From assembly GCF_026016325.1 (NCBI RefSeq), contig NZ_CP087203.1, positions 1,116,001 through 1,180,000 on the forward strand: a stretch of 64,000 bases of DNA. The letters are read 5' to 3'. A program made the position numbers and the translations under genes. The notes under the pieces were generated by a model. It was not told the origin of the DNA and did not search any database. It saw nothing but the letters and a program-made list of their open reading frames with translations. Positions 1-64,000 of this stretch are shown piece by piece (the stretch's first letter is position 1; each line of letters opens with the position of its first letter). The DNA is from Pseudomonas sp. B21-056. GTDB lineage: Bacteria > Pseudomonadota > Gammaproteobacteria > Pseudomonadales > Pseudomonadaceae.

Positions 1-44
1 GCCTAGGCTCCGTCGAGCAGTGTCCGTGCCTTTGCGTGGTTACC

Positions 45-674
45 TCAGCGTTGGCAGGTCGCAAACGTGCTATCCATTTCTGCGCGGTCGTAATCCAGTA
101 AATATTCTTGATGCTGACAGTACAGCTGCCTGAGTAGCGTTTCGTTAGGTCCAACGACATCCATGCCTCTGTCGTCATAGGGGAGGGCCATAACGCCCTG
201 CGGCAAGTTGAAAAGATACAAAATGCAGTGAAATTGCGGTTGGATCGGAGCTAAGTCTTTGGCCAGCGCTCCCCAAAGTAGTGTCTCAAGACGGGAGCAG
301 GGGAGTTTGAAAGCAACATTAATCCAATACTCGGGCTGATCTTCGCTATACCAATCGTCAACAGCTATATCTTCACGCCAGATTGAACGCGTAGAAGGAA
401 TGGATATTCCGGCGGACCGCAATGCGCGAAGCTCTGGCCTGTGGATGTAATGGCTTCCGTCGGAGTAGGCGCGTAGACAGACGACGAGTTCATCTTCGCC
501 GTGGAAGATGTCGTTACATATTCTCGTCGCTTTGCGGAGCGCGCTTAGAAACTGATCGATTACTCCGCCGGGCTCGGAGAGTTCGAAACGCAACCCGCCA
601 GGGTAGGAATAGAACAGTGGTCTGGCGAAGGTGTTGCGGCCAAAGATTCGCTCGATCTCGATTTGTAGATTCAC
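45..674 (-). CDS. DUF3885-like hypothetical protein
   Basis: 209 residues of unknown function. The N-terminal part (LFYSYPGGLRFELSEPGG, about residues 20-37) and the C-terminal YDDRGMDVVGPN...LLDYDRAEM segment match my recollection of the DUF3885 family, found as single genes in many bacteria. No signal peptide or membrane segment is visible, so it is probably cytosolic. The start is a GTG preceded by AAGGA eight bases upstream. It stands alone at the window edge with no obvious operon partner. The family assignment is from memory of motif order and the function is unknown. Confidence 0.7.
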   Translation of the reverse strand: MNLQIEIERIFGRNTFARPLFYSYPGGLRFELSEPGGVIDQFLSALRKATRICNDIFHGEDELVVCLRAYSDGSHYIHRPELRALRSAGISIPSTRSIWREDIAVDDWYSEDQPEYWINVAFKLPCSRLETLLWGALAKDLAPIQPQFHCILYLFNLPQGVMALPYDDRGMDVVGPNETLLRQLYCQHQEYLLDYDRAEMDSTFATCQR

Positions 675-758
675 GTGTGTGTCCTTGGCAGCGCCTTAAC
701 AGTTTCCATGTTTTGGGTGGTGCGACGGGAGTTTACGGCGTCTTAGATATTGGATCGA

Positions 759-917
759 CTACATCGCCTTACGTTTCGCAGCGTATTCCTTCGCGGCGAG
801 CGCTCCGACAATTGCGGTGGCAATCCAGAAGAGCATTTCCAGGTTGCTCACCATCCGTCGTCTCGCCTCATGAGTTTCGGTCAGCCAACTGCCTATCGCT
901 GCGATGATGTCGTCCAT
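759..917 (-). CDS. Small predicted membrane protein (52 aa)
   Basis: A 52-codon ORF begins with ATG at 917, with an AGG about seven bases upstream, and ends in TAG. It has a charged amphipathic N-terminal half (MDDIIAAIGSWL, then HEARRR) and one hydrophobic segment (about residues 27-42, LEMLFWIATAIVGALA), followed by a lysine/arginine-rich tail (KEYAAKRK). That layout is typical of single-pass small membrane proteins. I do not recognise a family. It lies on the same strand as the DUF3885-like gene, 85 bases upstream of it. It may be a real small gene or a chance ORF; the topology pattern favours the former. Confidence 0.4.
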   Translation of the reverse strand: MDDIIAAIGSWLTETHEARRRMVSNLEMLFWIATAIVGALAAKEYAAKRKAM

Positions 918-1007
918 GAGTTACCTGCAAAAAGGGGTTGGTCTGTGTACGCCTTTAGAGGCTGCAATGCAAAGCGTCGCAGGATGCATTACCACGCCGG
1001 AGCATAA

Positions 1008-1910
1008 CTACGCTCCCCCAGGCCGATCCCTAAACGCAGAACTCTTCGCAAACACCTCGGCAATAAAATCCATAAATACAATCGCCCTCTTAGGAAGAAG
1101 CCGGTCAGCAACGTAGATGACTTGAACGGGGACAGCCGGCGCTGCGTACTCCCTCAGCAACACCCGCAGATTGCCATTTTTCAACCCTTCCTCGTAAAGC
1201 CATTCAGGCCCGTGCGCGATCCCCAGTCCCGCGTTTACACACTCGCGTATGGCTTCAGGTGAGCTGACCCGAAGCCTGCCGGAAACGGGAACATCGATAT
1301 CCCGGAAGCGCCATGTGGTGCCTGTCGACAGCAGGGTATAGATCAGGCAGTCGTGCGTTCTCAGGTCATTGGGTGTCGTGGGGATTCCGTGTTTGGCCAG
1401 GTATCCGTTGCTGGCGACGCATACACGTTCGAACCAGCCCAGAGGCCGGGCGCGCATTGTGCTGTCTTCCAGGTGCCCGATGCGGATCGCCAGTTCAGCC
1501 CCTTCGTCGACCAGATTCACGTAGCGATCATTGATCTGCAGGTCGAGCGTCAACTCTGGGTAGCGCTCCAGGAAGGTGGAGACATGCGGCACCACGAATG
1601 CGTGGGCCAGCGCGGTGGGGCAGGCGACTCGCAGCAATCCGGACGGGGCGACGCTCTCCCTGAAGGACGATTCTGATTCCTCCACGGCGTCGAGAATGCG
1701 CCGGGCATCTGCGTAGTAACGTTCTCCTTCGGGGGTGAGGGCAAGCTTTCGTGTGGTTCGGTGCAGCAACCGGGTTTGCAAATGATCTTCCAGCGTCGCC
1801 ACATAGCGGCTGACGTTGGGCTGCCCCAGCCCCAGGTCACGCCCCGCAGCCGAGAAGCTTCCTGTCTCGACGGTGCGAGCAAAACAGGTCATCAGCAGTA
1901 GTCGATCCAT
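1008..1910 (-). CDS. LysR-family transcriptional regulator
   Basis: 300 residues, the usual LysR length. The winged helix-turn-helix occupies residues 1-60 (FSAAGRDLGLGQPNVSRYVA, then RLLHRTTRKLALTPEG) and the substrate-binding domain follows from about residue 87. The start at 1910 is chosen over an upstream ATG because it begins with MDRLLLMTCF, the family pattern, and has AGAGGG just before it. It is divergent from the SDR gene at 2048, the standard arrangement for a LysR protein controlling its neighbour. The gap carries two perfect inverted repeats (see 1923 and 2004). The effector is unknown. Confidence 0.93.
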   Translation of the reverse strand: MDRLLLMTCFARTVETGSFSAAGRDLGLGQPNVSRYVATLEDHLQTRLLHRTTRKLALTPEGERYYADARRILDAVEESESSFRESVAPSGLLRVACPTALAHAFVVPHVSTFLERYPELTLDLQINDRYVNLVDEGAELAIRIGHLEDSTMRARPLGWFERVCVASNGYLAKHGIPTTPNDLRTHDCLIYTLLSTGTTWRFRDIDVPVSGRLRVSSPEAIRECVNAGLGIAHGPEWLYEEGLKNGNLRVLLREYAAPAVPVQVIYVADRLLPKRAIVFMDFIAEVFAKSSAFRDRPGGA

Positions 1911-1922
1911 CGGGCCCTCTAA

Positions 1923-1943
1923 TTCATGCTGTATCGGCATGAA
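1923..1943. promoter_or_regulatory. Inverted repeat, candidate LysR operator
   Basis: TTCATGC at 1923-1929 and GCATGAA at 1937-1943 form a perfect 7-bp inverted repeat with a 7-base centre. It lies 13 bases upstream of the lysR start, in the divergent lysR/SDR gap. Size and position fit a LysR-type binding site, but no binding data are available and the assignment is inferred. Confidence 0.45.
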
Positions 1944-2003
1944 ATGTATTCGAATAGGCCATCTTATCAATGCACGGGTATGGATACATAGTTTCCTCAG
2001 GCA

Positions 2004-2023
2004 GGTCAGTCTATCGACTGACC
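2004..2023 (+). promoter_or_regulatory. Perfect inverted repeat in the SDR leader
   Basis: GGTCAGTC at 2004-2011 and GACTGACC at 2016-2023 are perfect 8-bp arms around TATC. The repeat lies 24 bases before the SDR start codon. It could be an operator or an mRNA hairpin just upstream of the AAAGGAG ribosome-binding site. Confidence 0.4.
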
Positions 2024-2047
2024 GTGAAAACCGAAAAGGAGATTTAC

Positions 2048-2794
2048 ATGTCCCGATTGCAAGGCAAACGCACCCTCATCACCGGCGGCACCAGTGGTAT
2101 TGGCCTGGAAACGGCTAAGCAGTTCCTCGCCGAAGGCGCCCGCGTGATCGTTACCGGCGTCAACCCGGACTCCATCGCAAAGGCTCAGGTGGAGCTGGGA
2201 AGCGAAGTATTGGTATTGCGTGCCGACTCGGCCAGCATCGCTGCGCAGAAGGAGCTGGCGCAGGCCGTTCAGGCTCACTATGGCCAACTCGATGCAGTCT
2301 TCCTCAATGCAGGCGTATCCGTCTGGCTGCCGATCGAAGAGTGGACGGAAGAAATGTTCGATCGCTCCTTCGACATTAACGTCAAGGGGCCGTACTTCCT
2401 GATCCAGGCATTGCTACCGGTCTTCGCGAACCCCGCCTCGGTGGTACTCAATACTTCGGTTAGTGCACACCTCGGCGACGCGCGCTCATCGGTTTATGGC
2501 GCGACCAAGGCCGCGTTCCTGAACATGTCGAAGACGCTTTCGAGCGAACTGCTCCCCCGTGGTATTCGCGTCAATGCGGTCAGTCCTGGCCCGATCGATA
2601 CGCCGCTTTACGACAAGCTCGGTATTCCCGATGCCTATCGCGAACAGGTCAACCAGGATATCGCTGCGACCATTCCATTCGGCCGGTTCGGTACGCCCGA
2701 GGAAGTGGCCAAGGCCGTGCTGTACCTGGCATCAGACGAGTCGCGATGGACGGTGGGCTCGGAACTCATCGTCGACGGTGGCCGTTCGCTCTAG
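2048..2794 (+). CDS. SDR-family NAD(P)-dependent oxidoreductase
   Basis: 248 residues, a classical short-chain dehydrogenase/reductase. It has the cofactor motif TGGTSGIG (residues 12-19), NAG (87-89), the catalytic YGATK pair Tyr150/Lys154 with serines near 137-139, and SPGPIDTP. The start at ATG 2048 is fixed by AAAGGAG seven bases upstream; longer upstream readings lack a ribosome-binding site. It is divergent from the LysR gene at 1910, which probably regulates it, and a glutathione S-transferase follows after 147 bases. Close relatives are often annotated as quinone or sugar reductases, but the substrate cannot be read from the sequence. Confidence 0.93.
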   Translation: MSRLQGKRTLITGGTSGIGLETAKQFLAEGARVIVTGVNPDSIAKAQVELGSEVLVLRADSASIAAQKELAQAVQAHYGQLDAVFLNAGVSVWLPIEEWTEEMFDRSFDINVKGPYFLIQALLPVFANPASVVLNTSVSAHLGDARSSVYGATKAAFLNMSKTLSSELLPRGIRVNAVSPGPIDTPLYDKLGIPDAYREQVNQDIAATIPFGRFGTPEEVAKAVLYLASDESRWTVGSELIVDGGRSL

Positions 2795-2941
2795 CTGGCG
2801 ACAACACGCGAAGAAACGTCTCCTGCCCTTTTATGGAGAGCTGGTTGCAACTCAGGCTTTCTTGACGTCACGGACATCGCTTCCATACGGCCCGTCTCTT
2901 TTCGTGGCGGCGGGCTTTGATTTTTCAGTGGGTTTATTCCT

Positions 2942-3622
2942 ATGTCACAGTTCACACTCGTCAGCCATCCGTTGTGCCCATTCGTTCAGCGAGTGGCCAT
3001 CGTGTTGCTCGAAAAAGGTATTGCCTTTGAGCGTATCGATGTCGATCTTCGCGACAGGCCGGACTGGTTTCTGGTGATGTCGCCAGCTGGTAAGGTTCCG
3101 CTGCTCAAGGTTCCAGACGGCAATGAAGGCGAGTCCGTTCTATTCGAGAGTGTCGCCATTTGCGAATACCTGGAGGAGGTCTACCCGGACCCTGCGCTGC
3201 ATCCAATGAATGCGTTGATCCGAGCACGACACCGTGCATGGATCGAATTCGCCTCTGCCATGTTGGCGGATGCATGGGGATTTTTGAACGCCACCGACCA
3301 GCAGGCAGCCCTTGGCAAATCTGCCGCGTTGAGAGCAAAGCTGGAACGATTCGACGGTGAAATATTGGATGGCCCTTACTTCGCCGGCGAGAGGCTCAGC
3401 ATGGTCGATATTGCCGTGGCTCCAGTTTTTCGCTACTTCGACATACTGGGTTTCGAGCCTGATCATCGGTTGTTCGATGGATTGCATCGAGTGGCTGATT
3501 GGCGTCGTGCGCTGGCCGACCGCTCCAGCGTTCAGGCGGCAGTTGCACAGGACTATGCCATCCGGTTCCGCAAGCACTTGCAGGAGGCGCGCGCACTCCT
3601 GGCTACTGCGATGGAAAGCTGA
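2942..3622 (+). CDS. Glutathione S-transferase family protein
   Basis: 226 residues. The N-terminal thioredoxin fold carries a Cys-Pro-Phe site (Cys12, HPLCPFVQRV), then KVPLLKVPDG and the glutathione-binding ESVAICEYLEE segment. An all-alpha C-terminal domain follows, with the N-capping-type sequence LSMVDIAVAP. A cysteine rather than serine or tyrosine at the active site suggests an omega-like or glutathione-lyase type (thiol transfer, dehalogenation, reductive deglutathionylation). It probably acts with the SDR at 2048 in handling a small molecule; the substrate is unknown. Confidence 0.9.
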   Translation: MSQFTLVSHPLCPFVQRVAIVLLEKGIAFERIDVDLRDRPDWFLVMSPAGKVPLLKVPDGNEGESVLFESVAICEYLEEVYPDPALHPMNALIRARHRAWIEFASAMLADAWGFLNATDQQAALGKSAALRAKLERFDGEILDGPYFAGERLSMVDIAVAPVFRYFDILGFEPDHRLFDGLHRVADWRRALADRSSVQAAVAQDYAIRFRKHLQEARALLATAMES

Positions 3623-3662
3623 ATGCCGATGCGATCGCGTCGCTGCCAGGGTGATCAGCAGG

Positions 3663-3685
3663 CGACGCGGAGCGTGGGAACGATC
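3663..3685. repeat. Solo half of a dispersed repeat (family C)
   Basis: The stretch reads GACGCGGAGCGTGGGAACG plus ATCG. It matches the inward-facing end of the longer element at 31154-31259, which begins with the reverse complement TCGTTCCCACGCTCCGCGT. Only one half is present here, between the GST gene and the hypothetical gene at 3708. Confidence 0.5.
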
Positions 3686-3707
3686 GTTGTCGCGGCGGAT
3701 CACTCCT

Positions 3708-4037
3708 TCATTGAATATCTTTCAGATAGTCCTTTAGCGCGCTGAGCGGTGCTCTGAACTGTTCCGTCGTTTGCGCGGTGTGAAGTTCTGCGGTCAGCCG
3801 CTGCAGCTCGTTGCCTAGCACCGTATCGACACCTCCAACCGCCTCCAGCGCCAACCCCAGGCATCGCTGGATCTTTCCCTTAATCCCAACCACATCCCCA
3901 CGCCGGACCAATAACCCAAAGACCTCCCGCTCATAGTCCGCCATCAGGTGGTCATCCCGCAGAATCGGGCTGTGGCCCTCCGTCTCATAAGCCAGCTTCA
4001 GCGAGTAAAGAGCGACCGTTTCCAGCAGCAATTCCAT
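3708..4037 (-). CDS. Hypothetical protein, alpha-helical
   Basis: 109 residues beginning MELLLETVALYSLKLAYETEG. A longer in-frame reading would translate repeat sequence, so the ATG at 4037 is preferred although its ribosome-binding site is weak. The sequence looks mostly helical (LVRRGDVVGIKGKIQRCLGLAL..., LNALKDYLKDI-like tail) with no signal peptide or membrane segment. I do not recognise a domain. It lies between the GST gene and the tRNA-Leu, facing away from the GST gene. Confidence 0.65.
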   Translation of the reverse strand: MELLLETVALYSLKLAYETEGHSPILRDDHLMADYEREVFGLLVRRGDVVGIKGKIQRCLGLALEAVGGVDTVLGNELQRLTAELHTAQTTEQFRAPLSALKDYLKDIQ

Positions 4038-4119
4038 GGGGTGAAGTCCTTTGTAAGCGGGTGAGGATGAGTCAACAGGGCGTTGCAAGGCAGAGCATCG
4101 GTGGGGGCAGTGACATTTT

Positions 4120-4242
4120 TGTGAGCGCTTCGCGCTCAAGCGGGAGCAAGCTCCCTCGCCACAGGTTCTTCCTTGCCACAGGTTTGGTATTTGGGGCCGC
4201 TTCGCGACCCGGCGGGGATAAATCCCCTCGCCACAAATGGAT
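4120..4242. repeat. Degenerate palindromic repeat block
   Basis: This gap between the hypothetical gene and tRNA-Leu holds broken copies of dispersed repeats. There is an inverted stretch around GCGCTTCGCGCTCAAG and, at about 4190-4242, GGGGCCGCTTCGCGACCC followed by GGGGATAAATCCCCTCGCCAC. The latter is the right end of the family B element found complete at 28454, 37246 and 60778. The matching left end is missing. Confidence 0.6.
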
Positions 4243-4263
4243 CGGGTGACTTTCCTGCAGACG

Positions 4264-4293
4264 AAAAAAAAGACCTTGAATTTCAAGGTCTTT
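4264..4293 (-). terminator. Rho-independent terminator of tRNA-Leu
   Basis: Perfect 12-bp arms AAAGACCTTGAA (4269-4280) and TTCAAGGTCTTT (4282-4293) are followed on the minus strand by a run of T. It lies nine bases past the CCA end of the minus-strand tRNA-Leu. Confidence 0.85.
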
Positions 4294-4301
4294 CTTTAAG
4301 A

Positions 4302-4386
4302 TGGTGCCCCGAGGGAGACTCGAACTCCCACTCCTTTCGAAAACGGATTTTGAATCCGCCGCGTCTACCAATTCCGCCATCAGGGC
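4302..4386 (-). tRNA. tRNA-Leu (anticodon CAA)
   Basis: 85 nt with a genome-encoded CCA. On the minus strand the acceptor GCCCTGA pairs with TCGGGGC. The anticodon stem GCGGA/TCCGT encloses the loop TTCAAAA, giving anticodon CAA, which reads UUG. A long variable arm (about GTTTTCGAAAGGAG region) and the GTTCGAGTC T-arm are present, as expected for a class II leucine tRNA. It has its own promoter (4400-4428) and terminator (4264-4293). Accessory genes lie beyond its 3' end. Confidence 0.95.
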
Positions 4387-4399
4387 TCAATGGCGGCGA

Positions 4400-4428
4400 A
4401 GTATAGAGAGGTGCCTACCGTTGGTCAA
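4400..4428 (-). promoter_or_regulatory. Sigma70 promoter of tRNA-Leu
   Basis: On the minus strand, TTGACC (4428-4423) and TATACT (4405-4400) are separated by exactly 17 bases, close to the sigma70 consensus. The -10 ends 14 bases upstream of the mature tRNA 5' end, leaving room for a short RNase P leader. Confidence 0.8.
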
Positions 4429-4494
4429 TCACGTTTCATGGTCAATTTTTGATATTTCCGCTAGACTTTCCGGCCCTGCTAGACGAACCCCATC

Positions 4495-6674
<2,180 letters not shown>

Positions 6675-6717
6675 GTTTTCCGATCCTAAGATTCAATACT
6701 TGCAACTGGAGTGCTAA

Positions 6718-7053
6718 ATGAGCTTTTTTATCTCTAACGCCATGGCTGATGCCGCTGCTCCCGCAGCCGCGCCTATGGGTGGCGGTTTCGAGTGGATTTT
6801 CCTGGTCGGCTTCCTGGTCATCTTCTACCTGATGATCTGGCGTCCACAGGCCAAGCGCGCCAAAGAGCAGAAGAACCTGCTCGGCAGCCTGCAGAAGGGC
6901 GACGAAGTGGTGACCACTGGCGGTATCGCCGGCAAGATCACCAAAGTGGCCGATGACTTCGTGGTCCTGGAAGTGTCCGACACTGTTGAAATGAAGTTCC
7001 AGAAGGGCGCTATCGCGGCCACGTTGCCAAAAGGCACGCTGAAAGCGATCTAA
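6718..7053 (+). CDS. yajC: Preprotein translocase subunit YajC
   Basis: 111 residues: a short Ala/Pro-rich N-terminus, one membrane helix (about residues 26-44, WIFLVGFLVIFYLMIW), the conserved RPQAKRAKEQ stretch, then a small soluble domain (GDEVVTTGGIAGKITKV). YajC joins SecD and SecF in the inner-membrane complex that assists SecYEG. It is followed by secD and secF in the usual order. Confidence 0.97.
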   Translation: MSFFISNAMADAAAPAAAPMGGGFEWIFLVGFLVIFYLMIWRPQAKRAKEQKNLLGSLQKGDEVVTTGGIAGKITKVADDFVVLEVSDTVEMKFQKGAIAATLPKGTLKAI

Positions 7054-7078
7054 GGTTTCAAACATCTCTTCAATCGAC

Positions 7079-7097
7079 GGGGCGCGCAAGGCGCCCC
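7079..7097 (+). other. GC-rich hairpin between yajC and secD
   Basis: GGGGCGC (7079-7085) and GCGCCCC (7091-7097) form a perfect 7-bp stem. No T-run follows, so it is not a standard terminator. It may adjust the yajC:secD transcript ratio or protect the upstream mRNA. Confidence 0.45.
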
Positions 7098-7118
7098 GCG
7101 TCATAAGCGGGCGGCGTG

Positions 7119-8987
7119 ATGCTGAACAAATACCCTCTGTGGAAATATGTACTGATCCTGGCGGTGCTGGCGGTCGGTCTGATTTATTCCGCTCCCAACC
7201 TCTACCCGGATGACCCGGCCATTCAGGTCAGTGGCGCAAGCACTGCCTTGCAGGTCACCCAGGCGGATCTGGACCGTGCGAGCGCGGCCCTCAAGACCTC
7301 CGGTATCGAAGTCAAGGCTGCGTCTGTTGCCGAAAACGGCAAGGGCGGCCTGTTGCGCCTGGTCAAGGCTGAAGACCAGCTGCCGGCCAAGGACGTGGTG
7401 CGCAAGGCGTTGGGCGACGAATATGTTGTGGCCCTGAACCTGGCCCAGACCACGCCACAATGGCTGCGCAAATTCGGCGCGCATCCGATGAAGCTGGGTC
7501 TGGACTTGTCCGGCGGTGTGCACTTCCTGCTGGAAGTGGACATGGAAAAAGCCCTCGACGCGCGGATGAAAGTCTACGAAGGCGACGTCAAGAGCCTGTT
7601 GCGTAAAGAGCGCGTGCGCTATCGCAGCCTGCCGGCCTTCAACGGTGCTATCCAGCTGGGCTTCAGCGATGAAGATACCCGCGAGCAGGCCCGTGCACTG
7701 ATCCGCAAGACCTTCAACGATTTCGACATTGTGCCGGCCGACCTCAATGGTCAGGCGGTGCTGCGTCTGGCGATGACCCCGGCCAAGCTGGCGGAAATCC
7801 GCGAATACTCCATCAAGCAGAACTTGACCACCGTGCGTAACCGGGTCAACGAGCTGGGCGTGGCCGAGCCGATCGTGCAGCGCCAGGGCGCCAACCGCAT
7901 CGTGGTCGAGCTGCCGGGTGTGCAGGACACCGCCGAAGCCAAGCGTATCCTCGGCAAGACCGCCAACCTGGAGTTCCGCCTCGCGGCTGAGCCGGGTGCG
8001 TCCAAGGCCACTTCCGAGAGCTTCGAGTTCCGTGAGGGCAACCGCCCGGCGGCGCAGATCGAGCGCGGCCTGATCATCACTGGTGACCAGGTCACCGACG
8101 CCAAGGCGAGCTTCGACGAGCACGGTCGTCCACAGGTGAACATCCACCTCGACGGCCACGGCGGCGAACTGATGAGCCGCGCCACGCGCAGCAACGTCGG
8201 TCGCAGCATGGCGGTGATCTTCATCGAGCAGAAGCCGATCACCACTTACACCAAGCAGGTGGTCAACGGCGTCGAGAAAGACGTCGCGGTGCAGGCGTTC
8301 AAGGAAGAGAAGAAGATCATCAGTCTGGCGACCATCCAGTCGCCCCTGGGTAGCCAGTTCCGCATCACCGGCCTGAACGGCCAGGGTGAATCCTCCGAGC
8401 TGGCGCTGTTGCTGCGTGCCGGTGGCCTGGCCGCACCGATGTACTTCGCTGAAGAACGCACCATCGGCCCGAGCCTGGGGGCGGACAACATCACCAAGGG
8501 TATCGACGCGTCGCTGTGGGGCATGCTGTTCGTGTCGCTGTTCATCATCGCCATCTACCGCTTCTTCGGCATCATCGCCACCGTCGCGCTGGCGGTGAAC
8601 ATGGTGATGCTGCTGGCCCTGATGTCGCTGCTGGGCGCTACGCTGACCCTGCCGGGTATCGCCGGTATCGTGTTGACCATGGGTATGGCGGTGGACGCCA
8701 ACGTGCTGATCTTCTCGCGGATACGTGAAGAGATCGCCGCGGGCATGTCGATCCAGCGGGCAATCAACGAAGGCTTCGGCCGGGCATTCACCGCGATCCT
8801 CGATGCCAACCTGACCACGTTGCTGGTGGGCGGGATCCTCTTCGCCATGGGCACCGGCCCGGTCAAGGGCTTTGCAGTGACCATGTCCCTCGGGATCTTT
8901 ACCTCGATGTTCACAGCCATCATGGTGACCCGCGCAATGGTCAACCTGATCTTTGGCGGTCGTGACTTCAAGAAGTTGTGGATTTAA
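7119..8987 (+). CDS. secD: Protein translocase subunit SecD
   Basis: 622 residues. SecD uses the proton gradient to pull exported proteins out on the periplasmic side. There is an N-terminal membrane helix (WKYVLILAVLAVGLIYSAPN), a large periplasmic domain with the GLDLSGGVHFLLEVD motif, then five membrane helices from about residue 455 (ASLWGMLFVSLFIIAIY) including MAVDANVLIFSRIREE. ATG 7119 is preferred over the in-frame GTG immediately before it. It sits between yajC and secF in one transcript. Confidence 0.97.
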   Translation: MLNKYPLWKYVLILAVLAVGLIYSAPNLYPDDPAIQVSGASTALQVTQADLDRASAALKTSGIEVKAASVAENGKGGLLRLVKAEDQLPAKDVVRKALGDEYVVALNLAQTTPQWLRKFGAHPMKLGLDLSGGVHFLLEVDMEKALDARMKVYEGDVKSLLRKERVRYRSLPAFNGAIQLGFSDEDTREQARALIRKTFNDFDIVPADLNGQAVLRLAMTPAKLAEIREYSIKQNLTTVRNRVNELGVAEPIVQRQGANRIVVELPGVQDTAEAKRILGKTANLEFRLAAEPGASKATSESFEFREGNRPAAQIERGLIITGDQVTDAKASFDEHGRPQVNIHLDGHGGELMSRATRSNVGRSMAVIFIEQKPITTYTKQVVNGVEKDVAVQAFKEEKKIISLATIQSPLGSQFRITGLNGQGESSELALLLRAGGLAAPMYFAEERTIGPSLGADNITKGIDASLWGMLFVSLFIIAIYRFFGIIATVALAVNMVMLLALMSLLGATLTLPGIAGIVLTMGMAVDANVLIFSRIREEIAAGMSIQRAINEGFGRAFTAILDANLTTLLVGGILFAMGTGPVKGFAVTMSLGIFTSMFTAIMVTRAMVNLIFGGRDFKKLWI

Positions 8988-8996
8988 GGGGCTGCC

Positions 8997-9911
8997 ATGT
9001 TACGTACAATCAACTTCATGGGCGTTCGCAACTTCGCGTTCGGCGTCACATTGTTCCTCACTGCGCTGGCGTTGTTCAGCTGGTTCCACAAGGGGCTGAA
9101 CTACGGCCTGGACTTCACGGGCGGTACGCTCATCGAGCTGACCTACGAGCGTCCGGCCGACGTGACCAAGGTGCGTGAGCAACTGACAACGTCCGGCTAC
9201 CACGAAGCCGTGGTGCAGAGCTTCGGTGCAACCACCGATTTGCTGGTGCGCATGCCGGGTGAAGATCCACAGTTGGGTCACCAGGTCGCCGAAGCTCTGC
9301 AGAAGGCCGGCGGCGACAACCCGGCGCAGGTCAAGCGTGTCGAGTTCGTGGGGCCGCAAGTGGGTGAAGAGCTGCGCGACCAGGGCGGCCTCGGCATGCT
9401 GATGGCGCTGGGCGGCATCCTGATCTACCTGGCCTTCCGCTTTCAGTGGAAGTTCGCGGTGGGCGCGATTGTCTCGCTGATCCACGACGTGGTCGTGACC
9501 ATGGGCATCCTGTCGTTCTTCCAGATCACCTTCGACCTGACGGTGCTGGCGGCGGTGCTGGCGATCATCGGCTACTCGCTCAACGACACCATCGTGGTGT
9601 TCGACCGGGTGCGTGAGAACTTCCGTGTGCTGCGCAAGGCATCGTTGATCGAGAACATCAACATCTCGACCACCCAGACCCTGCTGCGGACCATGGCGAC
9701 GTCGATCTCCACCTTGCTGGCGATTGCCGCGCTGCTGTTCTTTGGTGGCGACAACCTGTTCGGTTTCTCCATTGCGCTGTTTGTCGGTGTATTGGCGGGT
9801 ACCTACTCGTCGATCTACATCGCCAACGTGGTGCTGATCTGGCTGAACCTGAACACCGAGGACCTGATTCCTCCGGCGGCCACCGAAACGGAAGTGGACG
9901 ACCGCCCGTAA
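8997..9911 (+). CDS. secF: Protein translocase subunit SecF
   Basis: 304 residues, the partner of SecD in proton-driven export. It has an N-terminal helix, the LDFTGGTLIELTY motif at the start of the periplasmic domain, then five membrane helices containing GYSLNDTIVVFDRVREN, the SecF signature. It starts nine bases after secD and is followed by a strong terminator, so it closes the yajC-secD-secF unit. Confidence 0.97.
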   Translation: MLRTINFMGVRNFAFGVTLFLTALALFSWFHKGLNYGLDFTGGTLIELTYERPADVTKVREQLTTSGYHEAVVQSFGATTDLLVRMPGEDPQLGHQVAEALQKAGGDNPAQVKRVEFVGPQVGEELRDQGGLGMLMALGGILIYLAFRFQWKFAVGAIVSLIHDVVVTMGILSFFQITFDLTVLAAVLAIIGYSLNDTIVVFDRVRENFRVLRKASLIENINISTTQTLLRTMATSISTLLAIAALLFFGGDNLFGFSIALFVGVLAGTYSSIYIANVVLIWLNLNTEDLIPPAATETEVDDRP

Positions 9912-9940
9912 GGCTTGTCACTCCGTCCGTCACCGCTGAA

Positions 9941-9970
9941 AAGGCGCGAGTTGAACTCGCGCCTTTTTTT
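9941..9970 (+). terminator. Terminator of yajC-secDF
   Basis: Perfect 12-bp arms AAGGCGCGAGTT and AACTCGCGCCTT around one base, followed by TTTTT, 29 bases after the secF stop. Confidence 0.9.
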
Positions 9971-10028
9971 ATGCTCCAAGGCTGGGAGAAGCGCGGATTA
10001 TTCCGCAGGTGATGGCCAGGAGGTTCAA

Positions 10029-10577
10029 GTGAACAAATCGATGCTGGTTGGTGCGGTATTGGGTGCTGTCGGTGTCACTGCCGGTGGTGCGGTCGCCACC
10101 TACAGCTTGGTGAAAAGTGGTCCTGAGTATGCGCAGGTATTGGCCGTGGAACCGGTCAAGACCCAGATCAAGACCCCGCGTGAAGTCTGCAAGGACGTCA
10201 CCGTGACCCGGCAGAAGCCGGTCCAGGATCAACATCAGATCGCCGGTACCGTGCTGGGCGCCGTGGCCGGTGGCCTGTTGGGTAACCAGATCGGCGGCGG
10301 CACCGGCAAGAAAATCGCCACCGTGGCGGGTGCGGCTGGTGGTGGTTACGCCGGTAACAAGATCCAGGAAGGCATGCAGGAACGCGACACTTACACCACC
10401 ACGCAAACTCGCTGCAACACCGTCAATGACATCAGCGACAAAGTGGTCGGCTACGACGTGCGCTACATGCTCGACGGCAAGGAAGGCAAGGTCCGCATGG
10501 ATCGCGACCCGGGTAACCAGATCCCGGTGAGCAAGGAAGGCCAACTGATCCTGGGCCAGAACCAGCCGGCGCAGTGA
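10029..10577 (+). CDS. Glycine zipper 2TM-domain protein
   Basis: 182 residues starting at GTG 10029, which AGGAGG six bases upstream supports. The N-terminus is a hydrophobic anchor (MLVGAVLGAVGVTAGGAVATY). The middle (about residues 76-118) is a glycine zipper, AGTVLGAVAGGLLGNQIGGG and GAAGGGYAGNKIQEG, of the SlyB/2TM type seen in envelope proteins. The C-terminus (VVGYDVRYMLDGKEGKVRMDRDPG) is the usual soluble end. Probably an envelope-stability protein of the inner or outer membrane; the exact role is unknown. It is monocistronic with its own terminator. Confidence 0.88.
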   Translation: MNKSMLVGAVLGAVGVTAGGAVATYSLVKSGPEYAQVLAVEPVKTQIKTPREVCKDVTVTRQKPVQDQHQIAGTVLGAVAGGLLGNQIGGGTGKKIATVAGAAGGGYAGNKIQEGMQERDTYTTTQTRCNTVNDISDKVVGYDVRYMLDGKEGKVRMDRDPGNQIPVSKEGQLILGQNQPAQ

Positions 10578-10589
10578 TCTGAATGATCT

Positions 10590-10616
10590 AAAAAAGCACC
10601 CTTCGGGTGCTTTTTT
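10590..10616 (+). terminator. Terminator of the glycine-zipper gene
   Basis: AAAAAGCACCC and GGGTGCTTTTT around TTC, 12 bases after the stop codon, ending in a T-run. Confidence 0.9.
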
Positions 10617-10647
10617 ATGCCCGGCTTTTGATGCTCACCACCACCCC

Positions 10648-10739
10648 TGTGGGAGCGAGCTTGCTCGCGATGGCGCCGGTTCGGCTTGCAGAGATATTGG
10701 ATGTGCCGACCTCATCGCGAGCAGGCTCGCTCCCACAGT
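10648..10739. repeat. REPIN (paired REP elements)
   Basis: GTGGGAGCGAGCTTGCTCGCGAT (10649-10671) and its inverse near 10713-10738 flank a unique 40-base centre, between two terminators. This is the family A REP doublet, repeated at 13344, 33329, 35693, 53027 and 56624. Confidence 0.85.
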
Positions 10740-10773
10740 TTGTTGCTTTCAGGGGGGGGCAGAATCCGGGCAT

Positions 10774-10800
10774 AAAAAAAGCACCTCTAAAGGTGCTTTT
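10774..10800 (-). terminator. Terminator of suhB
   Basis: On the minus strand, AAAAGCACCT and AGGTGCTTTT around TTAG, followed by T-run, 17 bases past the suhB stop. Confidence 0.85.
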
Positions 10801-10817
10801 CTCATTAGCCGGGGTGC

Positions 10818-11636
10818 TTAGCGTTTCAGCGAAGCCGGCAGATGTGGCTGGATGGCGGTCAACACAGCCTTGAAGCATTTGGTGTTGCCGGCAACGATGT
10901 GGCCTTTTTCAAGGAAGTCGTGGCCGCCGGTGAAGTCGCTGACCAGACCACCCGCTTCCTGGATCAACAGGGCGCCCGCTGCCATGTCCCACTCGGACAG
11001 GCCCGACTCCCAGAATGCATCGAAACGGCCAGCGGCCACGTAAGCCAGGTCCAGGCTCGCCGCGCCGGCGCGGCGGATGCCGGCGGTCTGGCCGACCAGG
11101 GCGCGGAACATGCCCAGGTAGTTGTCCAGGTTGTCCATCTGGTCATCGCGGAACGGGAAGCCGGTACCCAGCAGGGCGCCGTCCAGGCTGGTGCGGCCGC
11201 TGACGCGCAGGCGACGACCATTCAGTTGGGCGCCACGGCCACGGCTGGCGGTGAATTCTTCCTGGCGAACCGGATCCAGCACAACGGCATGTTCCAGGCG
11301 GCCACGGTATTTGCAGGCGATGCTGACGGCGAAATGAGGAATGCCGCGCAGGAAGTTGGTGGTGCCGTCCAGCGGATCGATGATCCACAGGTATTCTTCA
11401 CCTTCGATGCCGGTGCCGGCGTGCATACCGGTCTCTTCACCCATGATCGAGTGGTTCGGGTAAGCCTTGCGCAGGGCATCGACGATTTTCTGTTCGGCGG
11501 CACGATCAACCTCGGACACGTAGTCCTTGGCATCTTTTTCATCGACCTTGATGGTATCCAGGCGCTCGATGGAGCGGAAGATCAGTTCACTGGCGCTGCG
11601 GGCGGCGCGCAGCGCGATATTCAGCATGGGCTGCAT
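10818..11636 (-). CDS. suhB: Inositol-1-monophosphatase SuhB
   Basis: 272 residues of the inositol monophosphatase superfamily. The metal-binding motifs are IMGEETG, WIIDPLDGTTNF and EWDMAAGALLIQEAGG, in the standard order. In enterobacteria SuhB also binds RNA polymerase and Nus factors to support rRNA transcription and folding, and in Pseudomonas it influences virulence regulation. The sequence establishes the phosphatase fold; the regulatory role is by family. It is divergent from trmJ. Confidence 0.95.
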   Translation of the reverse strand: MQPMLNIALRAARSASELIFRSIERLDTIKVDEKDAKDYVSEVDRAAEQKIVDALRKAYPNHSIMGEETGMHAGTGIEGEEYLWIIDPLDGTTNFLRGIPHFAVSIACKYRGRLEHAVVLDPVRQEEFTASRGRGAQLNGRRLRVSGRTSLDGALLGTGFPFRDDQMDNLDNYLGMFRALVGQTAGIRRAGAASLDLAYVAAGRFDAFWESGLSEWDMAAGALLIQEAGGLVSDFTGGHDFLEKGHIVAGNTKCFKAVLTAIQPHLPASLKR

Positions 11637-11780
11637 GGATGTGTCACCTAAGGTTGTTAAAGAAAGCCGGGCATTCTATCAGAAAGTTTTCCGAGGAGAA
11701 GGTTGGCGTTCGCTTTCATAGCTTAACGGTAGGTGCTTAGGTAAGATTTGCTCCCTTTGTCGTGTTCGAGAGCGCCTCCC

Positions 11781-12551
11781 TTGTTGCAGAACATTCGTGT
11801 CGTCCTGGTCAATACCAGTCATCCGGGCAATATCGGCGGAGCTGCGCGGGCCATGAAGAACATGGGCCTGTCGCGGCTGGTGCTGGTCGAGCCTCGCTTG
11901 TTTCCCCATCACGAAGCCGATGCCCGGGCTTCCGGCGCTGGTGACATCCTGGCCGGTGCGCAGGTCGTTGCCAGCCTGGAAGACGCCCTGGTGGGCTGCA
12001 ACCTGGTGCTCGGCACCAGTGCCCGCGACCGCCGCATCCCCTGGCCCATGCTCGACCCCCGCGAATGCGGGACGAAAGTGGTCGAGGAAGCCGCGCAGGG
12101 CATCGAAATCGCTTTGGTGTTCGGTCGTGAAGACTCCGGCCTGACCAACGACGAGCTGCATCGATGTCACTTTCACGTGCATATCCCTTCCGACCCCGGA
12201 TTCAGTTCGCTGAACCTTGGGGCGGCGGTGCAGGTGTTGAGTTATGAAGTGCGCATGGCCTGGCTGGCGGCCGAAGGCAAGCCGAGCAAGGTGGAAAAAT
12301 ACGAGGTGACGTCGCCGCGCAGTGAGACACTGGCGACCATGGATGAACTGGAGCGATTCTATGAACACCTGGAACAGGCCCTGGTGGACATCGAATTTCT
12401 CGACCCGGACAAGCCTCGGCACTTGATGGCGCGCCTGCGTCGGTTGTACGGACGAAGCTCGGTCAGCCGGGCGGAGATGAATATATTGCGCGGCATCCTC
12501 ACGGAAACCCAGAAAGCGGCCCGTGGCGAGCTGATTAAGCGGAAGGATTAA
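11781..12551 (+). CDS. trmJ: tRNA (cytidine/uridine-2'-O-)-methyltransferase TrmJ
   Basis: 256 residues of the SPOUT class. It methylates the 2'-O of nucleotide 32 in tRNA using SAM. Signatures are [24 protein letters not shown] at the N-terminus and the knot region [14 protein letters not shown]...[22 protein letters not shown] chose TTG 11781, giving [10 protein letters not shown], which fits the family N-terminus; an upstream ATG would add an unconserved extension. It is followed two bases later by cysE. The short C-terminal extension (about 90 residues) is typical. Confidence 0.93.
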
Positions 12552-12552
12552 A

Positions 12553-13329
12553 ATGTTCGATCGTTTGCGTGAAGATATCCAAAGCGTTTTCCATCGTGAC
12601 CCGGCGGCGCGCAACGCCTTTGAAGTGCTGACCTGCTATCCGGGCATGCATGCCATCTGGATCCATCGGTTGTCCGGTGCGTTGTGGGGCATGGGCTGGA
12701 AGTGGCTGGCGCGGCTGGTCTCGAACTTCGGCCGCTGGCTGACCGGGATCGAGATCCATCCGGGGGCCAAGGTCGGTCGTCGGTTCTTCATCGACCACGG
12801 CATGGGCATCGTCATTGGCGAAACCGCAGAGATCGGCGATGACGTGACCCTGTACCAGGGCGTGACCCTGGGCGGCACCAGCTGGAACAAGGGCAAGCGC
12901 CACCCGACCCTGGGCGACGGCGTGGTGGTGGGCGCAGGCGCCAAGGTGCTCGGCCCGTTCACCGTCGGGGCCGGGGCGAAAGTCGGTTCCAATGCCGTGG
13001 TCACCAAGGCCGTGCCACCGGGCGCGACCGTGGTGGGCATTCCGGGGCGGATCATCGTCAAGTCCGATGACGAGCAGGATGCCCGGCGCAAGGCCATGGC
13101 CGAGAAGATCGGCTTCGACGCCTACGGTGTCGGCGAAGACATGCCCGACCCGGTCGCCCGCGCCATCAACCAGTTGCTCGATCACCTGCAGGCCGTCGAT
13201 GGGCGCCTGGAGGGGATGTGCGGGGCCCTGAAGGACCTGGGCAGTAATTACTGTGCCAAGGAACTGCCTGAACTGCGCGAAGAGGATTTCGCGTGTGTGA
13301 AGGATAAGGATCAGAGTCAGGTCGGCTGA
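12553..13329 (+). CDS. cysE: Serine O-acetyltransferase CysE
   Basis: 258 residues. It acetylates L-serine with acetyl-CoA, the committed step to cysteine, and so supplies the sulfur donor for the neighbouring isc operon. An N-terminal helical domain precedes left-handed beta-helix hexapeptide repeats ([59 protein letters not shown]). The ISC-adjacent CysE of Pseudomonas is shorter at the N-terminus than E. coli CysE. It starts two bases after trmJ, suggesting co-transcription. Confidence 0.94.
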
Positions 13330-13343
13330 AGCCCTGCGGGGCT

Positions 13344-13438
13344 TATCGCGAGCAGGCTCGCTCCCACATTGAATCTGCGTCGAACACGAGTCATGTAGTC
13401 AACGACGATCCTCTGTGGGAGCGAGCCTGCTCGCGATG
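13344..13438. repeat. REPIN (paired REP elements)
   Basis: Inverted copies of ATCGCGAGCAGGCTCGCTCC (from 13344) and its complement (to 13438) separated by 40-odd unique bases, between cysE and the iscR promoter. Family A. Confidence 0.85.
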
Positions 13439-13531
13439 AACGATAACGCGGTATAGCTGGTCGCCGGCAACCACCCTTTGCTATCATGCGCGCGCTCTTT
13501 CGCGGGTAAACCCGAGTGCTCCACTAGGTCT

Positions 13532-13565
13532 TATAGTTGACTTAATTACTCGGGAATTGCATACT
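13532..13565 (+). promoter_or_regulatory. iscR promoter with type 1 IscR site
   Basis: TTGACT (13537-13542) and CATACT (13560-13565) with a 17-base spacer form a sigma70 promoter. It overlaps ATAGTTGACTTAATTACTC followed by GGG at 13533-13554. That matches the type 1 IscR binding pattern (ATA..GACT...AGTC-like half-sites) used by [2Fe-2S]-IscR to repress its own operon. Position and sequence strongly suggest autoregulation, as in E. coli. Confidence 0.75.
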
Positions 13566-13597
13566 CGCCCCCATTCCGAACTCCGTGGTAATTGTCC

Positions 13598-14089
13598 ATG
13601 CGACTGACTACAAAAGGCCGATACGCCGTGACCGCAATGCTGGATCTGGCATTGCATGCGCAGCACGGGCCGGTGTCCCTGGCCGATATCTCCGAGCGCC
13701 AGGGCATTTCCCTGTCTTACCTTGAACAGCTGTTCGCCAAGCTGCGTCGCAGCAACCTGGTGTCCAGCGTGCGTGGTCCCGGTGGCGGCTATCAGCTGTC
13801 GCGGGACATGCAAGGCATCCAGGTCGCCCAGGTGATCGATGCGGTGAACGAATCGGTCGATGCGACCAAATGTCAGGGGTTGGGCGACTGCCATGGCGGC
13901 GATACTTGCCTGACCCATCATCTGTGGTGCGATTTGAGCCTGCAGATCCACGAATTTCTGAGCGGTATCAGCTTGGCTGACCTTGTCACCCGCCGTGAGG
14001 TGCAAGAAGTAGCCCAGCGTCAGGACCAGCGCCGTTGCAATGGCAGGGCGCCGCACCTGGACAAGATTGAAGCGTCCGCCGTCGAATGA
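13598..14089 (+). CDS. iscR: Fe-S cluster assembly regulator IscR
   Basis: 163 residues, Rrf2 family. An N-terminal winged HTH ([40 protein letters not shown]) is followed by the [2Fe-2S]-ligating cysteines in [19 protein letters not shown]. The cluster form represses the isc operon when Fe-S supply is adequate. ATG 13598 matches the family start. It is the first gene of the complete isc operon, and its own promoter carries a type 1 site. Confidence 0.96.
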
Positions 14090-14139
14090 CTGCCGCAGAG
14101 CAAGCGGAACGCCAGCCAGCCTGATTTAGGAGAGAGTCC

Positions 14140-15354
14140 ATGAAATTGCCGATTTACCTTGATTACTCTGCGACCACCCCGGTTGATCCGCGTGTCGCGC
14201 AGAAAATGAGTGAATGCCTGCTGGTCGACGGAAACTTCGGTAACCCGGCCTCCCGCTCCCACGTGTTCGGCTGGAAGGCCGAGGAGTCGGTCGAGAACGC
14301 CCGTCGCCAGGTCGCCGACCTGGTCAACGCCGACCCGCGTGAAATCGTCTGGACCTCCGGTGCCACCGAGTCCGACAACCTGGCAATCAAGGGTGTCGCG
14401 CACTTCTATCACACCAAGGGCAAGCACCTGATCACCTCCAAGATCGAGCACAAGGCTGTCCTGGACACCATGCGCCAACTGGAGCGTGAAGGTTTCGAAG
14501 TCACCTACATCGAGCCTGGCGAAGACGGCCTGATCACCCCGGCCATGGTTGAGTCCGCACTGCGCGACGACACCATCCTGGTTTCGATCATGCACGTGAA
14601 CAACGAAATCGGCACCGTCAACGACATCGAAGCCATCGGCGAACTGACCCGTTCCCGGGGCATCCTGTTCCACGTCGACGCGGCCCAGTCCACCGGCAAG
14701 GTCGACATCGACCTGTCGAAGCTCAAAGTCGACCTGATGTCGTTCTCCGCCCACAAGACCTACGGTCCTAAAGGTATCGGCGCGCTGTACGTGAGCCGCA
14801 AGCCGCGTGTTCGCCTCGAAGCGACCATGCACGGCGGCGGTCACGAGCGTGGCATGCGTTCCGGCACCCTGGCGACCCACCAGATCGTCGGCATGGGCGA
14901 AGCCTTCCGCGTAGCCAAGGAAGACATGGCTGCCGAGAACGTGCGCATCAAAGCCCTGAGCGACCGCTTCTTCAAGCAGGTCGAGCACCTGGAAGAGCTC
15001 TACGTCAACGGCAGCATGACCGCCCGCGTACCGCACAACCTGAACCTGAGCTTCAACTACGTTGAAGGCGAGTCGCTGATCATGGCGCTCAAGGACCTGG
15101 CCGTGTCGTCCGGTTCGGCGTGCACCTCGGCGTCCCTCGAGCCTTCGTATGTACTGCGTGCCCTGGGCCGCAACGACGAACTGGCCCACAGCTCGATCCG
15201 CTTTACCTTCGGCCGCTTCACCACCGAAGAAGAAATCGATTACGCCGCGCAGAAGGTCTGCGAGGCCGTCACCAAGCTGCGCGCACTGTCGCCGCTGTGG
15301 GACATGTACAAAGACGGCGTCGACATTTCGAAAATCGAATGGGCGGCGCACTGA
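14140..15354 (+). CDS. iscS: Cysteine desulfurase IscS
   Basis: 404 residues. This PLP enzyme converts cysteine to alanine and passes a persulfide to IscU and to thiolation pathways. The PLP lysine is in [12 protein letters not shown] (near residue 206) and the catalytic cysteine loop is [13 protein letters not shown]-terminal [19 protein letters not shown] is typical. Preceded by AGGAGAGAG. It is the second gene of isc, 50 bases after iscR. Confidence 0.98.
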
Positions 15355-15397
15355 GAAGTCGCCACCAGAGCGGCTCCACTGATGAGGATTGAAGCAA

Positions 15398-15784
15398 ATG
15401 GCATATAGCGAAAAGGTCATCGACCACTACGAGAACCCGCGCAACGTCGGCAAGATGGACGCGCAGGATCCTGATGTCGGCACCGGCATGGTCGGCGCCC
15501 CGGCATGCGGCGACGTGATGCGCCTGCAGATCAAGGTCAACGAGCAAGGCATCATCGAAGACGCCAAGTTCAAGACCTACGGCTGCGGCTCGGCGATTGC
15601 GTCCAGCTCCCTGGCCACCGAGTGGATGAAGGGCAAGACCCTTGATGAAGCCGAAACCATCAAGAACACCCAGCTGGCCGAAGAACTGGCCCTGCCGCCA
15701 GTGAAAATCCACTGCTCGGTACTCGCTGAAGACGCCATCAAGGCCGCTGTTCGCGACTACAAGCAGAAGAAAGGCTTGATCTGA
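15398..15784 (+). CDS. iscU: Fe-S cluster assembly scaffold IscU
   Basis: 128 residues. IscU assembles the nascent [2Fe-2S] cluster from IscS sulfur. The three ligand cysteines are visible (APACGD, YGCGSA, KIHCSV), and the HscA recognition sequence LPPVK directly precedes the last. Start at ATG 15398 (MAYSEKVIDHYENPRNVG), the conserved N-terminus, with TGAGGA upstream. Confidence 0.98.
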   Translation: MAYSEKVIDHYENPRNVGKMDAQDPDVGTGMVGAPACGDVMRLQIKVNEQGIIEDAKFKTYGCGSAIASSSLATEWMKGKTLDEAETIKNTQLAEELALPPVKIHCSVLAEDAIKAAVRDYKQKKGLI

Positions 15785-15806
15785 ACCGCGCAGGTAAGGA
15801 GTTTCC

Positions 15807-16130
15807 ATGGCTATCCAGATGACAGAAGCAGCCGCCAGGCACATAGAGCGCTCCCTCGCGGGGCGCGGCAAGGGCGAGGGCATCCGCCTGGGTGTTCGCA
15901 CCACGGGTTGTTCCGGCCTTGCCTATGTACTGGAATTCGTCGATGAAGTCGGCGAAGACGATCAGGTGTTCGAGAGTCATGGTCAGAAAGTGATCATCGA
16001 CCCGAAGAGCCTGACGTACCTGGACGGCACTGAGCTGGATTTCGTCAAGGAAGGGTTGAACGAAGGCTTCAAGTTCAACAACCCCAACGTGCGCGGTGAA
16101 TGTGGCTGCGGCGAAAGCTTCAACATCTGA
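15807..16130 (+). CDS. iscA: Iron-sulfur assembly protein IscA
   Basis: 107 residues, A-type carrier. The conserved cysteines are in TTGCSGLAY (residue ~35) and the C-terminal ECGCGESF pair. It carries iron or clusters to apo-enzymes, especially [4Fe-4S] targets. Preceded by AAGGAG and 22 bases from iscU. Confidence 0.98.
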
Positions 16131-16138
16131 GGCGGCTT

Positions 16139-16660
16139 GTGGGTACTCCTTGTCATTTTGCTTTGTTTCAGATGCAGCCGGGTTTCAGCCTGGATCTCGA
16201 TGAGCTGTCGGCGCGCTATCTCGAGCTGGCCCGTGGCGTCCATCCGGACCGCTTCGCGGACGCCTCCGAGGCCGAGCAGCGGCGGGCGCTCGAGCAGTCC
16301 GCGAACCTCAACGAGGCCTACCAGACGCTCAAGAGCCCGGCCAAGCGCGCGCGCTACCTGCTTGCCATCAGCGGTCATGAATTGCCCCTGGAAGTCACGG
16401 TGCACGATCCCGAGTTTCTTCTGCAGCAGATGCAGTGGCGCGAAGAGCTCGAAGACCTGCAGGACAGTGCCGACCTGGCTGGTGTCGCCGCGTTCAAGCG
16501 CCGCTTGAAGGGCGCCCAGCAAACCCTGAACGAAAGCTTCGCAGCCTGTTGGAACGATGCCGCGCAACGCGAACAGGCCGAACGCCTGATGCGGCGCATG
16601 CAGTTCCTCGACAAGCTCACCTACGAAGTGCGCCAGCTCGAAGAGCGCCTCGACGATTAA
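16139..16660 (+). CDS. hscB: Co-chaperone HscB
   Basis: 173 residues. The N-terminal J-domain carries the HPD tripeptide (GVHPDRFAD), and the C-terminal helical domain binds IscU ([21 protein letters not shown]). HscB delivers IscU to the Hsp70 HscA and stimulates its ATPase. The GTG start at 16139 yields [10 protein letters not shown], the conserved N-terminus; an upstream ATG would overlap iscA in another frame. Confidence 0.94.
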
Positions 16661-16710
16661 CCCAGTGCCGCTCCGGTCGCACGCCTGATTACAGATAAGT
16701 CCTGATTACG

Positions 16711-18573
16711 ATGGCCCTACTGCAGATCGCCGAACCCGGCCAAAGTCCACAACCGCACCAGCGTCGCCTGGCTGTGGGGATCGACTTGGGTACCACCAAT
16801 TCCCTGGTCGCTGCGTTGCGCAGCGGTCTTTCCGAGCCGCTGGCCGACGAGCAGGGGCGGGTGATCCTGCCGTCCGCCGTGCGCTACCACGCCGATCGCG
16901 TCGAAGTGGGCGAGTCAGCCAGGCTGGCCGCCGCGACCGATCCGCTGAACACCATCGTCTCGGTCAAGCGCCTGATGGGGCGCGGCCTGTCCGACGTCAA
17001 GCAATTGGGCGATCAACTGCCGTACCGCTTCGTCGGCGGCGAGTCCCACATGCCGTTCATCGACACCGTGCAGGGCCCGAAAAGCCCGGTGGAAGTGTCG
17101 GCCGACATCCTCAAGGTCCTGCGTCAGCGCGCCGAAGCGGCGTTGGGTGGTGAACTGGTGGGTGCGGTCATCACCGTCCCGGCCTATTTCGATGACGCCC
17201 AGCGCCAAGCCACCAAGGACGCGGCCAGGTTGGCCGGCCTGAACGTGCTGCGCCTGCTCAACGAGCCGACTGCCGCGGCGGTGGCCTACGGTCTGGACCA
17301 GCACGCCGAAGGGCTGGTTGCCATCTACGACCTGGGCGGCGGTACCTTTGATATCTCCATCCTGCGCCTGACTGGCGGCGTCTTTGAAGTCCTGGCCACC
17401 GGCGGCGACAGCGCCCTGGGCGGCGATGACTTCGACCATGCCATTGCCGGCTGGATCATCGAGCAGGCGGGCTTGTCCGCCGACCTTGATCCGGGTGCGC
17501 AACGTCACCTGCTGCAAACCGCCTGCGCCGCCAAGGAAGCCCTGACCGACGCCGCGAGTGTCGAGGTTGTCTACGGCGACTGGAAAGCCTCTCTGAGTCG
17601 CGAAGCCTTCGATGCGCTGATCGAGCCCATGGTCGCCCGCAGCCTCAAGGCCTGCCGCCGCGCCGTGCGTGATTCCGGCATCGAGCTTGAGGACGTCAAG
17701 GCCGTGGTCATGGTCGGTGGTTCGACCCGTGTGCCTCGGGTGCGTGAAGCCGTTGCCGAGGCCTTTGGTCGTCAGCCCCTGACCGAAATCGACCCCGATC
17801 AGGTGGTTGCCATCGGCGCCGCGATCCAGGCCGATACCCTGGCCGGCAACAAGCGCGACGGCGGCGAACTGCTGTTGCTCGACGTGATTCCGCTGTCCCT
17901 GGGGCTGGAGACCATGGGCGGCCTGATGGAGAAGGTGATTCCGCGCAATACCACCATCCCTGTCGCCCGCGCTCAGGATTTCACCACCTATAAAGACGGC
18001 CAGTCGGCCATGATGATCCACGTGCTGCAAGGCGAACGGGAACTCATCAGCGACTGCCGTTCCCTGGCGCGCTTCGAATTGCGCGGCATCCCGGCCATGG
18101 TCGCCGGTGCGGCGAAGATCCGCGTGACCTTCCAGGTCGACGCCGATGGCCTGCTCAATGTCTCTGCCCGCGAACTGGCTTCGGGCGTCGAGGCCAGCAT
18201 CCAGGTCAAGCCGTCCTACGGCCTGACCGACGGCGAAATCGCCCGGATGCTCAAGGATTCCTTCCAGTACGCCGGTGACGACAAGGTGGCCCGCGTGCTG
18301 CGCGAGCAGCAGGTCGACGCCCAGCGCCTGATCGAAGCCGTGCAAGGCGCCCTTGAGGCTGACGGCGAGCGTCTGCTGGACGCCGAAGAGCGCATGGTCA
18401 TCGAATTGCAGATGCAGGAATTGTCCGAATTGATCAAAGGCACGGATGGCTATGCCATCGAGCAGCAGACCAAGCGTCTGTCGCAAGTCACCGATGCCTT
18501 TGCCGCCCGCCGCCTGGATTCGACGGTCAAAGCCGCCCTGGCGGGGCGTAACCTGAATGAAATCGAGGAGTAA
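16711..18573 (+). CDS. hscA: Fe-S assembly Hsp70 chaperone HscA
   Basis: 620 residues, a specialised Hsp70. The nucleotide-binding domain has [27 protein letters not shown] and [12 protein letters not shown]. The substrate-binding domain begins near residue 390 ([14 protein letters not shown]). It drives release of the cluster from IscU through LPPVK recognition. It is fifty bases after hscB, with a short non-coding spacer, in the isc operon. Confidence 0.97.
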
Positions 18574-18576
18574 TAG

Positions 18577-18918
18577 ATGCCGCAGGTGATTTTTTTACCC
18601 CACGAGAAATTCTGCCCCGAGGGCATGGTGGTGGAGGCTGCGCCTGGGACGTCTATCCTTGAGCTGGCCCATGAGCACCATATCGAGATGGAAAGCGCCT
18701 GTGGCGGCGTCTGCGCCTGCACCACCTGCCATTGCATCATTCGTGAAGGTTTCGATTCGCTGGAAGAGGCGGACGAGCTGGAAGAAGATTTCCTCGACCG
18801 GGCCTGGGGCCTGGAAGCGCAATCGCGCCTGGGTTGCCAGGCCATCGTCGGTACGGAAGACCTGACCGTCGAAATCCCGAAATATTCGCTTAACCATGCG
18901 GCTGAAGCGCCGCACTGA
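18577..18918 (+). CDS. fdx: ISC-type [2Fe-2S] ferredoxin
   Basis: 113 residues, adrenodoxin-type. Cluster cysteines lie in ACGGVCACTTCHC and the distal LGCQA, the standard CX5CX2C...C layout. It donates electrons to IscS/IscU cluster assembly. It starts three bases after hscA stop, so it is cotranslated with the chaperone. Confidence 0.97.
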   Translation: MPQVIFLPHEKFCPEGMVVEAAPGTSILELAHEHHIEMESACGGVCACTTCHCIIREGFDSLEEADELEEDFLDRAWGLEAQSRLGCQAIVGTEDLTVEIPKYSLNHAAEAPH

Positions 18919-18931
18919 TGGTGAGACTGTC

Positions 18932-19132
18932 ATGAGCTATGGTTGGAATGATGTACAACGCATCGCTGAAGAGTTGGCCGAAGCCAGGCCGGATGTAGAC
19001 CCGATGACGGTCAACTTCGTCGATCTGCAGCATTGGATCATGGAGCTTGACGGCTTCGACAGTACCTCTGGCCGCTGTGGCGAGAAGGTGCTGGAAGCGG
19101 TCCAGGCGCTCTGGATCGAAGAAATCGACTGA
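18932..19132 (+). CDS. iscX: IscX, Fe-S assembly modulator
   Basis: 66 acidic residues (WNDVQRIAEELAEARPDVDPMTVNFVDL), the small IscX/YfhJ fold. It binds IscS and iron and slows or adjusts cluster assembly. ATG 18932 follows fdx by 13 bases and closes the operon before the hairpin at 19162. Confidence 0.96.
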   Translation: MSYGWNDVQRIAEELAEARPDVDPMTVNFVDLQHWIMELDGFDSTSGRCGEKVLEAVQALWIEEID

Positions 19133-19161
19133 TCGGCCTGGCAGGTTAGGCAATACCCATG

Positions 19162-19184
19162 AACCCGCGTATAATTCGCGGGTT
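19162..19184 (+). terminator. Hairpin after iscX with a TATAAT in its loop
   Basis: Perfect 8-bp arms AACCCGCG (19162-19169) and CGCGGGTT (19177-19184) around TATAATT, then TAATTTTT. It sits 30 bases after iscX and 38 before ndk, so it can terminate the isc operon. The loop is itself a perfect -10 box with TTAGGC 18 bases upstream, so the same DNA may also start the ndk transcript. Confidence 0.65.
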
Positions 19185-19221
19185 TAATTTTTCGCACATT
19201 ACCGTTTCTGGAGTTACACCC

Positions 19222-19647
19222 ATGGCTGTTCAACGTACTTTCTCCATCATCAAGCCTGACGCCGTTGCTAAAAACGTGATCGGCAAGATCGTCACCCGCT
19301 TCGAAGACGCCGGCCTGCGCGTTGTTGCTTCGAAAATGAAGCAACTGTCCAAGGCTGAAGCCGAAGGCTTCTACGCTGAGCACAGCGAGCGCGGTTTCTT
19401 CGGTGAGCTGGTTGCGTTCATGACTTCCGGTCCGGTTGTCGTTCAGGTTCTGGAAGGCGAAAACGCCATCGCTCGCAACCGTGAGCTGATGGGCGCTACC
19501 AACCCTAAAGAAGCTGCTGCCGGCACCATCCGCGCTGACTTCGCCGAGTCCATCGATGCCAACGCCGTTCACGGTTCGGACTCCGAAGCCGCTGCTGCTC
19601 GCGAAATCGCTTACTTTTTCGCCGCTACTGAAGTAACCGCTCGCTAA
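19222..19647 (+). CDS. ndk: Nucleoside diphosphate kinase
   Basis: 141 residues. It equalises nucleoside triphosphate pools by transferring gamma-phosphate via a catalytic histidine, here in [12 protein letters not shown]. Other signatures: [13 protein letters not shown] at the N-terminus and [17 protein letters not shown] 19222 follows CTGGAG. It uses more T-ending codons than nearby genes, typical of a highly expressed gene. Confidence 0.98.
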
Positions 19648-19674
19648 GTAAAGCTTGTGAGTGAGGGTGAGACC

Positions 19675-20820
19675 ATGACTGCATCGATCGGCAAGATTAA
19701 CCTGTTGGGCTTGACCCAGCCGGAAATGGAGAAATTCTTCGACTCAATCGGGGAGAAGCGTTTCCGTGCCGGTCAGGTAATGAAATGGATTCACCACTTT
19801 GGCGTCGACGATTTCGACGCGATGACGAATGTCGGCAAGGCCTTGCGTGAAAAGCTCAAGGCCGTTGCCGAGATTCGCGGCCCCGAAGTGGTCAGCCAGG
19901 ACATTTCCAGCGACGGCACCCGCAAGTGGGTGGTGCGCGTGGCGTCCGGCAGCTGCGTCGAGACCGTCTACATTCCCCAGGGCAAGCGCGGCACCTTGTG
20001 CGTTTCGTCCCAGGCAGGCTGTGCCCTGGATTGCAGTTTCTGCTCCACCGGCAAGCAAGGCTTCAACAGCAACCTCACCGCCGCCGAAGTGATCGGCCAG
20101 GTGTGGATTGCCAACAAATCCTTTGGCAGCGTCCCGGCGACCGTCGACCGTGCCATCACCAACGTGGTGATGATGGGCATGGGTGAGCCGCTGCTGAACT
20201 TCGACAACGTCGTCTCCGCCATGCACCTGATGATGGATGACCTGGGCTACGGCATTTCCAAGCGCCGGGTGACCCTGTCCACTTCCGGCGTGGTGCCGAT
20301 GATCGATGAGCTGGCCAAGCACATCGACGTCTCCCTGGCGTTGTCGCTGCACGCACCCAATGACGCATTGCGTAACCAATTGGTGCCGATCAACAAGAAG
20401 TATCCGCTTAAGATGCTGCTGGACTCTTGCCAGCGCTACATGTCGGCCCTGGGCGAAAAGCGCGTGCTGACCATCGAGTACACCCTGCTCAAGGATGTGA
20501 ACGACAAGGTCGAACACGCGGTCGAGATGATCGAGCTGCTCAAGAACATCCCGTGCAAGATCAACCTGATCCCGTTCAACCCGTTCCCGCACTCCGGTTA
20601 CGAGCGTCCGAGCAATAACGCGATCCGTCGCTTCCAGGATCAGCTTCATCACGCGGGCTTCAACGTCACCGTGCGCACCACCCGTGGCGAAGACATCGAT
20701 GCCGCGTGTGGTCAATTGGTCGGGCAGGTGCTGGATCGCACCCGTCGCAGCGAACGCTACATTGCCGTGCGCGAGTTGAACGCCACCGACGATGTGCAGA
20801 ACGCTGCGAACGGTCACTAA
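19675..20820 (+). CDS. rlmN: 23S rRNA/tRNA adenine-C2 methyltransferase RlmN
   Basis: 381 residues. A radical-SAM enzyme that methylates C2 of A2503 in 23S rRNA and A37 in some tRNAs. The Fe-S cysteines are in [25 protein letters not shown] and the C-terminal [12 protein letters not shown] (second catalytic cysteine) are present. Start at ATG 19675, with GAGGGTGAG upstream; an in-frame GTG 18 bases earlier is less likely. It begins the rlmN-pilF-rodZ-ispG-hisS-yfgM-bamB run. Confidence 0.97.
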
Positions 20821-20832
20821 GAGAGGAACTCT

Positions 20833-21591
20833 ATGTCCCTGCGCTTCGCGCTGCTGTTGCTGTTCACCGGTCTGTGCGCCGGTTGTGTTCTGTCGGGCGA
20901 CTACAACCCGATGAAAACCAGCAAGGGGCGTGACGAAGCGCGTGTGGCCTATGTGCAACTGGGCATCGGCTACCTGCAGCAGGGCATGACCGAGCGGGCC
21001 AAGGTGCCGCTCAAGAAAGCCCTGGAGCTGGACAGCTCCGACGCTGATGCCAACGCGGCCCTGGCCCTGGTATTCCAGGCCGAGCTGGAGCCGGAGCTGG
21101 CCGACGAGCATTTTCGCAAGGCACTGTCCAGCCGGCCGCAGGACGCGCGGATCCTGAACAACTACGGCAGCTTTCTTTTCGAACAGAAACGCTACAAGGA
21201 CGCCTACGAGCGCTTCGAGCAGGCTGCCGCCGACACCCTTTATCCCGAGCGTTCGCGGGTGTTTGAAAACCTCGGTATGACCGCCGCGCAGCTTGGCCAG
21301 CGCGACCTGGCTCGCCAGCAGTTGGAAAAGGCGCTGCGACTCAACCGCCAGCAACCGCGAGCACTGCTGGAAATGGCTGAGTTGTCTTACGAAGACAGGC
21401 AATATGTGCCCGCGCGGGACTATTACGAACGTTTTAGTCTGCTGAGCGAGCAAAATGCACGTAGTCTATTGCTCGGCGTTCGGCTGGCGCATGTATTCGA
21501 AGACCGTGACAAGGCCGCCAGTTATGGCCTGCAACTAAAAAGACTCTATCCCGGTACGCCGGAATATCAGCAATACCTGTCGGAGCAATGA
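20833..21591 (+). CDS. pilF: Type IV pilus biogenesis lipoprotein PilF/PilW
   Basis: 252 residues. A lipoprotein signal with lipobox LCAGC (Cys17) is followed by about six tetratricopeptide repeats (VAYVQLGIGYLQQGMTERAKVPLKKALELD and so on). PilF is the outer-membrane pilotin that carries and assembles the PilQ secretin. The rlmN-pilF-rodZ-ispG order is the Pseudomonas standard. Its stop overlaps the rodZ start. Confidence 0.93.
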   Translation: MSLRFALLLLFTGLCAGCVLSGDYNPMKTSKGRDEARVAYVQLGIGYLQQGMTERAKVPLKKALELDSSDADANAALALVFQAELEPELADEHFRKALSSRPQDARILNNYGSFLFEQKRYKDAYERFEQAAADTLYPERSRVFENLGMTAAQLGQRDLARQQLEKALRLNRQQPRALLEMAELSYEDRQYVPARDYYERFSLLSEQNARSLLLGVRLAHVFEDRDKAASYGLQLKRLYPGTPEYQQYLSEQ

Positions 21592-22610
21592 TGAAAGCGG
21601 CGCATCCTGAAGTGGTAGCAGCGACTCGCGTGAACCCCGGTGAGACCCTGCGTCAAGCCCGCGAAAGCAACGGTTGGTCGCTGGCCCAAGTGGCCCTCAA
21701 GCTCAATCTCACCGTGGCTTCGCTGAGCAACCTGGAAGCGGGCGCGTTCGACAAATTGCCGGGGCATACCTTTGCCCGGGGCTACATCCGCGCCTACGCC
21801 AAATTACTCGACATGGACCAGACCGTGCTGGTCCAGCAATTCGATCAGTACACCGGTTCCGATGCCCAGGGCAGTAACGTGCACAGCCTGGGTCGCATCG
21901 AGGAGCCGGTACGTGTTTCCCACACCATTTTGCGAATCGTCAGCCTGTTGTTGCTGATCGCGGTGATTGGGGGCGGTTTCGTCTGGTGGCAGGATCAAAC
22001 CTCCCAGCGCGCCAAGGAATCGGTTGCGATGGCCCCGGAGCATGTAGAAGTGGAAGGTGCCGACGGCACCACCCGGATCCATCCGCTGGACGAGCCGGAA
22101 GACCAGGCTGTGCTCGAAGGCCAGGCTGAAGGCGAAACCAACCTGGCATTGCCGCAAGGCCAGGATGGTGCTGACGCCGAAGCCGGTGCCGAGCCGGGCT
22201 CCCCTGCTGCCCCTGCCGTTGCCCCTGTCGTGCCAGGCACGCCTGCGCCAACCACCAGCGCACCGGTTGCCCCGAGCGTACCGGCGCCGACCGTTGCAGC
22301 TCCAGCTCCAGCTCCAGTGCCTGCTGCTCCGGCAGCCGCACCGGTTGCCCCTGTGGCGCCGGCCGCGGGTGAAGGCCAGGTGCAGATTCAATTCATCGCC
22401 GACTGCTGGACGCAAGTTACCGACGGCAACGGCAAGGTGTTGTTCAGCGGCCTCAAGCGCAAGGGCGACAGCACCTCCATCAACGGCAAGCCACCGTTTG
22501 CCGTACGCCTGGGCTATGCCCGTGGCGCGCAGGTCAGCTACAACGGCCAGCCGGTCGATGTGGCTCCGTTCACCAGTGGCGAGACTGCTCGCCTGAAGTT
22601 GGGTCAATAA
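21588..22610 (+). CDS. rodZ: RodZ-family helix-turn-helix membrane protein
   Basis: 340 residues. A cytoplasmic Xre-type HTH (residues ~18-80, GETLRQARESNGWSLAQVAL), a single membrane helix near residue 110 (LLLLIAVIGGGFVWW), a long Ala/Pro/Val-rich periplasmic linker (about 190-265) and a C-terminal beta domain (DUF4115). RodZ anchors MreB and governs rod shape. The low-complexity linker is made of repeated GCTCCA-like codons and is prone to length change. Two adjacent ATGs are possible starts. Confidence 0.9.
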   Translation: MMKAAHPEVVAATRVNPGETLRQARESNGWSLAQVALKLNLTVASLSNLEAGAFDKLPGHTFARGYIRAYAKLLDMDQTVLVQQFDQYTGSDAQGSNVHSLGRIEEPVRVSHTILRIVSLLLLIAVIGGGFVWWQDQTSQRAKESVAMAPEHVEVEGADGTTRIHPLDEPEDQAVLEGQAEGETNLALPQGQDGADAEAGAEPGSPAAPAVAPVVPGTPAPTTSAPVAPSVPAPTVAAPAPAPVPAAPAAAPVAPVAPAAGEGQVQIQFIADCWTQVTDGNGKVLFSGLKRKGDSTSINGKPPFAVRLGYARGAQVSYNGQPVDVAPFTSGETARLKLGQ

Positions 22611-22613
22611 GTC

Positions 22614-23723
22614 ATGCACGGCGAATCTCCAATCAAACGTCGCGAATCCCGCAAGATCTGGGTCGGCAACGTGCCCGTGGGCGGCGATGCGCCTATCGCT
22701 GTACAGAGCATGACCAACAGCGACACCAACGACGTGGCCGCCACCGTTGCGCAGATCAATCGCCTGGAAGCCGCCGGTGTCGACATCGTGCGGGTGTCCG
22801 TGCCGGACATGGACGCCGCCGAGGCGTTCGGCAAGATCAAGCAGTTGGTCAAGGTGCCGCTGGTGGCCGACATTCACTTCGACTACCGCATTGCCCTGCG
22901 CGTGGCCGAGCTGGGTGTCGACTGCCTGCGCATCAACCCGGGCAACATCGGTCGCGAAGACCGTGTGCGCGCCGTGGTGGATGCCGCCCGCGACCGGGGT
23001 ATTCCGATCCGTATCGGGGTGAACGCCGGTTCCCTGGAAAAAGACCTGCAGAAGAAGTACGGCGAACCCACGCCGGCGGCCCTGGTGGAGTCGGCGTTGC
23101 GCCATGTCGAGCACCTGGAGCGCCTGAATTTCCAGGACTTCAAGGTCAGCGTGAAGGCCTCCGACGTGTTCATGGCCGTCGAAGCCTACCGCCTGCTGGC
23201 CAAGGAAATCGTCCAGCCGCTGCACCTGGGCATCACTGAAGCCGGTGGGTTGCGTTCGGGCACGGTGAAATCCGCCGTCGGCCTCGGTATGCTGCTCGCC
23301 GAAGGGATTGGCGATACCATCCGCATCTCGTTGGCGGCTGATCCGGTCGAGGAAGTGAAAGTCGGCTACGACATTCTCAAATCCCTGCACCTGCGTTCCC
23401 GTGGCATCAACTTCATCGCCTGCCCGAGCTGCTCGCGGCAGAACTTCGATGTGGTCAAGACCATGAACGAGCTGGAAGGGCGTCTCGAAGACCTGCTGGT
23501 GCCGCTGGATGTCGCGGTGATCGGCTGTGTGGTCAACGGGCCGGGCGAAGCCAAGGAGGCCCATATCGGCCTCACGGGCGGTACGCCGAACCTGATTTAC
23601 ATCGACGGCAAGCCGTCGCAGAAGTTGACGAATGACAATCTCGTGGATGAGCTGGAACGGCTGATCCGCGAGAAGGCGGCCGAAAAGGTCGAAGCCGACG
23701 CAGCGGTCATCGCACGCGGCTGA
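22614..23723 (+). CDS. ispG: 4-hydroxy-3-methylbut-2-en-1-yl diphosphate synthase IspG
   Basis: 369 residues. A [4Fe-4S] enzyme of the methylerythritol phosphate isoprenoid pathway, converting MEcPP to HMBPP. TIM-barrel half ([32 protein letters not shown]) then the cluster domain with [12 protein letters not shown] and [13 protein letters not shown]. It depends on the Fe-S machinery encoded earlier in the window. It begins three bases after rodZ. Confidence 0.97.
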
Positions 23724-23748
23724 GCAAACGAATTTTTAAGGATTTATT

Positions 23749-25038
23749 GTGAGCAAGTCTCTGCAAGCCATCCGTGGCATGAACGACATCCTGCCCGAAC
23801 AGACGCCCCTGTGGCGCTATTTCGAGGGCACTGTCGCACGTTTGCTGGATAACTACGGTTACCGGCAGATCCGCATGCCGATTGTCGAGTTCACCGAGCT
23901 GTTCAAGCGCTCCATCGGTGAAGTGACCGACATCGTCGAAAAAGAGATGTACACCTTCGAGGACCGCAACGGCGATTCCCTGACCCTGCGCCCCGAAGGC
24001 ACGGCGGCCTGTGTGCGAGCGGTGCTTGAGCACGGCATCACCGGCGGTGGCCAGGTGCAGAAACTCTGGTACATCGGCCCGATGTTCCGTCACGAGCGCC
24101 CGCAGAAAGGTCGCTATCGCCAGTTCCACCAGATCGGTCTGGAAGTGTTCAACCTCGACGGCCCGGACATCGACGCCGAGCTGATCGTCATGACCTGGCG
24201 CCTGTGGGGCGAGCTGGGCCTTCGTGACGCGGTCAAGCTTGAACTCAACAGCCTGGGCACCAGCGAGTCCCGTGGCCGCTACCGTGAAGCGTTGGTGGAG
24301 TTTCTTTCCGCGCACCTGGACAAGCTCGACGAAGACAGCCAGCGCCGTCTCAAGACCAATCCGCTGCGCGTGCTCGACACCAAGAATGCCGAGACCCAGG
24401 CGATCCTGGCTGACGCGCCGAAAATGGCCGACTACCTCGACGACGAATCCCGTGCGCACTTCGAAGGGTTGAAGGCGCGCCTGGACGCCGTGGGCATTCC
24501 TTACGTGATCAACCCCAAGTTGGTCCGTGGCCTGGATTACTACAGCAAGACCGTTTTCGAATGGGTTACCGACAAGCTCGGCGCCCAGGGCACCGTGTGT
24601 GCCGGCGGCCGCTACGACGGGCTGGTGGAGCAGATGGGCGGCAAGCCGACCCCGGGCGTGGGCTTTGCCATGGGCATCGAGCGTCTGGTGCTGATGCTTG
24701 AGGCCCTGGACAAGGTGCCGCAAGAGCTTTCCCGTCAGGTCGACGTCTACCTGTGCGCTTTCGGTGAAGCGGCCGAACTGGCGGCCATCGTTCTGAGCGA
24801 AGCGCTCAGAGATCGATTGCCCAATCTGCGCCTGCAGATCAACGCCGGCGCCGGCAGCTTCAAGAGCCAGTTCAAGAAGGCCGACAAGAGCGGTGCGCTG
24901 TATGCACTGATCCTGGGTGACGACGAACTGGCCCAACAAGTGGTAGGTTTCAAACCCCTGCGTGGCCAGGGCGAACAACAAAGCATTGCCTGGGATGCGC
25001 TTGCTGCACACCTGGCCACCTGCGTCGTGCAGGGTTGA
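23749..25038 (+). CDS. hisS: Histidyl-tRNA synthetase
   Basis: 429 residues, class II aminoacyl-tRNA synthetase. Motifs: the N-terminal [11 protein letters not shown], motif 2 [19 protein letters not shown], histidine-specific [15 protein letters not shown] and the [14 protein letters not shown] loop, then the C-terminal anticodon-binding domain. GTG start at 23749 with TAAGGA nine bases upstream. Confidence 0.98.
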
Positions 25039-25078
25039 AGCTGTCAAACAGCCGATTTAGCGATTAAGGAGTATTGGG

Positions 25079-25720
25079 GTGTCGAGTACCGAAGATGAAC
25101 AGCTGGCGGATTTGAAGGACTGGTGGAGTCGCAACGGCAAGCCGCTGGTCACTGGCGGCCTGTTGGCGCTGGTCATCGTATTCGGCTGGCAGGCGTTCCA
25201 GAAATACCAGAGCAACCAGTCGCAAGGCGCCTCGATGCTCTATCAGCAATTGCTGGAAACCACCCTGACCCCGGACGGCAAGCCTGACGCTGGCCGCGTG
25301 GCGGACCTGGCCGGCAAGCTCAACAGCGAATACGGCGGCACCGCCTACGCGCAGTACGGTCGCCTGTTCGTGGCCAAGGTTGCCGTGGACAGCGGCAAGC
25401 TGGACGATGCGGCCATCGAACTGAAAGGTATCGTCGACAAGCCGGCCAACCCGACCCTGGGTGAAGTGGCGCGTCAGCGTCTGGCGCAGGTGTTGGCGGC
25501 ACAGAACAAGACCGAAGACGCGTTGAAGCTGCTCGACGGCGATGCCGACAAGGCGTTCCTGGCGACCCGCGAAGAACTCAAGGGCGACCTGCTGGTACAA
25601 CTGGGTCGTGCTGATGAGGCCCATGCGGCCTACCAAAAAGCCAAGGCTGCGCTGTCGGACGAAGCCGCAGTCGGTGGCCTGCAAATCAAGCTGGACGACC
25701 TGGCCAAAGGGGATGCGTGA
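25079..25720 (+). CDS. yfgM: YfgM-family tetratricopeptide protein (SecYEG ancillary)
   Basis: 213 residues. A short cytoplasmic start, one membrane helix (about residues 23-41, GGLLALVIVFGWQAF) and a periplasmic TPR-like domain. YfgM associates with PpiD at the translocon and with periplasmic chaperones. It begins with GTG after GGAGTATTGGG and is followed by bamB after one base, the conserved hisS-yfgM-bamB-der order. Confidence 0.9.
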   Translation: MSSTEDEQLADLKDWWSRNGKPLVTGGLLALVIVFGWQAFQKYQSNQSQGASMLYQQLLETTLTPDGKPDAGRVADLAGKLNSEYGGTAYAQYGRLFVAKVAVDSGKLDDAAIELKGIVDKPANPTLGEVARQRLAQVLAAQNKTEDALKLLDGDADKAFLATREELKGDLLVQLGRADEAHAAYQKAKAALSDEAAVGGLQIKLDDLAKGDA

Positions 25721-25721
25721 C

Positions 25722-26864
25722 GTGATCCGTTGGAAACATGCAGCATTGCTGGCTCTGGCCATTCTGGCCGCGGGTTGCAGCAGCAACAGCAAGAAAGAAC
25801 TGCCGCCGGCCGAACTGACCGACTTCAAAGAAGAAGTCGTGCTGCAGAAGCAATGGAGCCGCTCCATCGGCGACGGCCAGGGCGAAACCTACAACATGCT
25901 GGTGCCGGCCATCGACGGCGACACCATCTATGCCGGTGACGTCACCGGCGTGGTAATGGCGATGGATCGCCTGAACGGCGACGTCAAATGGAAGAAAGAT
26001 CTCGAACTGCCGGTTTCCGGCGCCGTTGGCGTGGGTTACGGGCTGGTCATGATCGGCACGCTCAAGGGTGAGATCGTCGCCCTGGACGCCAGCAACGGTG
26101 AAGAGAAATGGCGCGCCCGCGTGACCAGCGAAGTACTCGCACCGCCTGCCAGCAATGGTGACGTGGTCGTGGTCCAGACCCAGGATGACCGTCTGATCGG
26201 TCTGGATGCCGCCACCGGCAACCAGCGCTGGTTGTACGACAGCACCCCGGCGGTCCTGACCCTGCGTGGTACCAGTGCGCCGATCGTCACCAACCGCCTT
26301 GCGGTGGCCGGGTTGTCGAGCGGTAAAGTGGTTGCCCTGGACATCTCCAACGGTGTGCCGGTGTGGGAACAACGTGTTGCCGTTCCACAAGGTCGTTCGG
26401 AACTGGAGCGCGTGGTCGACATCGACGGCGGCCTGCTGCTGTCCGGTGGCACGATCTACGTCGCCAGCTACCAGGGTCGTGTCGCGGCGCTGGACCTGGA
26501 AAGCGGTCGTCCGTTGTGGCAGCGCGATGCGTCCAGCTACGCCGGTGTCGCCCAGGGCTTCGGCAGCGTCTACGTCAGCCTGTCCTCGGGCACGGTTGAA
26601 GGCGTCGACGAGCGTTCCACCACCGCACTGTGGAGCAACGATTCCCTGGCCCGTCGTCAACTGTCGGCTCCGGAAGTGTTCTCCAGCTACGTTGCAGTAG
26701 GCGACCTGGAAGGTTACCTGCACCTGCTGAGCCAGGTGGACGGTCGTTTCGTCGGCCGCGAGCGCATCGACAGCGACGGCCTGCGTGCCCGTCCGCTGGT
26801 GGCAGGCAACATGATCTATGTGTATGGCAACAGCGGCAAACTGGAAGCCCTGACCATCAAGTAA
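25722..26864 (+). CDS. bamB: Outer membrane assembly lipoprotein BamB
   Basis: 380 residues. A lipoprotein signal ends at LAAGC, then an eight-bladed PQQ-like beta-propeller with repeated blade ends (AMDRLNGDVKWKKDL, ALDASNGEEKWRARV, GLDAATGNQRWLY, ALDLESGRPLWQRD). BamB binds BamA and supports beta-barrel insertion. I choose GTG 25722 (MIRWKHAALL), one base after the yfgM stop; ATG 25713 in the same frame, inside yfgM, is an alternative. Confidence 0.95.
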   Translation: MIRWKHAALLALAILAAGCSSNSKKELPPAELTDFKEEVVLQKQWSRSIGDGQGETYNMLVPAIDGDTIYAGDVTGVVMAMDRLNGDVKWKKDLELPVSGAVGVGYGLVMIGTLKGEIVALDASNGEEKWRARVTSEVLAPPASNGDVVVVQTQDDRLIGLDAATGNQRWLYDSTPAVLTLRGTSAPIVTNRLAVAGLSSGKVVALDISNGVPVWEQRVAVPQGRSELERVVDIDGGLLLSGGTIYVASYQGRVAALDLESGRPLWQRDASSYAGVAQGFGSVYVSLSSGTVEGVDERSTTALWSNDSLARRQLSAPEVFSSYVAVGDLEGYLHLLSQVDGRFVGRERIDSDGLRARPLVAGNMIYVYGNSGKLEALTIK

Positions 26865-26870
26865 GACTAT

Positions 26871-26934
26871 GCTTGGGGTTCAATCCCCAAGCGGCTTCAC
26901 CTGAGCACCAGCCGCTGCCTAGCAGCGGCTTTTG
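26871..26934 (+). terminator. Hairpin pair between bamB and der
   Basis: GCTTGGGG/CCCCAAGC (26871-26892) and GCCGCTGC/GCAGCGGC (26911-26929) with TTTTGTATTTT after the second. The second stem and T-run form a good terminator ending the bamB transcript. Confidence 0.75.
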
Positions 26935-26965
26935 TATTTTCTGAAATAACGAAGTGGAGAGCCGC

Positions 26966-28435
26966 ATGGTTCCCGTAATCGCCCTGGTGGGCCGACCGAA
27001 CGTCGGCAAGTCCACCTTGTTCAACCGCCTGACCAGGACTCGCGACGCCATTGTCGGCGACTTGTCCGGTCTGACCCGTGATCGCCAATACGGTGAGGCC
27101 AAGTGGCAAGGGCGTACCTACATTCTGATCGACACCGGCGGCATCTCCGGCGACGAACACGGCATGGACGAAAAGATGGCCGAGCAGTCGCTGCTCGCCA
27201 TTGAAGAAGCGGATGTGGTGCTGTTCCTGGTAGACGCCAAGGCCGGTTTTACCGCCGCCGACCAGATGATCGCCGAGCATTTGCGCAAACGTAACAAGCG
27301 CTCCCACGTGGTCGCCAACAAGGTCGACAACATCGACCCGGACATGGCCCGCGCCGAGTTCGCGCCGTTGGGTATGGGCCAGGCGATCCCGATTGCCGGT
27401 GCCCACGGTCGCGGCATCAGCCAGTTGCTGGAAGTCGCCCTGGCTGACTTCCCGAAAGACGACGATGAGCCGGAAGAGGGCGAAGAAGAGATCGTTGCCG
27501 AAGGCGAGGAAGCCAAGCGCATTCCGGGCCCGAGCGAAAAGGACGGGATCAAGATCGCGATCATCGGCCGCCCGAACGTGGGCAAGTCGACGCTGGTCAA
27601 CCGCATGCTCGGCGAAGACCGGGTCATTGTGTACGACCAGCCCGGCACCACCCGCGACAGTATCTACATCCCGTTCGAGCGCAACGAAGAGAAGTACACG
27701 CTGATCGACACCGCCGGTGTGCGCAAGCGCGGCAAGATCCACGAAGAAGTCGAGAAGTTCTCCGTGGTCAAGACCCTGCAGGCGATCAAGGACGCCAACG
27801 TGGTGATCTTCGTGATGGATGCCCGCGAAGGCGTGGTCGATCACGACCTGAACCTGTTGGGCTTTGCCCTGGAAGCCGGTCGCGCGCTGGTCATCGCGAT
27901 CAACAAGTGGGACGGCATGACGCCGAGCGAGCGTGATTTCGTGAAGGTCGAGTTGCAGCGTCGGCTGTTCTTCGTCGACTTTGCCGACATCCACTTCATC
28001 TCGGCGTTGCACGGTACGGGCGTGGGTAACCTCTACGCGTCGGTGCAGAACTCCTTCAAGTCGGCCGTGACCCGCTGGCCGACCAACCGCCTGACCCAGA
28101 TCCTGGAAGACGCTGTTGGCGAACACGCGCCACCGATGGTCAACAACCGTCGGATCAAGCTGCGTTACGCTCACCTGGGCGGCGCCAACCCGCCGATCAT
28201 CGTGATCCACGGCAACCAGATCGAGAAGGTGCCCAAGTCGTACGTCCGTTACCTGGAAAACACCTATCGCCGTGTCCTGAAGCTGGTCGGCACGCCGATC
28301 CGCATCGAGTTCAAGGGCGGCGAGAACCCGTACGAAGGCAACAAGAACACGCTCACCGACCGCCAGGTCAACAAGAAACGCCGCTTGATGTCGCACCACA
28401 AGAAGGCCGACAAGAAGCGTCGCGACAAGCGCTGA
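26966..28435 (+). CDS. der: Ribosome biogenesis GTPase Der
   Basis: 489 residues, the tandem-GTPase EngA/Der that matures the 50S subunit. Two G domains each show a P-loop (GRPNVGKST, residues ~8-16 and ~200) with NKVD and NKWD specificity motifs, joined by an acidic linker ([18 protein letters not shown]). A KH-like C-terminal domain ends in a lysine/arginine-rich tail. ATG 26966 has GGAGAG upstream; an in-frame ATG 12 bases earlier is less likely. Confidence 0.97.
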
Positions 28436-28453
28436 TCAGCTGCATGGGCTTTT

Positions 28454-28600
28454 TGTGGCGAGGGGATTTAGCGAAACGTCGCACCGCCCCGCTGGGGCGC
28501 GAAGCGGCCCTGAATCCTGTCACCTCGGTGTTTCAGGCAGATTGAGTTGGCCTTTTTGGGGCCGCTTCGCGCCCCAGCGGGGATAAATCCCCTCGCCACA
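28454..28600. repeat. Family B palindromic element (147 bp)
   Basis: Terminal inverted repeats TGTGGCGAGGGGATTTA at 28454 and TAAATCCCCTCGCCACA to 28600. The interior has CCCCGCTGGGGCGCGAAGCGG and its near-complement. Related full copies lie at 37246 and 60778, a half copy at about 4190. It fills the der/aminotransferase gap. Confidence 0.8.
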
Positions 28601-28616
28601 GGGTTTGCGTTGAAAT

Positions 28617-28640
28617 AGGGTGCCAATCGGCACCCTTTTT
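28617..28640 (+). terminator. Terminator before the aminotransferase gene
   Basis: AGGGTGCC (28617-28624) and GGCACCCT (28629-28636) followed by TTTT. Probably ends read-through from der across the repeat. Confidence 0.8.
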
Positions 28641-28715
28641 CATGCCCGGCGATTGGGCTATCCTCGACCTCTCCCGCGCCGTGCCAGAGCCGGGTGCCGA
28701 CGCAGAGAACACCCG

Positions 28716-29864
28716 ATGATCACCAGCAAGTTGCCGAATGTCGGCATCACCATTTTCACCCAGATGTCCCAGCTCGCCGCGCAGACCGGTGCGCTCAACC
28801 TGTCCCAGGGGTTTCCCGATTTCGATGGCCCGCAGGCCCTGCGCGATGCGGTCGGCCGGCATATTGCCCAAGGCCATAACCAGTATTCGCCCATGACCGG
28901 GCTGCCGGCGCTGCGTCAGCAGATCGCGGCGAAGATCGCTCGCAGTTACGGCGCCAGCGTCGATGCCGACCAGGAAGTCACCGTGACCCCCGGCGCGACC
29001 CAGGCGATTTTTTGCGCCATCGCAGCGGTGGTTCAGAGCGGCGACGAAGTGATCGTGTTCGATCCTTGCTATGACAGTTACGAACCCGCCGTCCAACTGG
29101 CGGGAGGGCGTTGCGTCCACGTCCAGCTGGGCCTGGATGACTTTGCCATCGATTTTCAGAAACTCGGCGAAGCTCTGAGCCCGCGTACGCGCATGATCAT
29201 CCTCAACACGCCGCACAACCCGAGCGGCGCGCTGATCAGTCGTGCGGAGCTGGATCAACTGGCAGCGTTGATTCGTGATCGCGACATCTACCTGATCAGC
29301 GACGAAGTCTATGAACACCTGGTGTTCGACGGCGTGCCCCATGCCAGCGTCCTCGCCCACGAGGAACTGTACCGCCGCGCCTTTGTGGTCAGTTCGTTCG
29401 GCAAGACCTACCACGTCACCGGCTGGAAAACCGGCTACGTCGTGGCGCCACCGGCCCTGACGGCAGAGTTGCGCAAGGTGCATCAGTACGTCAGCTTCTG
29501 TGGCGTGACACCGCTGCAATACGCCCTGGCCGACTACATGGCCGAGCATCCGGAGCATGTGGAAGAACTGCCGGATTTCTACCAGGCCAAGCGCGACCTG
29601 TTCTGCGATCTGCTGGCCCCGTCGCGGTTCAGCTTCAAGCGCGTGACCGGCACCTATTTCCAGTTGGTGGACTATTCGCAGATCCGTCCGGACCTGAACG
29701 ACGTCGACATGGCGGTCTGGATGACCCGTGAGCATGGCGTGGCGACGATTCCGGTGTCGGTGTTCTACCAGAACCCACCCGAAGGCCAGCGCCTGGTGCG
29801 CCTGTGCTTTGCCAAACGTGAGGAGACGTTGCGCGAAGCGGCGGAAAAACTATGCGTGATCTGA
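28716..29864 (+). CDS. ybdL: PLP-dependent methionine-type aminotransferase
   Basis: 382 residues, class I/II aminotransferase. The PLP lysine is in SSFGKTYHVTGWKTGY, with TPHNPSGA and the C-terminal LVRLCFAKRE arginine. The N-terminal NVGITIFTQMSQLAAQTGALNLSQGFP is characteristic of the YbdL/kynurenine-glutamine aminotransferase group, which prefers methionine. Its end overlaps the omega-amidase gene by 13 bases. That pair fits a salvage route: transamination of glutamine with 2-oxo-4-methylthiobutyrate gives methionine plus 2-oxoglutaramate, which the amidase clears. Symbol by family resemblance. Confidence 0.88.
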   Translation: MITSKLPNVGITIFTQMSQLAAQTGALNLSQGFPDFDGPQALRDAVGRHIAQGHNQYSPMTGLPALRQQIAAKIARSYGASVDADQEVTVTPGATQAIFCAIAAVVQSGDEVIVFDPCYDSYEPAVQLAGGRCVHVQLGLDDFAIDFQKLGEALSPRTRMIILNTPHNPSGALISRAELDQLAALIRDRDIYLISDEVYEHLVFDGVPHASVLAHEELYRRAFVVSSFGKTYHVTGWKTGYVVAPPALTAELRKVHQYVSFCGVTPLQYALADYMAEHPEHVEELPDFYQAKRDLFCDLLAPSRFSFKRVTGTYFQLVDYSQIRPDLNDVDMAVWMTREHGVATIPVSVFYQNPPEGQRLVRLCFAKREETLREAAEKLCVI

Positions 29865-30643
29865 GCGCGTTGCCGAACCTCAATATCGCCCTGGTCCAGA
29901 CGACCCTGGCGTGGCACGACCGCCAGGCCAACCTGGAACATTTCGAAAGCCTGCTGGAGCAGGCGCGCGGGGCAGACCTGATCATCCTGCCGGAAATGTT
30001 CACCACCGGGTTCTCCATGGAATCGCAAACCCTGGCGGAGCCCGAACATGGCCCCACCAGTGTATGGATGCGGACCCAGGCAGCAAGGCTGGATGCGGTG
30101 ATCACCGGCAGCCTGATTGTCCAGGCCGCTGACGGCAGCCATCGCAATCGCCTGCTCTGGGTCCGACCGGACGGCGAGGTGCTGCATTACGACAAGCGAC
30201 ATCTGTTCCGCATGGCCGGCGAGCACGACCACTACACGCCGGGCGAGCGCCAGGTGCTGTTCGAGCTCAAGGGCTGGCGGGTCCGTCCGCTGATTTGCTA
30301 CGACCTGCGTTTCCCGGCCTGGAGCCGTGACGCCGAGGACACCGACCTGTTGCTGTACACCGCCAACTGGCCGGGCGCCCGGCGCCAGCACTGGAACCGC
30401 CTGCTGCCGGCCCGCGCCATCGAGAACCTGTGCTACGTGGCGGCGGTGAACCGCATCGGCACCGACGGCAAGGGCTTTGCCTATACCGGCGACAGCCAGG
30501 TGCTGGATTTCCAGGGCGAAACCTTGCTCAGCGCGGGAGAGGCCGACGGTGTATTCATGGTGAGTTTGAATGCGGCGGACCTGGCGGCGTATCGCACGCG
30601 GTTTCCGGCGAACCTCGATGCCGATCAGTTCGAATTCATCTGA
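29852..30643 (+). CDS. yafV: Omega-amidase (nitrilase family) YafV
   Basis: 263 residues, nitrilase superfamily. The Glu-Lys-Cys triad is visible in LILPEMFTTGF, YDKRHLF and LICYDLRFP. The family YafV/Nit2 hydrolyses 2-oxoglutaramate and 2-oxosuccinamate. Translationally coupled to the aminotransferase by a 13-base overlap, so it likely removes the amide by-product of that reaction. Cytosolic. Confidence 0.88.
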   Translation: MRDLSALPNLNIALVQTTLAWHDRQANLEHFESLLEQARGADLIILPEMFTTGFSMESQTLAEPEHGPTSVWMRTQAARLDAVITGSLIVQAADGSHRNRLLWVRPDGEVLHYDKRHLFRMAGEHDHYTPGERQVLFELKGWRVRPLICYDLRFPAWSRDAEDTDLLLYTANWPGARRQHWNRLLPARAIENLCYVAAVNRIGTDGKGFAYTGDSQVLDFQGETLLSAGEADGVFMVSLNAADLAAYRTRFPANLDADQFEFI

Positions 30644-30710
30644 TTGAAACGATTCAGCCCTCAAGAAGTGTCAGGGTAGGCCGATATACGGGCAGCCAAG
30701 GAGAATACCT

Positions 30711-31112
30711 ATGACCACTATCAGCGCAACGATTGCCAGCCCATACTCGATTTCGACCCCTAAAGTCTCGATCAGGGGGACTGACGATACGACGGCGTCG
30801 ACAGACGCCAGCGGCGAAAAGGAAAAGTCACTGAAAGTTGATACCAGCGGCGCCAACGTCGCCGGTGCACCCGCCAGCAAGGGTGTGGATGTCATCGAGC
30901 AGATCAAGAAGCAGATCGAGCAGACCGAAAAGCTGTTGGCTCAACAGCAAGCGCAGCTGGCCCGAGTGCAGAAGAGCCAGGCCAGCGAGGAACAGAAGGC
31001 TCAGCAGGCAATGGCTATCCAGACGCAAATCATGGGCACCCAGGCCGCTTTGCAAACCCTGCGGGGGGCGTTGCTCCAGGCCATGACGGTTGGGGTTGAT
31101 ACCCACGCCTGA
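30711..31112 (+). CDS. FlxA-like coiled-coil hypothetical protein
   Basis: 133 residues. The Ser/Thr-rich N-terminus (ISATIASPYSISTPKVS) is followed by a long predicted coiled coil (about residues 62-110, EQIKKQIEQTEKLLAQQQAQL, then QKAQQAMAIQTQIMGTQ). The layout resembles the FlxA family of small motility-associated proteins, recalled by pattern only. AAGGAG precedes the ATG. No signal peptide. Function unknown. Confidence 0.75.
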   Translation: MTTISATIASPYSISTPKVSIRGTDDTTASTDASGEKEKSLKVDTSGANVAGAPASKGVDVIEQIKKQIEQTEKLLAQQQAQLARVQKSQASEEQKAQQAMAIQTQIMGTQAALQTLRGALLQAMTVGVDTHA

Positions 31113-31135
31113 CATCTTCGTTGCCTGACCGGCCC

Positions 31136-31151
31136 CATCGCGAGCAGGCTC
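31136..31151. repeat. Truncated REP element
   Basis: CATCGCGAGCAGGCTC is a family A REP cut off where the family C element begins at 31154. The rest of the palindrome and its partner are absent. Confidence 0.55.
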
Positions 31152-31153
31152 TT

Positions 31154-31259
31154 GATCGTTCCCACGCTCCGCGTGGGAATGCAGCCGGGGACGCTCCGCG
31201 TCCCAGGAGCCGAACGCAGAGCGTCCGTTGATGCGTGCCCACGCGGAGCGTGGGAACGA
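31154..31259. repeat. Family C palindromic element
   Basis: Inverted ends GATCGTTCCCACGCTCCGCG (from 31154) and ACGCGGAGCGTGGGAACGA (to 31259), with an inner GGGGACGCTCCGCGTCCC hairpin. It fills the gap between the FlxA-like gene and leuA; a half copy lies at 3663. Confidence 0.75.
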
Positions 31260-31289
31260 GGCCCCAAGGTTCACACCCCGGGGCCTTTT
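31259..31289 (+). terminator. Terminator between converging genes
   Basis: AGGCCCC (31259-31265) and GGGGCCT (31280-31286) followed by TTT. Oriented for the plus-strand FlxA-like gene, between it and the converging leuA; the stem could serve both directions. Confidence 0.6.
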
Positions 31290-31305
31290 GTATTTCAGCC
31301 GTGGA

Positions 31306-32985
31306 TCAGGCCGCCTTGGCCTCAGGCTGGCTCAGCGAGCGGTTCAGGGCGCTGAACAGGGCCTTGAAGCTGGCGGTGGTGATGTTTTCATCGATGCCCA
31401 CGCCGTGCACCGCACGTTCACCGTTGACCCGCAGTTCGATGTATGCCGCCGCCTTGGCGTTGGTGCCGGCACCGATGGCGTGTTCGTTGTAATCCATGAT
31501 CTCCACGGGGATTGGCAGGCCGGCCACCAGTGCCTCCAGCGCGCCGTTGCCCTTGCCACGCCAGTGCAGGTTGGTTTCGCCCTGGCCCTTGCTGGCGACT
31601 TCCACTTCCACGGCGCTGTTGCCGTTTTCTTCCTGCAGGCGATGGCTGACCAGCGCGTACGGGGTGTTGGCTTGCAGGTATTCGCGTTGCAGCAGGCCGT
31701 GAATCTGCTGGGCGGTCATTTCGAGGCCGAGGCGGTCGGTCTCGCGCTGAACCACCTGGCTGAACTCGATCTGCATGCGGCGCGGCAGGCTGATGCCGTA
31801 TTCCTGCTCCAGCAGGTAGGCGATGCCACCCTTGCCCGACTGGCTGTTGACGCGAATCACCGCCTCGTAGCTGCGACCGATATCGGCCGGGTCGATTGGC
31901 AGGTACGGCACTTCCCACAGCGTGTCTGGTTTCTGCTGGGCGAAGCCTTTACGGATGGCGTCCTGGTGCGAACCGGAGAACGCGGTGTGAACCAGGTCGC
32001 CGACGTAAGGGTGACGTGGGTGCACCGGAATCTGGTTGCACTCTTCGACCACTTTGCGCACGCCGTCGATGTCGGAGAAGTCCAGTTCAGGGTCGATGCC
32101 CTGGGTGTAGAGGTTCAGCGCCACTGTCACCAGGTCGACGTTGCCGGTGCGCTCGCCGTTGCCGAACAGGCAGCCTTCGACACGGTCGGCGCCGGCCATC
32201 AGGCCCAGCTCGGTGGCGGCCACGCCGGTGCCACGGTCGTTGTGGGTGTGCAGGCTGATGAGCACGCTGTCACGACGGCTGATGTTGCGGTGGAACCACT
32301 CGATCTGGTCGGCGTAGATGTTCGGGGTGGCGACTTCGACGGTGGCGGGCAGGTTGAGGATCACTTTGCGCTCGGGCGTCGGGTTCCAGACTTCGATCAC
32401 CGCGTCGCAGACTTCCTTGGCGAACTCCAGCTCAGTGGCGCTGAACGTCTCTGGCGAGTATTCGAACTGCCATTGGGTTTCCGGCTGCTGGGCCGCGTAT
32501 TTGACGAACAGCTTGGCCGCGTTCACCGCGATTTCCTTCACGCCTTCCTTGTCCTGGTTGAACACGATGCGGCGGAACGACGGGCAGGTGGCGTTGTACA
32601 GGTGGACGATGGCTTTCTTCGCGCCGCGCAGGGATTCGAAGGTGCGGGCGATCAGGTCTTCGCGGGCCTGGGTCAGCACCTGGATGGTGGTGTCGTCCGG
32701 GATGTGGCCTTCTTCGATGAGGGTGCGCACGAAGTCGAAGTCAGTTTGCGAGGCGGCCGGGAACGACGCTTCGATTTCCTTCACACCCACAGCGACCAGG
32801 GTTTTCCAGAAGCGCAGCTTCTTGACCGCGTCCATCGGCTCGATCAGCGACTGGTTGCCGTCGCGCAGGTCGGAACTGCACCAGATCGGCGCGGCGGTGA
32901 TGGTCTTCGACGGCCAGGTGCGATCCGGCAGGTTGATGGTCGGGAAGGCGCGGTATTTGGAAGACGGGTCTTTGAGCATGCTCAT
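31306..32985 (-). CDS. leuA: 2-isopropylmalate synthase LeuA
   Basis: 559 residues, the long form of LeuA. It condenses acetyl-CoA with 2-ketoisovalerate, the first committed step of leucine synthesis. Metal and substrate motifs: [43 protein letters not shown]-terminal leucine-binding regulatory domain (from about residue 430) allows feedback inhibition. The ATG at 32985 has AAGGA upstream; a second ATG two codons later is possible. A candidate leader peptide lies upstream at 33076-33153. Confidence 0.97.
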
Positions 32986-33075
32986 GGGTGGAATCCTTAT
33001 TGTCGTGGCCGGAAAAAGGCGGCCTGCCGGTGGTTCGAACGGGATGGCTTTTCAGCCTGGACGAGGTGCCGCGAT

Positions 33076-33153
33076 TCAGCCCGGCAGTCGTGCGCTGACG
33101 AGGCACAGGCTGCGGTGCTGGCGAAGCTGGATGAGGGTGTGAGAGGTTTTCAT
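33076..33153 (-). CDS. Candidate leuA leader peptide (25 aa)
   Basis: A 25-codon ORF starts at ATG 33153, with AGGG eight bases upstream, and ends in TGA 90 bases before leuA. Five of 25 codons are leucine (CTC, CTT, CTG, CTC, CTG), spread rather than in tandem; it begins MKTSHTLIQL and ends SARLPG. CTGCCGG at its 3' end can pair with CCGGCAG downstream, and that arm overlaps a second possible stem GGCCG/CGGCC with a T-run in the loop. This suggests translation-coupled attenuation, but it could be a chance ORF. Confidence 0.4.
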   Translation of the reverse strand: MKTSHTLIQLRQHRSLCLVSARLPG

Positions 33154-33328
33154 GCCCTCAACCCTAACCGGGTGGGGGGAGGATCGCAAGCAGTCGGGAA
33201 AAATTGAGAGAAGTTCTGTTTTTTGGTTGGTTTGCGAGATTTAATCGCGCTTTACCAGATGGTTTGTATTTTTATTGCGTCGATGTTTAGAGCTTGGCAA
33301 TTCATGATGGGCGGGAGATGCGGCTGCC

Positions 33329-33399
33329 GCCATCGCGGGCAGGCTCGCTCCCACATGGACTGCGTAGAACCCTGTGGGAGCGAGCCTGCTCGCGATGGG
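33329..33399. repeat. Short REPIN
   Basis: Inverted REP copies (GCCATCGCGGGCAGGCTCGC and GAGCCTGCTCGCGATGGG) with only about 25 bases between them, in the 435-base gap between leuA and the M23 peptidase gene. The rest of the gap is the AT-rich leuA promoter region and leader. Confidence 0.8.
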
Positions 33400-33420
33400 G
33401 CCAGTCGCCTCACTCAAAAC

Positions 33421-34242
33421 TCAGGGCTCGAACGCCCCGATAAAGATCGCCGGATCCACCCGCGCATCATTCAGGCTGATGTTCCAGTGCATGTGCGGCC
33501 CGGTCGCCCGGCCTGTGGCGCCGACCTTGCCTACCACCGCACCCCGGGCCAGTTGCTGGCCGACCGTCACATCGATCTTCGACATGTGGCAGAACATACT
33601 GATAAAGCCCTGGCCATGGTCGACGAACACGGTGTTGCCATTGAAGAAGTAGTTGCCGGTGAGGATCACCTTGCCGGCCGCCGGCGTCTTGATCGGCGTG
33701 CCGGCGGGCACGGCGAAGTCCAGGCCGGCGTGGGGGTTGCGCTCTTCGCCGTTGAAGAAGCGACGCACGCCGAACCGGCTCGACAGTGGGCCGTTGACGG
33801 GTTTGTCCAGCAGCAGGTTGCTGGGGATGTTCGGGCTGAAGCTGCGGTAGGCCTTCAACTGCACGGCCAGCTCGGCGTCGATGCGCTTGAGGTCCGCCGG
33901 GTTCGGATTGACCTGGCGCTTGTTCTTCAGGGTGATGTGCTGCTCGGGGTACTTTTTATAGCCGACCACGAACGGTTGGGTACTGCCGCCGCTGCTGATC
34001 TGCTGGGTGCCCGGCTGGACGGTCAGCGGGATGCCGACAATTGCCAGCCAGTTGTTCTGTTCCTTGACCACCAGCACGGGTTTGCCTTGATAACTGGCTT
34101 TCGGCGCCTGGGCCGCGCTGCCCAGGTCGACCACGGCCACGCCACCCGGCACGGGTTTGTTCAGCAGGCGGGTGATGTAACTGTCGGCGTGGGCGTTGAA
34201 GGTCAGGCACAGCAAAAGCAGGGTTGCTAGGAATCGCGGCAT
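33421..34242 (-). CDS. M23-family murein peptidase
   Basis: 273 residues. A signal peptide (MPRFLATLLLLCLTFNAHA, cut after residue 19) shows export. The C-terminal LytM/M23 domain has both zinc motifs, HAGLDFAVPAGTP and HMHWNISLN, so it looks catalytically intact. Such proteins cut peptidoglycan peptides or glycine-type cross-bridges in the periplasm. It begins three bases after xseA on the same strand, likely one transcript. Confidence 0.92.
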   Translation of the reverse strand: MPRFLATLLLLCLTFNAHADSYITRLLNKPVPGGVAVVDLGSAAQAPKASYQGKPVLVVKEQNNWLAIVGIPLTVQPGTQQISSGGSTQPFVVGYKKYPEQHITLKNKRQVNPNPADLKRIDAELAVQLKAYRSFSPNIPSNLLLDKPVNGPLSSRFGVRRFFNGEERNPHAGLDFAVPAGTPIKTPAAGKVILTGNYFFNGNTVFVDHGQGFISMFCHMSKIDVTVGQQLARGAVVGKVGATGRATGPHMHWNISLNDARVDPAIFIGAFEP

Positions 34243-34245
34243 GGA

Positions 34246-35625
34246 TCAATCCAGTAGAGAAAGGGTGACCGGCGTCAGGTGATTGTCTTCGACTCGCACC
34301 AGCAGTTCGCCTTCGCCGAGCCGGGCGGTCAGGCGCTGGCCGGTCTGGGTCTGTCCAGCGCTGCGGATCGCATGGCCGCGTTCGTCCAGCAAAATGCTGT
34401 AGCCCCGGCCGAGGGTCGCCAGAGGGCTGACGATGTGCAGCGTTTGCATCTGGTTGTGCAAATGCACCCGGCGCGTTTTCAAACCTTCGCGCATGGCCCG
34501 GGGCAGGCGTTCGGCCAGGCTGTCCAGGCGTTGGCGCAGCAGTGCCAGGTGACGACCCGGATGCTGGCCGGCGAGGCGGGTTTCCAGGCGGATCAGGCGT
34601 TCGCGGCGGGTATTGAGGCTGCGTTCGAAGGCCCGGCGCAGGCGCATGTCCAGGTCGTCCAGGCGCTGGGCTTGCTGGCGCAGACGTTCACCGGGATGGC
34701 GCAGGCGTCGGGTCAGGCCTTCGAGGCGCAGTTGATCGCGCATCAGGCGATCACGCATGCGCATCACCAGCCGCCGATGCAGGCTTTCGACCCGGCGCAC
34801 CAGGTCGCCCGCGTCCGGCGCCAGCAGCTCGGCCGCGGCGGAGGGAGTCGGGGCGCGCACGTCAGCAACGAAATCGCTGATGGACACGTCGGTTTCATGG
34901 CCGACGGCGCTGACGATCGGTGTCACGCAGGCGTTCACGGCGCGGGCCACGGCTTCTTCGTTGAAGCACCACAAGTCTTCCAGGGAACCGCCGCCCCGGG
35001 CCAGGATCAGCGCATCGAACCCCCGGGCGTCCGCCAGTTTCAGGGCACGGACGATCTGCGCGGTGGCTTCGCGGCCCTGGACGGCGGTGGGGATCAAGGT
35101 CAGGGCAATCTGCGGGGCTCGGCGGCGGAACACGCTGATGATGTCGCGGATCACCGCGCCGGTGGGTGAACTGATGATGCCGATGCGTTGCGGATGGGCC
35201 GGTAGTGGCACCTTGCGCTCGGCGCTGAACAGGCCTTCGGCGCTGAGCTTTTCCTTCAGGGCATCGAAGGCCAGGCGCAGGGCGCCATCACCGGCCGGTT
35301 CCACGGTGTCGAGGATCAGTTGATAGTCGCCACGGCCCTCGAACAGCGAGACCTTGCCGCGCACCTTCACCGCCAACCCGTCCTTCAAGGCCTGGCGCAC
35401 CCGCGCGGCATTCTGCCGGAACAGCGCGCAACGCACCTGGGCGCCGCTGTCCTTGAGGGTGAAGTAGACATGGCCGGAGGCGGGGCGGGCGAGGTTGGAG
35501 ATTTCGCCCTCGACCCAGATGTTGCTGAACACGTCTTCGAGCAACACCCGCGCGCGGCCATTGAGCTGGCTGACAGTCAGGACTTCGCGGTCCAGGCCCA
35601 GACGGGCAAAGGGATCTTTAATCAT
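34246..35625 (-). CDS. xseA: Exodeoxyribonuclease VII large subunit
   Basis: 459 residues. The N-terminal OB-fold (LTVSQLNGRARVLLEDVFSN, WVEGEISNLARPASGHVYFTL) precedes the nuclease core (RIGIISSPTGAVIRDI, ARGGGSLEDLWCFNEE, ALGHETDVSISDFVAD-like VGHETDVSISDFVADVRAPTP) and a coiled-coil C-terminus that binds XseB. ATG 35625 (MIKDPFARLGL) matches the family; another ATG three codons earlier is possible. Degrades single-stranded DNA. Confidence 0.97.
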   Translation of the reverse strand: MIKDPFARLGLDREVLTVSQLNGRARVLLEDVFSNIWVEGEISNLARPASGHVYFTLKDSGAQVRCALFRQNAARVRQALKDGLAVKVRGKVSLFEGRGDYQLILDTVEPAGDGALRLAFDALKEKLSAEGLFSAERKVPLPAHPQRIGIISSPTGAVIRDIISVFRRRAPQIALTLIPTAVQGREATAQIVRALKLADARGFDALILARGGGSLEDLWCFNEEAVARAVNACVTPIVSAVGHETDVSISDFVADVRAPTPSAAAELLAPDAGDLVRRVESLHRRLVMRMRDRLMRDQLRLEGLTRRLRHPGERLRQQAQRLDDLDMRLRRAFERSLNTRRERLIRLETRLAGQHPGRHLALLRQRLDSLAERLPRAMREGLKTRRVHLHNQMQTLHIVSPLATLGRGYSILLDERGHAIRSAGQTQTGQRLTARLGEGELLVRVEDNHLTPVTLSLLD

Positions 35626-35692
35626 GGGCGGCATGATAAGGGCATTTGCCGCTTAATCTCCATGTGTGGAAACAATTAGACCGGGTTGCCTT

Positions 35693-35777
35693 CATCGCGA
35701 GCAGGCTCGCTCCCACAAAGGTTCTGCGTCGTACACAACATATGAATCCAATGTGGGAGCGAGCCCGCGCGCGATAG
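35693..35777. repeat. REPIN (paired REP elements)
   Basis: ATCGCGAGCAGGCTCGCTCC at 35694 and GTGGGAGCGAGCCCGCGCGCG near 35753-35773 in inverse orientation; the right copy carries base changes. Between xseA and the permease gene. Family A. Confidence 0.8.
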
Positions 35778-35840
35778 CAGTGCTGGATAAGCCTACGACC
35801 TCTGGCTAAAGTCGCCGCTTCGTCAGCAAGGAAGTACCGG

Positions 35841-36608
35841 ATGAACCTTTTTTCGTGGTTGGGCCAATGGGCATTCGCGCCCACGGATTGGCTGGTGATC
35901 GGCCTGGCCATCGCCCTGGCCTATATCGTGTTCGGCATTGCCGGGTTCGGCACGGCGCTGGTGGCGGCGCCGGTCCTGCTGCTGTTCATGCCCCTGTCGA
36001 AAATCGTGCCGTTGCTGGTGCTGCTGGATTTTGTCGCGGCGTTCGGCAACCTGCTGCCGTCGCGTAGAGATGTTGCCCGGCCGGAGCTGCTGCGGTTGTT
36101 GCCGTGCATGGCGGTAGGTTGCACCCTGGGGGTGATTTTCCTGCTCAATCTCAAGTCCGACCTGCTGTTGCTGTTGATGGGCCTGTTCATCAGCGCCTAC
36201 GCGATCTACAGCCTGTGGATAAAGACCCGACCGGCGCAGTTGTCGGCGCTGTGGGCGATCCCGATGGGCACGGTGGGCGGGATGTTCGGGGCCCTGTTCG
36301 GCAGTGGCGGCTTTTTATATGCGATCTATCTGAACAGCCGCTTGCCCAAGGAGCCGGCCAGGGCCACCCAAAGCGCGCTGATCAGTTGCAGCACCGTGGT
36401 GCGTTTGAGCCTGTTCGCTGTCGCGGGCGTGTATGCCGAACTACCCTTGTTGGTACTGGCGCTGTGTTTATTGCCGGCCATGGCGCTGGGGTTGTGGATA
36501 GGTCGTCGCCTGACGATGAGGATGTCGCGCGAGGCTTTCGTGCGCCTGGTGACCTGGCTGGTGCTCGCCAGCGGCCTTGCGTTGATCGGGCGCTACCTGA
36601 GTGCTTGA
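35841..36608 (+). CDS. TauE/SafE-family membrane transporter
   Basis: 255 residues, about eight membrane helices. The family signature GFGTALVAAPVLLLFMPLS lies in helix 1-2, and the second-half repeat is GGMFGALFGSGGFLYAIYL. These permeases export sulfite or other small organosulfur anions or act as anion channels. Alone between xseA and the zinc-ribbon gene; substrate unknown. Confidence 0.9.
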   Translation: MNLFSWLGQWAFAPTDWLVIGLAIALAYIVFGIAGFGTALVAAPVLLLFMPLSKIVPLLVLLDFVAAFGNLLPSRRDVARPELLRLLPCMAVGCTLGVIFLLNLKSDLLLLLMGLFISAYAIYSLWIKTRPAQLSALWAIPMGTVGGMFGALFGSGGFLYAIYLNSRLPKEPARATQSALISCSTVVRLSLFAVAGVYAELPLLVLALCLLPAMALGLWIGRRLTMRMSREAFVRLVTWLVLASGLALIGRYLSA

Positions 36609-36673
36609 CCTGGTTTGGCCAGGGATTAAGCTGCCGGCCTCCAATTGCTCCAGCAGAACCCCCAGGCCTCGCC

Positions 36674-37222
36674 ATGAATTCCCAAAGCATCATCGTTCCG
36701 AAAATTTCCACCTTGCCGGTCCATGAGCCTCGGGCCCGGGCGATTGTGCGCTGGCTGGTGCGCAAGAACATCGTCGAAGAACAACTGACCACCTGCGGGC
36801 GCACCGGCAATCGCATGGCCCACGCCATCGCCCCCGGTGCCCGTGCCGTGGTCCTGCACCCCGACGCTTTGCCGTTCGACGAACCGGTCAACGGCCTGGA
36901 AATCATCACCAAGCGTTGCATCTATACCCCGGCCAAGGGCTTTCTCGAGGAAGCAGGCTGTGCCGAGTGCGGCAAGGAAATCGGCGAGGCGCTGTTCGAA
37001 AGCCTGGAAGACTGGATGCCCGACCGCACCGACAACTTCACCTGTCCCGAGTGCGGGCATGAAGATGACATCAACGGCTTTCTGTTCCTGCAGCCCTGCG
37101 GCTTCTCCAACCTGGGGTTCATCTTCAACAACTGGCTGGAGGCGGGGTTCAGGCAGGAGTTTCTCGACGAGTTTGCCGATTGGCTGGACCAGCCGGTGAG
37201 TTGGGTGCGGGTGGAGCTGTAG
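36674..37222 (+). CDS. Conserved Pseudomonas zinc-ribbon protein
   Basis: 182 residues, no signal peptide. Two Cys pairs, CAECGKE (~97-100) and TCPECGHED (~121-124), form a zinc ribbon in the middle. The C-terminal half (FLQPCGFSNLGFIFNNWLE) is well formed. Homologues in databases are often misnamed 'sugar ABC transporter ATPase', but no Walker motif is present. Function unknown. Confidence 0.75.
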   Translation: MNSQSIIVPKISTLPVHEPRARAIVRWLVRKNIVEEQLTTCGRTGNRMAHAIAPGARAVVLHPDALPFDEPVNGLEIITKRCIYTPAKGFLEEAGCAECGKEIGEALFESLEDWMPDRTDNFTCPECGHEDDINGFLFLQPCGFSNLGFIFNNWLEAGFRQEFLDEFADWLDQPVSWVRVEL

Positions 37223-37245
37223 ATAGGCTCACCGGAGAGTGCTTT

Positions 37246-37381
37246 TGTGGCGAGGGGATTTAGCGAAACGTCGCACCGCCCCGCTGGGACGCGAAGCGGC
37301 CCCCTGCGGTCCATCAGGCAGATTGAGCTGACTGCTTTGGGACTGCTGCGCAGTCCAGCGGGGATAAATCCCCTCGCCACA
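37246..37381. repeat. Family B palindromic element (136 bp)
   Basis: TGTGGCGAGGGGATTTA at the left and TAAATCCCCTCGCCACA at the right. The first 44 bases match the copy at 28454 apart from one base, including GCGAAACGTCGCACC. Located between the zinc-ribbon gene and the guaB promoter. Confidence 0.8.
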
Positions 37382-37442
37382 AGGTTCGGTGCTCAGTCGG
37401 GACTAGTGTGTTTTCGCCCATCAATCACCCCGCCAATAATAG

Positions 37443-38990
<1,548 letters not shown>

Positions 38991-39014
38991 GGCTTCCAGC
39001 AAAATGTTAATCAC

Positions 39015-39036
39015 CGGGGCTGTTCATTCAGCCCCG
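39015..39036 (+). other. Hairpin in the guaB-guaA gap
   Basis: CGGGGCTG (39015-39022) and CAGCCCCG (39029-39036) form a perfect 8-bp stem without a clean T-run, 33 bases before guaA. It may partially terminate or protect the guaB message. Confidence 0.5.
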
Positions 39037-39069
39037 AGTTGTTTCTGATTCACTACATGAGAATGAGTC

Positions 39070-40647
39070 ATGGCCCTCGACATTCACGCTCACCGCATCC
39101 TGATCCTCGACTTCGGTTCCCAATACACCCAACTGATCGCCCGCCGCGTGCGTGAAATCGGCGTGTACTGCGAATTGCACCCGTTCGACATGGATGACGA
39201 AGCGATTCGCGAGTTCGCTCCCAAAGGCGTCATCCTCGCCGGCGGCCCCGAGTCCGTGCACGAAGCCAACAGCCCGCGCTGCCCGCAAGCCGTGTTCGAC
39301 CTGGGCGTACCGGTCTTCGGCATCTGCTACGGCATGCAGACCATGGCCGAGCAACTCGGCGGCAAGGTGGAAGGCTCTGACCTGCGTGAGTTCGGTTATG
39401 CCCGCGTTGATGTGGTCGGCAAGAGCCGCCTGCTGGACGGTATCGAAGACCATGTCGACGCCGACGGCCTGTTCGGCCTGGACGTGTGGATGAGCCACGG
39501 TGACAAGGTCACCAAGATGCCGGAAGACTTCCACATCCTCGCCAGCACCCCGAGCTGTCCGATTGCCGGCATGTTCAGCGACGAGCGTCGCTACTACGGC
39601 GTGCAATTCCACCCGGAAGTGACCCATACCAAGCAGGGCGGCCGCATCCTGTCGCGTTTCATCCTCGACATCTGCGAGTGCGAAGCCCTCTGGACTCCGT
39701 CGAAAATCGCTGAAGACGCCATCGCCCAGGTGCGCGCCCAGGTCGGCACCGACAACGTGCTGCTGGGCCTGTCCGGCGGCGTGGACTCCTCGGTGGTCGC
39801 CGCGCTGCTGCACAAGGCCATCGGTGATCAACTGACCTGCGTCTTCGTCGACAACGGCCTGCTGCGCCTGCACGAAGGCGAGCAAGTGATGGCCATGTTC
39901 GCCGAGAACATGGGCGTCAAGGTGATCCGCGCCAACGCCGAAGAGCAGTTCCTGACCAACCTGGCCGGCGAGTCCGACCCGGAGAAGAAGCGCAAGATCA
40001 TCGGCCGTACCTTCATCGACGTGTTCGATGCCGAATCCTGCAAACTCGACAACATCAAGTACCTGGCCCAGGGCACCATTTACCCCGACGTGATCGAGTC
40101 GGCCGGCGCCAAGAGCGGCAAGGCCCACGTGATCAAGTCCCACCACAACGTCGGTGGCCTGCCGGAAGAAATGAACCTCAAGCTGGTCGAGCCACTGCGC
40201 GAGCTGTTCAAGGACGAGGTCCGTCGCCTCGGCCTGGAACTGGGCCTGCCGTACGACATGGTCTACCGCCACCCATTCCCGGGCCCGGGGCTGGGCGTGC
40301 GGATCCTCGGTGAAGTGAAGAAGGAATACGCCGACCTGCTGCGTCGCGCCGACCACATCTTCATCGAAGAACTGCGCAAGGCCGACTGGTACCACAAGGT
40401 CAGCCAGGCATTCGTCGTGTTCCAGCCGGTGAAGTCCGTCGGCGTGGTCGGTGATGGTCGTCGCTACGCCTGGGTCGTGGCCCTGCGTGCGGTGGAAACC
40501 ATCGACTTCATGACCGCTCGCTGGGCGCACCTGCCGTATGAGCTGCTGGAAACCGTATCCGGACGGATCATCAATGAGATCGACGGTATCTCCCGCGTTA
40601 CTTATGACGTGTCGAGCAAGCCGCCGGCGACGATTGAGTGGGAGTGA
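39070..40647 (+). CDS. guaA: GMP synthase (glutamine-hydrolysing)
   Basis: 525 residues. Converts XMP to GMP using ATP and glutamine. The N-terminal class I glutamine amidotransferase has the cysteine in GICYGMQ and the GVQFHPEV histidine. The PP-loop ATPase domain has [12 protein letters not shown]. The C-terminal dimerisation domain ([11 protein letters not shown]) ends in the conserved PPATIEWE. Confidence 0.98.
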
Positions 40648-40693
40648 TCCTGCGTCCGGCACTGCCCGGCACGATCTAGCAAAAAATGCCCTG

Positions 40694-40717
40694 AAGCCCG
40701 CGTAATTGCGGGCTTTT
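40694..40717 (+). terminator. Terminator of guaBA
   Basis: AAGCCCGC (40694-40701) and GCGGGCTT (40708-40715) followed by TT and a second T-rich stretch, 46 bases past guaA. It marks the left edge of the accessory island. Confidence 0.85.
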
Positions 40718-40785
40718 GGCTTTTTGGGGCTGGCGAATTCCGGCAGCTTTGTGCGACTTGTGTAACTTGCTCCAATGGCTCAGTG

Positions 40786-41433
40786 CTACGAAGCCAGAAC
40801 CTTCAACCCATGCGCGGCGACGAACATGGTGACGGCCGACCGGCAATAGGATTCGATTTCGTTGTCGTCCTCTGCTCTCGCCTCATCGAAGCGCGCGATG
40901 ATCAGGAGGTCGGATCCTTTGAAAAGCGCGGCAAACAAGCGGGCGGACCGGAGAGGGTCGGGCACGTTCAGAAGCGCCTTCGCGTGCAACTGACGCAGCA
41001 GGGCCTCGATTTGGGCGATGACATGGGCGGGGCCGGCTTCGTAATGGAGCTTGCTTAACGACTTTTGATTCGTCCTGTCGGCCATGACCATGGCTTCGAC
41101 ACCGCGGACGTCTGATCTCAATAGCGTGCGAAGCAGTAATGTTCCTACTGCCATCAGCCGATCTTCGACCGAACCGTCGACGCCTTCAAGAAGGGGTTGT
41201 GGTGCAAACAACTGATGGCAGCCGGCCGCGATGGCCGCGCTGAACAGCGCCTCCTTGTTCTCGAAGTGCTTATAGATGCTTAGCTTGGATATCTTCGCCC
41301 GCTGGGCGACCTTGTCCATTGTCGTCGCTTGAAAACCCAATTCCGCAAAAAGTTCGCCCGCAGCGTCGACGATCGTTTGGCCAAGCGCCTCATTGGCGGG
41401 CCGGCCGCGTCGGGCCTGGCTGTTTTCGGTCAT
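40786..41433 (-). CDS. TetR/AcrR-family regulator
   Basis: 215 residues. The N-terminal HTH (about residues 13-60, IVDAAGELFAELGFQATTMD, KISKLSIYKHFENKEALF) is followed by a C-terminal TetR_C-type domain. The start ATG 41433 (MTENSQARRGRP) matches TetR proteins; ribosome-binding site weak. It is divergent from the flavoprotein at 41553, and the gap holds two matching operator-like palindromes, so it probably represses both directions. Confidence 0.92.
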   Translation of the reverse strand: MTENSQARRGRPANEALGQTIVDAAGELFAELGFQATTMDKVAQRAKISKLSIYKHFENKEALFSAAIAAGCHQLFAPQPLLEGVDGSVEDRLMAVGTLLLRTLLRSDVRGVEAMVMADRTNQKSLSKLHYEAGPAHVIAQIEALLRQLHAKALLNVPDPLRSARLFAALFKGSDLLIIARFDEARAEDDNEIESYCRSAVTMFVAAHGLKVLAS

Positions 41434-41442
41434 AAAAATTCC

Positions 41443-41490
41443 AGTACTTGACAGTATTCTAAATCTTGAATTAGGGTACTCCAAAGTATC
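41443..41490. promoter_or_regulatory. Paired operator-like palindromes (TetR site)
   Basis: AGTACT-TGAC-AGTATT (41443-41458) and GGTACT-CCAA-AGTATC (41475-41490) share the same form, TACT-N4-AGTA. They start 32 bases apart, three helical turns. The first overlaps a TTGACA-like box. They lie between the divergent tetR and flavoprotein genes. Confidence 0.6.
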
Positions 41491-41552
41491 TTAAACGTGC
41501 AAGCCAATCGCAGGACGAGCTTCCCTTCACCCATAGCACGGAGCCCATCACC

Positions 41553-42446
41553 ATGAATGACGTCATCATCATCGGCGGCAGCTTTGCCGGTCTCGCCGCC
41601 GCCCTGCAGCTCGGTCGTGCCCGCCGCAACGTCACCGTTCTCGATACCGGCCGGCCCCGCAACCGCTTTGCCGGCCACTCCCATGGTCTGCTCGGCCACG
41701 ATCACAAGCCGCCGCTGGACATCCTCGTCGAGGCGCGGCAGCAGCTGGCGCGCTATCCAACGATCAGGCTGGTCAACGCCAGGGCCGAGAGCGTGTCTGG
41801 CGCAATCGACGATTTCTGCGTCGTCACTGACGATAACGAATGCCTAAGGGCACGTCGCCTGATCCTGAGCTATGGCGTCGTCGACCAGATGCCTGACGTT
41901 CCGGGTTTTGCCGAAAGCTGGGGCACGTCCATTGTGCCCTGTCCCTATTGCGACGGCTTTGAAGTCGCCGGTCGGCATTGGGGCCTCGTCTGGTCCGGCC
42001 CGCAATCGCACAATTATGTCAGGCTGTACCACGATTGGACCGACACGTTGACAGTCTTCGCCGATGGTCACGAGATTCCACCCGATATCCGGGCCGATCT
42101 GACGCGCCGCCATATACCTGTCGTCGATGGCCGGGTCACCGAAATCGCGCAACACGAGGACCGTAGCTCCACCGTCAAGCTCGATACTGGCCCCAATATT
42201 GCGGTCGACATCGTGTTCGCGCATCCGCGCAACAAACCGTCCACAAGCCTGCATGAATCACTGGGCCTCGCCACGGTCAATACGCCCCTCGGTATCGCCC
42301 TCAAGGTCGACGAGCGCCGCGAAACCAGCATACCCGGCATCTACGCCGCGGGCGACCTCGCGAACCCCCTCATGGCTTCGGTCACCCTGGCAACATCGCA
42401 CGGCGCGACGGCGGGTATCTTCGCCCAGCAATCGATGCTGGTTTGA
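41553..42446 (+). CDS. Thioredoxin-reductase-like FAD oxidoreductase (CPYC)
   Basis: 297 residues. FAD-binding GGSFAGLAAALQLG at residues 8-21, the redox pair CPYCDGFE near residue 130, and the C-terminal GIYAAGDLANP for FAD. Length and order match the thioredoxin-reductase fold. The second nucleotide-binding motif expected after CPYC (GxGxxA) is absent: the stretch reads HWGLVWSGPQSHNY. So NADPH use is doubtful and a dithiol oxidase role is possible. Upstream of a methyltransferase and controlled by the divergent TetR. Confidence 0.85.
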   Translation: MNDVIIIGGSFAGLAAALQLGRARRNVTVLDTGRPRNRFAGHSHGLLGHDHKPPLDILVEARQQLARYPTIRLVNARAESVSGAIDDFCVVTDDNECLRARRLILSYGVVDQMPDVPGFAESWGTSIVPCPYCDGFEVAGRHWGLVWSGPQSHNYVRLYHDWTDTLTVFADGHEIPPDIRADLTRRHIPVVDGRVTEIAQHEDRSSTVKLDTGPNIAVDIVFAHPRNKPSTSLHESLGLATVNTPLGIALKVDERRETSIPGIYAAGDLANPLMASVTLATSHGATAGIFAQQSMLV

Positions 42447-42492
42447 GCGCAGATTCCCTTCTGCTGACTACGAAACAGAACGAGGAGATACC

Positions 42493-43356
42493 ATGAAAGA
42501 GCAAAATGCCTATCAGGTCGCCGACTGGAATGGCCAAAGCGGGGAGTACTGGGTCGCCAACCAGGCTCGGCTCGACGCCATGATGGCGGTGTTCGGCCAG
42601 GCCGCGATCGAAGCCGCCGCGCCCGCCACGGGCGAACGCGTGCTGGACGTCGGCTGCGGCGCGGGCGCGTCGAGTCTGGCTCTGGCCGCCCGCGTCGGCG
42701 CGGGCGGCCAAGTGCTGGGCGTGGACATATCCGAACCGCTGATCGGCCGAGCGCGCACGCTAGCGCCGCAGCATACGCCGGCCCTGTTCCAGGTGGCCGA
42801 CGCCAGCTGCGCCGAGTTGCCCGAGGGCGCGTTCGACATCCTGTTCTCGCGTTTCGGGGTGATGTTCTTCGACGATCCGACAGGCGCGTTTGCTCATATG
42901 CGACGCGCGCTCCGGCCGGGCGGGCGGGTCGCTTTCGTCTGCTGGCGCGGCGTGGCCGAGAACGATTGGGTACGCCTGCCGATGGTCGCGATCAAGGACA
43001 TCGTCCCGCTGCCCGCGCCGCCCGGTCCCGAAGCGCCCGGCCCATTCTCGTTCGGCGACCGGGGGCGCGTGACACGTATCCTGACAGCGGCCGGCTTCAC
43101 CGATATCGCTATCGCGCCCTTCGATGCCTCCATCACGTTCGGCAAGGGCGAGATGCGGGACGCGGCGATCGACGATGCGGTGAAAATGGCGTTCGAGGGC
43201 GGCCCGCTGTCGCTTGTGCTCGCTGATCAGCCCGACGACATCCGCACCCGCGCCTGGGCCGCGGTTCGTGCCGCCTTCGCGGGCCTCCCCGGCGAGCGGT
43301 CGGTGATGATCGACGGCGCGGCGTGGATTGTCATGGCACGCAATCCGGCAAACTGA
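42493..43356 (+). CDS. Class I SAM-dependent methyltransferase
   Basis: 287 residues. Motif I is VLDVGCGAGASSLAL, followed by GVDISEPLI (motif post I), FDILFSRFGVMFF and LRPGGRVAFVCW, a complete Rossmann methyltransferase. ATG 42493 has GAGGAG seven bases upstream. It follows the flavoprotein by 46 bases and likely shares its transcript. Substrate unknown; the pairing with a dithiol-oxidase-like protein hints at a sulfur-containing small molecule. Confidence 0.9.
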   Translation: MKEQNAYQVADWNGQSGEYWVANQARLDAMMAVFGQAAIEAAAPATGERVLDVGCGAGASSLALAARVGAGGQVLGVDISEPLIGRARTLAPQHTPALFQVADASCAELPEGAFDILFSRFGVMFFDDPTGAFAHMRRALRPGGRVAFVCWRGVAENDWVRLPMVAIKDIVPLPAPPGPEAPGPFSFGDRGRVTRILTAAGFTDIAIAPFDASITFGKGEMRDAAIDDAVKMAFEGGPLSLVLADQPDDIRTRAWAAVRAAFAGLPGERSVMIDGAAWIVMARNPAN

Positions 43357-43836
43357 CAGAGATTAACAGGGGAGACGCCCCCCGCTCGGTGGGCCCCAGG
43401 AAAGATGCCCGTCTCTCTGTCCCTAGGGGATACCATCTCCTACTGTCCTGGAATCCACGCAACGTCGATTCAGTAGTCGGGGAAGGAAGGGAGCTTGTCC
43501 AGGCCCTTCGCTTTCCGAGCACTGACGAACTCGAGTTCGTTGGTAAATAATCGTTTTTATGCACTTCTTTTGTTTTCTAATCGTTTTTATCCGACCTTAA
43601 CCATTAGCTGACAAGATCAGGAGGGGCGGCCGACCTGGACGTCCTACGTCTGCTCGGTAAGCTGGCGGACGAGCAAGTGTCCGAAAAATCGCTCCAAGAA
43701 GCATGCCGATACGTTTGCTGCGTTGTTACACGCGGCGATCCCTTGCTACGTTGAAAGAAATAGCGCGCACGAATTTGCTCGCTGCGGGACGGCATCTACG
43801 TGGGTGACGTGAATTTCAACCTGGACGGAAGCAGCT
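43357..43836. other. 480-base gap with palindrome and direct repeats
   Basis: No convincing gene. It holds a perfect 16-base palindrome ACGAACTCGAGTTCGT (43525-43540), and a 13-base direct repeat TAATCGTTTTTAT at 43548-43560 and 43578-43590 (30 bases apart). A 43-codon frame without an ATG (about 43608-43742, reading DVLRLLGKLADEQVSEKSL) may be a gene remnant. AT-rich between 43545 and 43600. Probably the promoter region of the oxidase gene at 43837 plus debris. Confidence 0.5.
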
Positions 43837-45018
43837 ATGGAGCGGCGAAAGTTTCTGCAGGCCGGCGGCTTGATCCTGGTCGCCAATGTTCTTTCAGCGT
43901 GTGGGGGCGGGCGGTTTATCGCAACCGAACGCACTCAGGCTCGTTACGGCTCCAATCATTTCTCTCTCCCCGCGCCGATCGCGCCTATCCGGGCCAGCCC
44001 GGATCGCATCATTGCCGTCGGTGTTGGCATACGGCCATTTCGTGCCCAGGGGCCGCGCATCGAGTCGGAGCGTTTGGGCAGCAAGACCCTCATTCACAAC
44101 TACGGGCACGGGGGTAGTGGTTGGTCGCTTTCGTGGGGCGCCGCGGCGTTGGCGGTGGCGCAGGCGAAGATGACCGGTCGGCGCACATTGGCCGTCATCG
44201 GGTGTGGTGCAATCGGGCTGACCACCGCGGTGCTTGCACTGCGCTCCGGCTTCAGCGTTCGCATCTATACCAAGGACCTCATGCCACAGACGCATTCCTT
44301 CCAGGCCAGCGGCGTGTGGACGCCGGATTCGCGGATATGCGCCATCGAGCAGGCAACACCGCAATTCAAACGGAGCTGGGAGATGATGGCGCGTACATCG
44401 TTCAGTCATTTCCAGACACTGGTGGGTTTGCCGGGCGATCCGATCAAGTGGCATGACGGCTATTCGCTGGCGAATACGCAGATTCCAGCCCCGGCGGATG
44501 AGCACAAGGATAGCGAGCCGGAGTATGCCGACCTGAGACCCCTGATCCGCGACTTGTTGCCCGTGCCTGTTGCGTTACGACCCCAAGAGCACCCATTTGC
44601 ACAGGAGGCTCGTTTTTACCGGCAGATGGGCCTCAATATCAATGCCTATTCGCGGCTCCTGCTGGACGACTACTTACGTGGCGGCGGCAAAATGGAGCTC
44701 CGCCAGTTCTACGATCCGGGGGAGTTTTCCGGGCTGCCCGAGGACATCATCGTCAATGCCACAGGTTATGGCGCGCGAGCCCTGTTAGGCGATGAGTCCA
44801 TTATTGCGGTGCGCGGACAGACCGCGCGGCTGATTCCCCAGCCTGAGGTCACCTATGGCATTTCATATCGTGGCGAAAATCTGTTCGTTGCGCCGCGCGG
44901 GGACGGCATTTTGGTACAGGCCCATGCCAAGGGTGATTTTGGCAACCCTGATACCACCCCCGATCCAATAGTTTCCGAGGCTGCCGTTAGACGGCTCGCT
45001 GCGCTTTTTCCGAGTTAG
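43837..45018 (+). CDS. Exported D-amino-acid-oxidase-like protein, permuted
   Basis: 393 residues. The N-terminus combines a twin-arginine-like start (MERRKFLQAGG) with a lipobox, LSAC (Cys22), so a lipid-anchored envelope protein is predicted. The domain order is unusual. IRPFRAQGPRI (65-75) and HNYGHGGSGWSLSWGAA (87-103), which form the C-terminal end of ordinary D-amino-acid oxidases, come before the FAD motif VIGCGAIGLTTA (120-131). The middle motif IVNATGYGARAL (305-316) and VRGQTARL follow, and the protein ends in LAALFPS. The pieces are collinear with DAAO only after rotation. Substrate unknown. Confidence 0.8.
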   Translation: MERRKFLQAGGLILVANVLSACGGGRFIATERTQARYGSNHFSLPAPIAPIRASPDRIIAVGVGIRPFRAQGPRIESERLGSKTLIHNYGHGGSGWSLSWGAAALAVAQAKMTGRRTLAVIGCGAIGLTTAVLALRSGFSVRIYTKDLMPQTHSFQASGVWTPDSRICAIEQATPQFKRSWEMMARTSFSHFQTLVGLPGDPIKWHDGYSLANTQIPAPADEHKDSEPEYADLRPLIRDLLPVPVALRPQEHPFAQEARFYRQMGLNINAYSRLLLDDYLRGGGKMELRQFYDPGEFSGLPEDIIVNATGYGARALLGDESIIAVRGQTARLIPQPEVTYGISYRGENLFVAPRGDGILVQAHAKGDFGNPDTTPDPIVSEAAVRRLAALFPS

Positions 45019-45148
45019 CGTGGTAGATTTACGTACTTGACATTATTCGTACATGTGTCTACTTTGGTCACCATAATATTCCAGTCAATCCGGTTTCATG
45101 CCCTCCGGCATCAGGTATTCCAAAGGCTGGGCTTTCAAAGGTACTGGC

Positions 45149-45721
45149 ATGACAGAGTCAAATTCGACAACGCGAAGGGCCGACATCCTCGACGCCGCCG
45201 GCATGGTCTTCCTGCGCTACGGGTTCAAAAAGACGTCGATGGATGATCTTGCTCGTGCGGCCGGTCTTTCGCGACAAGGGCTGTATCTGCATTTTCCGAA
45301 CAAGGAAGCGCTGTTCGAGGCGATGGTGGTTCGCTCAATGGGTGAACTCAAGAGAAATGCCCAGGAGGCGCTGGCACAAGCGGATGTTGGAATTGCGGAC
45401 CGCCTGCTCAACGCATTCCAAGCGATGCATGGCGGTGCGGTGGGCTCGGATGCCCTCGACGAACTTATCGCCACAACGGCTGCGATGGTTGGGCCAATGA
45501 TGACGGAGCTTGAAGATTCGTTCGTTGCCGATGTCATGCAGGCAATGGAAGACGCAGATGTAGGCCAAGGCTGGGCGTCTGAAGGTATTTCAGTGCAAAG
45601 TCTGGCCGAGCATTTGTCTGCTTCATCGGTCGGTATCAAACATAAGGCGAAGAGCCCAGGCGAATATCGAGAACGGATGCAAGTCGCAGTTCAACTCGTT
45701 TGCCGAAGGCTGCGTTCATGA
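45149..45721 (+). CDS. TetR-family regulator
   Basis: 190 residues. HTH at the N-terminus (about residues 10-60, ILDAAGMVFLRYGFKKTSMD, AAGLSRQGLYLHFPNKEALF), then a helical ligand domain. ATG 45149 (MTESNSTTRRADI) is the family-like start. It precedes an SDR gene on the same strand by 86 bases and follows the oxidase gene by 130, and may regulate either. Confidence 0.9.
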   Translation: MTESNSTTRRADILDAAGMVFLRYGFKKTSMDDLARAAGLSRQGLYLHFPNKEALFEAMVVRSMGELKRNAQEALAQADVGIADRLLNAFQAMHGGAVGSDALDELIATTAAMVGPMMTELEDSFVADVMQAMEDADVGQGWASEGISVQSLAEHLSASSVGIKHKAKSPGEYRERMQVAVQLVCRRLRS

Positions 45722-45807
45722 GGTTGGAATACGTTGCAGGTGGATAGCCTGCGGCTGTCAAAGCGGTTTTTCTGTGCTCAGTGAGCACGACATCAGCGAG
45801 ATCAGTC

Positions 45808-46641
45808 ATGGAAACAATCGTTATAACCGGCGCCAGCGATGGCATCGGGGCGGCCAGTGCACGCCAATTGAAAGCCGCGGGTTACAACATGGTGCTGGTT
45901 GGCCGTTCTCGCACCAAGACGCAAGCGCTCGCACGCGAACTCGATGTCCCGTTTCACATTGCAGACTATACGAGCCTGGCAGACGTAGCACGGCTTGCGT
46001 CCGAACTGAGACAGTATGAGCGGATCGATGTCCTTGCAAACAATGCAGGCGGGGTCATGGGAGGGCGAGAGGTGACTGTCGACGGGTTTGAGAAAACCTT
46101 CCAGGTGAACCACCTTGCGCCTTTCATGCTCACCCATCTGTTGATGGATAAACTCATTGCGAGCCAAGCGAAGGTCATACAGACCGCGAGTGAAGCGGCG
46201 AACGCATTTGGGCAGAATTTCGACATAGACGATCTGAACAACGAGCGGAACTACAAGCCCGACACTGCTTACGGTCACGGCAAGCTCGCCAATATTCTGT
46301 TCACACGAGAACTCGACCGCCGCTACCGTTCCGCAGGGATCTCGGCGGTGGCGTTTCATCCAGGCGTCGTGCGCTCGAACTTTGCCAGCGACACCACCCA
46401 TTTCATGAAATTCGTGTATCACACTCCGCTGAAGTACCTGATCACGATAAGCCCGGAGAAGTCTGCCCACAGACTCGTGAAGCTCGTCCAGGGCAAGCCG
46501 GGTGAGGACTGGCGGCAAGGGGAGGTCTATAACAAGGACCAACCCATGACGGTCGCATTCAAGGACGACGGCAATATTGCACGTAAGCTTTGGGAGTGCA
46601 GTGAACGGTTTCTCGATAGCTGGATTCCGATTCGGCCCTGA
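45808..46641 (+). CDS. SDR-family oxidoreductase
   Basis: 277 residues. Cofactor motif ITGASDGIGAASARQL (residues 5-20), NNAGG (about 83-87), and an active-site region reading TAYGHGKLAN with Tyr/Lys spaced YGHGK. It resembles the retinol-dehydrogenase/WW-oxidoreductase-like SDRs (long C-terminal half with VAFHPGVVRSNFA). An in-frame GTG 27 bases earlier is a weaker start. Follows the TetR gene; substrate unknown. Confidence 0.9.
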   Translation: METIVITGASDGIGAASARQLKAAGYNMVLVGRSRTKTQALARELDVPFHIADYTSLADVARLASELRQYERIDVLANNAGGVMGGREVTVDGFEKTFQVNHLAPFMLTHLLMDKLIASQAKVIQTASEAANAFGQNFDIDDLNNERNYKPDTAYGHGKLANILFTRELDRRYRSAGISAVAFHPGVVRSNFASDTTHFMKFVYHTPLKYLITISPEKSAHRLVKLVQGKPGEDWRQGEVYNKDQPMTVAFKDDGNIARKLWECSERFLDSWIPIRP

Positions 46642-46729
46642 GTCTTGAGGTAAATCCCTCAGTGCAAGAGCGTTCTATACTCACCGACATCCCGCTACGA
46701 CGGTTGACCACCGCATTGAGGAGGACATG

Positions 46730-47137
46730 ATGAGCGATACTCGACGACTCATGGCTTTGCGCATCGTCTTGATTGTTGTCGGCCTGATCTCCGTGTTCGC
46801 GATCTGGCCACTGATGATCCTGTGGCCGTCCGGCTGGACATGGCACAGCGGTCATTCCGACTACCCACTGATGATCGTCGGCCTCTACGCGACTCTTGGC
46901 GTGTTCCTGTTGAGGGCTTCGCGTGATCCGCTGAAGCACCTGAGCCTGATCTGGTTCACGGTGTGGTCGAGCGTCGTGCATGGCGCGATCATGGCCGTGC
47001 AGTCCTTTGGTGTCGGGATGGACGGAATGAACCATTACGGCCACTTGCTTGGCGATGTGCCCGCGTTGTTCGTTGTCGCGGCGGCGCTGGCGTTCTTCAC
47101 ACCCCGTGGCGAGAAAGCGCGTTTGCTGGCGGGTTGA
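46730..47137 (+). CDS. DUF6632-like small membrane protein
   Basis: 135 residues with about four membrane helices (ALRIVLIVVGLISVFAIWPL; PLMIVGLYATLGVFLL; LSLIWFTVWSSVVHGAIMAV; VPALFVVAAALAFF). The order SDYPLMIVGLYATLGVFLL...IWFTVWSSVVHGAIMAVQ matches the DUF6632 family as I remember it. Two adjacent ATGs are possible; AGGAGG spacing favours 46730. Role unknown. Followed by a terminator. Confidence 0.75.
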   Translation: MSDTRRLMALRIVLIVVGLISVFAIWPLMILWPSGWTWHSGHSDYPLMIVGLYATLGVFLLRASRDPLKHLSLIWFTVWSSVVHGAIMAVQSFGVGMDGMNHYGHLLGDVPALFVVAAALAFFTPRGEKARLLAG

Positions 47138-47158
47138 TCCTTGCGTGCGGTGTACCTG

Positions 47159-47192
47159 AAAAGCCCTGTGGATAACCTCTCCAGGGCTTTTT
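47159..47192 (+). terminator. Terminator after the small membrane protein gene
   Basis: AAAAGCCCTG and CAGGGCTTTTT around a 13-base loop, 22 bases past the stop. Confidence 0.85.
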
Positions 47193-47313
47193 CATTTTGG
47201 CGCCCTGCGTGTCCTGGTCTCTGACGGCAAAAGCGTCCCGGTACCGTCACCTTTCGCTACGATTCGGCCCTCATCGGTGCGCCGAGAATGCCTATCATCC
47301 AGAGGAAGGATCA

Positions 47314-47331
47314 GGTTGTCATTTGACAACC
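47314..47331. promoter_or_regulatory. Perfect 18-base palindrome, candidate autoregulatory operator
   Basis: GGTTGTCA-TT-TGACAACC lies 31 bases upstream of the HicA-like gene. TTGACA (47323-47328) inside its right arm is a consensus -35, with AATACT 17 bases downstream (47346-47351). That would place the start point close to the ATG, so the message might be nearly leaderless. A palindrome over the promoter is the usual sign of toxin-antitoxin autoregulation. Confidence 0.6.
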
Positions 47332-47362
47332 AGGAAAGTCATGCGAATACTGGAGACCACTG

Positions 47363-47638
47363 ATGATTCGTCCCTCGCATCCGAAAAAAGAAGTGGAAGA
47401 AGCGCTGAGGCATGCCGAAGCGTTGGGGTGGCGCGTAGCGGTCGGCGGCAGTCACGCCTGGGGGCGGGCTTATTGTCCCTACAACGACGAGGAGTGTCGT
47501 TGCGGTGAGTTCTGTATCACATCGATATGGAGCACGCCGAGGAACCCTGGCAATCATGCGCGAGCATTACGACGCGTCGTGGACAATTGCACTACCCATT
47601 GCAATTGTTGCGAGGCTGATGACGATGCTGAGGAGTAA
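47363..47638 (+). CDS. HicA-like small protein, candidate toxin
   Basis: 91 residues. The N-terminal segment VEEALRHAEALGWRVAVGGSHAWGRAYCP has the helix-strand-GSH layout of HicA-type dsRNA-binding toxins (there, a histidine after GS is catalytic). The C-terminal half NPGNHARALRRVVDNC mimics the second helix. Cysteine-rich: CRCGEFC and CNCC. The gene overlaps nothing and the partner HTH gene starts four bases after it. Weak similarity only; it is not a confirmed toxin. Confidence 0.65.
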   Translation: MIRPSHPKKEVEEALRHAEALGWRVAVGGSHAWGRAYCPYNDEECRCGEFCITSIWSTPRNPGNHARALRRVVDNCTTHCNCCEADDDAEE

Positions 47639-47642
47639 GACA

Positions 47643-48167
47643 ATGGAATATATCTTTACCCTGAAATATCAGCTTGCTGACGATGACCGTACCTCGGATG
47701 AACTGGTGGAGCGGCTGGGTGCAGCAGGCTGCGACGATGCCCTGGTAGGCATAGGGCAGCCGGGAAGGCTGGCTCTGGAGTTCACGCGTGATGCTCCTGA
47801 TGCGATTAAGGCCGTGCTTAGCGCTCTGGGCGATGTCCGTCGCGCGGTGCCCTCGGCCAGACTGATTGAGGTCGCTCCTGATCTGGTCGGGTTAACCGAT
47901 GTAGCCGAGATCGTCGGCGTGTCCCGGCAGAACATGCGCAAGTTGATGTTGGCCCACCCGAGCAGCTTTCCGACGCCCGTACACGAGGGCAGTGCGTCCA
48001 TCTGGCACTTGGCGGATGTTCTGATCTGGCTGCAGAGCAAGGGCAGTTATTCGCTTACCAGGAACGTGTTGGATGTGGCTCAGGCAGCTTGGCAGATCAA
48101 CGTTGCGAAAGAAGGCCGGCGTTTACCAGGCTTGGACTCTAAAGAGTTGGGAGCTTTGGCCGAGTAA
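47643..48167 (+). CDS. HTH DNA-binding partner protein
   Basis: 174 residues starting MEYIFTLKYQLADDDR (ATG 47643). A small alpha-beta N-terminal domain (about 1-80) with a hydrophobic core is followed by an HTH (LTDVAEIVGVSRQNMRKLM, about 96-114) and a C-terminal tail. The start lies four bases after the HicA-like gene's stop, implying coupling. Likely DNA-binding antitoxin/repressor acting on the palindrome at 47314; inferred. A longer in-frame reading is less likely because it overlaps the upstream gene. Confidence 0.75.
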   Translation: MEYIFTLKYQLADDDRTSDELVERLGAAGCDDALVGIGQPGRLALEFTRDAPDAIKAVLSALGDVRRAVPSARLIEVAPDLVGLTDVAEIVGVSRQNMRKLMLAHPSSFPTPVHEGSASIWHLADVLIWLQSKGSYSLTRNVLDVAQAAWQINVAKEGRRLPGLDSKELGALAE

Positions 48168-48227
48168 CAGCTTGGGTGATTGCTGTTTTGGCTGAGCGCA
48201 GTCGTTGAAGATTGCTGAGCAATCTCT

Positions 48228-51017
48228 TTGTTGGCCATCGTAATTAATTTTGATAACACGGACGTATCCAGGCTTTGCACAAGCCTGAGCAAGGGATATA
48301 TGGTTTCTATCAGGGTGCGCGGTGAGGATAAGACTCGGCAGATCAGCGACTGGTCAATCAAGGGTGATAGGAGCGACGCACTCTTGCTCGTCTGTCATTT
48401 TCCTTCCGGCAAACGTTTCTCCAGTCCGCTTGAAGAATGTGAGGTCGCCCCTACCCGAGTGCTGAGTAACAAACTTCTGCGCACGAAGGGCAGTGCGGTG
48501 CTTCACCCCATCGAGAAAGCTGCGATCTACGGTGAGAAGTACGCGGTTGTCCAGTATTCCGGAAGTACGAAAAATTACGTGTTCAAGCTGAGCGCTATCG
48601 AGTTTGTCGCGCCGACGAGGATCAAGGACGAACCGCTCTTCCACTATTTCCTTTCTGTTGCCCATGGCCGGGTTGATCAGGCCGCGAAGCCAGCGGACAA
48701 GGTGATCGCCGAAAATGTGCTGCGCCAACTGAACGCAATACCTTCATGCTCAGATACGGCCTTGCACGCCTACTGTTCCAGACAGAACGGGCAGCAGGCA
48801 CAAGCGGGAGATTTCATTTTTCCTTTTGGCATCAATGAAAGCCAGCTGCAAGCCGTTGAGCGGGCCTTCACGTCGCAGATCAGTTTGATCGAAGGCCCTC
48901 CCGGCACTGGCAAGACCCAGACCATTCTGAACATCATCGCTAATATCCTGTTGCGTGGGAAAACGGTGGCGGTGGTGTCCAATAACAATTCGGCCGTGGC
49001 GAATGTCTGCGAAAAGCTGGGTAAGTCTGGGCTCGATTATCTGGTCGCCGAGTTGGGTAGCACTGAGAATCGCGAGGCATTTTTCGCCAATCCGCGTCCT
49101 CGCCCCTCAGCGCTTCCCGAAGCCACGCCTTCGATGGAGCGGATCCAGGTTGTCCTGCAACAGCTCAAGGGGTATCTGAGTACCCGCAATGCTGTGGCGC
49201 AGTTGCAGATAGAAATCAATGAGCTGGAGGTGGAGCGTCGCTACCTGCAGCAGTGGCAGCAGGATAACGGCGTACAGATACCGCCCCTGGATAAATTCAA
49301 GCTGACCCCGCAAAAGTCCGCAGACATGATGGCCTATCTGGCCCACCTGGGAGGTCGTCGCGTCAGGATCAAGGACAGAATCGAACTGCTGTTCAATTTC
49401 AGGATTCTACGCACCCGGCCGTTCGACAACTGGGAAAAGCGTCAGTCAATGTTCTATGGCCTGCAGCTCCATTATTACGACAAGGCGCTACAGGAAAAAA
49501 ATGTGCTGTTGAAAACCCATCAGCAGTCTTTGCGACTCGGCAATTACCAGGCGCTGCTGGATGAACTGACCAGCATTTCGATGAAATACCTCAAGCAGCA
49601 CCTGCATCGACAGGTGTCGACCCCCGAACCCTTTGAGGCCAAGACCTACAAGCGCAAATTTGATGAGTTCGTGAAACGCTATCCGATTATTTCCAGTAGT
49701 ACGCATTCGATCATCAACTCGCTTCCAGCCGGGGCGATGCTCGACTACGTGATTATCGACGAGGCCTCGCAGCAGGACATTGTCCCGGGAGTATTGGCGT
49801 TGGGTTGCGCGAAGCAACTGATCATTGTTGGCGACAGGAAACAACTGGCGCATATCCCTGCAAAGCTGGGCCTGGCAGCGCCCCAGGATAAGGAGCACTA
49901 CGATTGCGAGACATACAGCCTGCTTGATTCGTGCGTCCGTGTGTTCAACGGTTCCATTCCGACGACGCTGCTCAAGGAGCACTATCGCTGTCACCCGCGG
50001 ATCATTCAGTTTTGCAATCAGCAGTTTTACGACGACCAATTGGTCCCGATGACGAGGGACAACGGGGAAAACCCTCTGTCGCTGCTGGTCACCGCCAAGG
50101 GTAACCACACGCGAAAGACCACTAACCTTCGGGAACTGGATTCGCTGTTGGCGACGCTGGAAGGTGGGGGCGAAAGCGCATGGGAGGGGGAGGATGGCAG
50201 AGGCTTCATTGCACCATTCAGGGCTCAGGCCGCTCTTTCGAGCACGCTTTTGCCGGCTGACTTCGTCAATGACACCGTGCACAAGTTCCAGGGGCGCGAA
50301 TGCGATGAGATCGTTTTTTCCACCGTCTTGGACAAAAAGAGTACTACTCCGAAGTTCCTGACGTTCGTGGATGATCCTCGTATGGTCAATGTAGCTGTGT
50401 CTCGAGCTAAAAATCGATTTACCTTGGTCACGGGAGATGATGTCTTCACGGCGAACAACGGGCATATCGCAGCGCTGGTGCGCTACATCGAATATTACGC
50501 AGAGGAAAGACAGGTGCATCGTGCGCCCGTGATCTCGGCCTTCGATCTGCTTTACGCGGAGTACGATCAATCGCTCGAACGCCTCAATCAGCGATTGCGG
50601 CGGGAAGATTCCGATTTCAAGTCAGAGCGGATCATTGCGCAGATCCTGCGTGAGACGCTGGAACGGGAGGTCTGCCGGGGGCTCATGTTCCACTCACAGG
50701 TTCCGTTGAAGCAAGTGGCCTCAACCACCAACGCGAGCCTGACCCCGCGGGAGCTGGAGTTCATGGGCAACGGCTCCAGTTGTGATTTCGTGCTCTATTT
50801 CAAGGTTGGGAAAACACCGCTGGGCGTACTGGAAGTTGATGGGGCCAGCCATGACACGCCGGAGCAGGCGAGACTCGACGCCTTGAAAGACAGCATCCTG
50901 GACAAGTGCGGTATCCCTTTACTGCGTTTGCGTACCGTTGAAAGCCGCATTGAACAACGGGTCGCGGCATTTGTGATGCAGTGGGCAACCAGTGCCTCAA
51001 CGGACTCTGTGGGGTAA
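48228..51017 (+). CDS. SF1 helicase with C-terminal DUF2726-like domain
   Basis: 929 residues. All SF1/UPF1-like motifs are present in order: GPPGTGKTQT (~222-231), IIDEASQQD (~509-517), VGDRKQL (~534-540), HYRCHP (~585-590), FIAPFRAQ (~660), VHKFQGRECDEIVFSTV (~684-700) and VNVAVSRAKNRFTLV (~720-734). A coiled insert lies about 305-480. The C-terminus (~800-905) has CDFVLYFKVGKT, GVLEVDGASHD and KCGIPLLRLR, resembling DUF2726 and restriction-like PD-(D/E)XK folds. Start TTG 48228 is uncertain; ATG 48300 has AAGGG upstream. It follows the HTH gene by 60 bases. Role in phage defence is possible. Confidence 0.8.
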   Translation: MLAIVINFDNTDVSRLCTSLSKGYMVSIRVRGEDKTRQISDWSIKGDRSDALLLVCHFPSGKRFSSPLEECEVAPTRVLSNKLLRTKGSAVLHPIEKAAIYGEKYAVVQYSGSTKNYVFKLSAIEFVAPTRIKDEPLFHYFLSVAHGRVDQAAKPADKVIAENVLRQLNAIPSCSDTALHAYCSRQNGQQAQAGDFIFPFGINESQLQAVERAFTSQISLIEGPPGTGKTQTILNIIANILLRGKTVAVVSNNNSAVANVCEKLGKSGLDYLVAELGSTENREAFFANPRPRPSALPEATPSMERIQVVLQQLKGYLSTRNAVAQLQIEINELEVERRYLQQWQQDNGVQIPPLDKFKLTPQKSADMMAYLAHLGGRRVRIKDRIELLFNFRILRTRPFDNWEKRQSMFYGLQLHYYDKALQEKNVLLKTHQQSLRLGNYQALLDELTSISMKYLKQHLHRQVSTPEPFEAKTYKRKFDEFVKRYPIISSSTHSIINSLPAGAMLDYVIIDEASQQDIVPGVLALGCAKQLIIVGDRKQLAHIPAKLGLAAPQDKEHYDCETYSLLDSCVRVFNGSIPTTLLKEHYRCHPRIIQFCNQQFYDDQLVPMTRDNGENPLSLLVTAKGNHTRKTTNLRELDSLLATLEGGGESAWEGEDGRGFIAPFRAQAALSSTLLPADFVNDTVHKFQGRECDEIVFSTVLDKKSTTPKFLTFVDDPRMVNVAVSRAKNRFTLVTGDDVFTANNGHIAALVRYIEYYAEERQVHRAPVISAFDLLYAEYDQSLERLNQRLRREDSDFKSERIIAQILRETLEREVCRGLMFHSQVPLKQVASTTNASLTPRELEFMGNGSSCDFVLYFKVGKTPLGVLEVDGASHDTPEQARLDALKDSILDKCGIPLLRLRTVESRIEQRVAAFVMQWATSASTDSVG

Positions 51018-51141
51018 TCCGGCCGCAGCAATGGCGGGTGACGCAACAATCCTTCACTTAATCTTTCTCAATTGCAGGTGTATCGTATTTGCCTTTTGCG
51101 GGCCCACCGGTTCGCCGCGGATTCAATAGGTGGTTGCACTC

Positions 51142-52518
51142 ATGTCGTTTACCCGTCGCCAAATACTCGGTGGCCTGGCCGGTCTTGTTGTCGTGGGCGT
51201 TGGCGCGGGAGGCGCATCGCGGTATTGGTTGGGCAAGCGGGCGGATGCCGAGGCTGGGCACGACTATGAGTTGATTGCGGCGCCTTTGGACGTCGAGCTG
51301 GTGGCCGGGCACAAGACCCAGGCTTGGGCCTTTGGGCCATCGGCGCCGGGCACTGAGTTGCGGGTGCGTCAGGGCGAGTGGTTGCGGGTACGCTTCATCA
51401 ATCACCTGCCGGTCGCCACCACCATCCACTGGCACGGCATCCGCCTGCCGCTGGAGATGGACGGAGTGCCGTATGTCTCGCAACTGCCGGTGCTGCCGGG
51501 TGAATACTTCGATTATAAATTCCGCGTGCCGGACGCCGGCAGCTATTGGTACCACCCCCACGTCAACAGCAGCGAAGAGCTGGGACGTGGGCTGGTGGGG
51601 CCGCTGATCATTGAAGAGCGCGAGCCCACCGGCTTCAAATACGAAAAGACCCTGAGCCTTAAGAGCTGGCATGTGGATGAGCAGGGCGAGTTTGTAGAGT
51701 TCAGCATCCCTCGCGAGGCGGCCCGTGGCGGGACGGCCGGGCGGTTGTCGACCATCAACGGTGTGCCGGAGGCGGTGATCGACCTGCCGGCCGGGCAGAT
51801 CACCCGGGTGCGCCTGCTCAACCTCGACAATACCCTGACCTACCGGATCAACATTCCCGGGGTCGAAGCGCAGATCTATGCCCTGGACGGCAATCCCATC
51901 GAACCGCGCCCGCTGGGCAAGGAATACTGGCTCGGCCCGGGCATGCGCATCTGCCTGGCGATCAAGGCGCCGGCGGCCGGGGAAGAGCTGTCGTTGCGCA
52001 ACGGCCCGGTGCGCCTGGGCACCCTGCGTTCAGTGCCCAACAATGATGCGCCGCCCCAATGGCCGCCCGCGTTGCCGGCCAACCCGGTGTCGGAGCCGGA
52101 CCTGGCCAATGCCGAGAAACTCAACTTCAATTTCGAGTGGGTCGGTTCGGTGTCGGTTGACACGGACAACGGCAAGCCACCGAGCCTGTGGCAGATCAAC
52201 GGCAAGGCCTGGGACATTACTGACAAGACCTGCGCCGACCGGCCGATTGCCACGCTGAAAAAGGGCCAGAGCTATATTTTCGAATTGAAGAACATGACCC
52301 AGTACCAGCATCCGGTCCATTTGCACGGGATGAGCTTCAAGGTGATCGCGTCCAACCGCCACAAGGTCATTCCGTATTTCACCGACACCTACCTGCTGGG
52401 CAAGAACGAGCGGGCGCAGGTGGCATTGGTGGCGGATAACCCGGGTGTGTGGATGTTCCACTGCCATGTGATCGACCACATGGAAACCGGCCTGATGGCC
52501 GCCATCGAGGTGGCGTGA
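51142..52518 (+). CDS. Multicopper oxidase family protein
   Basis: 458 residues. A twin-arginine signal (FTRRQILGGLAG) predicts export folded. Three cupredoxin domains carry the copper clusters: HWHGIRLP, WYHPHVNS, HPVHLHGMSF, and HCHVIDHMETG, complete for T1, T2 and T3 copper. In P. aeruginosa a gene of this class lies between guaA and tadA, so this is the original neighbour of tadA. ATG 51142. Substrate unknown, possibly a metal or phenolic compound. Confidence 0.93.
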   Translation: MSFTRRQILGGLAGLVVVGVGAGGASRYWLGKRADAEAGHDYELIAAPLDVELVAGHKTQAWAFGPSAPGTELRVRQGEWLRVRFINHLPVATTIHWHGIRLPLEMDGVPYVSQLPVLPGEYFDYKFRVPDAGSYWYHPHVNSSEELGRGLVGPLIIEEREPTGFKYEKTLSLKSWHVDEQGEFVEFSIPREAARGGTAGRLSTINGVPEAVIDLPAGQITRVRLLNLDNTLTYRINIPGVEAQIYALDGNPIEPRPLGKEYWLGPGMRICLAIKAPAAGEELSLRNGPVRLGTLRSVPNNDAPPQWPPALPANPVSEPDLANAEKLNFNFEWVGSVSVDTDNGKPPSLWQINGKAWDITDKTCADRPIATLKKGQSYIFELKNMTQYQHPVHLHGMSFKVIASNRHKVIPYFTDTYLLGKNERAQVALVADNPGVWMFHCHVIDHMETGLMAAIEVA

Positions 52519-53015
52519 TGCGCCAGATTCGCCCCGCCCGGATCATCGACCGCAGCCGCGACCAGGACTTCATGCGCGAAGCCCTGGCGCTGGCCGCGCA
52601 AGGGGCGGCCCTGGGCGAGGTGCCGGTGGGCGCGGTGCTGGTGCAGGACGGCGAGATCATCGGGCGCGGCTTCAACTGCCCGATCAGCGGCCACGACCCC
52701 AGCGCCCATGCGGAAATGGTCGCCATCCGCGCCGCCGCCCAGGCCGTGAGCAACTATCGCCTGCCCGGCAGCACCCTCTATGTGACGCTCGAACCGTGCA
52801 GCATGTGCGCCGGCCTGATCGTCCACTCCCGCATCGCCCGGGTCGTCTACGGCGCCCTGGAGCCCAAGGCCGGCATCGTGCAGAGCCAGGGGCAGTTTTT
52901 CAGCCAGGCATTTCTGAACCATCGGGTGATGTTCGAGGGGGGGGTGTTGGCGGAGGAATGCAGCACGGTGCTGAGCGAGTTCTTCAAGGCGCGCAGGGCC
53001 AAACCGTCAGACTAA
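52518..53015 (+). CDS. tadA: tRNA-specific adenosine deaminase TadA
   Basis: 165 residues. Converts A34 to inosine in tRNA-Arg(ACG). Zinc and catalytic residues: PSAHAEMVAI and the PCSMCAG pair. Its ATG shares one base with the multicopper oxidase stop (TGATG). Essential in most bacteria. Confidence 0.97.
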   Translation: MRQIRPARIIDRSRDQDFMREALALAAQGAALGEVPVGAVLVQDGEIIGRGFNCPISGHDPSAHAEMVAIRAAAQAVSNYRLPGSTLYVTLEPCSMCAGLIVHSRIARVVYGALEPKAGIVQSQGQFFSQAFLNHRVMFEGGVLAEECSTVLSEFFKARRAKPSD

Positions 53016-53026
53016 ACGCTGAACCC

Positions 53027-53117
53027 TTGTGGGAGCGAGCCTGCTCGCGATAGCGGAGTGTCAGTTAACACACCTTTGACTGATTCACCGCTATCGCGAG
53101 CAGGCTCGCTCCCACAG
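53027..53117. repeat. REPIN (paired REP elements)
   Basis: TGTGGGAGCGAGCCTGCTCG and its inverse in CGCGAGCAGGCTCGCTCCC flank about 40 bases, extended by pairing ATAGCGG/CCGCTAT, between tadA and cmoB. Family A. Confidence 0.85.
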
Positions 53118-53140
53118 GGTTTTGGGGTTGTTTGATCTAT

Positions 53141-54097
53141 TTATTTACGCGCCACAATCACCGCCCGCATCGGCGCCGGCAAGCCTTCGATGGTCTTGCT
53201 GTGGTCATCGGGATCGAGAAAGTCACTCAGCGACTGATACTTCATCCACTCGGTGCCGCGCTGTTCTTCAACAGTGGTCAGGCTGACGTCGACGCAGCGC
53301 ACATCGCTGAAACCGGCGCGGCGCAGCCAGCGCTCCAGGGCCGGCACCGAAGGCAGGAACCACACGTTGCGCATCTGCGCGTAGCGGTCCTCGGGCACCA
53401 GCACCTGATGTTCGTCGCCCTCGATCACCAGGGTTTCCAGCACCAGCTCACCGCCCTTGATCAGGCAGTCCTTGAGGGCCAGCAAGTGCTCGATAGGCGA
53501 GCGGCGATGGTAGAACACCCCCATGGAAAACACCGTGTCGAAGCCTTCCAGATCCGGCGGCAGGTCTTCGAAGGGGAACGGCAAGTGCCAGGCATTGGGC
53601 TGCGACAGATAGCGCTGCACCGCCTGGAACTGGCAGAAGAACAGCCAGTTGGGGTCGACGCCGATCACCGTGTCGGCCCCGGCGCCGAGCATCCGCCACA
53701 TGTAGTAACCGTTGCCACAGCCGACATCGAGGATGCGCTTGCCCTTCAGGTCCAGGTGCGGCGCCACCCGCGACCATTTCCAGTCCGAGCGCCATTCGGT
53801 GTCCACGTGCACGCCAAACAGGTCGAACGGACCCTTGCGCCACGGCGACAGGCCCATCAGCGCGGTGCGCATCTGCGCACGGGTTTCGTCGCTGCAATCG
53901 GTGTCGAGGGTCAGGCCGTTCAACAGGTCGATTTCGCTCGGTTGCAGCATCGGCAAGGCGTCGAGGGCACTCTGCCAACGCTCCAGGTCGCCATGGCCCT
54001 TTTCCATTTTGGTATCGAGTTGCGTCTGCAGCGTAGCGGCCCAGTCGGCCAGGGGCGTGCCGGCCAGGCGGCGGGCGAGGGGGGACAGATCAATCAT
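53141..54097 (-). CDS. cmoB: tRNA U34 carboxymethyltransferase CmoB
   Basis: 318 residues. Uses carboxy-SAM made by CmoA to form 5-carboxymethoxyuridine at the wobble position. SAM-fold motif [15 protein letters not shown] is in the middle, with [15 protein letters not shown] and [16 protein letters not shown]. Start ATG overlaps the cmoA stop (ATGA). Confidence 0.96.
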
Positions 54098-54837
54098 GGC
54101 AAGGCAATCAACGAGGCGAAGTTAAGACACTGGAACCACGGCACGACTTTCGAGAACCCGGCCGCCAGCAGGCGTTCGCGGTGTTCTTCGAGGCTGTCGG
54201 GCTTCATGACGTTTTCGATGGCGCTGCGTTTCTGGGCGATTTCCAACTCGCTGTAGCCGTTGGCGCGCTTGAAGGCCACGTGCAGGTCGGTGAGCAACGC
54301 GTGCTCCTGTGCATCGTTGAAGCGCAGTTTTTCCGACAGGATCAGGGCGCCACCGGGCAGCAAGGCCTGGCGAATGCGGCTCAATAACGCCGTGCGCTGG
54401 TCCGGTGCGATGAATTGCAGGGTGAAGTTCAGCGCCACCACCGAGGCCGGCTGGAATTCCAGGGCCAGGATGTCGCCCTCGATCACCTCCACCGGTAGCA
54501 GCTCCTGGAACATCGAGTCCTGGCCGTTGAGGTATTCGCGGCAGCGCTCGACCATGGCCGCGGAGTTATCCACAGCAATCACCCGGCAACCGTCGGTGCG
54601 CACGTGGCGGCGCAATGCCTGGGTCACCGCGCCCAGGGAAGAGCCCAGGTCATAGAGCACGCTGTTTGGCTGGGCGAACTGCGCGGCGAGCACGCCGAGG
54701 TTTTCGACAATGGTCGGATAACCCGGCACCGAGCGCTTGATCATGTCCGGGAACACCCGCACCACGTCCTCGTTGAAGGCGAAGTCAGGCACTTGGGCCA
54801 GGGGTTGGGCGAATAAGCGATCGGGCTCTTTGCTCAC
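54094..54837 (-). CDS. cmoA: Carboxy-S-adenosylmethionine synthase CmoA
   Basis: 247 residues. Makes carboxy-SAM from SAM and prephenate for CmoB. The motif [36 protein letters not shown] and [13 protein letters not shown] mark the fold. GTG 54837 ([15 protein letters not shown]) is chosen; longer readings add unrelated sequence. First gene of a two-gene unit with cmoB. Confidence 0.96.
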
Positions 54838-55141
54838 GGCGGTTCCAGCGGCAGGGTGAAAAGGCGGGCATTTTAGCCAATTACTGCGCCAAAGCGTGAT
54901 CTTTGATCGATGCCCGGACCCCACCCTCATGCTCATCGGCTTACGGGGTGACAGCGGAAGTCCGATCGAGGTGAATAGCAACGCAACTTCCAGGCACATT
55001 TTGTTTAGTCGCGTTTTCGATTCGTTTCTTGCTGAGTAAAGACGCGTTGATATAAAAAGCCCAACTTAAAAAACACCTGCCGGTGCGGATATAACCCATG
55101 CGGCGATTGAATTTAAACCAATCCATCAGGGATGATTCCAA

Positions 55142-56101
55142 ATGTTTGCACAAGGGATGACAGTGGCTGGGCGAATACGCTTTTTTATAGTTGCAACAAT
55201 CGCGACGGTTGCGTTTCCAGTCGCTGCTGATAGCACGGGGCACTTATACACAGATGAAAAAGTTACGCTTGGTATCAATGCAGGGGTTCTGAGTGGTCAG
55301 ACCCACGAGCGAGTCTACGAACCCGAGGAAGGTGGGAGAAAGGTCAGCCAGCTCGACTGGAAGTACAGCAATGCAGCGGTCATCAAAGGCTCTCTCGATT
55401 GGAACGTGCTGCCTTGGATGTCACTGGGGGCGTCGGGCTGGACGACGATCACCAGCACGGACGGTTACATGAATGACGATGACTGGGTCGATGCCTCTCA
55501 AAGCCAGTGGACAGACCGCAGTGTCCACCCCGACACGACCCTCCGGTATGCCAACGAATTCGATCTCAATTTCAAGGGTTGGTTATTGAATGAACCGGCT
55601 TATCGTCTGGGCCTGATGGCTGGGTATCAGGAGCGCCGCTTCAGCTTCACCTCCAAGGGGGGATCCTTTAGCTACAACAACGGCGCATACACGGGTGAGT
55701 TTCCAGCGGACGTAACGATCATTGGCTACAAACAGCACTTCAAAACCCCCTATGTGGGGTTGGCCGGTGGTTACCGATACAAACGTTTCGATATGGCAGG
55801 CGCATTCAAATACAGCCGCTGGGCTTCTGCCACTGACGTTGATGAGCACTACCTGGCCGATAAGACGTTTGTCGGCAAAACAAAGCACCAACAATATTAT
55901 TCGTTGGGAGCAAACCTGGGCTATTTCATGAGCGCTAACACGAATGTTTTCGTGGAGAGTACTTGGAGTCGCACCCGGAACAAAAAGGGCAATCTCACCC
56001 TCAAGAGTCGTTCCGATAACTACCGCGAAAGCTACGACGACTCCGCGGGCATTGAAAGCTCCAGCGTCATGACGACCATCGGGCTGAAACACGTTTTTTG
56101 A
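55142..56101 (+). CDS. Omptin-family outer membrane protease
   Basis: 319 residues. A signal peptide (FFIVATIATVAFPVAADS, cleaved after about residue 29) and beta-barrel pattern ending in aromatic Phe (GLKHVF). Catalytic acidic residues are seen in GYMNDDDWVD and the Asp-His pair in TDVDEHYLAD. Omptins (OmpT, Pla) cut between basic residues at the cell surface, for example in antimicrobial peptides, and need rough LPS. Less GC-rich than neighbours, which may mean transfer. Start ATG 55142; ATG 55157 possible. Confidence 0.9.
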   Translation: MFAQGMTVAGRIRFFIVATIATVAFPVAADSTGHLYTDEKVTLGINAGVLSGQTHERVYEPEEGGRKVSQLDWKYSNAAVIKGSLDWNVLPWMSLGASGWTTITSTDGYMNDDDWVDASQSQWTDRSVHPDTTLRYANEFDLNFKGWLLNEPAYRLGLMAGYQERRFSFTSKGGSFSYNNGAYTGEFPADVTIIGYKQHFKTPYVGLAGGYRYKRFDMAGAFKYSRWASATDVDEHYLADKTFVGKTKHQQYYSLGANLGYFMSANTNVFVESTWSRTRNKKGNLTLKSRSDNYRESYDDSAGIESSSVMTTIGLKHVF

Positions 56102-56143
56102 ACAAGAAGGCGGCACTGCATCCTACAGCCAGCCGCCCCACTG

Positions 56144-56536
56144 TCAATTCACTGCAATGGCGCAGTCGAAGGTTTCCACGGGTGGCACTTCAGGGGCCCA
56201 GGGCTGTTGATAAGTCAGGCGCAGCCGACCGGTACCGGCGGCGAATGCCTGGAAGCGCCAGGTCGACACGCCGGCGGCGCCGACAATGCCGGCGTCTTCC
56301 GGATTGCGGTAGACCTCGGGGCCCAGCGCCTTCAATACGCCGCCCGCTGAGTCCTGGATCGCCCAGCGGTATCCGGTGGTCGGGTTGCTGGGCAAGCTCA
56401 GGATCATGTTCTGCCCGTTGTTGAGCCGCACCGGGCATTCGCTGAGTTTTTCCACGGTCACGTTGTTTTTCGGTTGCGTGGCGCAAGCGCTCAACAGGGC
56501 AAGGCTGACGGGGATGAGCAGGCGGGTGAGGGACAT
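56144..56536 (-). CDS. Chagasin-like (I42) protease inhibitor lipoprotein
   Basis: 130 residues. A lipoprotein signal ends LLSAC (Cys18) and the mature part has NPTTGYRW and GAAGVSTWRFQAF, the family I42 loops that block cysteine peptidases. An in-frame upstream ATG adds six residues but has no good ribosome-binding site; GGAG favours 56536. It converges on the omptin gene. Probably a periplasmic or outer-membrane inhibitor; target unknown. Confidence 0.88.
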   Translation of the reverse strand: MSLTRLLIPVSLALLSACATQPKNNVTVEKLSECPVRLNNGQNMILSLPSNPTTGYRWAIQDSAGGVLKALGPEVYRNPEDAGIVGAAGVSTWRFQAFAAGTGRLRLTYQQPWAPEVPPVETFDCAIAVN

Positions 56537-56623
56537 GGGGGCTCCGGCATTCACGACGAATGGGGGAGCATAACCGAAGATGCTACGGGGTGTGTCAGCT
56601 GAGGATGTGCTGCTGCTGATGCC

Positions 56624-56720
56624 TCATCGCGAGCAGGCTCGCTCCCACAGGGTTATTTGTTGAACACAAATTCGGTGACCAACATAAAACCACTGTGGGA
56701 GCGAGCCTGCTCGCGATGAG
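56624..56720. repeat. REPIN (paired REP elements)
   Basis: CTCATCGCGAGCAGGCTCGC and its inverse near 56694-56720, about 50 bases apart, between the inhibitor and lon genes. Family A. Confidence 0.85.
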
Positions 56721-56744
56721 GTCGGTGCGGCCGCTACATCAACC

Positions 56745-59159
56745 TCAGAACAACACCTTCGCCACATCCGCAAACCGCCTGGCGAAGTGCACCGTGACGC
56801 CTTCCTTCAGATAATCCGGCAGTTCTTCGAAGTTGCCCCGGTTGGCTTCTGGCAGGATCAGTTCGAGGATTTTCTGCCGGCGCGCCGCGATGACCTTTTC
56901 GCGCACCCCGCCAATCGGCAGCACATGCCCGGTGAGGGTCAGTTCGCCGGTCATGGCGACGCCTTTTTTCGGTGGCTGGTTGCGGGCCAGGGACAGCAAG
57001 GCACTGGCCATCGTCACCCCGGCGCTCGGGCCGTCCTTGGGCGTGGCGCCTTCGGGCACGTGCAGGTGGACGAAGGCTTCGTCGAAGAACTTCGGATCGC
57101 CACCGAATTGCTTCAAGTGCGAACTGACATAGCTGTGGGCGATTTCCGCGGACTCCTTCATCACCTCCCCCAGTTGCCCGGTGAGCTTGAAGCCGCGATT
57201 GAGGGTGTGGATGCGCGTGGCTTCGATCGGCAGGGTCGCGCCGCCCATGCTGGTCCAGGCCAGGCCGGTGATCACGCCGACGCCGGACAACACCTGTTCG
57301 TTGCGGAACACTGGTTTGCCCAGGGACGCCTCGAGGTCTTTCGGCCCGAGCTTGATCACCGCCTTCGGCTCGTCGAGCAGCTTCATCACCGCCTTGCGCA
57401 CCAGTTTGCCCAGTTGCTTCTCCAGCTGCCGCACCCCGGCTTCGCGGGCGTAGCCGTCGATCAGTGCTTTCAGGGCACCGTCGCTGATGCTCAGGCTGCC
57501 CTTGGACACGCCGGCCTTGGCCAACTGCTTGGGCCACAGGTGGCGCCTGGCGATGGCGACTTTTTCTTCGGTGATGTAGCCCGACAGGCGAATCACTTCC
57601 ATCCGGTCCAGCAGCGGGCCGGGGATCGAGTCCAGGGTATTGGCGGTGCAGACGAAGAGCACTTTCGACAGGTCCAGGCGCATGTCCAGGTAGTGATCGA
57701 GGAATTCGACGTTCTGTTCCGGGTCGAGGGTTTCCAGCAGTGCCGAGGCCGGGTCGCCCTGGTAGCTCTGGCCCATCTTGTCGATCTCGTCGAGCATGAT
57801 CACCGGGTTCATCACTTCGACATCTTTAAGGGCCTGCACCAACTTGCCCGGCTGGGCGCCGATGTAGGTGCGCCGATGGCCCTTGATCTCGGCTTCGTCG
57901 CGCATGCCGCCGACGCTGAAGCGGTAGAACGGTCGCCCAAGGGACTCGGCAATGGATTTGCCCACGCTGGTCTTGCCCACGCCCGGCGGCCCCACCAGCA
58001 GTACGATAGAGCCGCTGATCTCGCCCTTGTAGGCCCCGACGGCGAGAAATTCCAGGATGCGATCCTTGATGTCACCCAGGCCGGCGTGGTGCTGGTCAAG
58101 CACCTTTCGCGCGTGCTTGAGGTCGAGCTTGTCCTGGCCGTACACGCCCCACGGCACCGAGGTCGCCCAATCAAGGTAATTGCGGGTGACGGCGTACTCC
58201 GGTGAACCGGTTTCCAGGATGGAGAGCTTGTTCATTTCCTCTTCGATGCGTTTCTGGGCCTGGGCCGGCAGCACCTTGCCCTGCAGTCGCTGCTCGAACT
58301 GTTCGAGGTCGGCGCTGCGATCGTCCTTGGTCAATCCCAGCTCCTGCTGGATGACCTTGAGCTGTTCCTTGAGGAAGAACTGGCGCTGATGTTCGCCGAT
58401 CTTGCTGTTGACCTCTGCCGAGATCTCCTTTTGCAGCCGTGCGACTTCGACTTCCTTGCGCAGCATCGGCAGGACTTTTTCCATGCGCTTGAGCATCGGC
58501 ACGCAATCGAGCACTTCCTGCAGTTCATTGCCGGTGGCGGAGGTGAGTGCGGCGGCGAAGTCCGTCAGCGGCGACGGGTCGTTGGGGCTGAAGCGGTTGA
58601 GGTAGTTCTTCAGCTCTTCGCTGTACAGCGGGTTGAGCGGCAGCAGTTCCTTGATCGCGTTGATCAGCGCCATGCCATAGGCCTTGACCTCGTCGGTCGG
58701 CTCGCTCGGCTGGTGCGGGTATTCGACTTCCACCAGGTACGGTGGGCGATGGTGCTTGAGCCAGGTGCGGATGCGCACGCGGGTCAGGCCCTGGGCGACG
58801 AACTGCAATTTGCCCGCTTCGCGACTGGCGTGGTGCACCTTGACCAGCGTGCCGTACAGCGGCAGGGCCGAAGTGTCGAAATGGCGCGGGTCTTCCTGGG
58901 GCGTGTCCATGAAGAACAGCGCCAGGGAATGATGTTCGGACTTGGCCACCAGCTCCAGGGTTTCGGCCCAGGGTTCTTCATTGACGATGACCGGCAGTAC
59001 CTGGGCCGGGAAGAACGGGCGATTGTGGATGGGAATGATGTAGACCTTGTCCGGCAGGTTCTGGCCGGGCAGGGCCAGGCCGGTGCCGGAGGCGGTGTGT
59101 TCGATATGTTCTGGGTCAGCGTATTCGTTCGTGGCTTCGGTAGAGTGCTGGTCGCTCAT
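56745..59159 (-). CDS. lon: Lon-family ATP-dependent protease (AsrA type)
   Basis: 804 residues. An N-terminal substrate domain (VYIIPIHNRPFFPAQVLPV), an AAA+ ATPase (LLVGPPGVGKTSVGKS; VIMLDEIDKM) and the Ser-Lys protease (KDGPSAGVTMASALLS; PIGGVREKVIAARRQ) are all intact. The N-terminus differs from the classical Lon of Pseudomonas and resembles the second Lon-type protease (AsrA, PA0779-like), linked to aminoglycoside and heat-shock responses. ATG 59159 (MSDQHSTEATNE). Monocistronic. Confidence 0.93.
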   Translation of the reverse strand: MSDQHSTEATNEYADPEHIEHTASGTGLALPGQNLPDKVYIIPIHNRPFFPAQVLPVIVNEEPWAETLELVAKSEHHSLALFFMDTPQEDPRHFDTSALPLYGTLVKVHHASREAGKLQFVAQGLTRVRIRTWLKHHRPPYLVEVEYPHQPSEPTDEVKAYGMALINAIKELLPLNPLYSEELKNYLNRFSPNDPSPLTDFAAALTSATGNELQEVLDCVPMLKRMEKVLPMLRKEVEVARLQKEISAEVNSKIGEHQRQFFLKEQLKVIQQELGLTKDDRSADLEQFEQRLQGKVLPAQAQKRIEEEMNKLSILETGSPEYAVTRNYLDWATSVPWGVYGQDKLDLKHARKVLDQHHAGLGDIKDRILEFLAVGAYKGEISGSIVLLVGPPGVGKTSVGKSIAESLGRPFYRFSVGGMRDEAEIKGHRRTYIGAQPGKLVQALKDVEVMNPVIMLDEIDKMGQSYQGDPASALLETLDPEQNVEFLDHYLDMRLDLSKVLFVCTANTLDSIPGPLLDRMEVIRLSGYITEEKVAIARRHLWPKQLAKAGVSKGSLSISDGALKALIDGYAREAGVRQLEKQLGKLVRKAVMKLLDEPKAVIKLGPKDLEASLGKPVFRNEQVLSGVGVITGLAWTSMGGATLPIEATRIHTLNRGFKLTGQLGEVMKESAEIAHSYVSSHLKQFGGDPKFFDEAFVHLHVPEGATPKDGPSAGVTMASALLSLARNQPPKKGVAMTGELTLTGHVLPIGGVREKVIAARRQKILELILPEANRGNFEELPDYLKEGVTVHFARRFADVAKVLF

Positions 59160-59263
59160 GGGGCACCTGCGCAATGGAGTATGGAGCTTAGATGGGGCAG
59201 GTGGGGGGTGGTTTCAATGGTGGGCGATTGTTAGCGGCTATTTCACCACCAGCTCGTAATGCT

Positions 59264-59379
59264 GTGTAGGAGCTGTGTAGGAGCTGTCGAGCGAAGCGAG
59301 GCTGCGATCTTTCCACTGCCGCTTGAGTCAAGAGCGAAAGACCAAGATCAAAAGATCGCAGGCTCGCCAGCCCCTACAG
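59264..59379. repeat. Family D repeat with tandem TGTGTAGGAGC
   Basis: TGTGTAGGAGC occurs twice in tandem at 59264 and 59275, then GAGCGAAGCGAGGCTGCGATC, with the inverse AAGATCGCAGGCTCGCCAG and CCCCTACAGG at the right. An unpaired copy of the GATCTTT/AAAGATC-type element common in fluorescens-group gaps, between lon and the transporter. Confidence 0.6.
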
Positions 59380-59381
59380 GT

Positions 59382-60695
59382 TCACGCGACCCGGTTCAGG
59401 TCGTTATACCGGGTCTCTTTCAGGCACAGCACCGCAATCACGCTGAGCACTGCGGCCGCAGATACATAGCCACCGACATAGCTCAAACCGCCCATCGCTA
59501 CCAGCTTCTGGGCAAAGAACGGAGCGGCCGAGGCACCGACGATGCCGCCCAGGTTGTAGGCGGCCGACGCGCCGGTGTAGCGCACGTGGGTCGGAAACAG
59601 CTCCGGCAGCAAGGCGCCCATGGGGGCGAAGGTCACGCCCATCAGGAACAGCTCGATGCACAGGAACAGCGCCACGCTGCCGGTCGAACCCTGGGTCAGC
59701 AATGGTTCCATGAGGAAGCCCGAGGCAATCGCCAGCACGCCACCGGTGACCAACACCGGCTTGCGCCCGAAGCGGTCGCTGGCCCAGGCCGACAACGGCG
59801 TGGCGGCGGCCATGAACAACACGGCAAAACACAGCAGGGCAAGGAAGGTCTCGCGGCTGTAGCCGAGGGTGGCGACGCCGTAGCTCAAGGAAAACACCGT
59901 GGAGATATAGAACAGTGCATAACACACCACCATCGCCGCCGCGCCCAGCAATGTCGGCGCCCAGTACTGGCTGAACAGCTCGACCAGCGGCACTTTCACC
60001 CGCTCCTGGCGGGCCACGGCGTTGGCGAAGACCGGGGTTTCATGGAGCTTGAGGCGCACATAGAGGCCGACAATCACCAGCACGGCACTGAGCAGGAACG
60101 GAATCCGCCAGCCCCACGAGCGGAACTGCTCGTCGTCGAGGTTCATCGCCAGGGTCAGGAACAGCCCGTTGGCCGCCAGGAAGCCAATGGAAGGGCCCAG
60201 CTGGGGAAACATGCCGAACCAGGCGCGCTTGCCCTTGGGGGCGTTCTCGGTGGCAAGCAACGCCGCGCCACCCCATTCACCGCCCAGCCCCAGCCCCTGG
60301 CCGAAACGCAGCAGGCACAACAGGAACGGTGCCCAGGCGCCGATGCTGGCGTACCCGGGCAGCACGCCGATGAGCGTGGTGCACACGCCCATCAGCAGCA
60401 GCGAGGCCACCAGCGTGGACTTGCGCCCGATCCGGTCGCCAAAGTGACCGAACAGCGCCGAACCCAGCGGACGGGCGAGGAAGGCGATGCCGAAGGTCAG
60501 GAAGGAGGACAGCATCTGTGCCGTGCCTGAGGTCTGTGGGAAGAACACCGGCCCGATCACCAGGGCCGCAGCCGTGGCATAGACGTAGAAGTCGTAGAAC
60601 TCGATGGCGGTGCCGATGAAGCTCGCGGTCGCCACGCGGGTGGCGGAGTTCGTCGGCTGGGCAGGCACGGCGTCGTTGCAGGTGGTGGTAGTCAT
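59382..60695 (-). CDS. MHS-family MFS transporter
   Basis: 437 residues, 12 membrane helices. The metabolite:H+ symporter signature GIAFLARPLGSALFGHFGDRIGRK is in loop 2-3, and FGQGLGLGGEWGGAALLATE in helix 4-5, as in citrate, shikimate and proline/betaine carriers. ATG 60695 (MTTTTCNDAVPAQ) is taken; ATG 60716 is possible. Substrate not determinable. Confidence 0.92.
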   Translation of the reverse strand: MTTTTCNDAVPAQPTNSATRVATASFIGTAIEFYDFYVYATAAALVIGPVFFPQTSGTAQMLSSFLTFGIAFLARPLGSALFGHFGDRIGRKSTLVASLLLMGVCTTLIGVLPGYASIGAWAPFLLCLLRFGQGLGLGGEWGGAALLATENAPKGKRAWFGMFPQLGPSIGFLAANGLFLTLAMNLDDEQFRSWGWRIPFLLSAVLVIVGLYVRLKLHETPVFANAVARQERVKVPLVELFSQYWAPTLLGAAAMVVCYALFYISTVFSLSYGVATLGYSRETFLALLCFAVLFMAAATPLSAWASDRFGRKPVLVTGGVLAIASGFLMEPLLTQGSTGSVALFLCIELFLMGVTFAPMGALLPELFPTHVRYTGASAAYNLGGIVGASAAPFFAQKLVAMGGLSYVGGYVSAAAVLSVIAVLCLKETRYNDLNRVA

Positions 60696-60777
60696 GCAGT
60701 TATCCCTGACAGTCATGTGCTCCGTTGGAGCGAATTATTATGGTTGAGCGGCTAGGGGTGGCGCTTGTGGTGAACTT

Positions 60778-60909
60778 TGTGGCGAGGGGATTTATCCCCG
60801 CTGGGCTGCGTAGCAGCCCCAGAACAGTCGACTCAATCTGCCTGATGCACCGAGTAGCCTGGTTTCAGGGCCGCTGCGCGACCCAACGGGGATAAATCCC
60901 CTCGCCACA
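60778..60909. repeat. Family B palindromic element (132 bp)
   Basis: TGTGGCGAGGGGATTTATCC at the left and GGGGATAAATCCCCTCGCCA at the right, with CGCTGGGCTGCGTAGCAGCCC inside. Third complete copy (others 28454, 37246), between the transporter and corC-like genes. Confidence 0.8.
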
Positions 60910-60917
60910 GGGGAAGC

Positions 60918-62159
<1,242 letters not shown>

Positions 62160-62171
62160 CAGTGCCGTCCG

Positions 62172-62984
62172 TCAGATATGCAGGATGTATTCACGGACCA
62201 GTTTGCTGCCGAAGTACGCCAGCATGAGCAGGCAGAAACCGGCCAGGGTCCAGCGAATGGCTTTATGACCGCGCCAGCCGAGACGGTTGCGGCCCCACAG
62301 CAGCACGCTGAACACCACCCATGCCAGGCAGGCAAGCAGGGTCTTGTGCACCAGGTGCTGGGCGAACAGGTTCTCGACGAACAGCCAGCCGGAAATCAGC
62401 GACATCGACAGCAGGGTCCAGCCGGCCCAGAGGAAACCGAACAGCAGGCTCTCCATGGTCTGCAGCGGCGGGAAGTTGCGGATCAGCCCGGACGGGTGCT
62501 TGTTCTTGAGCTGATGGTCCTGCACCAGCAGCAGCAAGGCCTGGAACACCGCGATGGTGAACAGGCCATAGGCGAGGATCGACAGCAGGATATGGGCGAG
62601 GATGCCCGGCTCTTCGTCGATGACCTGCACCGTGCCCGACGGCGCGAACTGCGCCAGCAGCACCGTCGCCAGCCCCAGCGGGAAGAGCAGCACCAGCAGG
62701 TTTTCCACCGGGATGCGCGAGCAGGCCAGCAGCGTCAGCGCGATCACGGCGACGGCGATCAGGCTGGCGGCGTTGAAAAAGTCCAGGCCCAGGCCGATCG
62801 GCGTCATCAGGTGGGTAAAAAGGCTGGCCGCGTGGCCAAGCACCGCCAGCACGCCGAGCGTGACCAGCAGGCGTTTGTTCGCCTTGGCGCCGGAGGCCAG
62901 GCGAGTGCCTTGATAGAGGGTCGCAGCGGCATAAAGGCAAGCGGCGGCGAGGGAGGCAAGCAAGCTGGGTGACAAGGGGAGCAT
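62172..62984 (-). CDS. ypjD: CcsA-like inner membrane protein YpjD
   Basis: 270 residues with about eight membrane helices. Histidines in helices (ALFTHLMTPIG-like SLFTHLMTP, ILAHILLSILAYGL, HLVHKTLLACLAW) recall the CcsA/CcmC haem-handling family, although no cytochrome c gene is nearby. ATG 62984 with AGGATT upstream; a longer in-frame reading runs into the ffh promoter region. Divergent from ffh. Confidence 0.9.
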   Translation of the reverse strand: MLPLSPSLLASLAAACLYAAATLYQGTRLASGAKANKRLLVTLGVLAVLGHAASLFTHLMTPIGLGLDFFNAASLIAVAVIALTLLACSRIPVENLLVLLFPLGLATVLLAQFAPSGTVQVIDEEPGILAHILLSILAYGLFTIAVFQALLLLVQDHQLKNKHPSGLIRNFPPLQTMESLLFGFLWAGWTLLSMSLISGWLFVENLFAQHLVHKTLLACLAWVVFSVLLWGRNRLGWRGHKAIRWTLAGFCLLMLAYFGSKLVREYILHI

Positions 62985-63080
62985 AAATCCTGTTAGGCAA
63001 GCCCGAAAGGCGCTGAGTTTGGCATAGAACCCATCCTGCACGAAAGACCGCCGCGAGGTGTACGCGGCACGCTTCTTCGC

Positions 63081-63086
63081 TATAAT
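63081..63086 (+). promoter_or_regulatory. TATAAT box upstream of ffh
   Basis: A perfect TATAAT (63081-63086) lies 94 bases upstream of the ffh ATG. No good -35 is seen (GTGTAC at 17 bases), so it may depend on an activator or be a weak promoter. Confidence 0.5.
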
Positions 63087-63180
63087 CCGCGACCTGCCCA
63101 CGCCGCAGGCTCGCCGAGCATATTTTTCACGGTCTGGGCCGCCATTATCCCGGCCTTACCCGGGCCTGAAAGGATCGCGC

Positions 63181-64000
63181 ATGTTTGAAAACCTGACAGA
63201 CCGTCTCTCGCAGACGCTGCGCCATGTCACCGGCAAGGCGAAGCTGACCGAGGACAACATCAAAGACACCCTGCGCGAAGTGCGCATGGCGTTGCTCGAA
63301 GCCGACGTCGCCCTGCCGGTGGTCAAGGACTTCGTCAATTCGGTCAAGGAACGCGCCGTTGGCACCGAGGTGTCGCGCAGCCTGACGCCGGGCCAGGCGT
63401 TCGTGAAGGTCGTCCAGGCCGAACTCGAAAGCCTGATGGGCGCCGCCAACGAAGACCTGAACCTGAGCGCAGTGCCGCCGGCCGTGGTGCTGATGGCCGG
63501 CCTGCAGGGCGCGGGCAAGACCACCACCGCCGGCAAGCTGGCGCGCCTGCTCAAGGAGCGCAAGAAGAAGTCGGTGATGGTGGTGTCCGCGGACGTCTAC
63601 CGTCCGGCGGCGATCAAGCAGCTGGAAACCCTGGCCAACGACATCGGCGTGACGTTCTTCCCGTCCGACCTGAGCCAGAAGCCGGTAGACATCGCCCAGG
63701 CCGCTATCAAGGAAGCGAAGCTCAAGTTCATCGACGTGGTCATCGTCGACACCGCCGGTCGCCTGCACATCGATGAAGAGATGATGGGCGAGATCAAGGC
63801 GCTGCATGCCGCGGTCAAGCCGGTGGAAACCCTGTTCGTGGTCGACGCCATGACCGGCCAGGACGCGGCCAACACCGCCAAGGCATTTGGCGATGCGCTG
63901 CCGCTGACCGGCGTGATCCTGACCAAGGTCGACGGCGACGCCCGTGGCGGTGCCGCGCTGTCGGTACGGGCCATCACCGGCAAGCCGATCAAGTTCATCG
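63181..64000 (+). CDS. ffh: Signal recognition particle protein Ffh (partial)
   Basis: 273 residues visible; the gene continues past the window end. The N domain (MFENLTDRLSQTLRHVTGKA) and GTPase domain with GLQGAGKTTTAGK, DTAGRLHID and LTKVDGDARGG are present; the methionine-rich M domain that binds 4.5S RNA and signal sequences is not in view. Targets inner-membrane proteins to FtsY and SecYEG. Confidence 0.97.
   Translation, partial: MFENLTDRLSQTLRHVTGKAKLTEDNIKDTLREVRMALLEADVALPVVKDFVNSVKERAVGTEVSRSLTPGQAFVKVVQAELESLMGAANEDLNLSAVPPAVVLMAGLQGAGKTTTAGKLARLLKERKKKSVMVVSADVYRPAAIKQLETLANDIGVTFFPSDLSQKPVDIAQAAIKEAKLKFIDVVIVDTAGRLHIDEEMMGEIKALHAAVKPVETLFVVDAMTGQDAANTAKAFGDALPLTGVILTKVDGDARGGAALSVRAITGKPIKFI

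Follow-up and report, generated by a model that had tools for sequence, protein, structure and literature searches.

A gene in Pseudomonas sp. B21-056 encodes a protein of 393 aa that is almost certainly a natural circular permutant of the D-amino acid oxidase (DAAO) fold. It lies in a window of 64,000 nucleotides (the whole stretch of DNA that was analysed), and its reading frame runs through without an internal stop (Table 1). Both the fold and the rotated order are strongly supported. We moderately favor the view that the product is a Tat-exported, permuted DAAO-fold FAD enzyme, probably lipid-anchored, that oxidizes small D-amino acids in the periplasm. The gene, the order of its parts, its relatives, its predicted fold, and the conservation of its carboxylate-binding Arg are supported by the evidence described below.

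The translation places motif starts at residues 3 (RRKFL), 65 (IRPFRAQ), 87 (HNYGHGGSGWSLSWG), 113 (TGRR), 120 (VIGCGAIG), 306 (VNATGYGARAL), 326 (RGQ), and 386 (RLAALFPS), and a motif check found every motif named in the original prediction at the residue given there. The motif agreement is far beyond chance. Residues 57-112 carry IRPFRAQ, in which R66 is equivalent to Arg283, together with HNYGHGG. Residues 117-393 contain the GCGAIG dinucleotide fold, VNATG, RGQ, and a last helix that forms the new C-terminus. R66, P67, H87, Y89, G90, and H91 are invariant in an alignment of 48 sequences that includes the window protein.

Table 1. Positions of the permuted gene, the parts of its product, and flanking genes in the window.
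Feature	Position	Strand	Basis
guaA, left border of the variable spot	39070..40647	+	ORF; ISL-33 (L002) homologue matches Pfam GMP synthase domains
Gene for a circularly permuted DAAO-fold protein, very probably exported, 393 aa	43837..45018	+	ORF, Pfam DAO, profile and PDB order, model
Predicted Tat-type signal peptide, RRKFL at residues 3-7, lipobox LSA-C22 at its end	43837..43902	+	Sequence
Linker, residues 23-56, first part of low confidence	43903..44004	+	Model
Block that is the C-terminus in ordinary DAAOs, residues 57-112	44005..44172	+	Profile and 7ct4 matches
TGRR junction, old C-terminal helix to old N-terminal strand	44173..44184	+	Model, spacing
Block that is the N-terminus and middle of ordinary DAAOs, residues 117-393	44185..45015	+	
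Gene for a DUF6632 protein	46727..47137	+	Pfam; nucleotide match of 87% to ISL-33 (L002)

Profile comparisons reveal the exchanged order of the two blocks. Pfam DAO (PF01266) aligns residues 118-393 with profile positions 2-299 of 353 (E 4e-23), and a score of 82.9 bits against a gathering cut-off of 27.9 places the protein in the DAO superfamily. Among PDB chains, the Rasamsonia DAAO 7ct4 is matched at its residues 319-371 by residues 57-109 of the window protein (domain i-Evalue 2.5e-10), and 1c0i is matched at 4-248 by residues 113-374 (domain i-Evalue 1.7e-7). Twenty-three DAAO-type sequences of ordinary order were used to build a profile, namely 20 Nocardia-type bacterial proteins, one from Burkholderia glumae (L120), and the Rasamsonia (7ct4) and pig (1an9) enzymes. 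A collinear alignment to DAAO with no rotation was looked for; the profile order is instead reversed, with residues 57-109 on positions 263-316 and residues 119-392 on 4-257. Rotating the window protein in silico yields a single match to positions 4-316 and a best-domain score of 132.5 bits, compared with 80.1 before rotation. All 60 permuted sequences compared with this profile match in at least two pieces, with the profile end first, and their median best-domain score changes from 89.7 to 120.4 on rotation (the best single-domain score rose in 47 and did not in 13). The two blocks are complementary, and no part of the profile core is duplicated in the rows printed. Homologous complementary blocks, an exchanged order, and one collinear match after rotation, the marks of a circular permutant, are therefore all present. 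The profile, the PDB matches, and the relatives described below uphold the claimed rotation of about 110 residues.

Structure prediction is consistent with this order. In the predicted fold (pLDDT 84.9), residues 114-393, and that part only, superpose on residues 1-269 of DAAO and D-aspartate oxidase (DASPO), which head the VIA-align lists for both models. Foldseek TM-scores normalized by query length reach 0.56 at most, as expected if a sequential aligner would span the larger block only. The model also supports the junction proposed at TGRR, placing a helix at residues 99-111 and a strand at 117-121 on either side of it. The spacing from HxYGHGG to GxGxxG is 33 residues in 106 of the best 120 proteins of the homologue search. 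Near the N-terminus, pLDDT falls below 50 at residues 21-35.

The rotated order is widespread. At least 6972 proteins, among which ordinary DAAOs may be included, were found at E 0.001 or better among at least 7999 candidates. The best 120 of these form the relatives set; the top one is the window's own, leaving 119. A pattern search places HxYGHGG ahead of GxGxxG in 119 of the 120, and the remaining one (P0047) is also permuted, its pattern having been misled by a match in the signal peptide. All 119 other listed proteins thus share the order proposed for the window protein. Relatives were also confirmed in at least 565 genome stretches, of which the best 80 were kept, and the permuted order occurs in these loci from many genera. 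Among the matches listed, the named genomes belong to Xanthomonas, Stenotrophomonas, Luteimonas, Dyella, Solimonas, Pelomonas, Roseateles, Paucibacter, and others. The Pseudomonas fluorescens ISL-33 record (L002) encodes a permuted protein 94% identical to the window's.

The permuted proteins form two branches, one with Tat-type export signals and one without a leader. The exported branch includes the Xanthomonas, Dyella, and Roseateles relatives and Alphaproteobacteria, and the leaderless branch includes rhizobia, Actinomycetota, and metagenomes. The leaderless branch was first met in plasmids of Nonomuraea, Rhizobium, and Bradyrhizobium. Among 120 proteins listed around the Bradyrhizobium protein, 110 are permuted by pattern; the other ten comprise three permuted by a looser pattern, five shortened proteins (198-291 aa), and two full-length proteins with GxGxxG at residues 84-88 and no match to the HxYGHG pattern. 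RRxFL occurs in one of these 120. A second set of 40 loci, taken from 39 of 59 matching genomes in the order of genome G259 and one of two in the order of G210, is permuted by pattern in 37 cases and on reading the sequence in the other three. In a tree of 83 rows with the permuted rows rotated, all 23 ordinary rows fall on one side of a branch (support 99/97), which appears consistent with one rotation event. The tree is unrooted, its three most distant ordinary rows sit on long branches, and L154 was left out; L158 and L159, labelled exported, are placed in the leaderless branch. Export alone is unlikely to explain the permutation because the leaderless branch is permuted as well.

Matches to the exported branch were counted over samples of genomes. 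With the exported-branch (A1) profile at E 1e-20, strong matches occur in 20 of 398 genomes of the phylum (window genome counted), in 13 of 289 genomes in the class of G259 (presumably Alphaproteobacteria), and in 1 of 274 genomes of the window's own class, which is the window genome itself. At E 1e-30 or better, the order of G259 has matches in 59 of 150 genomes and that of G210 in 2 of 148. Of 249 Pseudomonas genomes, two match strongly, the window genome and G434, and the G434 protein (L160) groups with a Dyella protein in the tree, apart from the window's.

The permuted gene sits in a variable spot between guaA and a block starting at 51042. The guaA block is collinear with ISL-33 at 95%, and in that strain guaA, the permuted gene, the DUF6632 gene, and the 51042 block are contiguous; the DUF6632 gene, shared by both strains, is next to the permuted gene in ISL-33. 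With 2 of 249 genus genomes positive, the permuted gene looks like cargo acquired in this variable spot. Between 40647 and 51042, the window contains three blocks absent from ISL-33, which encode TetR, a reductase, and a methyltransferase (block 1), TetR and a short-chain dehydrogenase (block 2), and a product without a Pfam match plus an SF1 helicase with DUF2726 (block 3). GC content drops to 0.53-0.58 at 45-51 kb of the window. Farther along, the ORFs at 51130-52518 and 52449-53015 are named multicopper oxidase and tadA, respectively, as read from the sequence. A repeat of about 100 bases at 53024-53128 matches both strands of L002 (4255-4352) and L160 (9439-9546) and is like a dispersed intergenic repeat.

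The N-terminus of the window protein, MERRKFLQAGGLILVANVLSAC, fits the consensus of a Tat signal with a lipobox, with RRKFL at residues 3-7 and Cys22 within LSAC at residues 19-22. The protein is very probably exported, and lipid anchoring is predicted at Cys22. The RRKFL signal sequence of the original prediction holds up as Tat-type, since 115 of the 119 others among the best 120 carry an RRxFL-type motif within their first 60 residues. Its lipobox is likewise present in the window protein but is not general, being found in none of the 119 other listed proteins. The window protein alone among the best 120 has a strict lipobox in the signal region, so a lipid anchor can be discarded as a general trait of the nearest relatives. 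ISL-33 has an identical LSAC. In the second, more distant set, a strict lipobox occurs in 12 of 40 loci (19 by a looser pattern), and a Cys lies 8-30 residues beyond RR in 31 of the 40, compared with 14 of the best 120 proteins. From these RRxFL and strict-lipobox counts, the Tat-type signal looks general in the exported branch and the lipobox patchy.

Active-site residues are retained unevenly. The Arg283 equivalent is Arg in 83 of 83 rows of the alignment, none of the 83 lacks any of the three GxGxxG glycines, and RGQ and HxYGHGG are retained in most or all of them. Of the 21 leaderless rows, 17 have Lys as the first residue of RGQ. The 39 rows labelled exported retain GxGxxG, the Arg, and H-x-Y-G-H-G-G, and their RGQ positions are R in 37 and K in 2, G in 39, and Q in 39. 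Tyr228 is a substrate-binding residue in pig DAAO. Its position corresponds to F350 in the window protein, although gaps nearby make this alignment position less sure. With the same reservation about gaps, Tyr is found there in 22 of 23 ordinary rows and 19 of 21 leaderless rows but in 8 of 39 exported-labelled rows, where F, S, Y, and N occur. The exported branch thus probably keeps carboxylate binding with a changed pocket. The description of the window protein as DAAO-like is borne out by the fold and the carboxylate-binding Arg and not by the Tyr228 position; since that position is Phe in the window protein and rarely Tyr in exported rows, the substrate may differ.

Gene neighborhoods offer further hints about function in some lineages. 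Neighbors were called by a simple longest-ORF rule, under which some neighbors and start codons will be wrong, and loci without a recognized focal ORF were left out (12 of 94; likewise 3 of 114, L066, L137, and L145). An S11 D-Ala-D-Ala carboxypeptidase homologue lies directly upstream in ten Burkholderiales loci (L039, L043, L050, L058, L061, L065, L068, L070, L077, and L080, with L050 and L058 cut by a contig end). Nine of these belong to the set with nine Pfam S11 matches, and L058 was recognized by phmmer only. Pfam searches of 55 hand-picked operon-like neighbors (54 of 93 plus one more) gave 9 S11, 8 PF00144, 7 BlaR1 M56, and 3 BlaI repressor matches. A PF00144 beta-lactamase-family gene is directly downstream in Dyella, Luteimonas, and Paucibacter loci and two genes upstream of the permuted gene in Kozakia. 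Among the genes at distance 1, 21 of 185 are homologues of cell-wall genes; the figure drops to 5 of 191 for distance 2, 1 of 356 for distances 3-4, and 0 of 430 beyond, counted over 111 loci with at least one duplicate (L113 and L141 are probably one plasmid). Seven of these matches are queries finding themselves, and many of the loci come from close relatives and are not independent. We judge that this neighborhood occurs in roughly four or five separate lineages. It was found in 0 of 140 genes at distance 1-2 in the 40 further loci (1 of 222 farther out), in none of the Xanthomonas loci, and, by Pfam, in none of the eight window genes scanned around the permuted gene. The cell-wall link holds for some lineages but not for others, and the second set removes cell-wall genes as universal partners. 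Cytochrome c genes are not universal partners either, being downstream in 2 of 82 loci (L035 and L114), with CxxCH-bearing ORFs elsewhere nearby in five others. A prolyl-oligopeptidase-family gene is near the permuted gene in L114, L132, and L135.

Several other arrangements were observed in these loci. A BlaR1-type M56 peptidase is fused to the S11 D-Ala-D-Ala carboxypeptidase in L043 (5783-10417), L068, and L077 on the basis of Pfam and in L061 and L065 on the basis of homology, and a BlaI-type repressor gene precedes the fusion gene in L043, L061, and L065. An hslV-like gene (PF00227) adjoins the permuted gene in L092, L144, and L157, followed in L092 by an hslU-like AAA gene. ScpA/ScpB neighbors are found in L134, and DUF1993 in L132 and L135. 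In several Burkholderiales loci, the gene directly past the permuted gene, on the other strand, encodes a chemotaxis receptor (L061 and L062 by Pfam; L064, L068, L078, and L079 by clustering). In the Rhizobium and Bradyrhizobium plasmids (L116:2527-6753 and L117:2363-6690), the leaderless gene lies between genes for an FAD-binding oxidoreductase and a TPP enzyme, and the Rhizobium pair has Pfam BBE and TPP domains. This trio might be a small biosynthetic or catabolic unit.

For the Tat route, lipidation, FAD binding, activity, substrate, and electron acceptor, we infer the following course. The permuted protein would be exported by the Tat system already folded with FAD and, in the window strain, would probably be anchored as a lipoprotein facing the periplasm. 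The old DAAO end, with the carboxylate-binding Arg, the HNYGHGG loop, and the last helix, has shifted to the front. Because the moved helix would then be joined by a short turn to the first Rossmann strand, the rotation would leave the folded core and FAD site unchanged. The new termini would fall in the loop that links the final helix of the 1-269 part to the strand preceding the Arg. The substrates would most likely be small D-amino acids in the periplasm, with D-alanine from cell-wall trimming as the first candidate, and the products would be a 2-oxo acid and ammonia. O2 would accept the electrons, or perhaps a neighboring cytochrome c in some lineages. The fold, the conserved Arg, and the D,D-carboxypeptidase neighbors make D-alanine the leading guess; the loss of Tyr in the exported branch and the patchy neighborhood speak against it. 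We give D-alanine-type substrates for the window enzyme slightly less than an even chance.

A more ambitious reading is tentative and rather unlikely to hold in full. One ancient permutation may have founded a major, unrecognized half of the bacterial DAAO family, with an exported D-alanine branch and a leaderless branch. After the rotation, one branch would have acquired Tat export and turned into an enzyme that oxidizes or dehydrogenates D-alanine in the periplasm. In Burkholderiales, for example in Paucibacter, the enzyme would be wired to a beta-lactam-sensing operon comprising BlaI, a BlaR1-S11 D,D-carboxypeptidase fusion, the permuted DAAO, and a beta-lactamase-family hydrolase, which would couple cell-wall damage to the burning of released D-Ala. 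The other branch would have stayed leaderless and, in two rhizobial plasmids, would belong to an FAD-oxidoreductase/TPP-enzyme operon.

The most serious competitor to a periplasmic oxidase of small D-amino acids accepts the permutation but assigns another function. In this case, the protein would be a dehydrogenase that passes electrons to cytochrome c, not an oxidase, and would act on another substrate class, for example D-aspartate or amino acids that are N-substituted or derived from peptides. The variable Tyr228 position of the exported branch and the prolyl-oligopeptidase-family neighbors are compatible with a different substrate, but the D,D-carboxypeptidase and BlaI/BlaR1-type neighbors in Burkholderiales point to D-alanine. 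Likewise, the downstream cytochrome c genes would suit a dehydrogenase, yet such neighbors are rare. On balance, we regard this alternative as doubtful. It is improbable that the protein is a non-catalytic periplasmic binding or sensing protein that merely retains the fold: 31 of the 39 exported-labelled rows lack Tyr at the Tyr228 position, but GxGxxG, the Arg, RGQ, and H-x-Y-G-H-G-G persist in those 39 rows.

Two further alternatives concern the rotation itself. If two gene pieces had been fused in reverse order, by convergence or domain recruitment, the ordinary-order profile would match two blocks separately, as it does. However, the complementarity of the blocks and the unduplicated profile core in the rows printed argue against a fusion, as do the same break site in the exported and leaderless branches and the resolution of the rotated tree; we consider this origin very improbable. 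An assembly inversion, frameshift, or sequencing artefact was also looked for, and nothing was found in its favor. The frame is intact, and the same order in the 119 listed relatives, in loci from many genera, and in the 94%-identical ISL-33 protein rules out an artefact for practical purposes.

The permuted group is large, and neither a description of it nor a report of any naturally permuted DAAO was found in the open-access papers searched, a scope that leaves subscription papers mostly outside. Two recent papers on detecting circular permutation contain no oxidase, flavin, FAD, or DAO terms (PMC12667903; PMC11757225), and the stem 'permut' is absent from the available portions of three others (PMC9844085; PMC4699246; PMC6131576). 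Four papers contain both kinds of term; in their available portions, circular permutation refers to sensors, to an entry in a table of software, to fluorescent proteins, and to a carbohydrate-binding module (PMC7503967; PMC13359353; PMC7801447; PMC2739507). According to the portions available of one study, slightly more than 10 DAAO genes were known from bacteria by 2022, all from a single group (printed as 'Acinetobacteria', read here as Actinobacteria), and few are known because homology finds them poorly (PMC9844085). The rotation may add to that difficulty. In contrast to this single group, many permuted relatives are found here in Pseudomonadota. If the window protein is an active periplasmic D-amino acid oxidase, it would alter where bacterial DAAOs are thought to occur and suggest an oxidative fate for D-Ala released from peptidoglycan. 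Active members would also provide naturally exported enzymes for D-amino acid sensing and biocatalysis. The family further allows the tolerance of a cofactor-binding Rossmann fold for new termini to be put to the test.

The window protein was also compared with known enzymes. The D-amino acid dehydrogenase DadA (NCBIfam NF001933) matches residues 64-107 weakly (E 0.02; 13.9 bits against a cut-off of 383), and the glycine oxidase ThiO (NCBIfam TIGR02352) matches residues 119-166 with 32.3 bits against a cut-off of 250.8. D-aspartate oxidase (6rkf, 9vpf) differs from the window protein in order and, by prediction, in export. Ordinary-order bacterial DAAOs of the Nocardia type share GxRPxR and YGHGGxG, both named as conserved in bacterial DAAOs in the available portions of PMC9844085, but GxGxxG comes first in those enzymes. 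All parts of a classical DAAO (EC 1.4.3.3) are present in an order that is not the classical one. Relative to pig and human DAAO (1an9, 1kif, 2du8), the window protein is rotated by about 110 residues, bears a putative Tat-type signal and lipobox, and has Phe in place of Tyr228, whereas it shares with them the 1-269 fold, GxGxxG, VN(A/C)TG, RGQ, the Arg283 equivalent, and the HNYGHGG loop.
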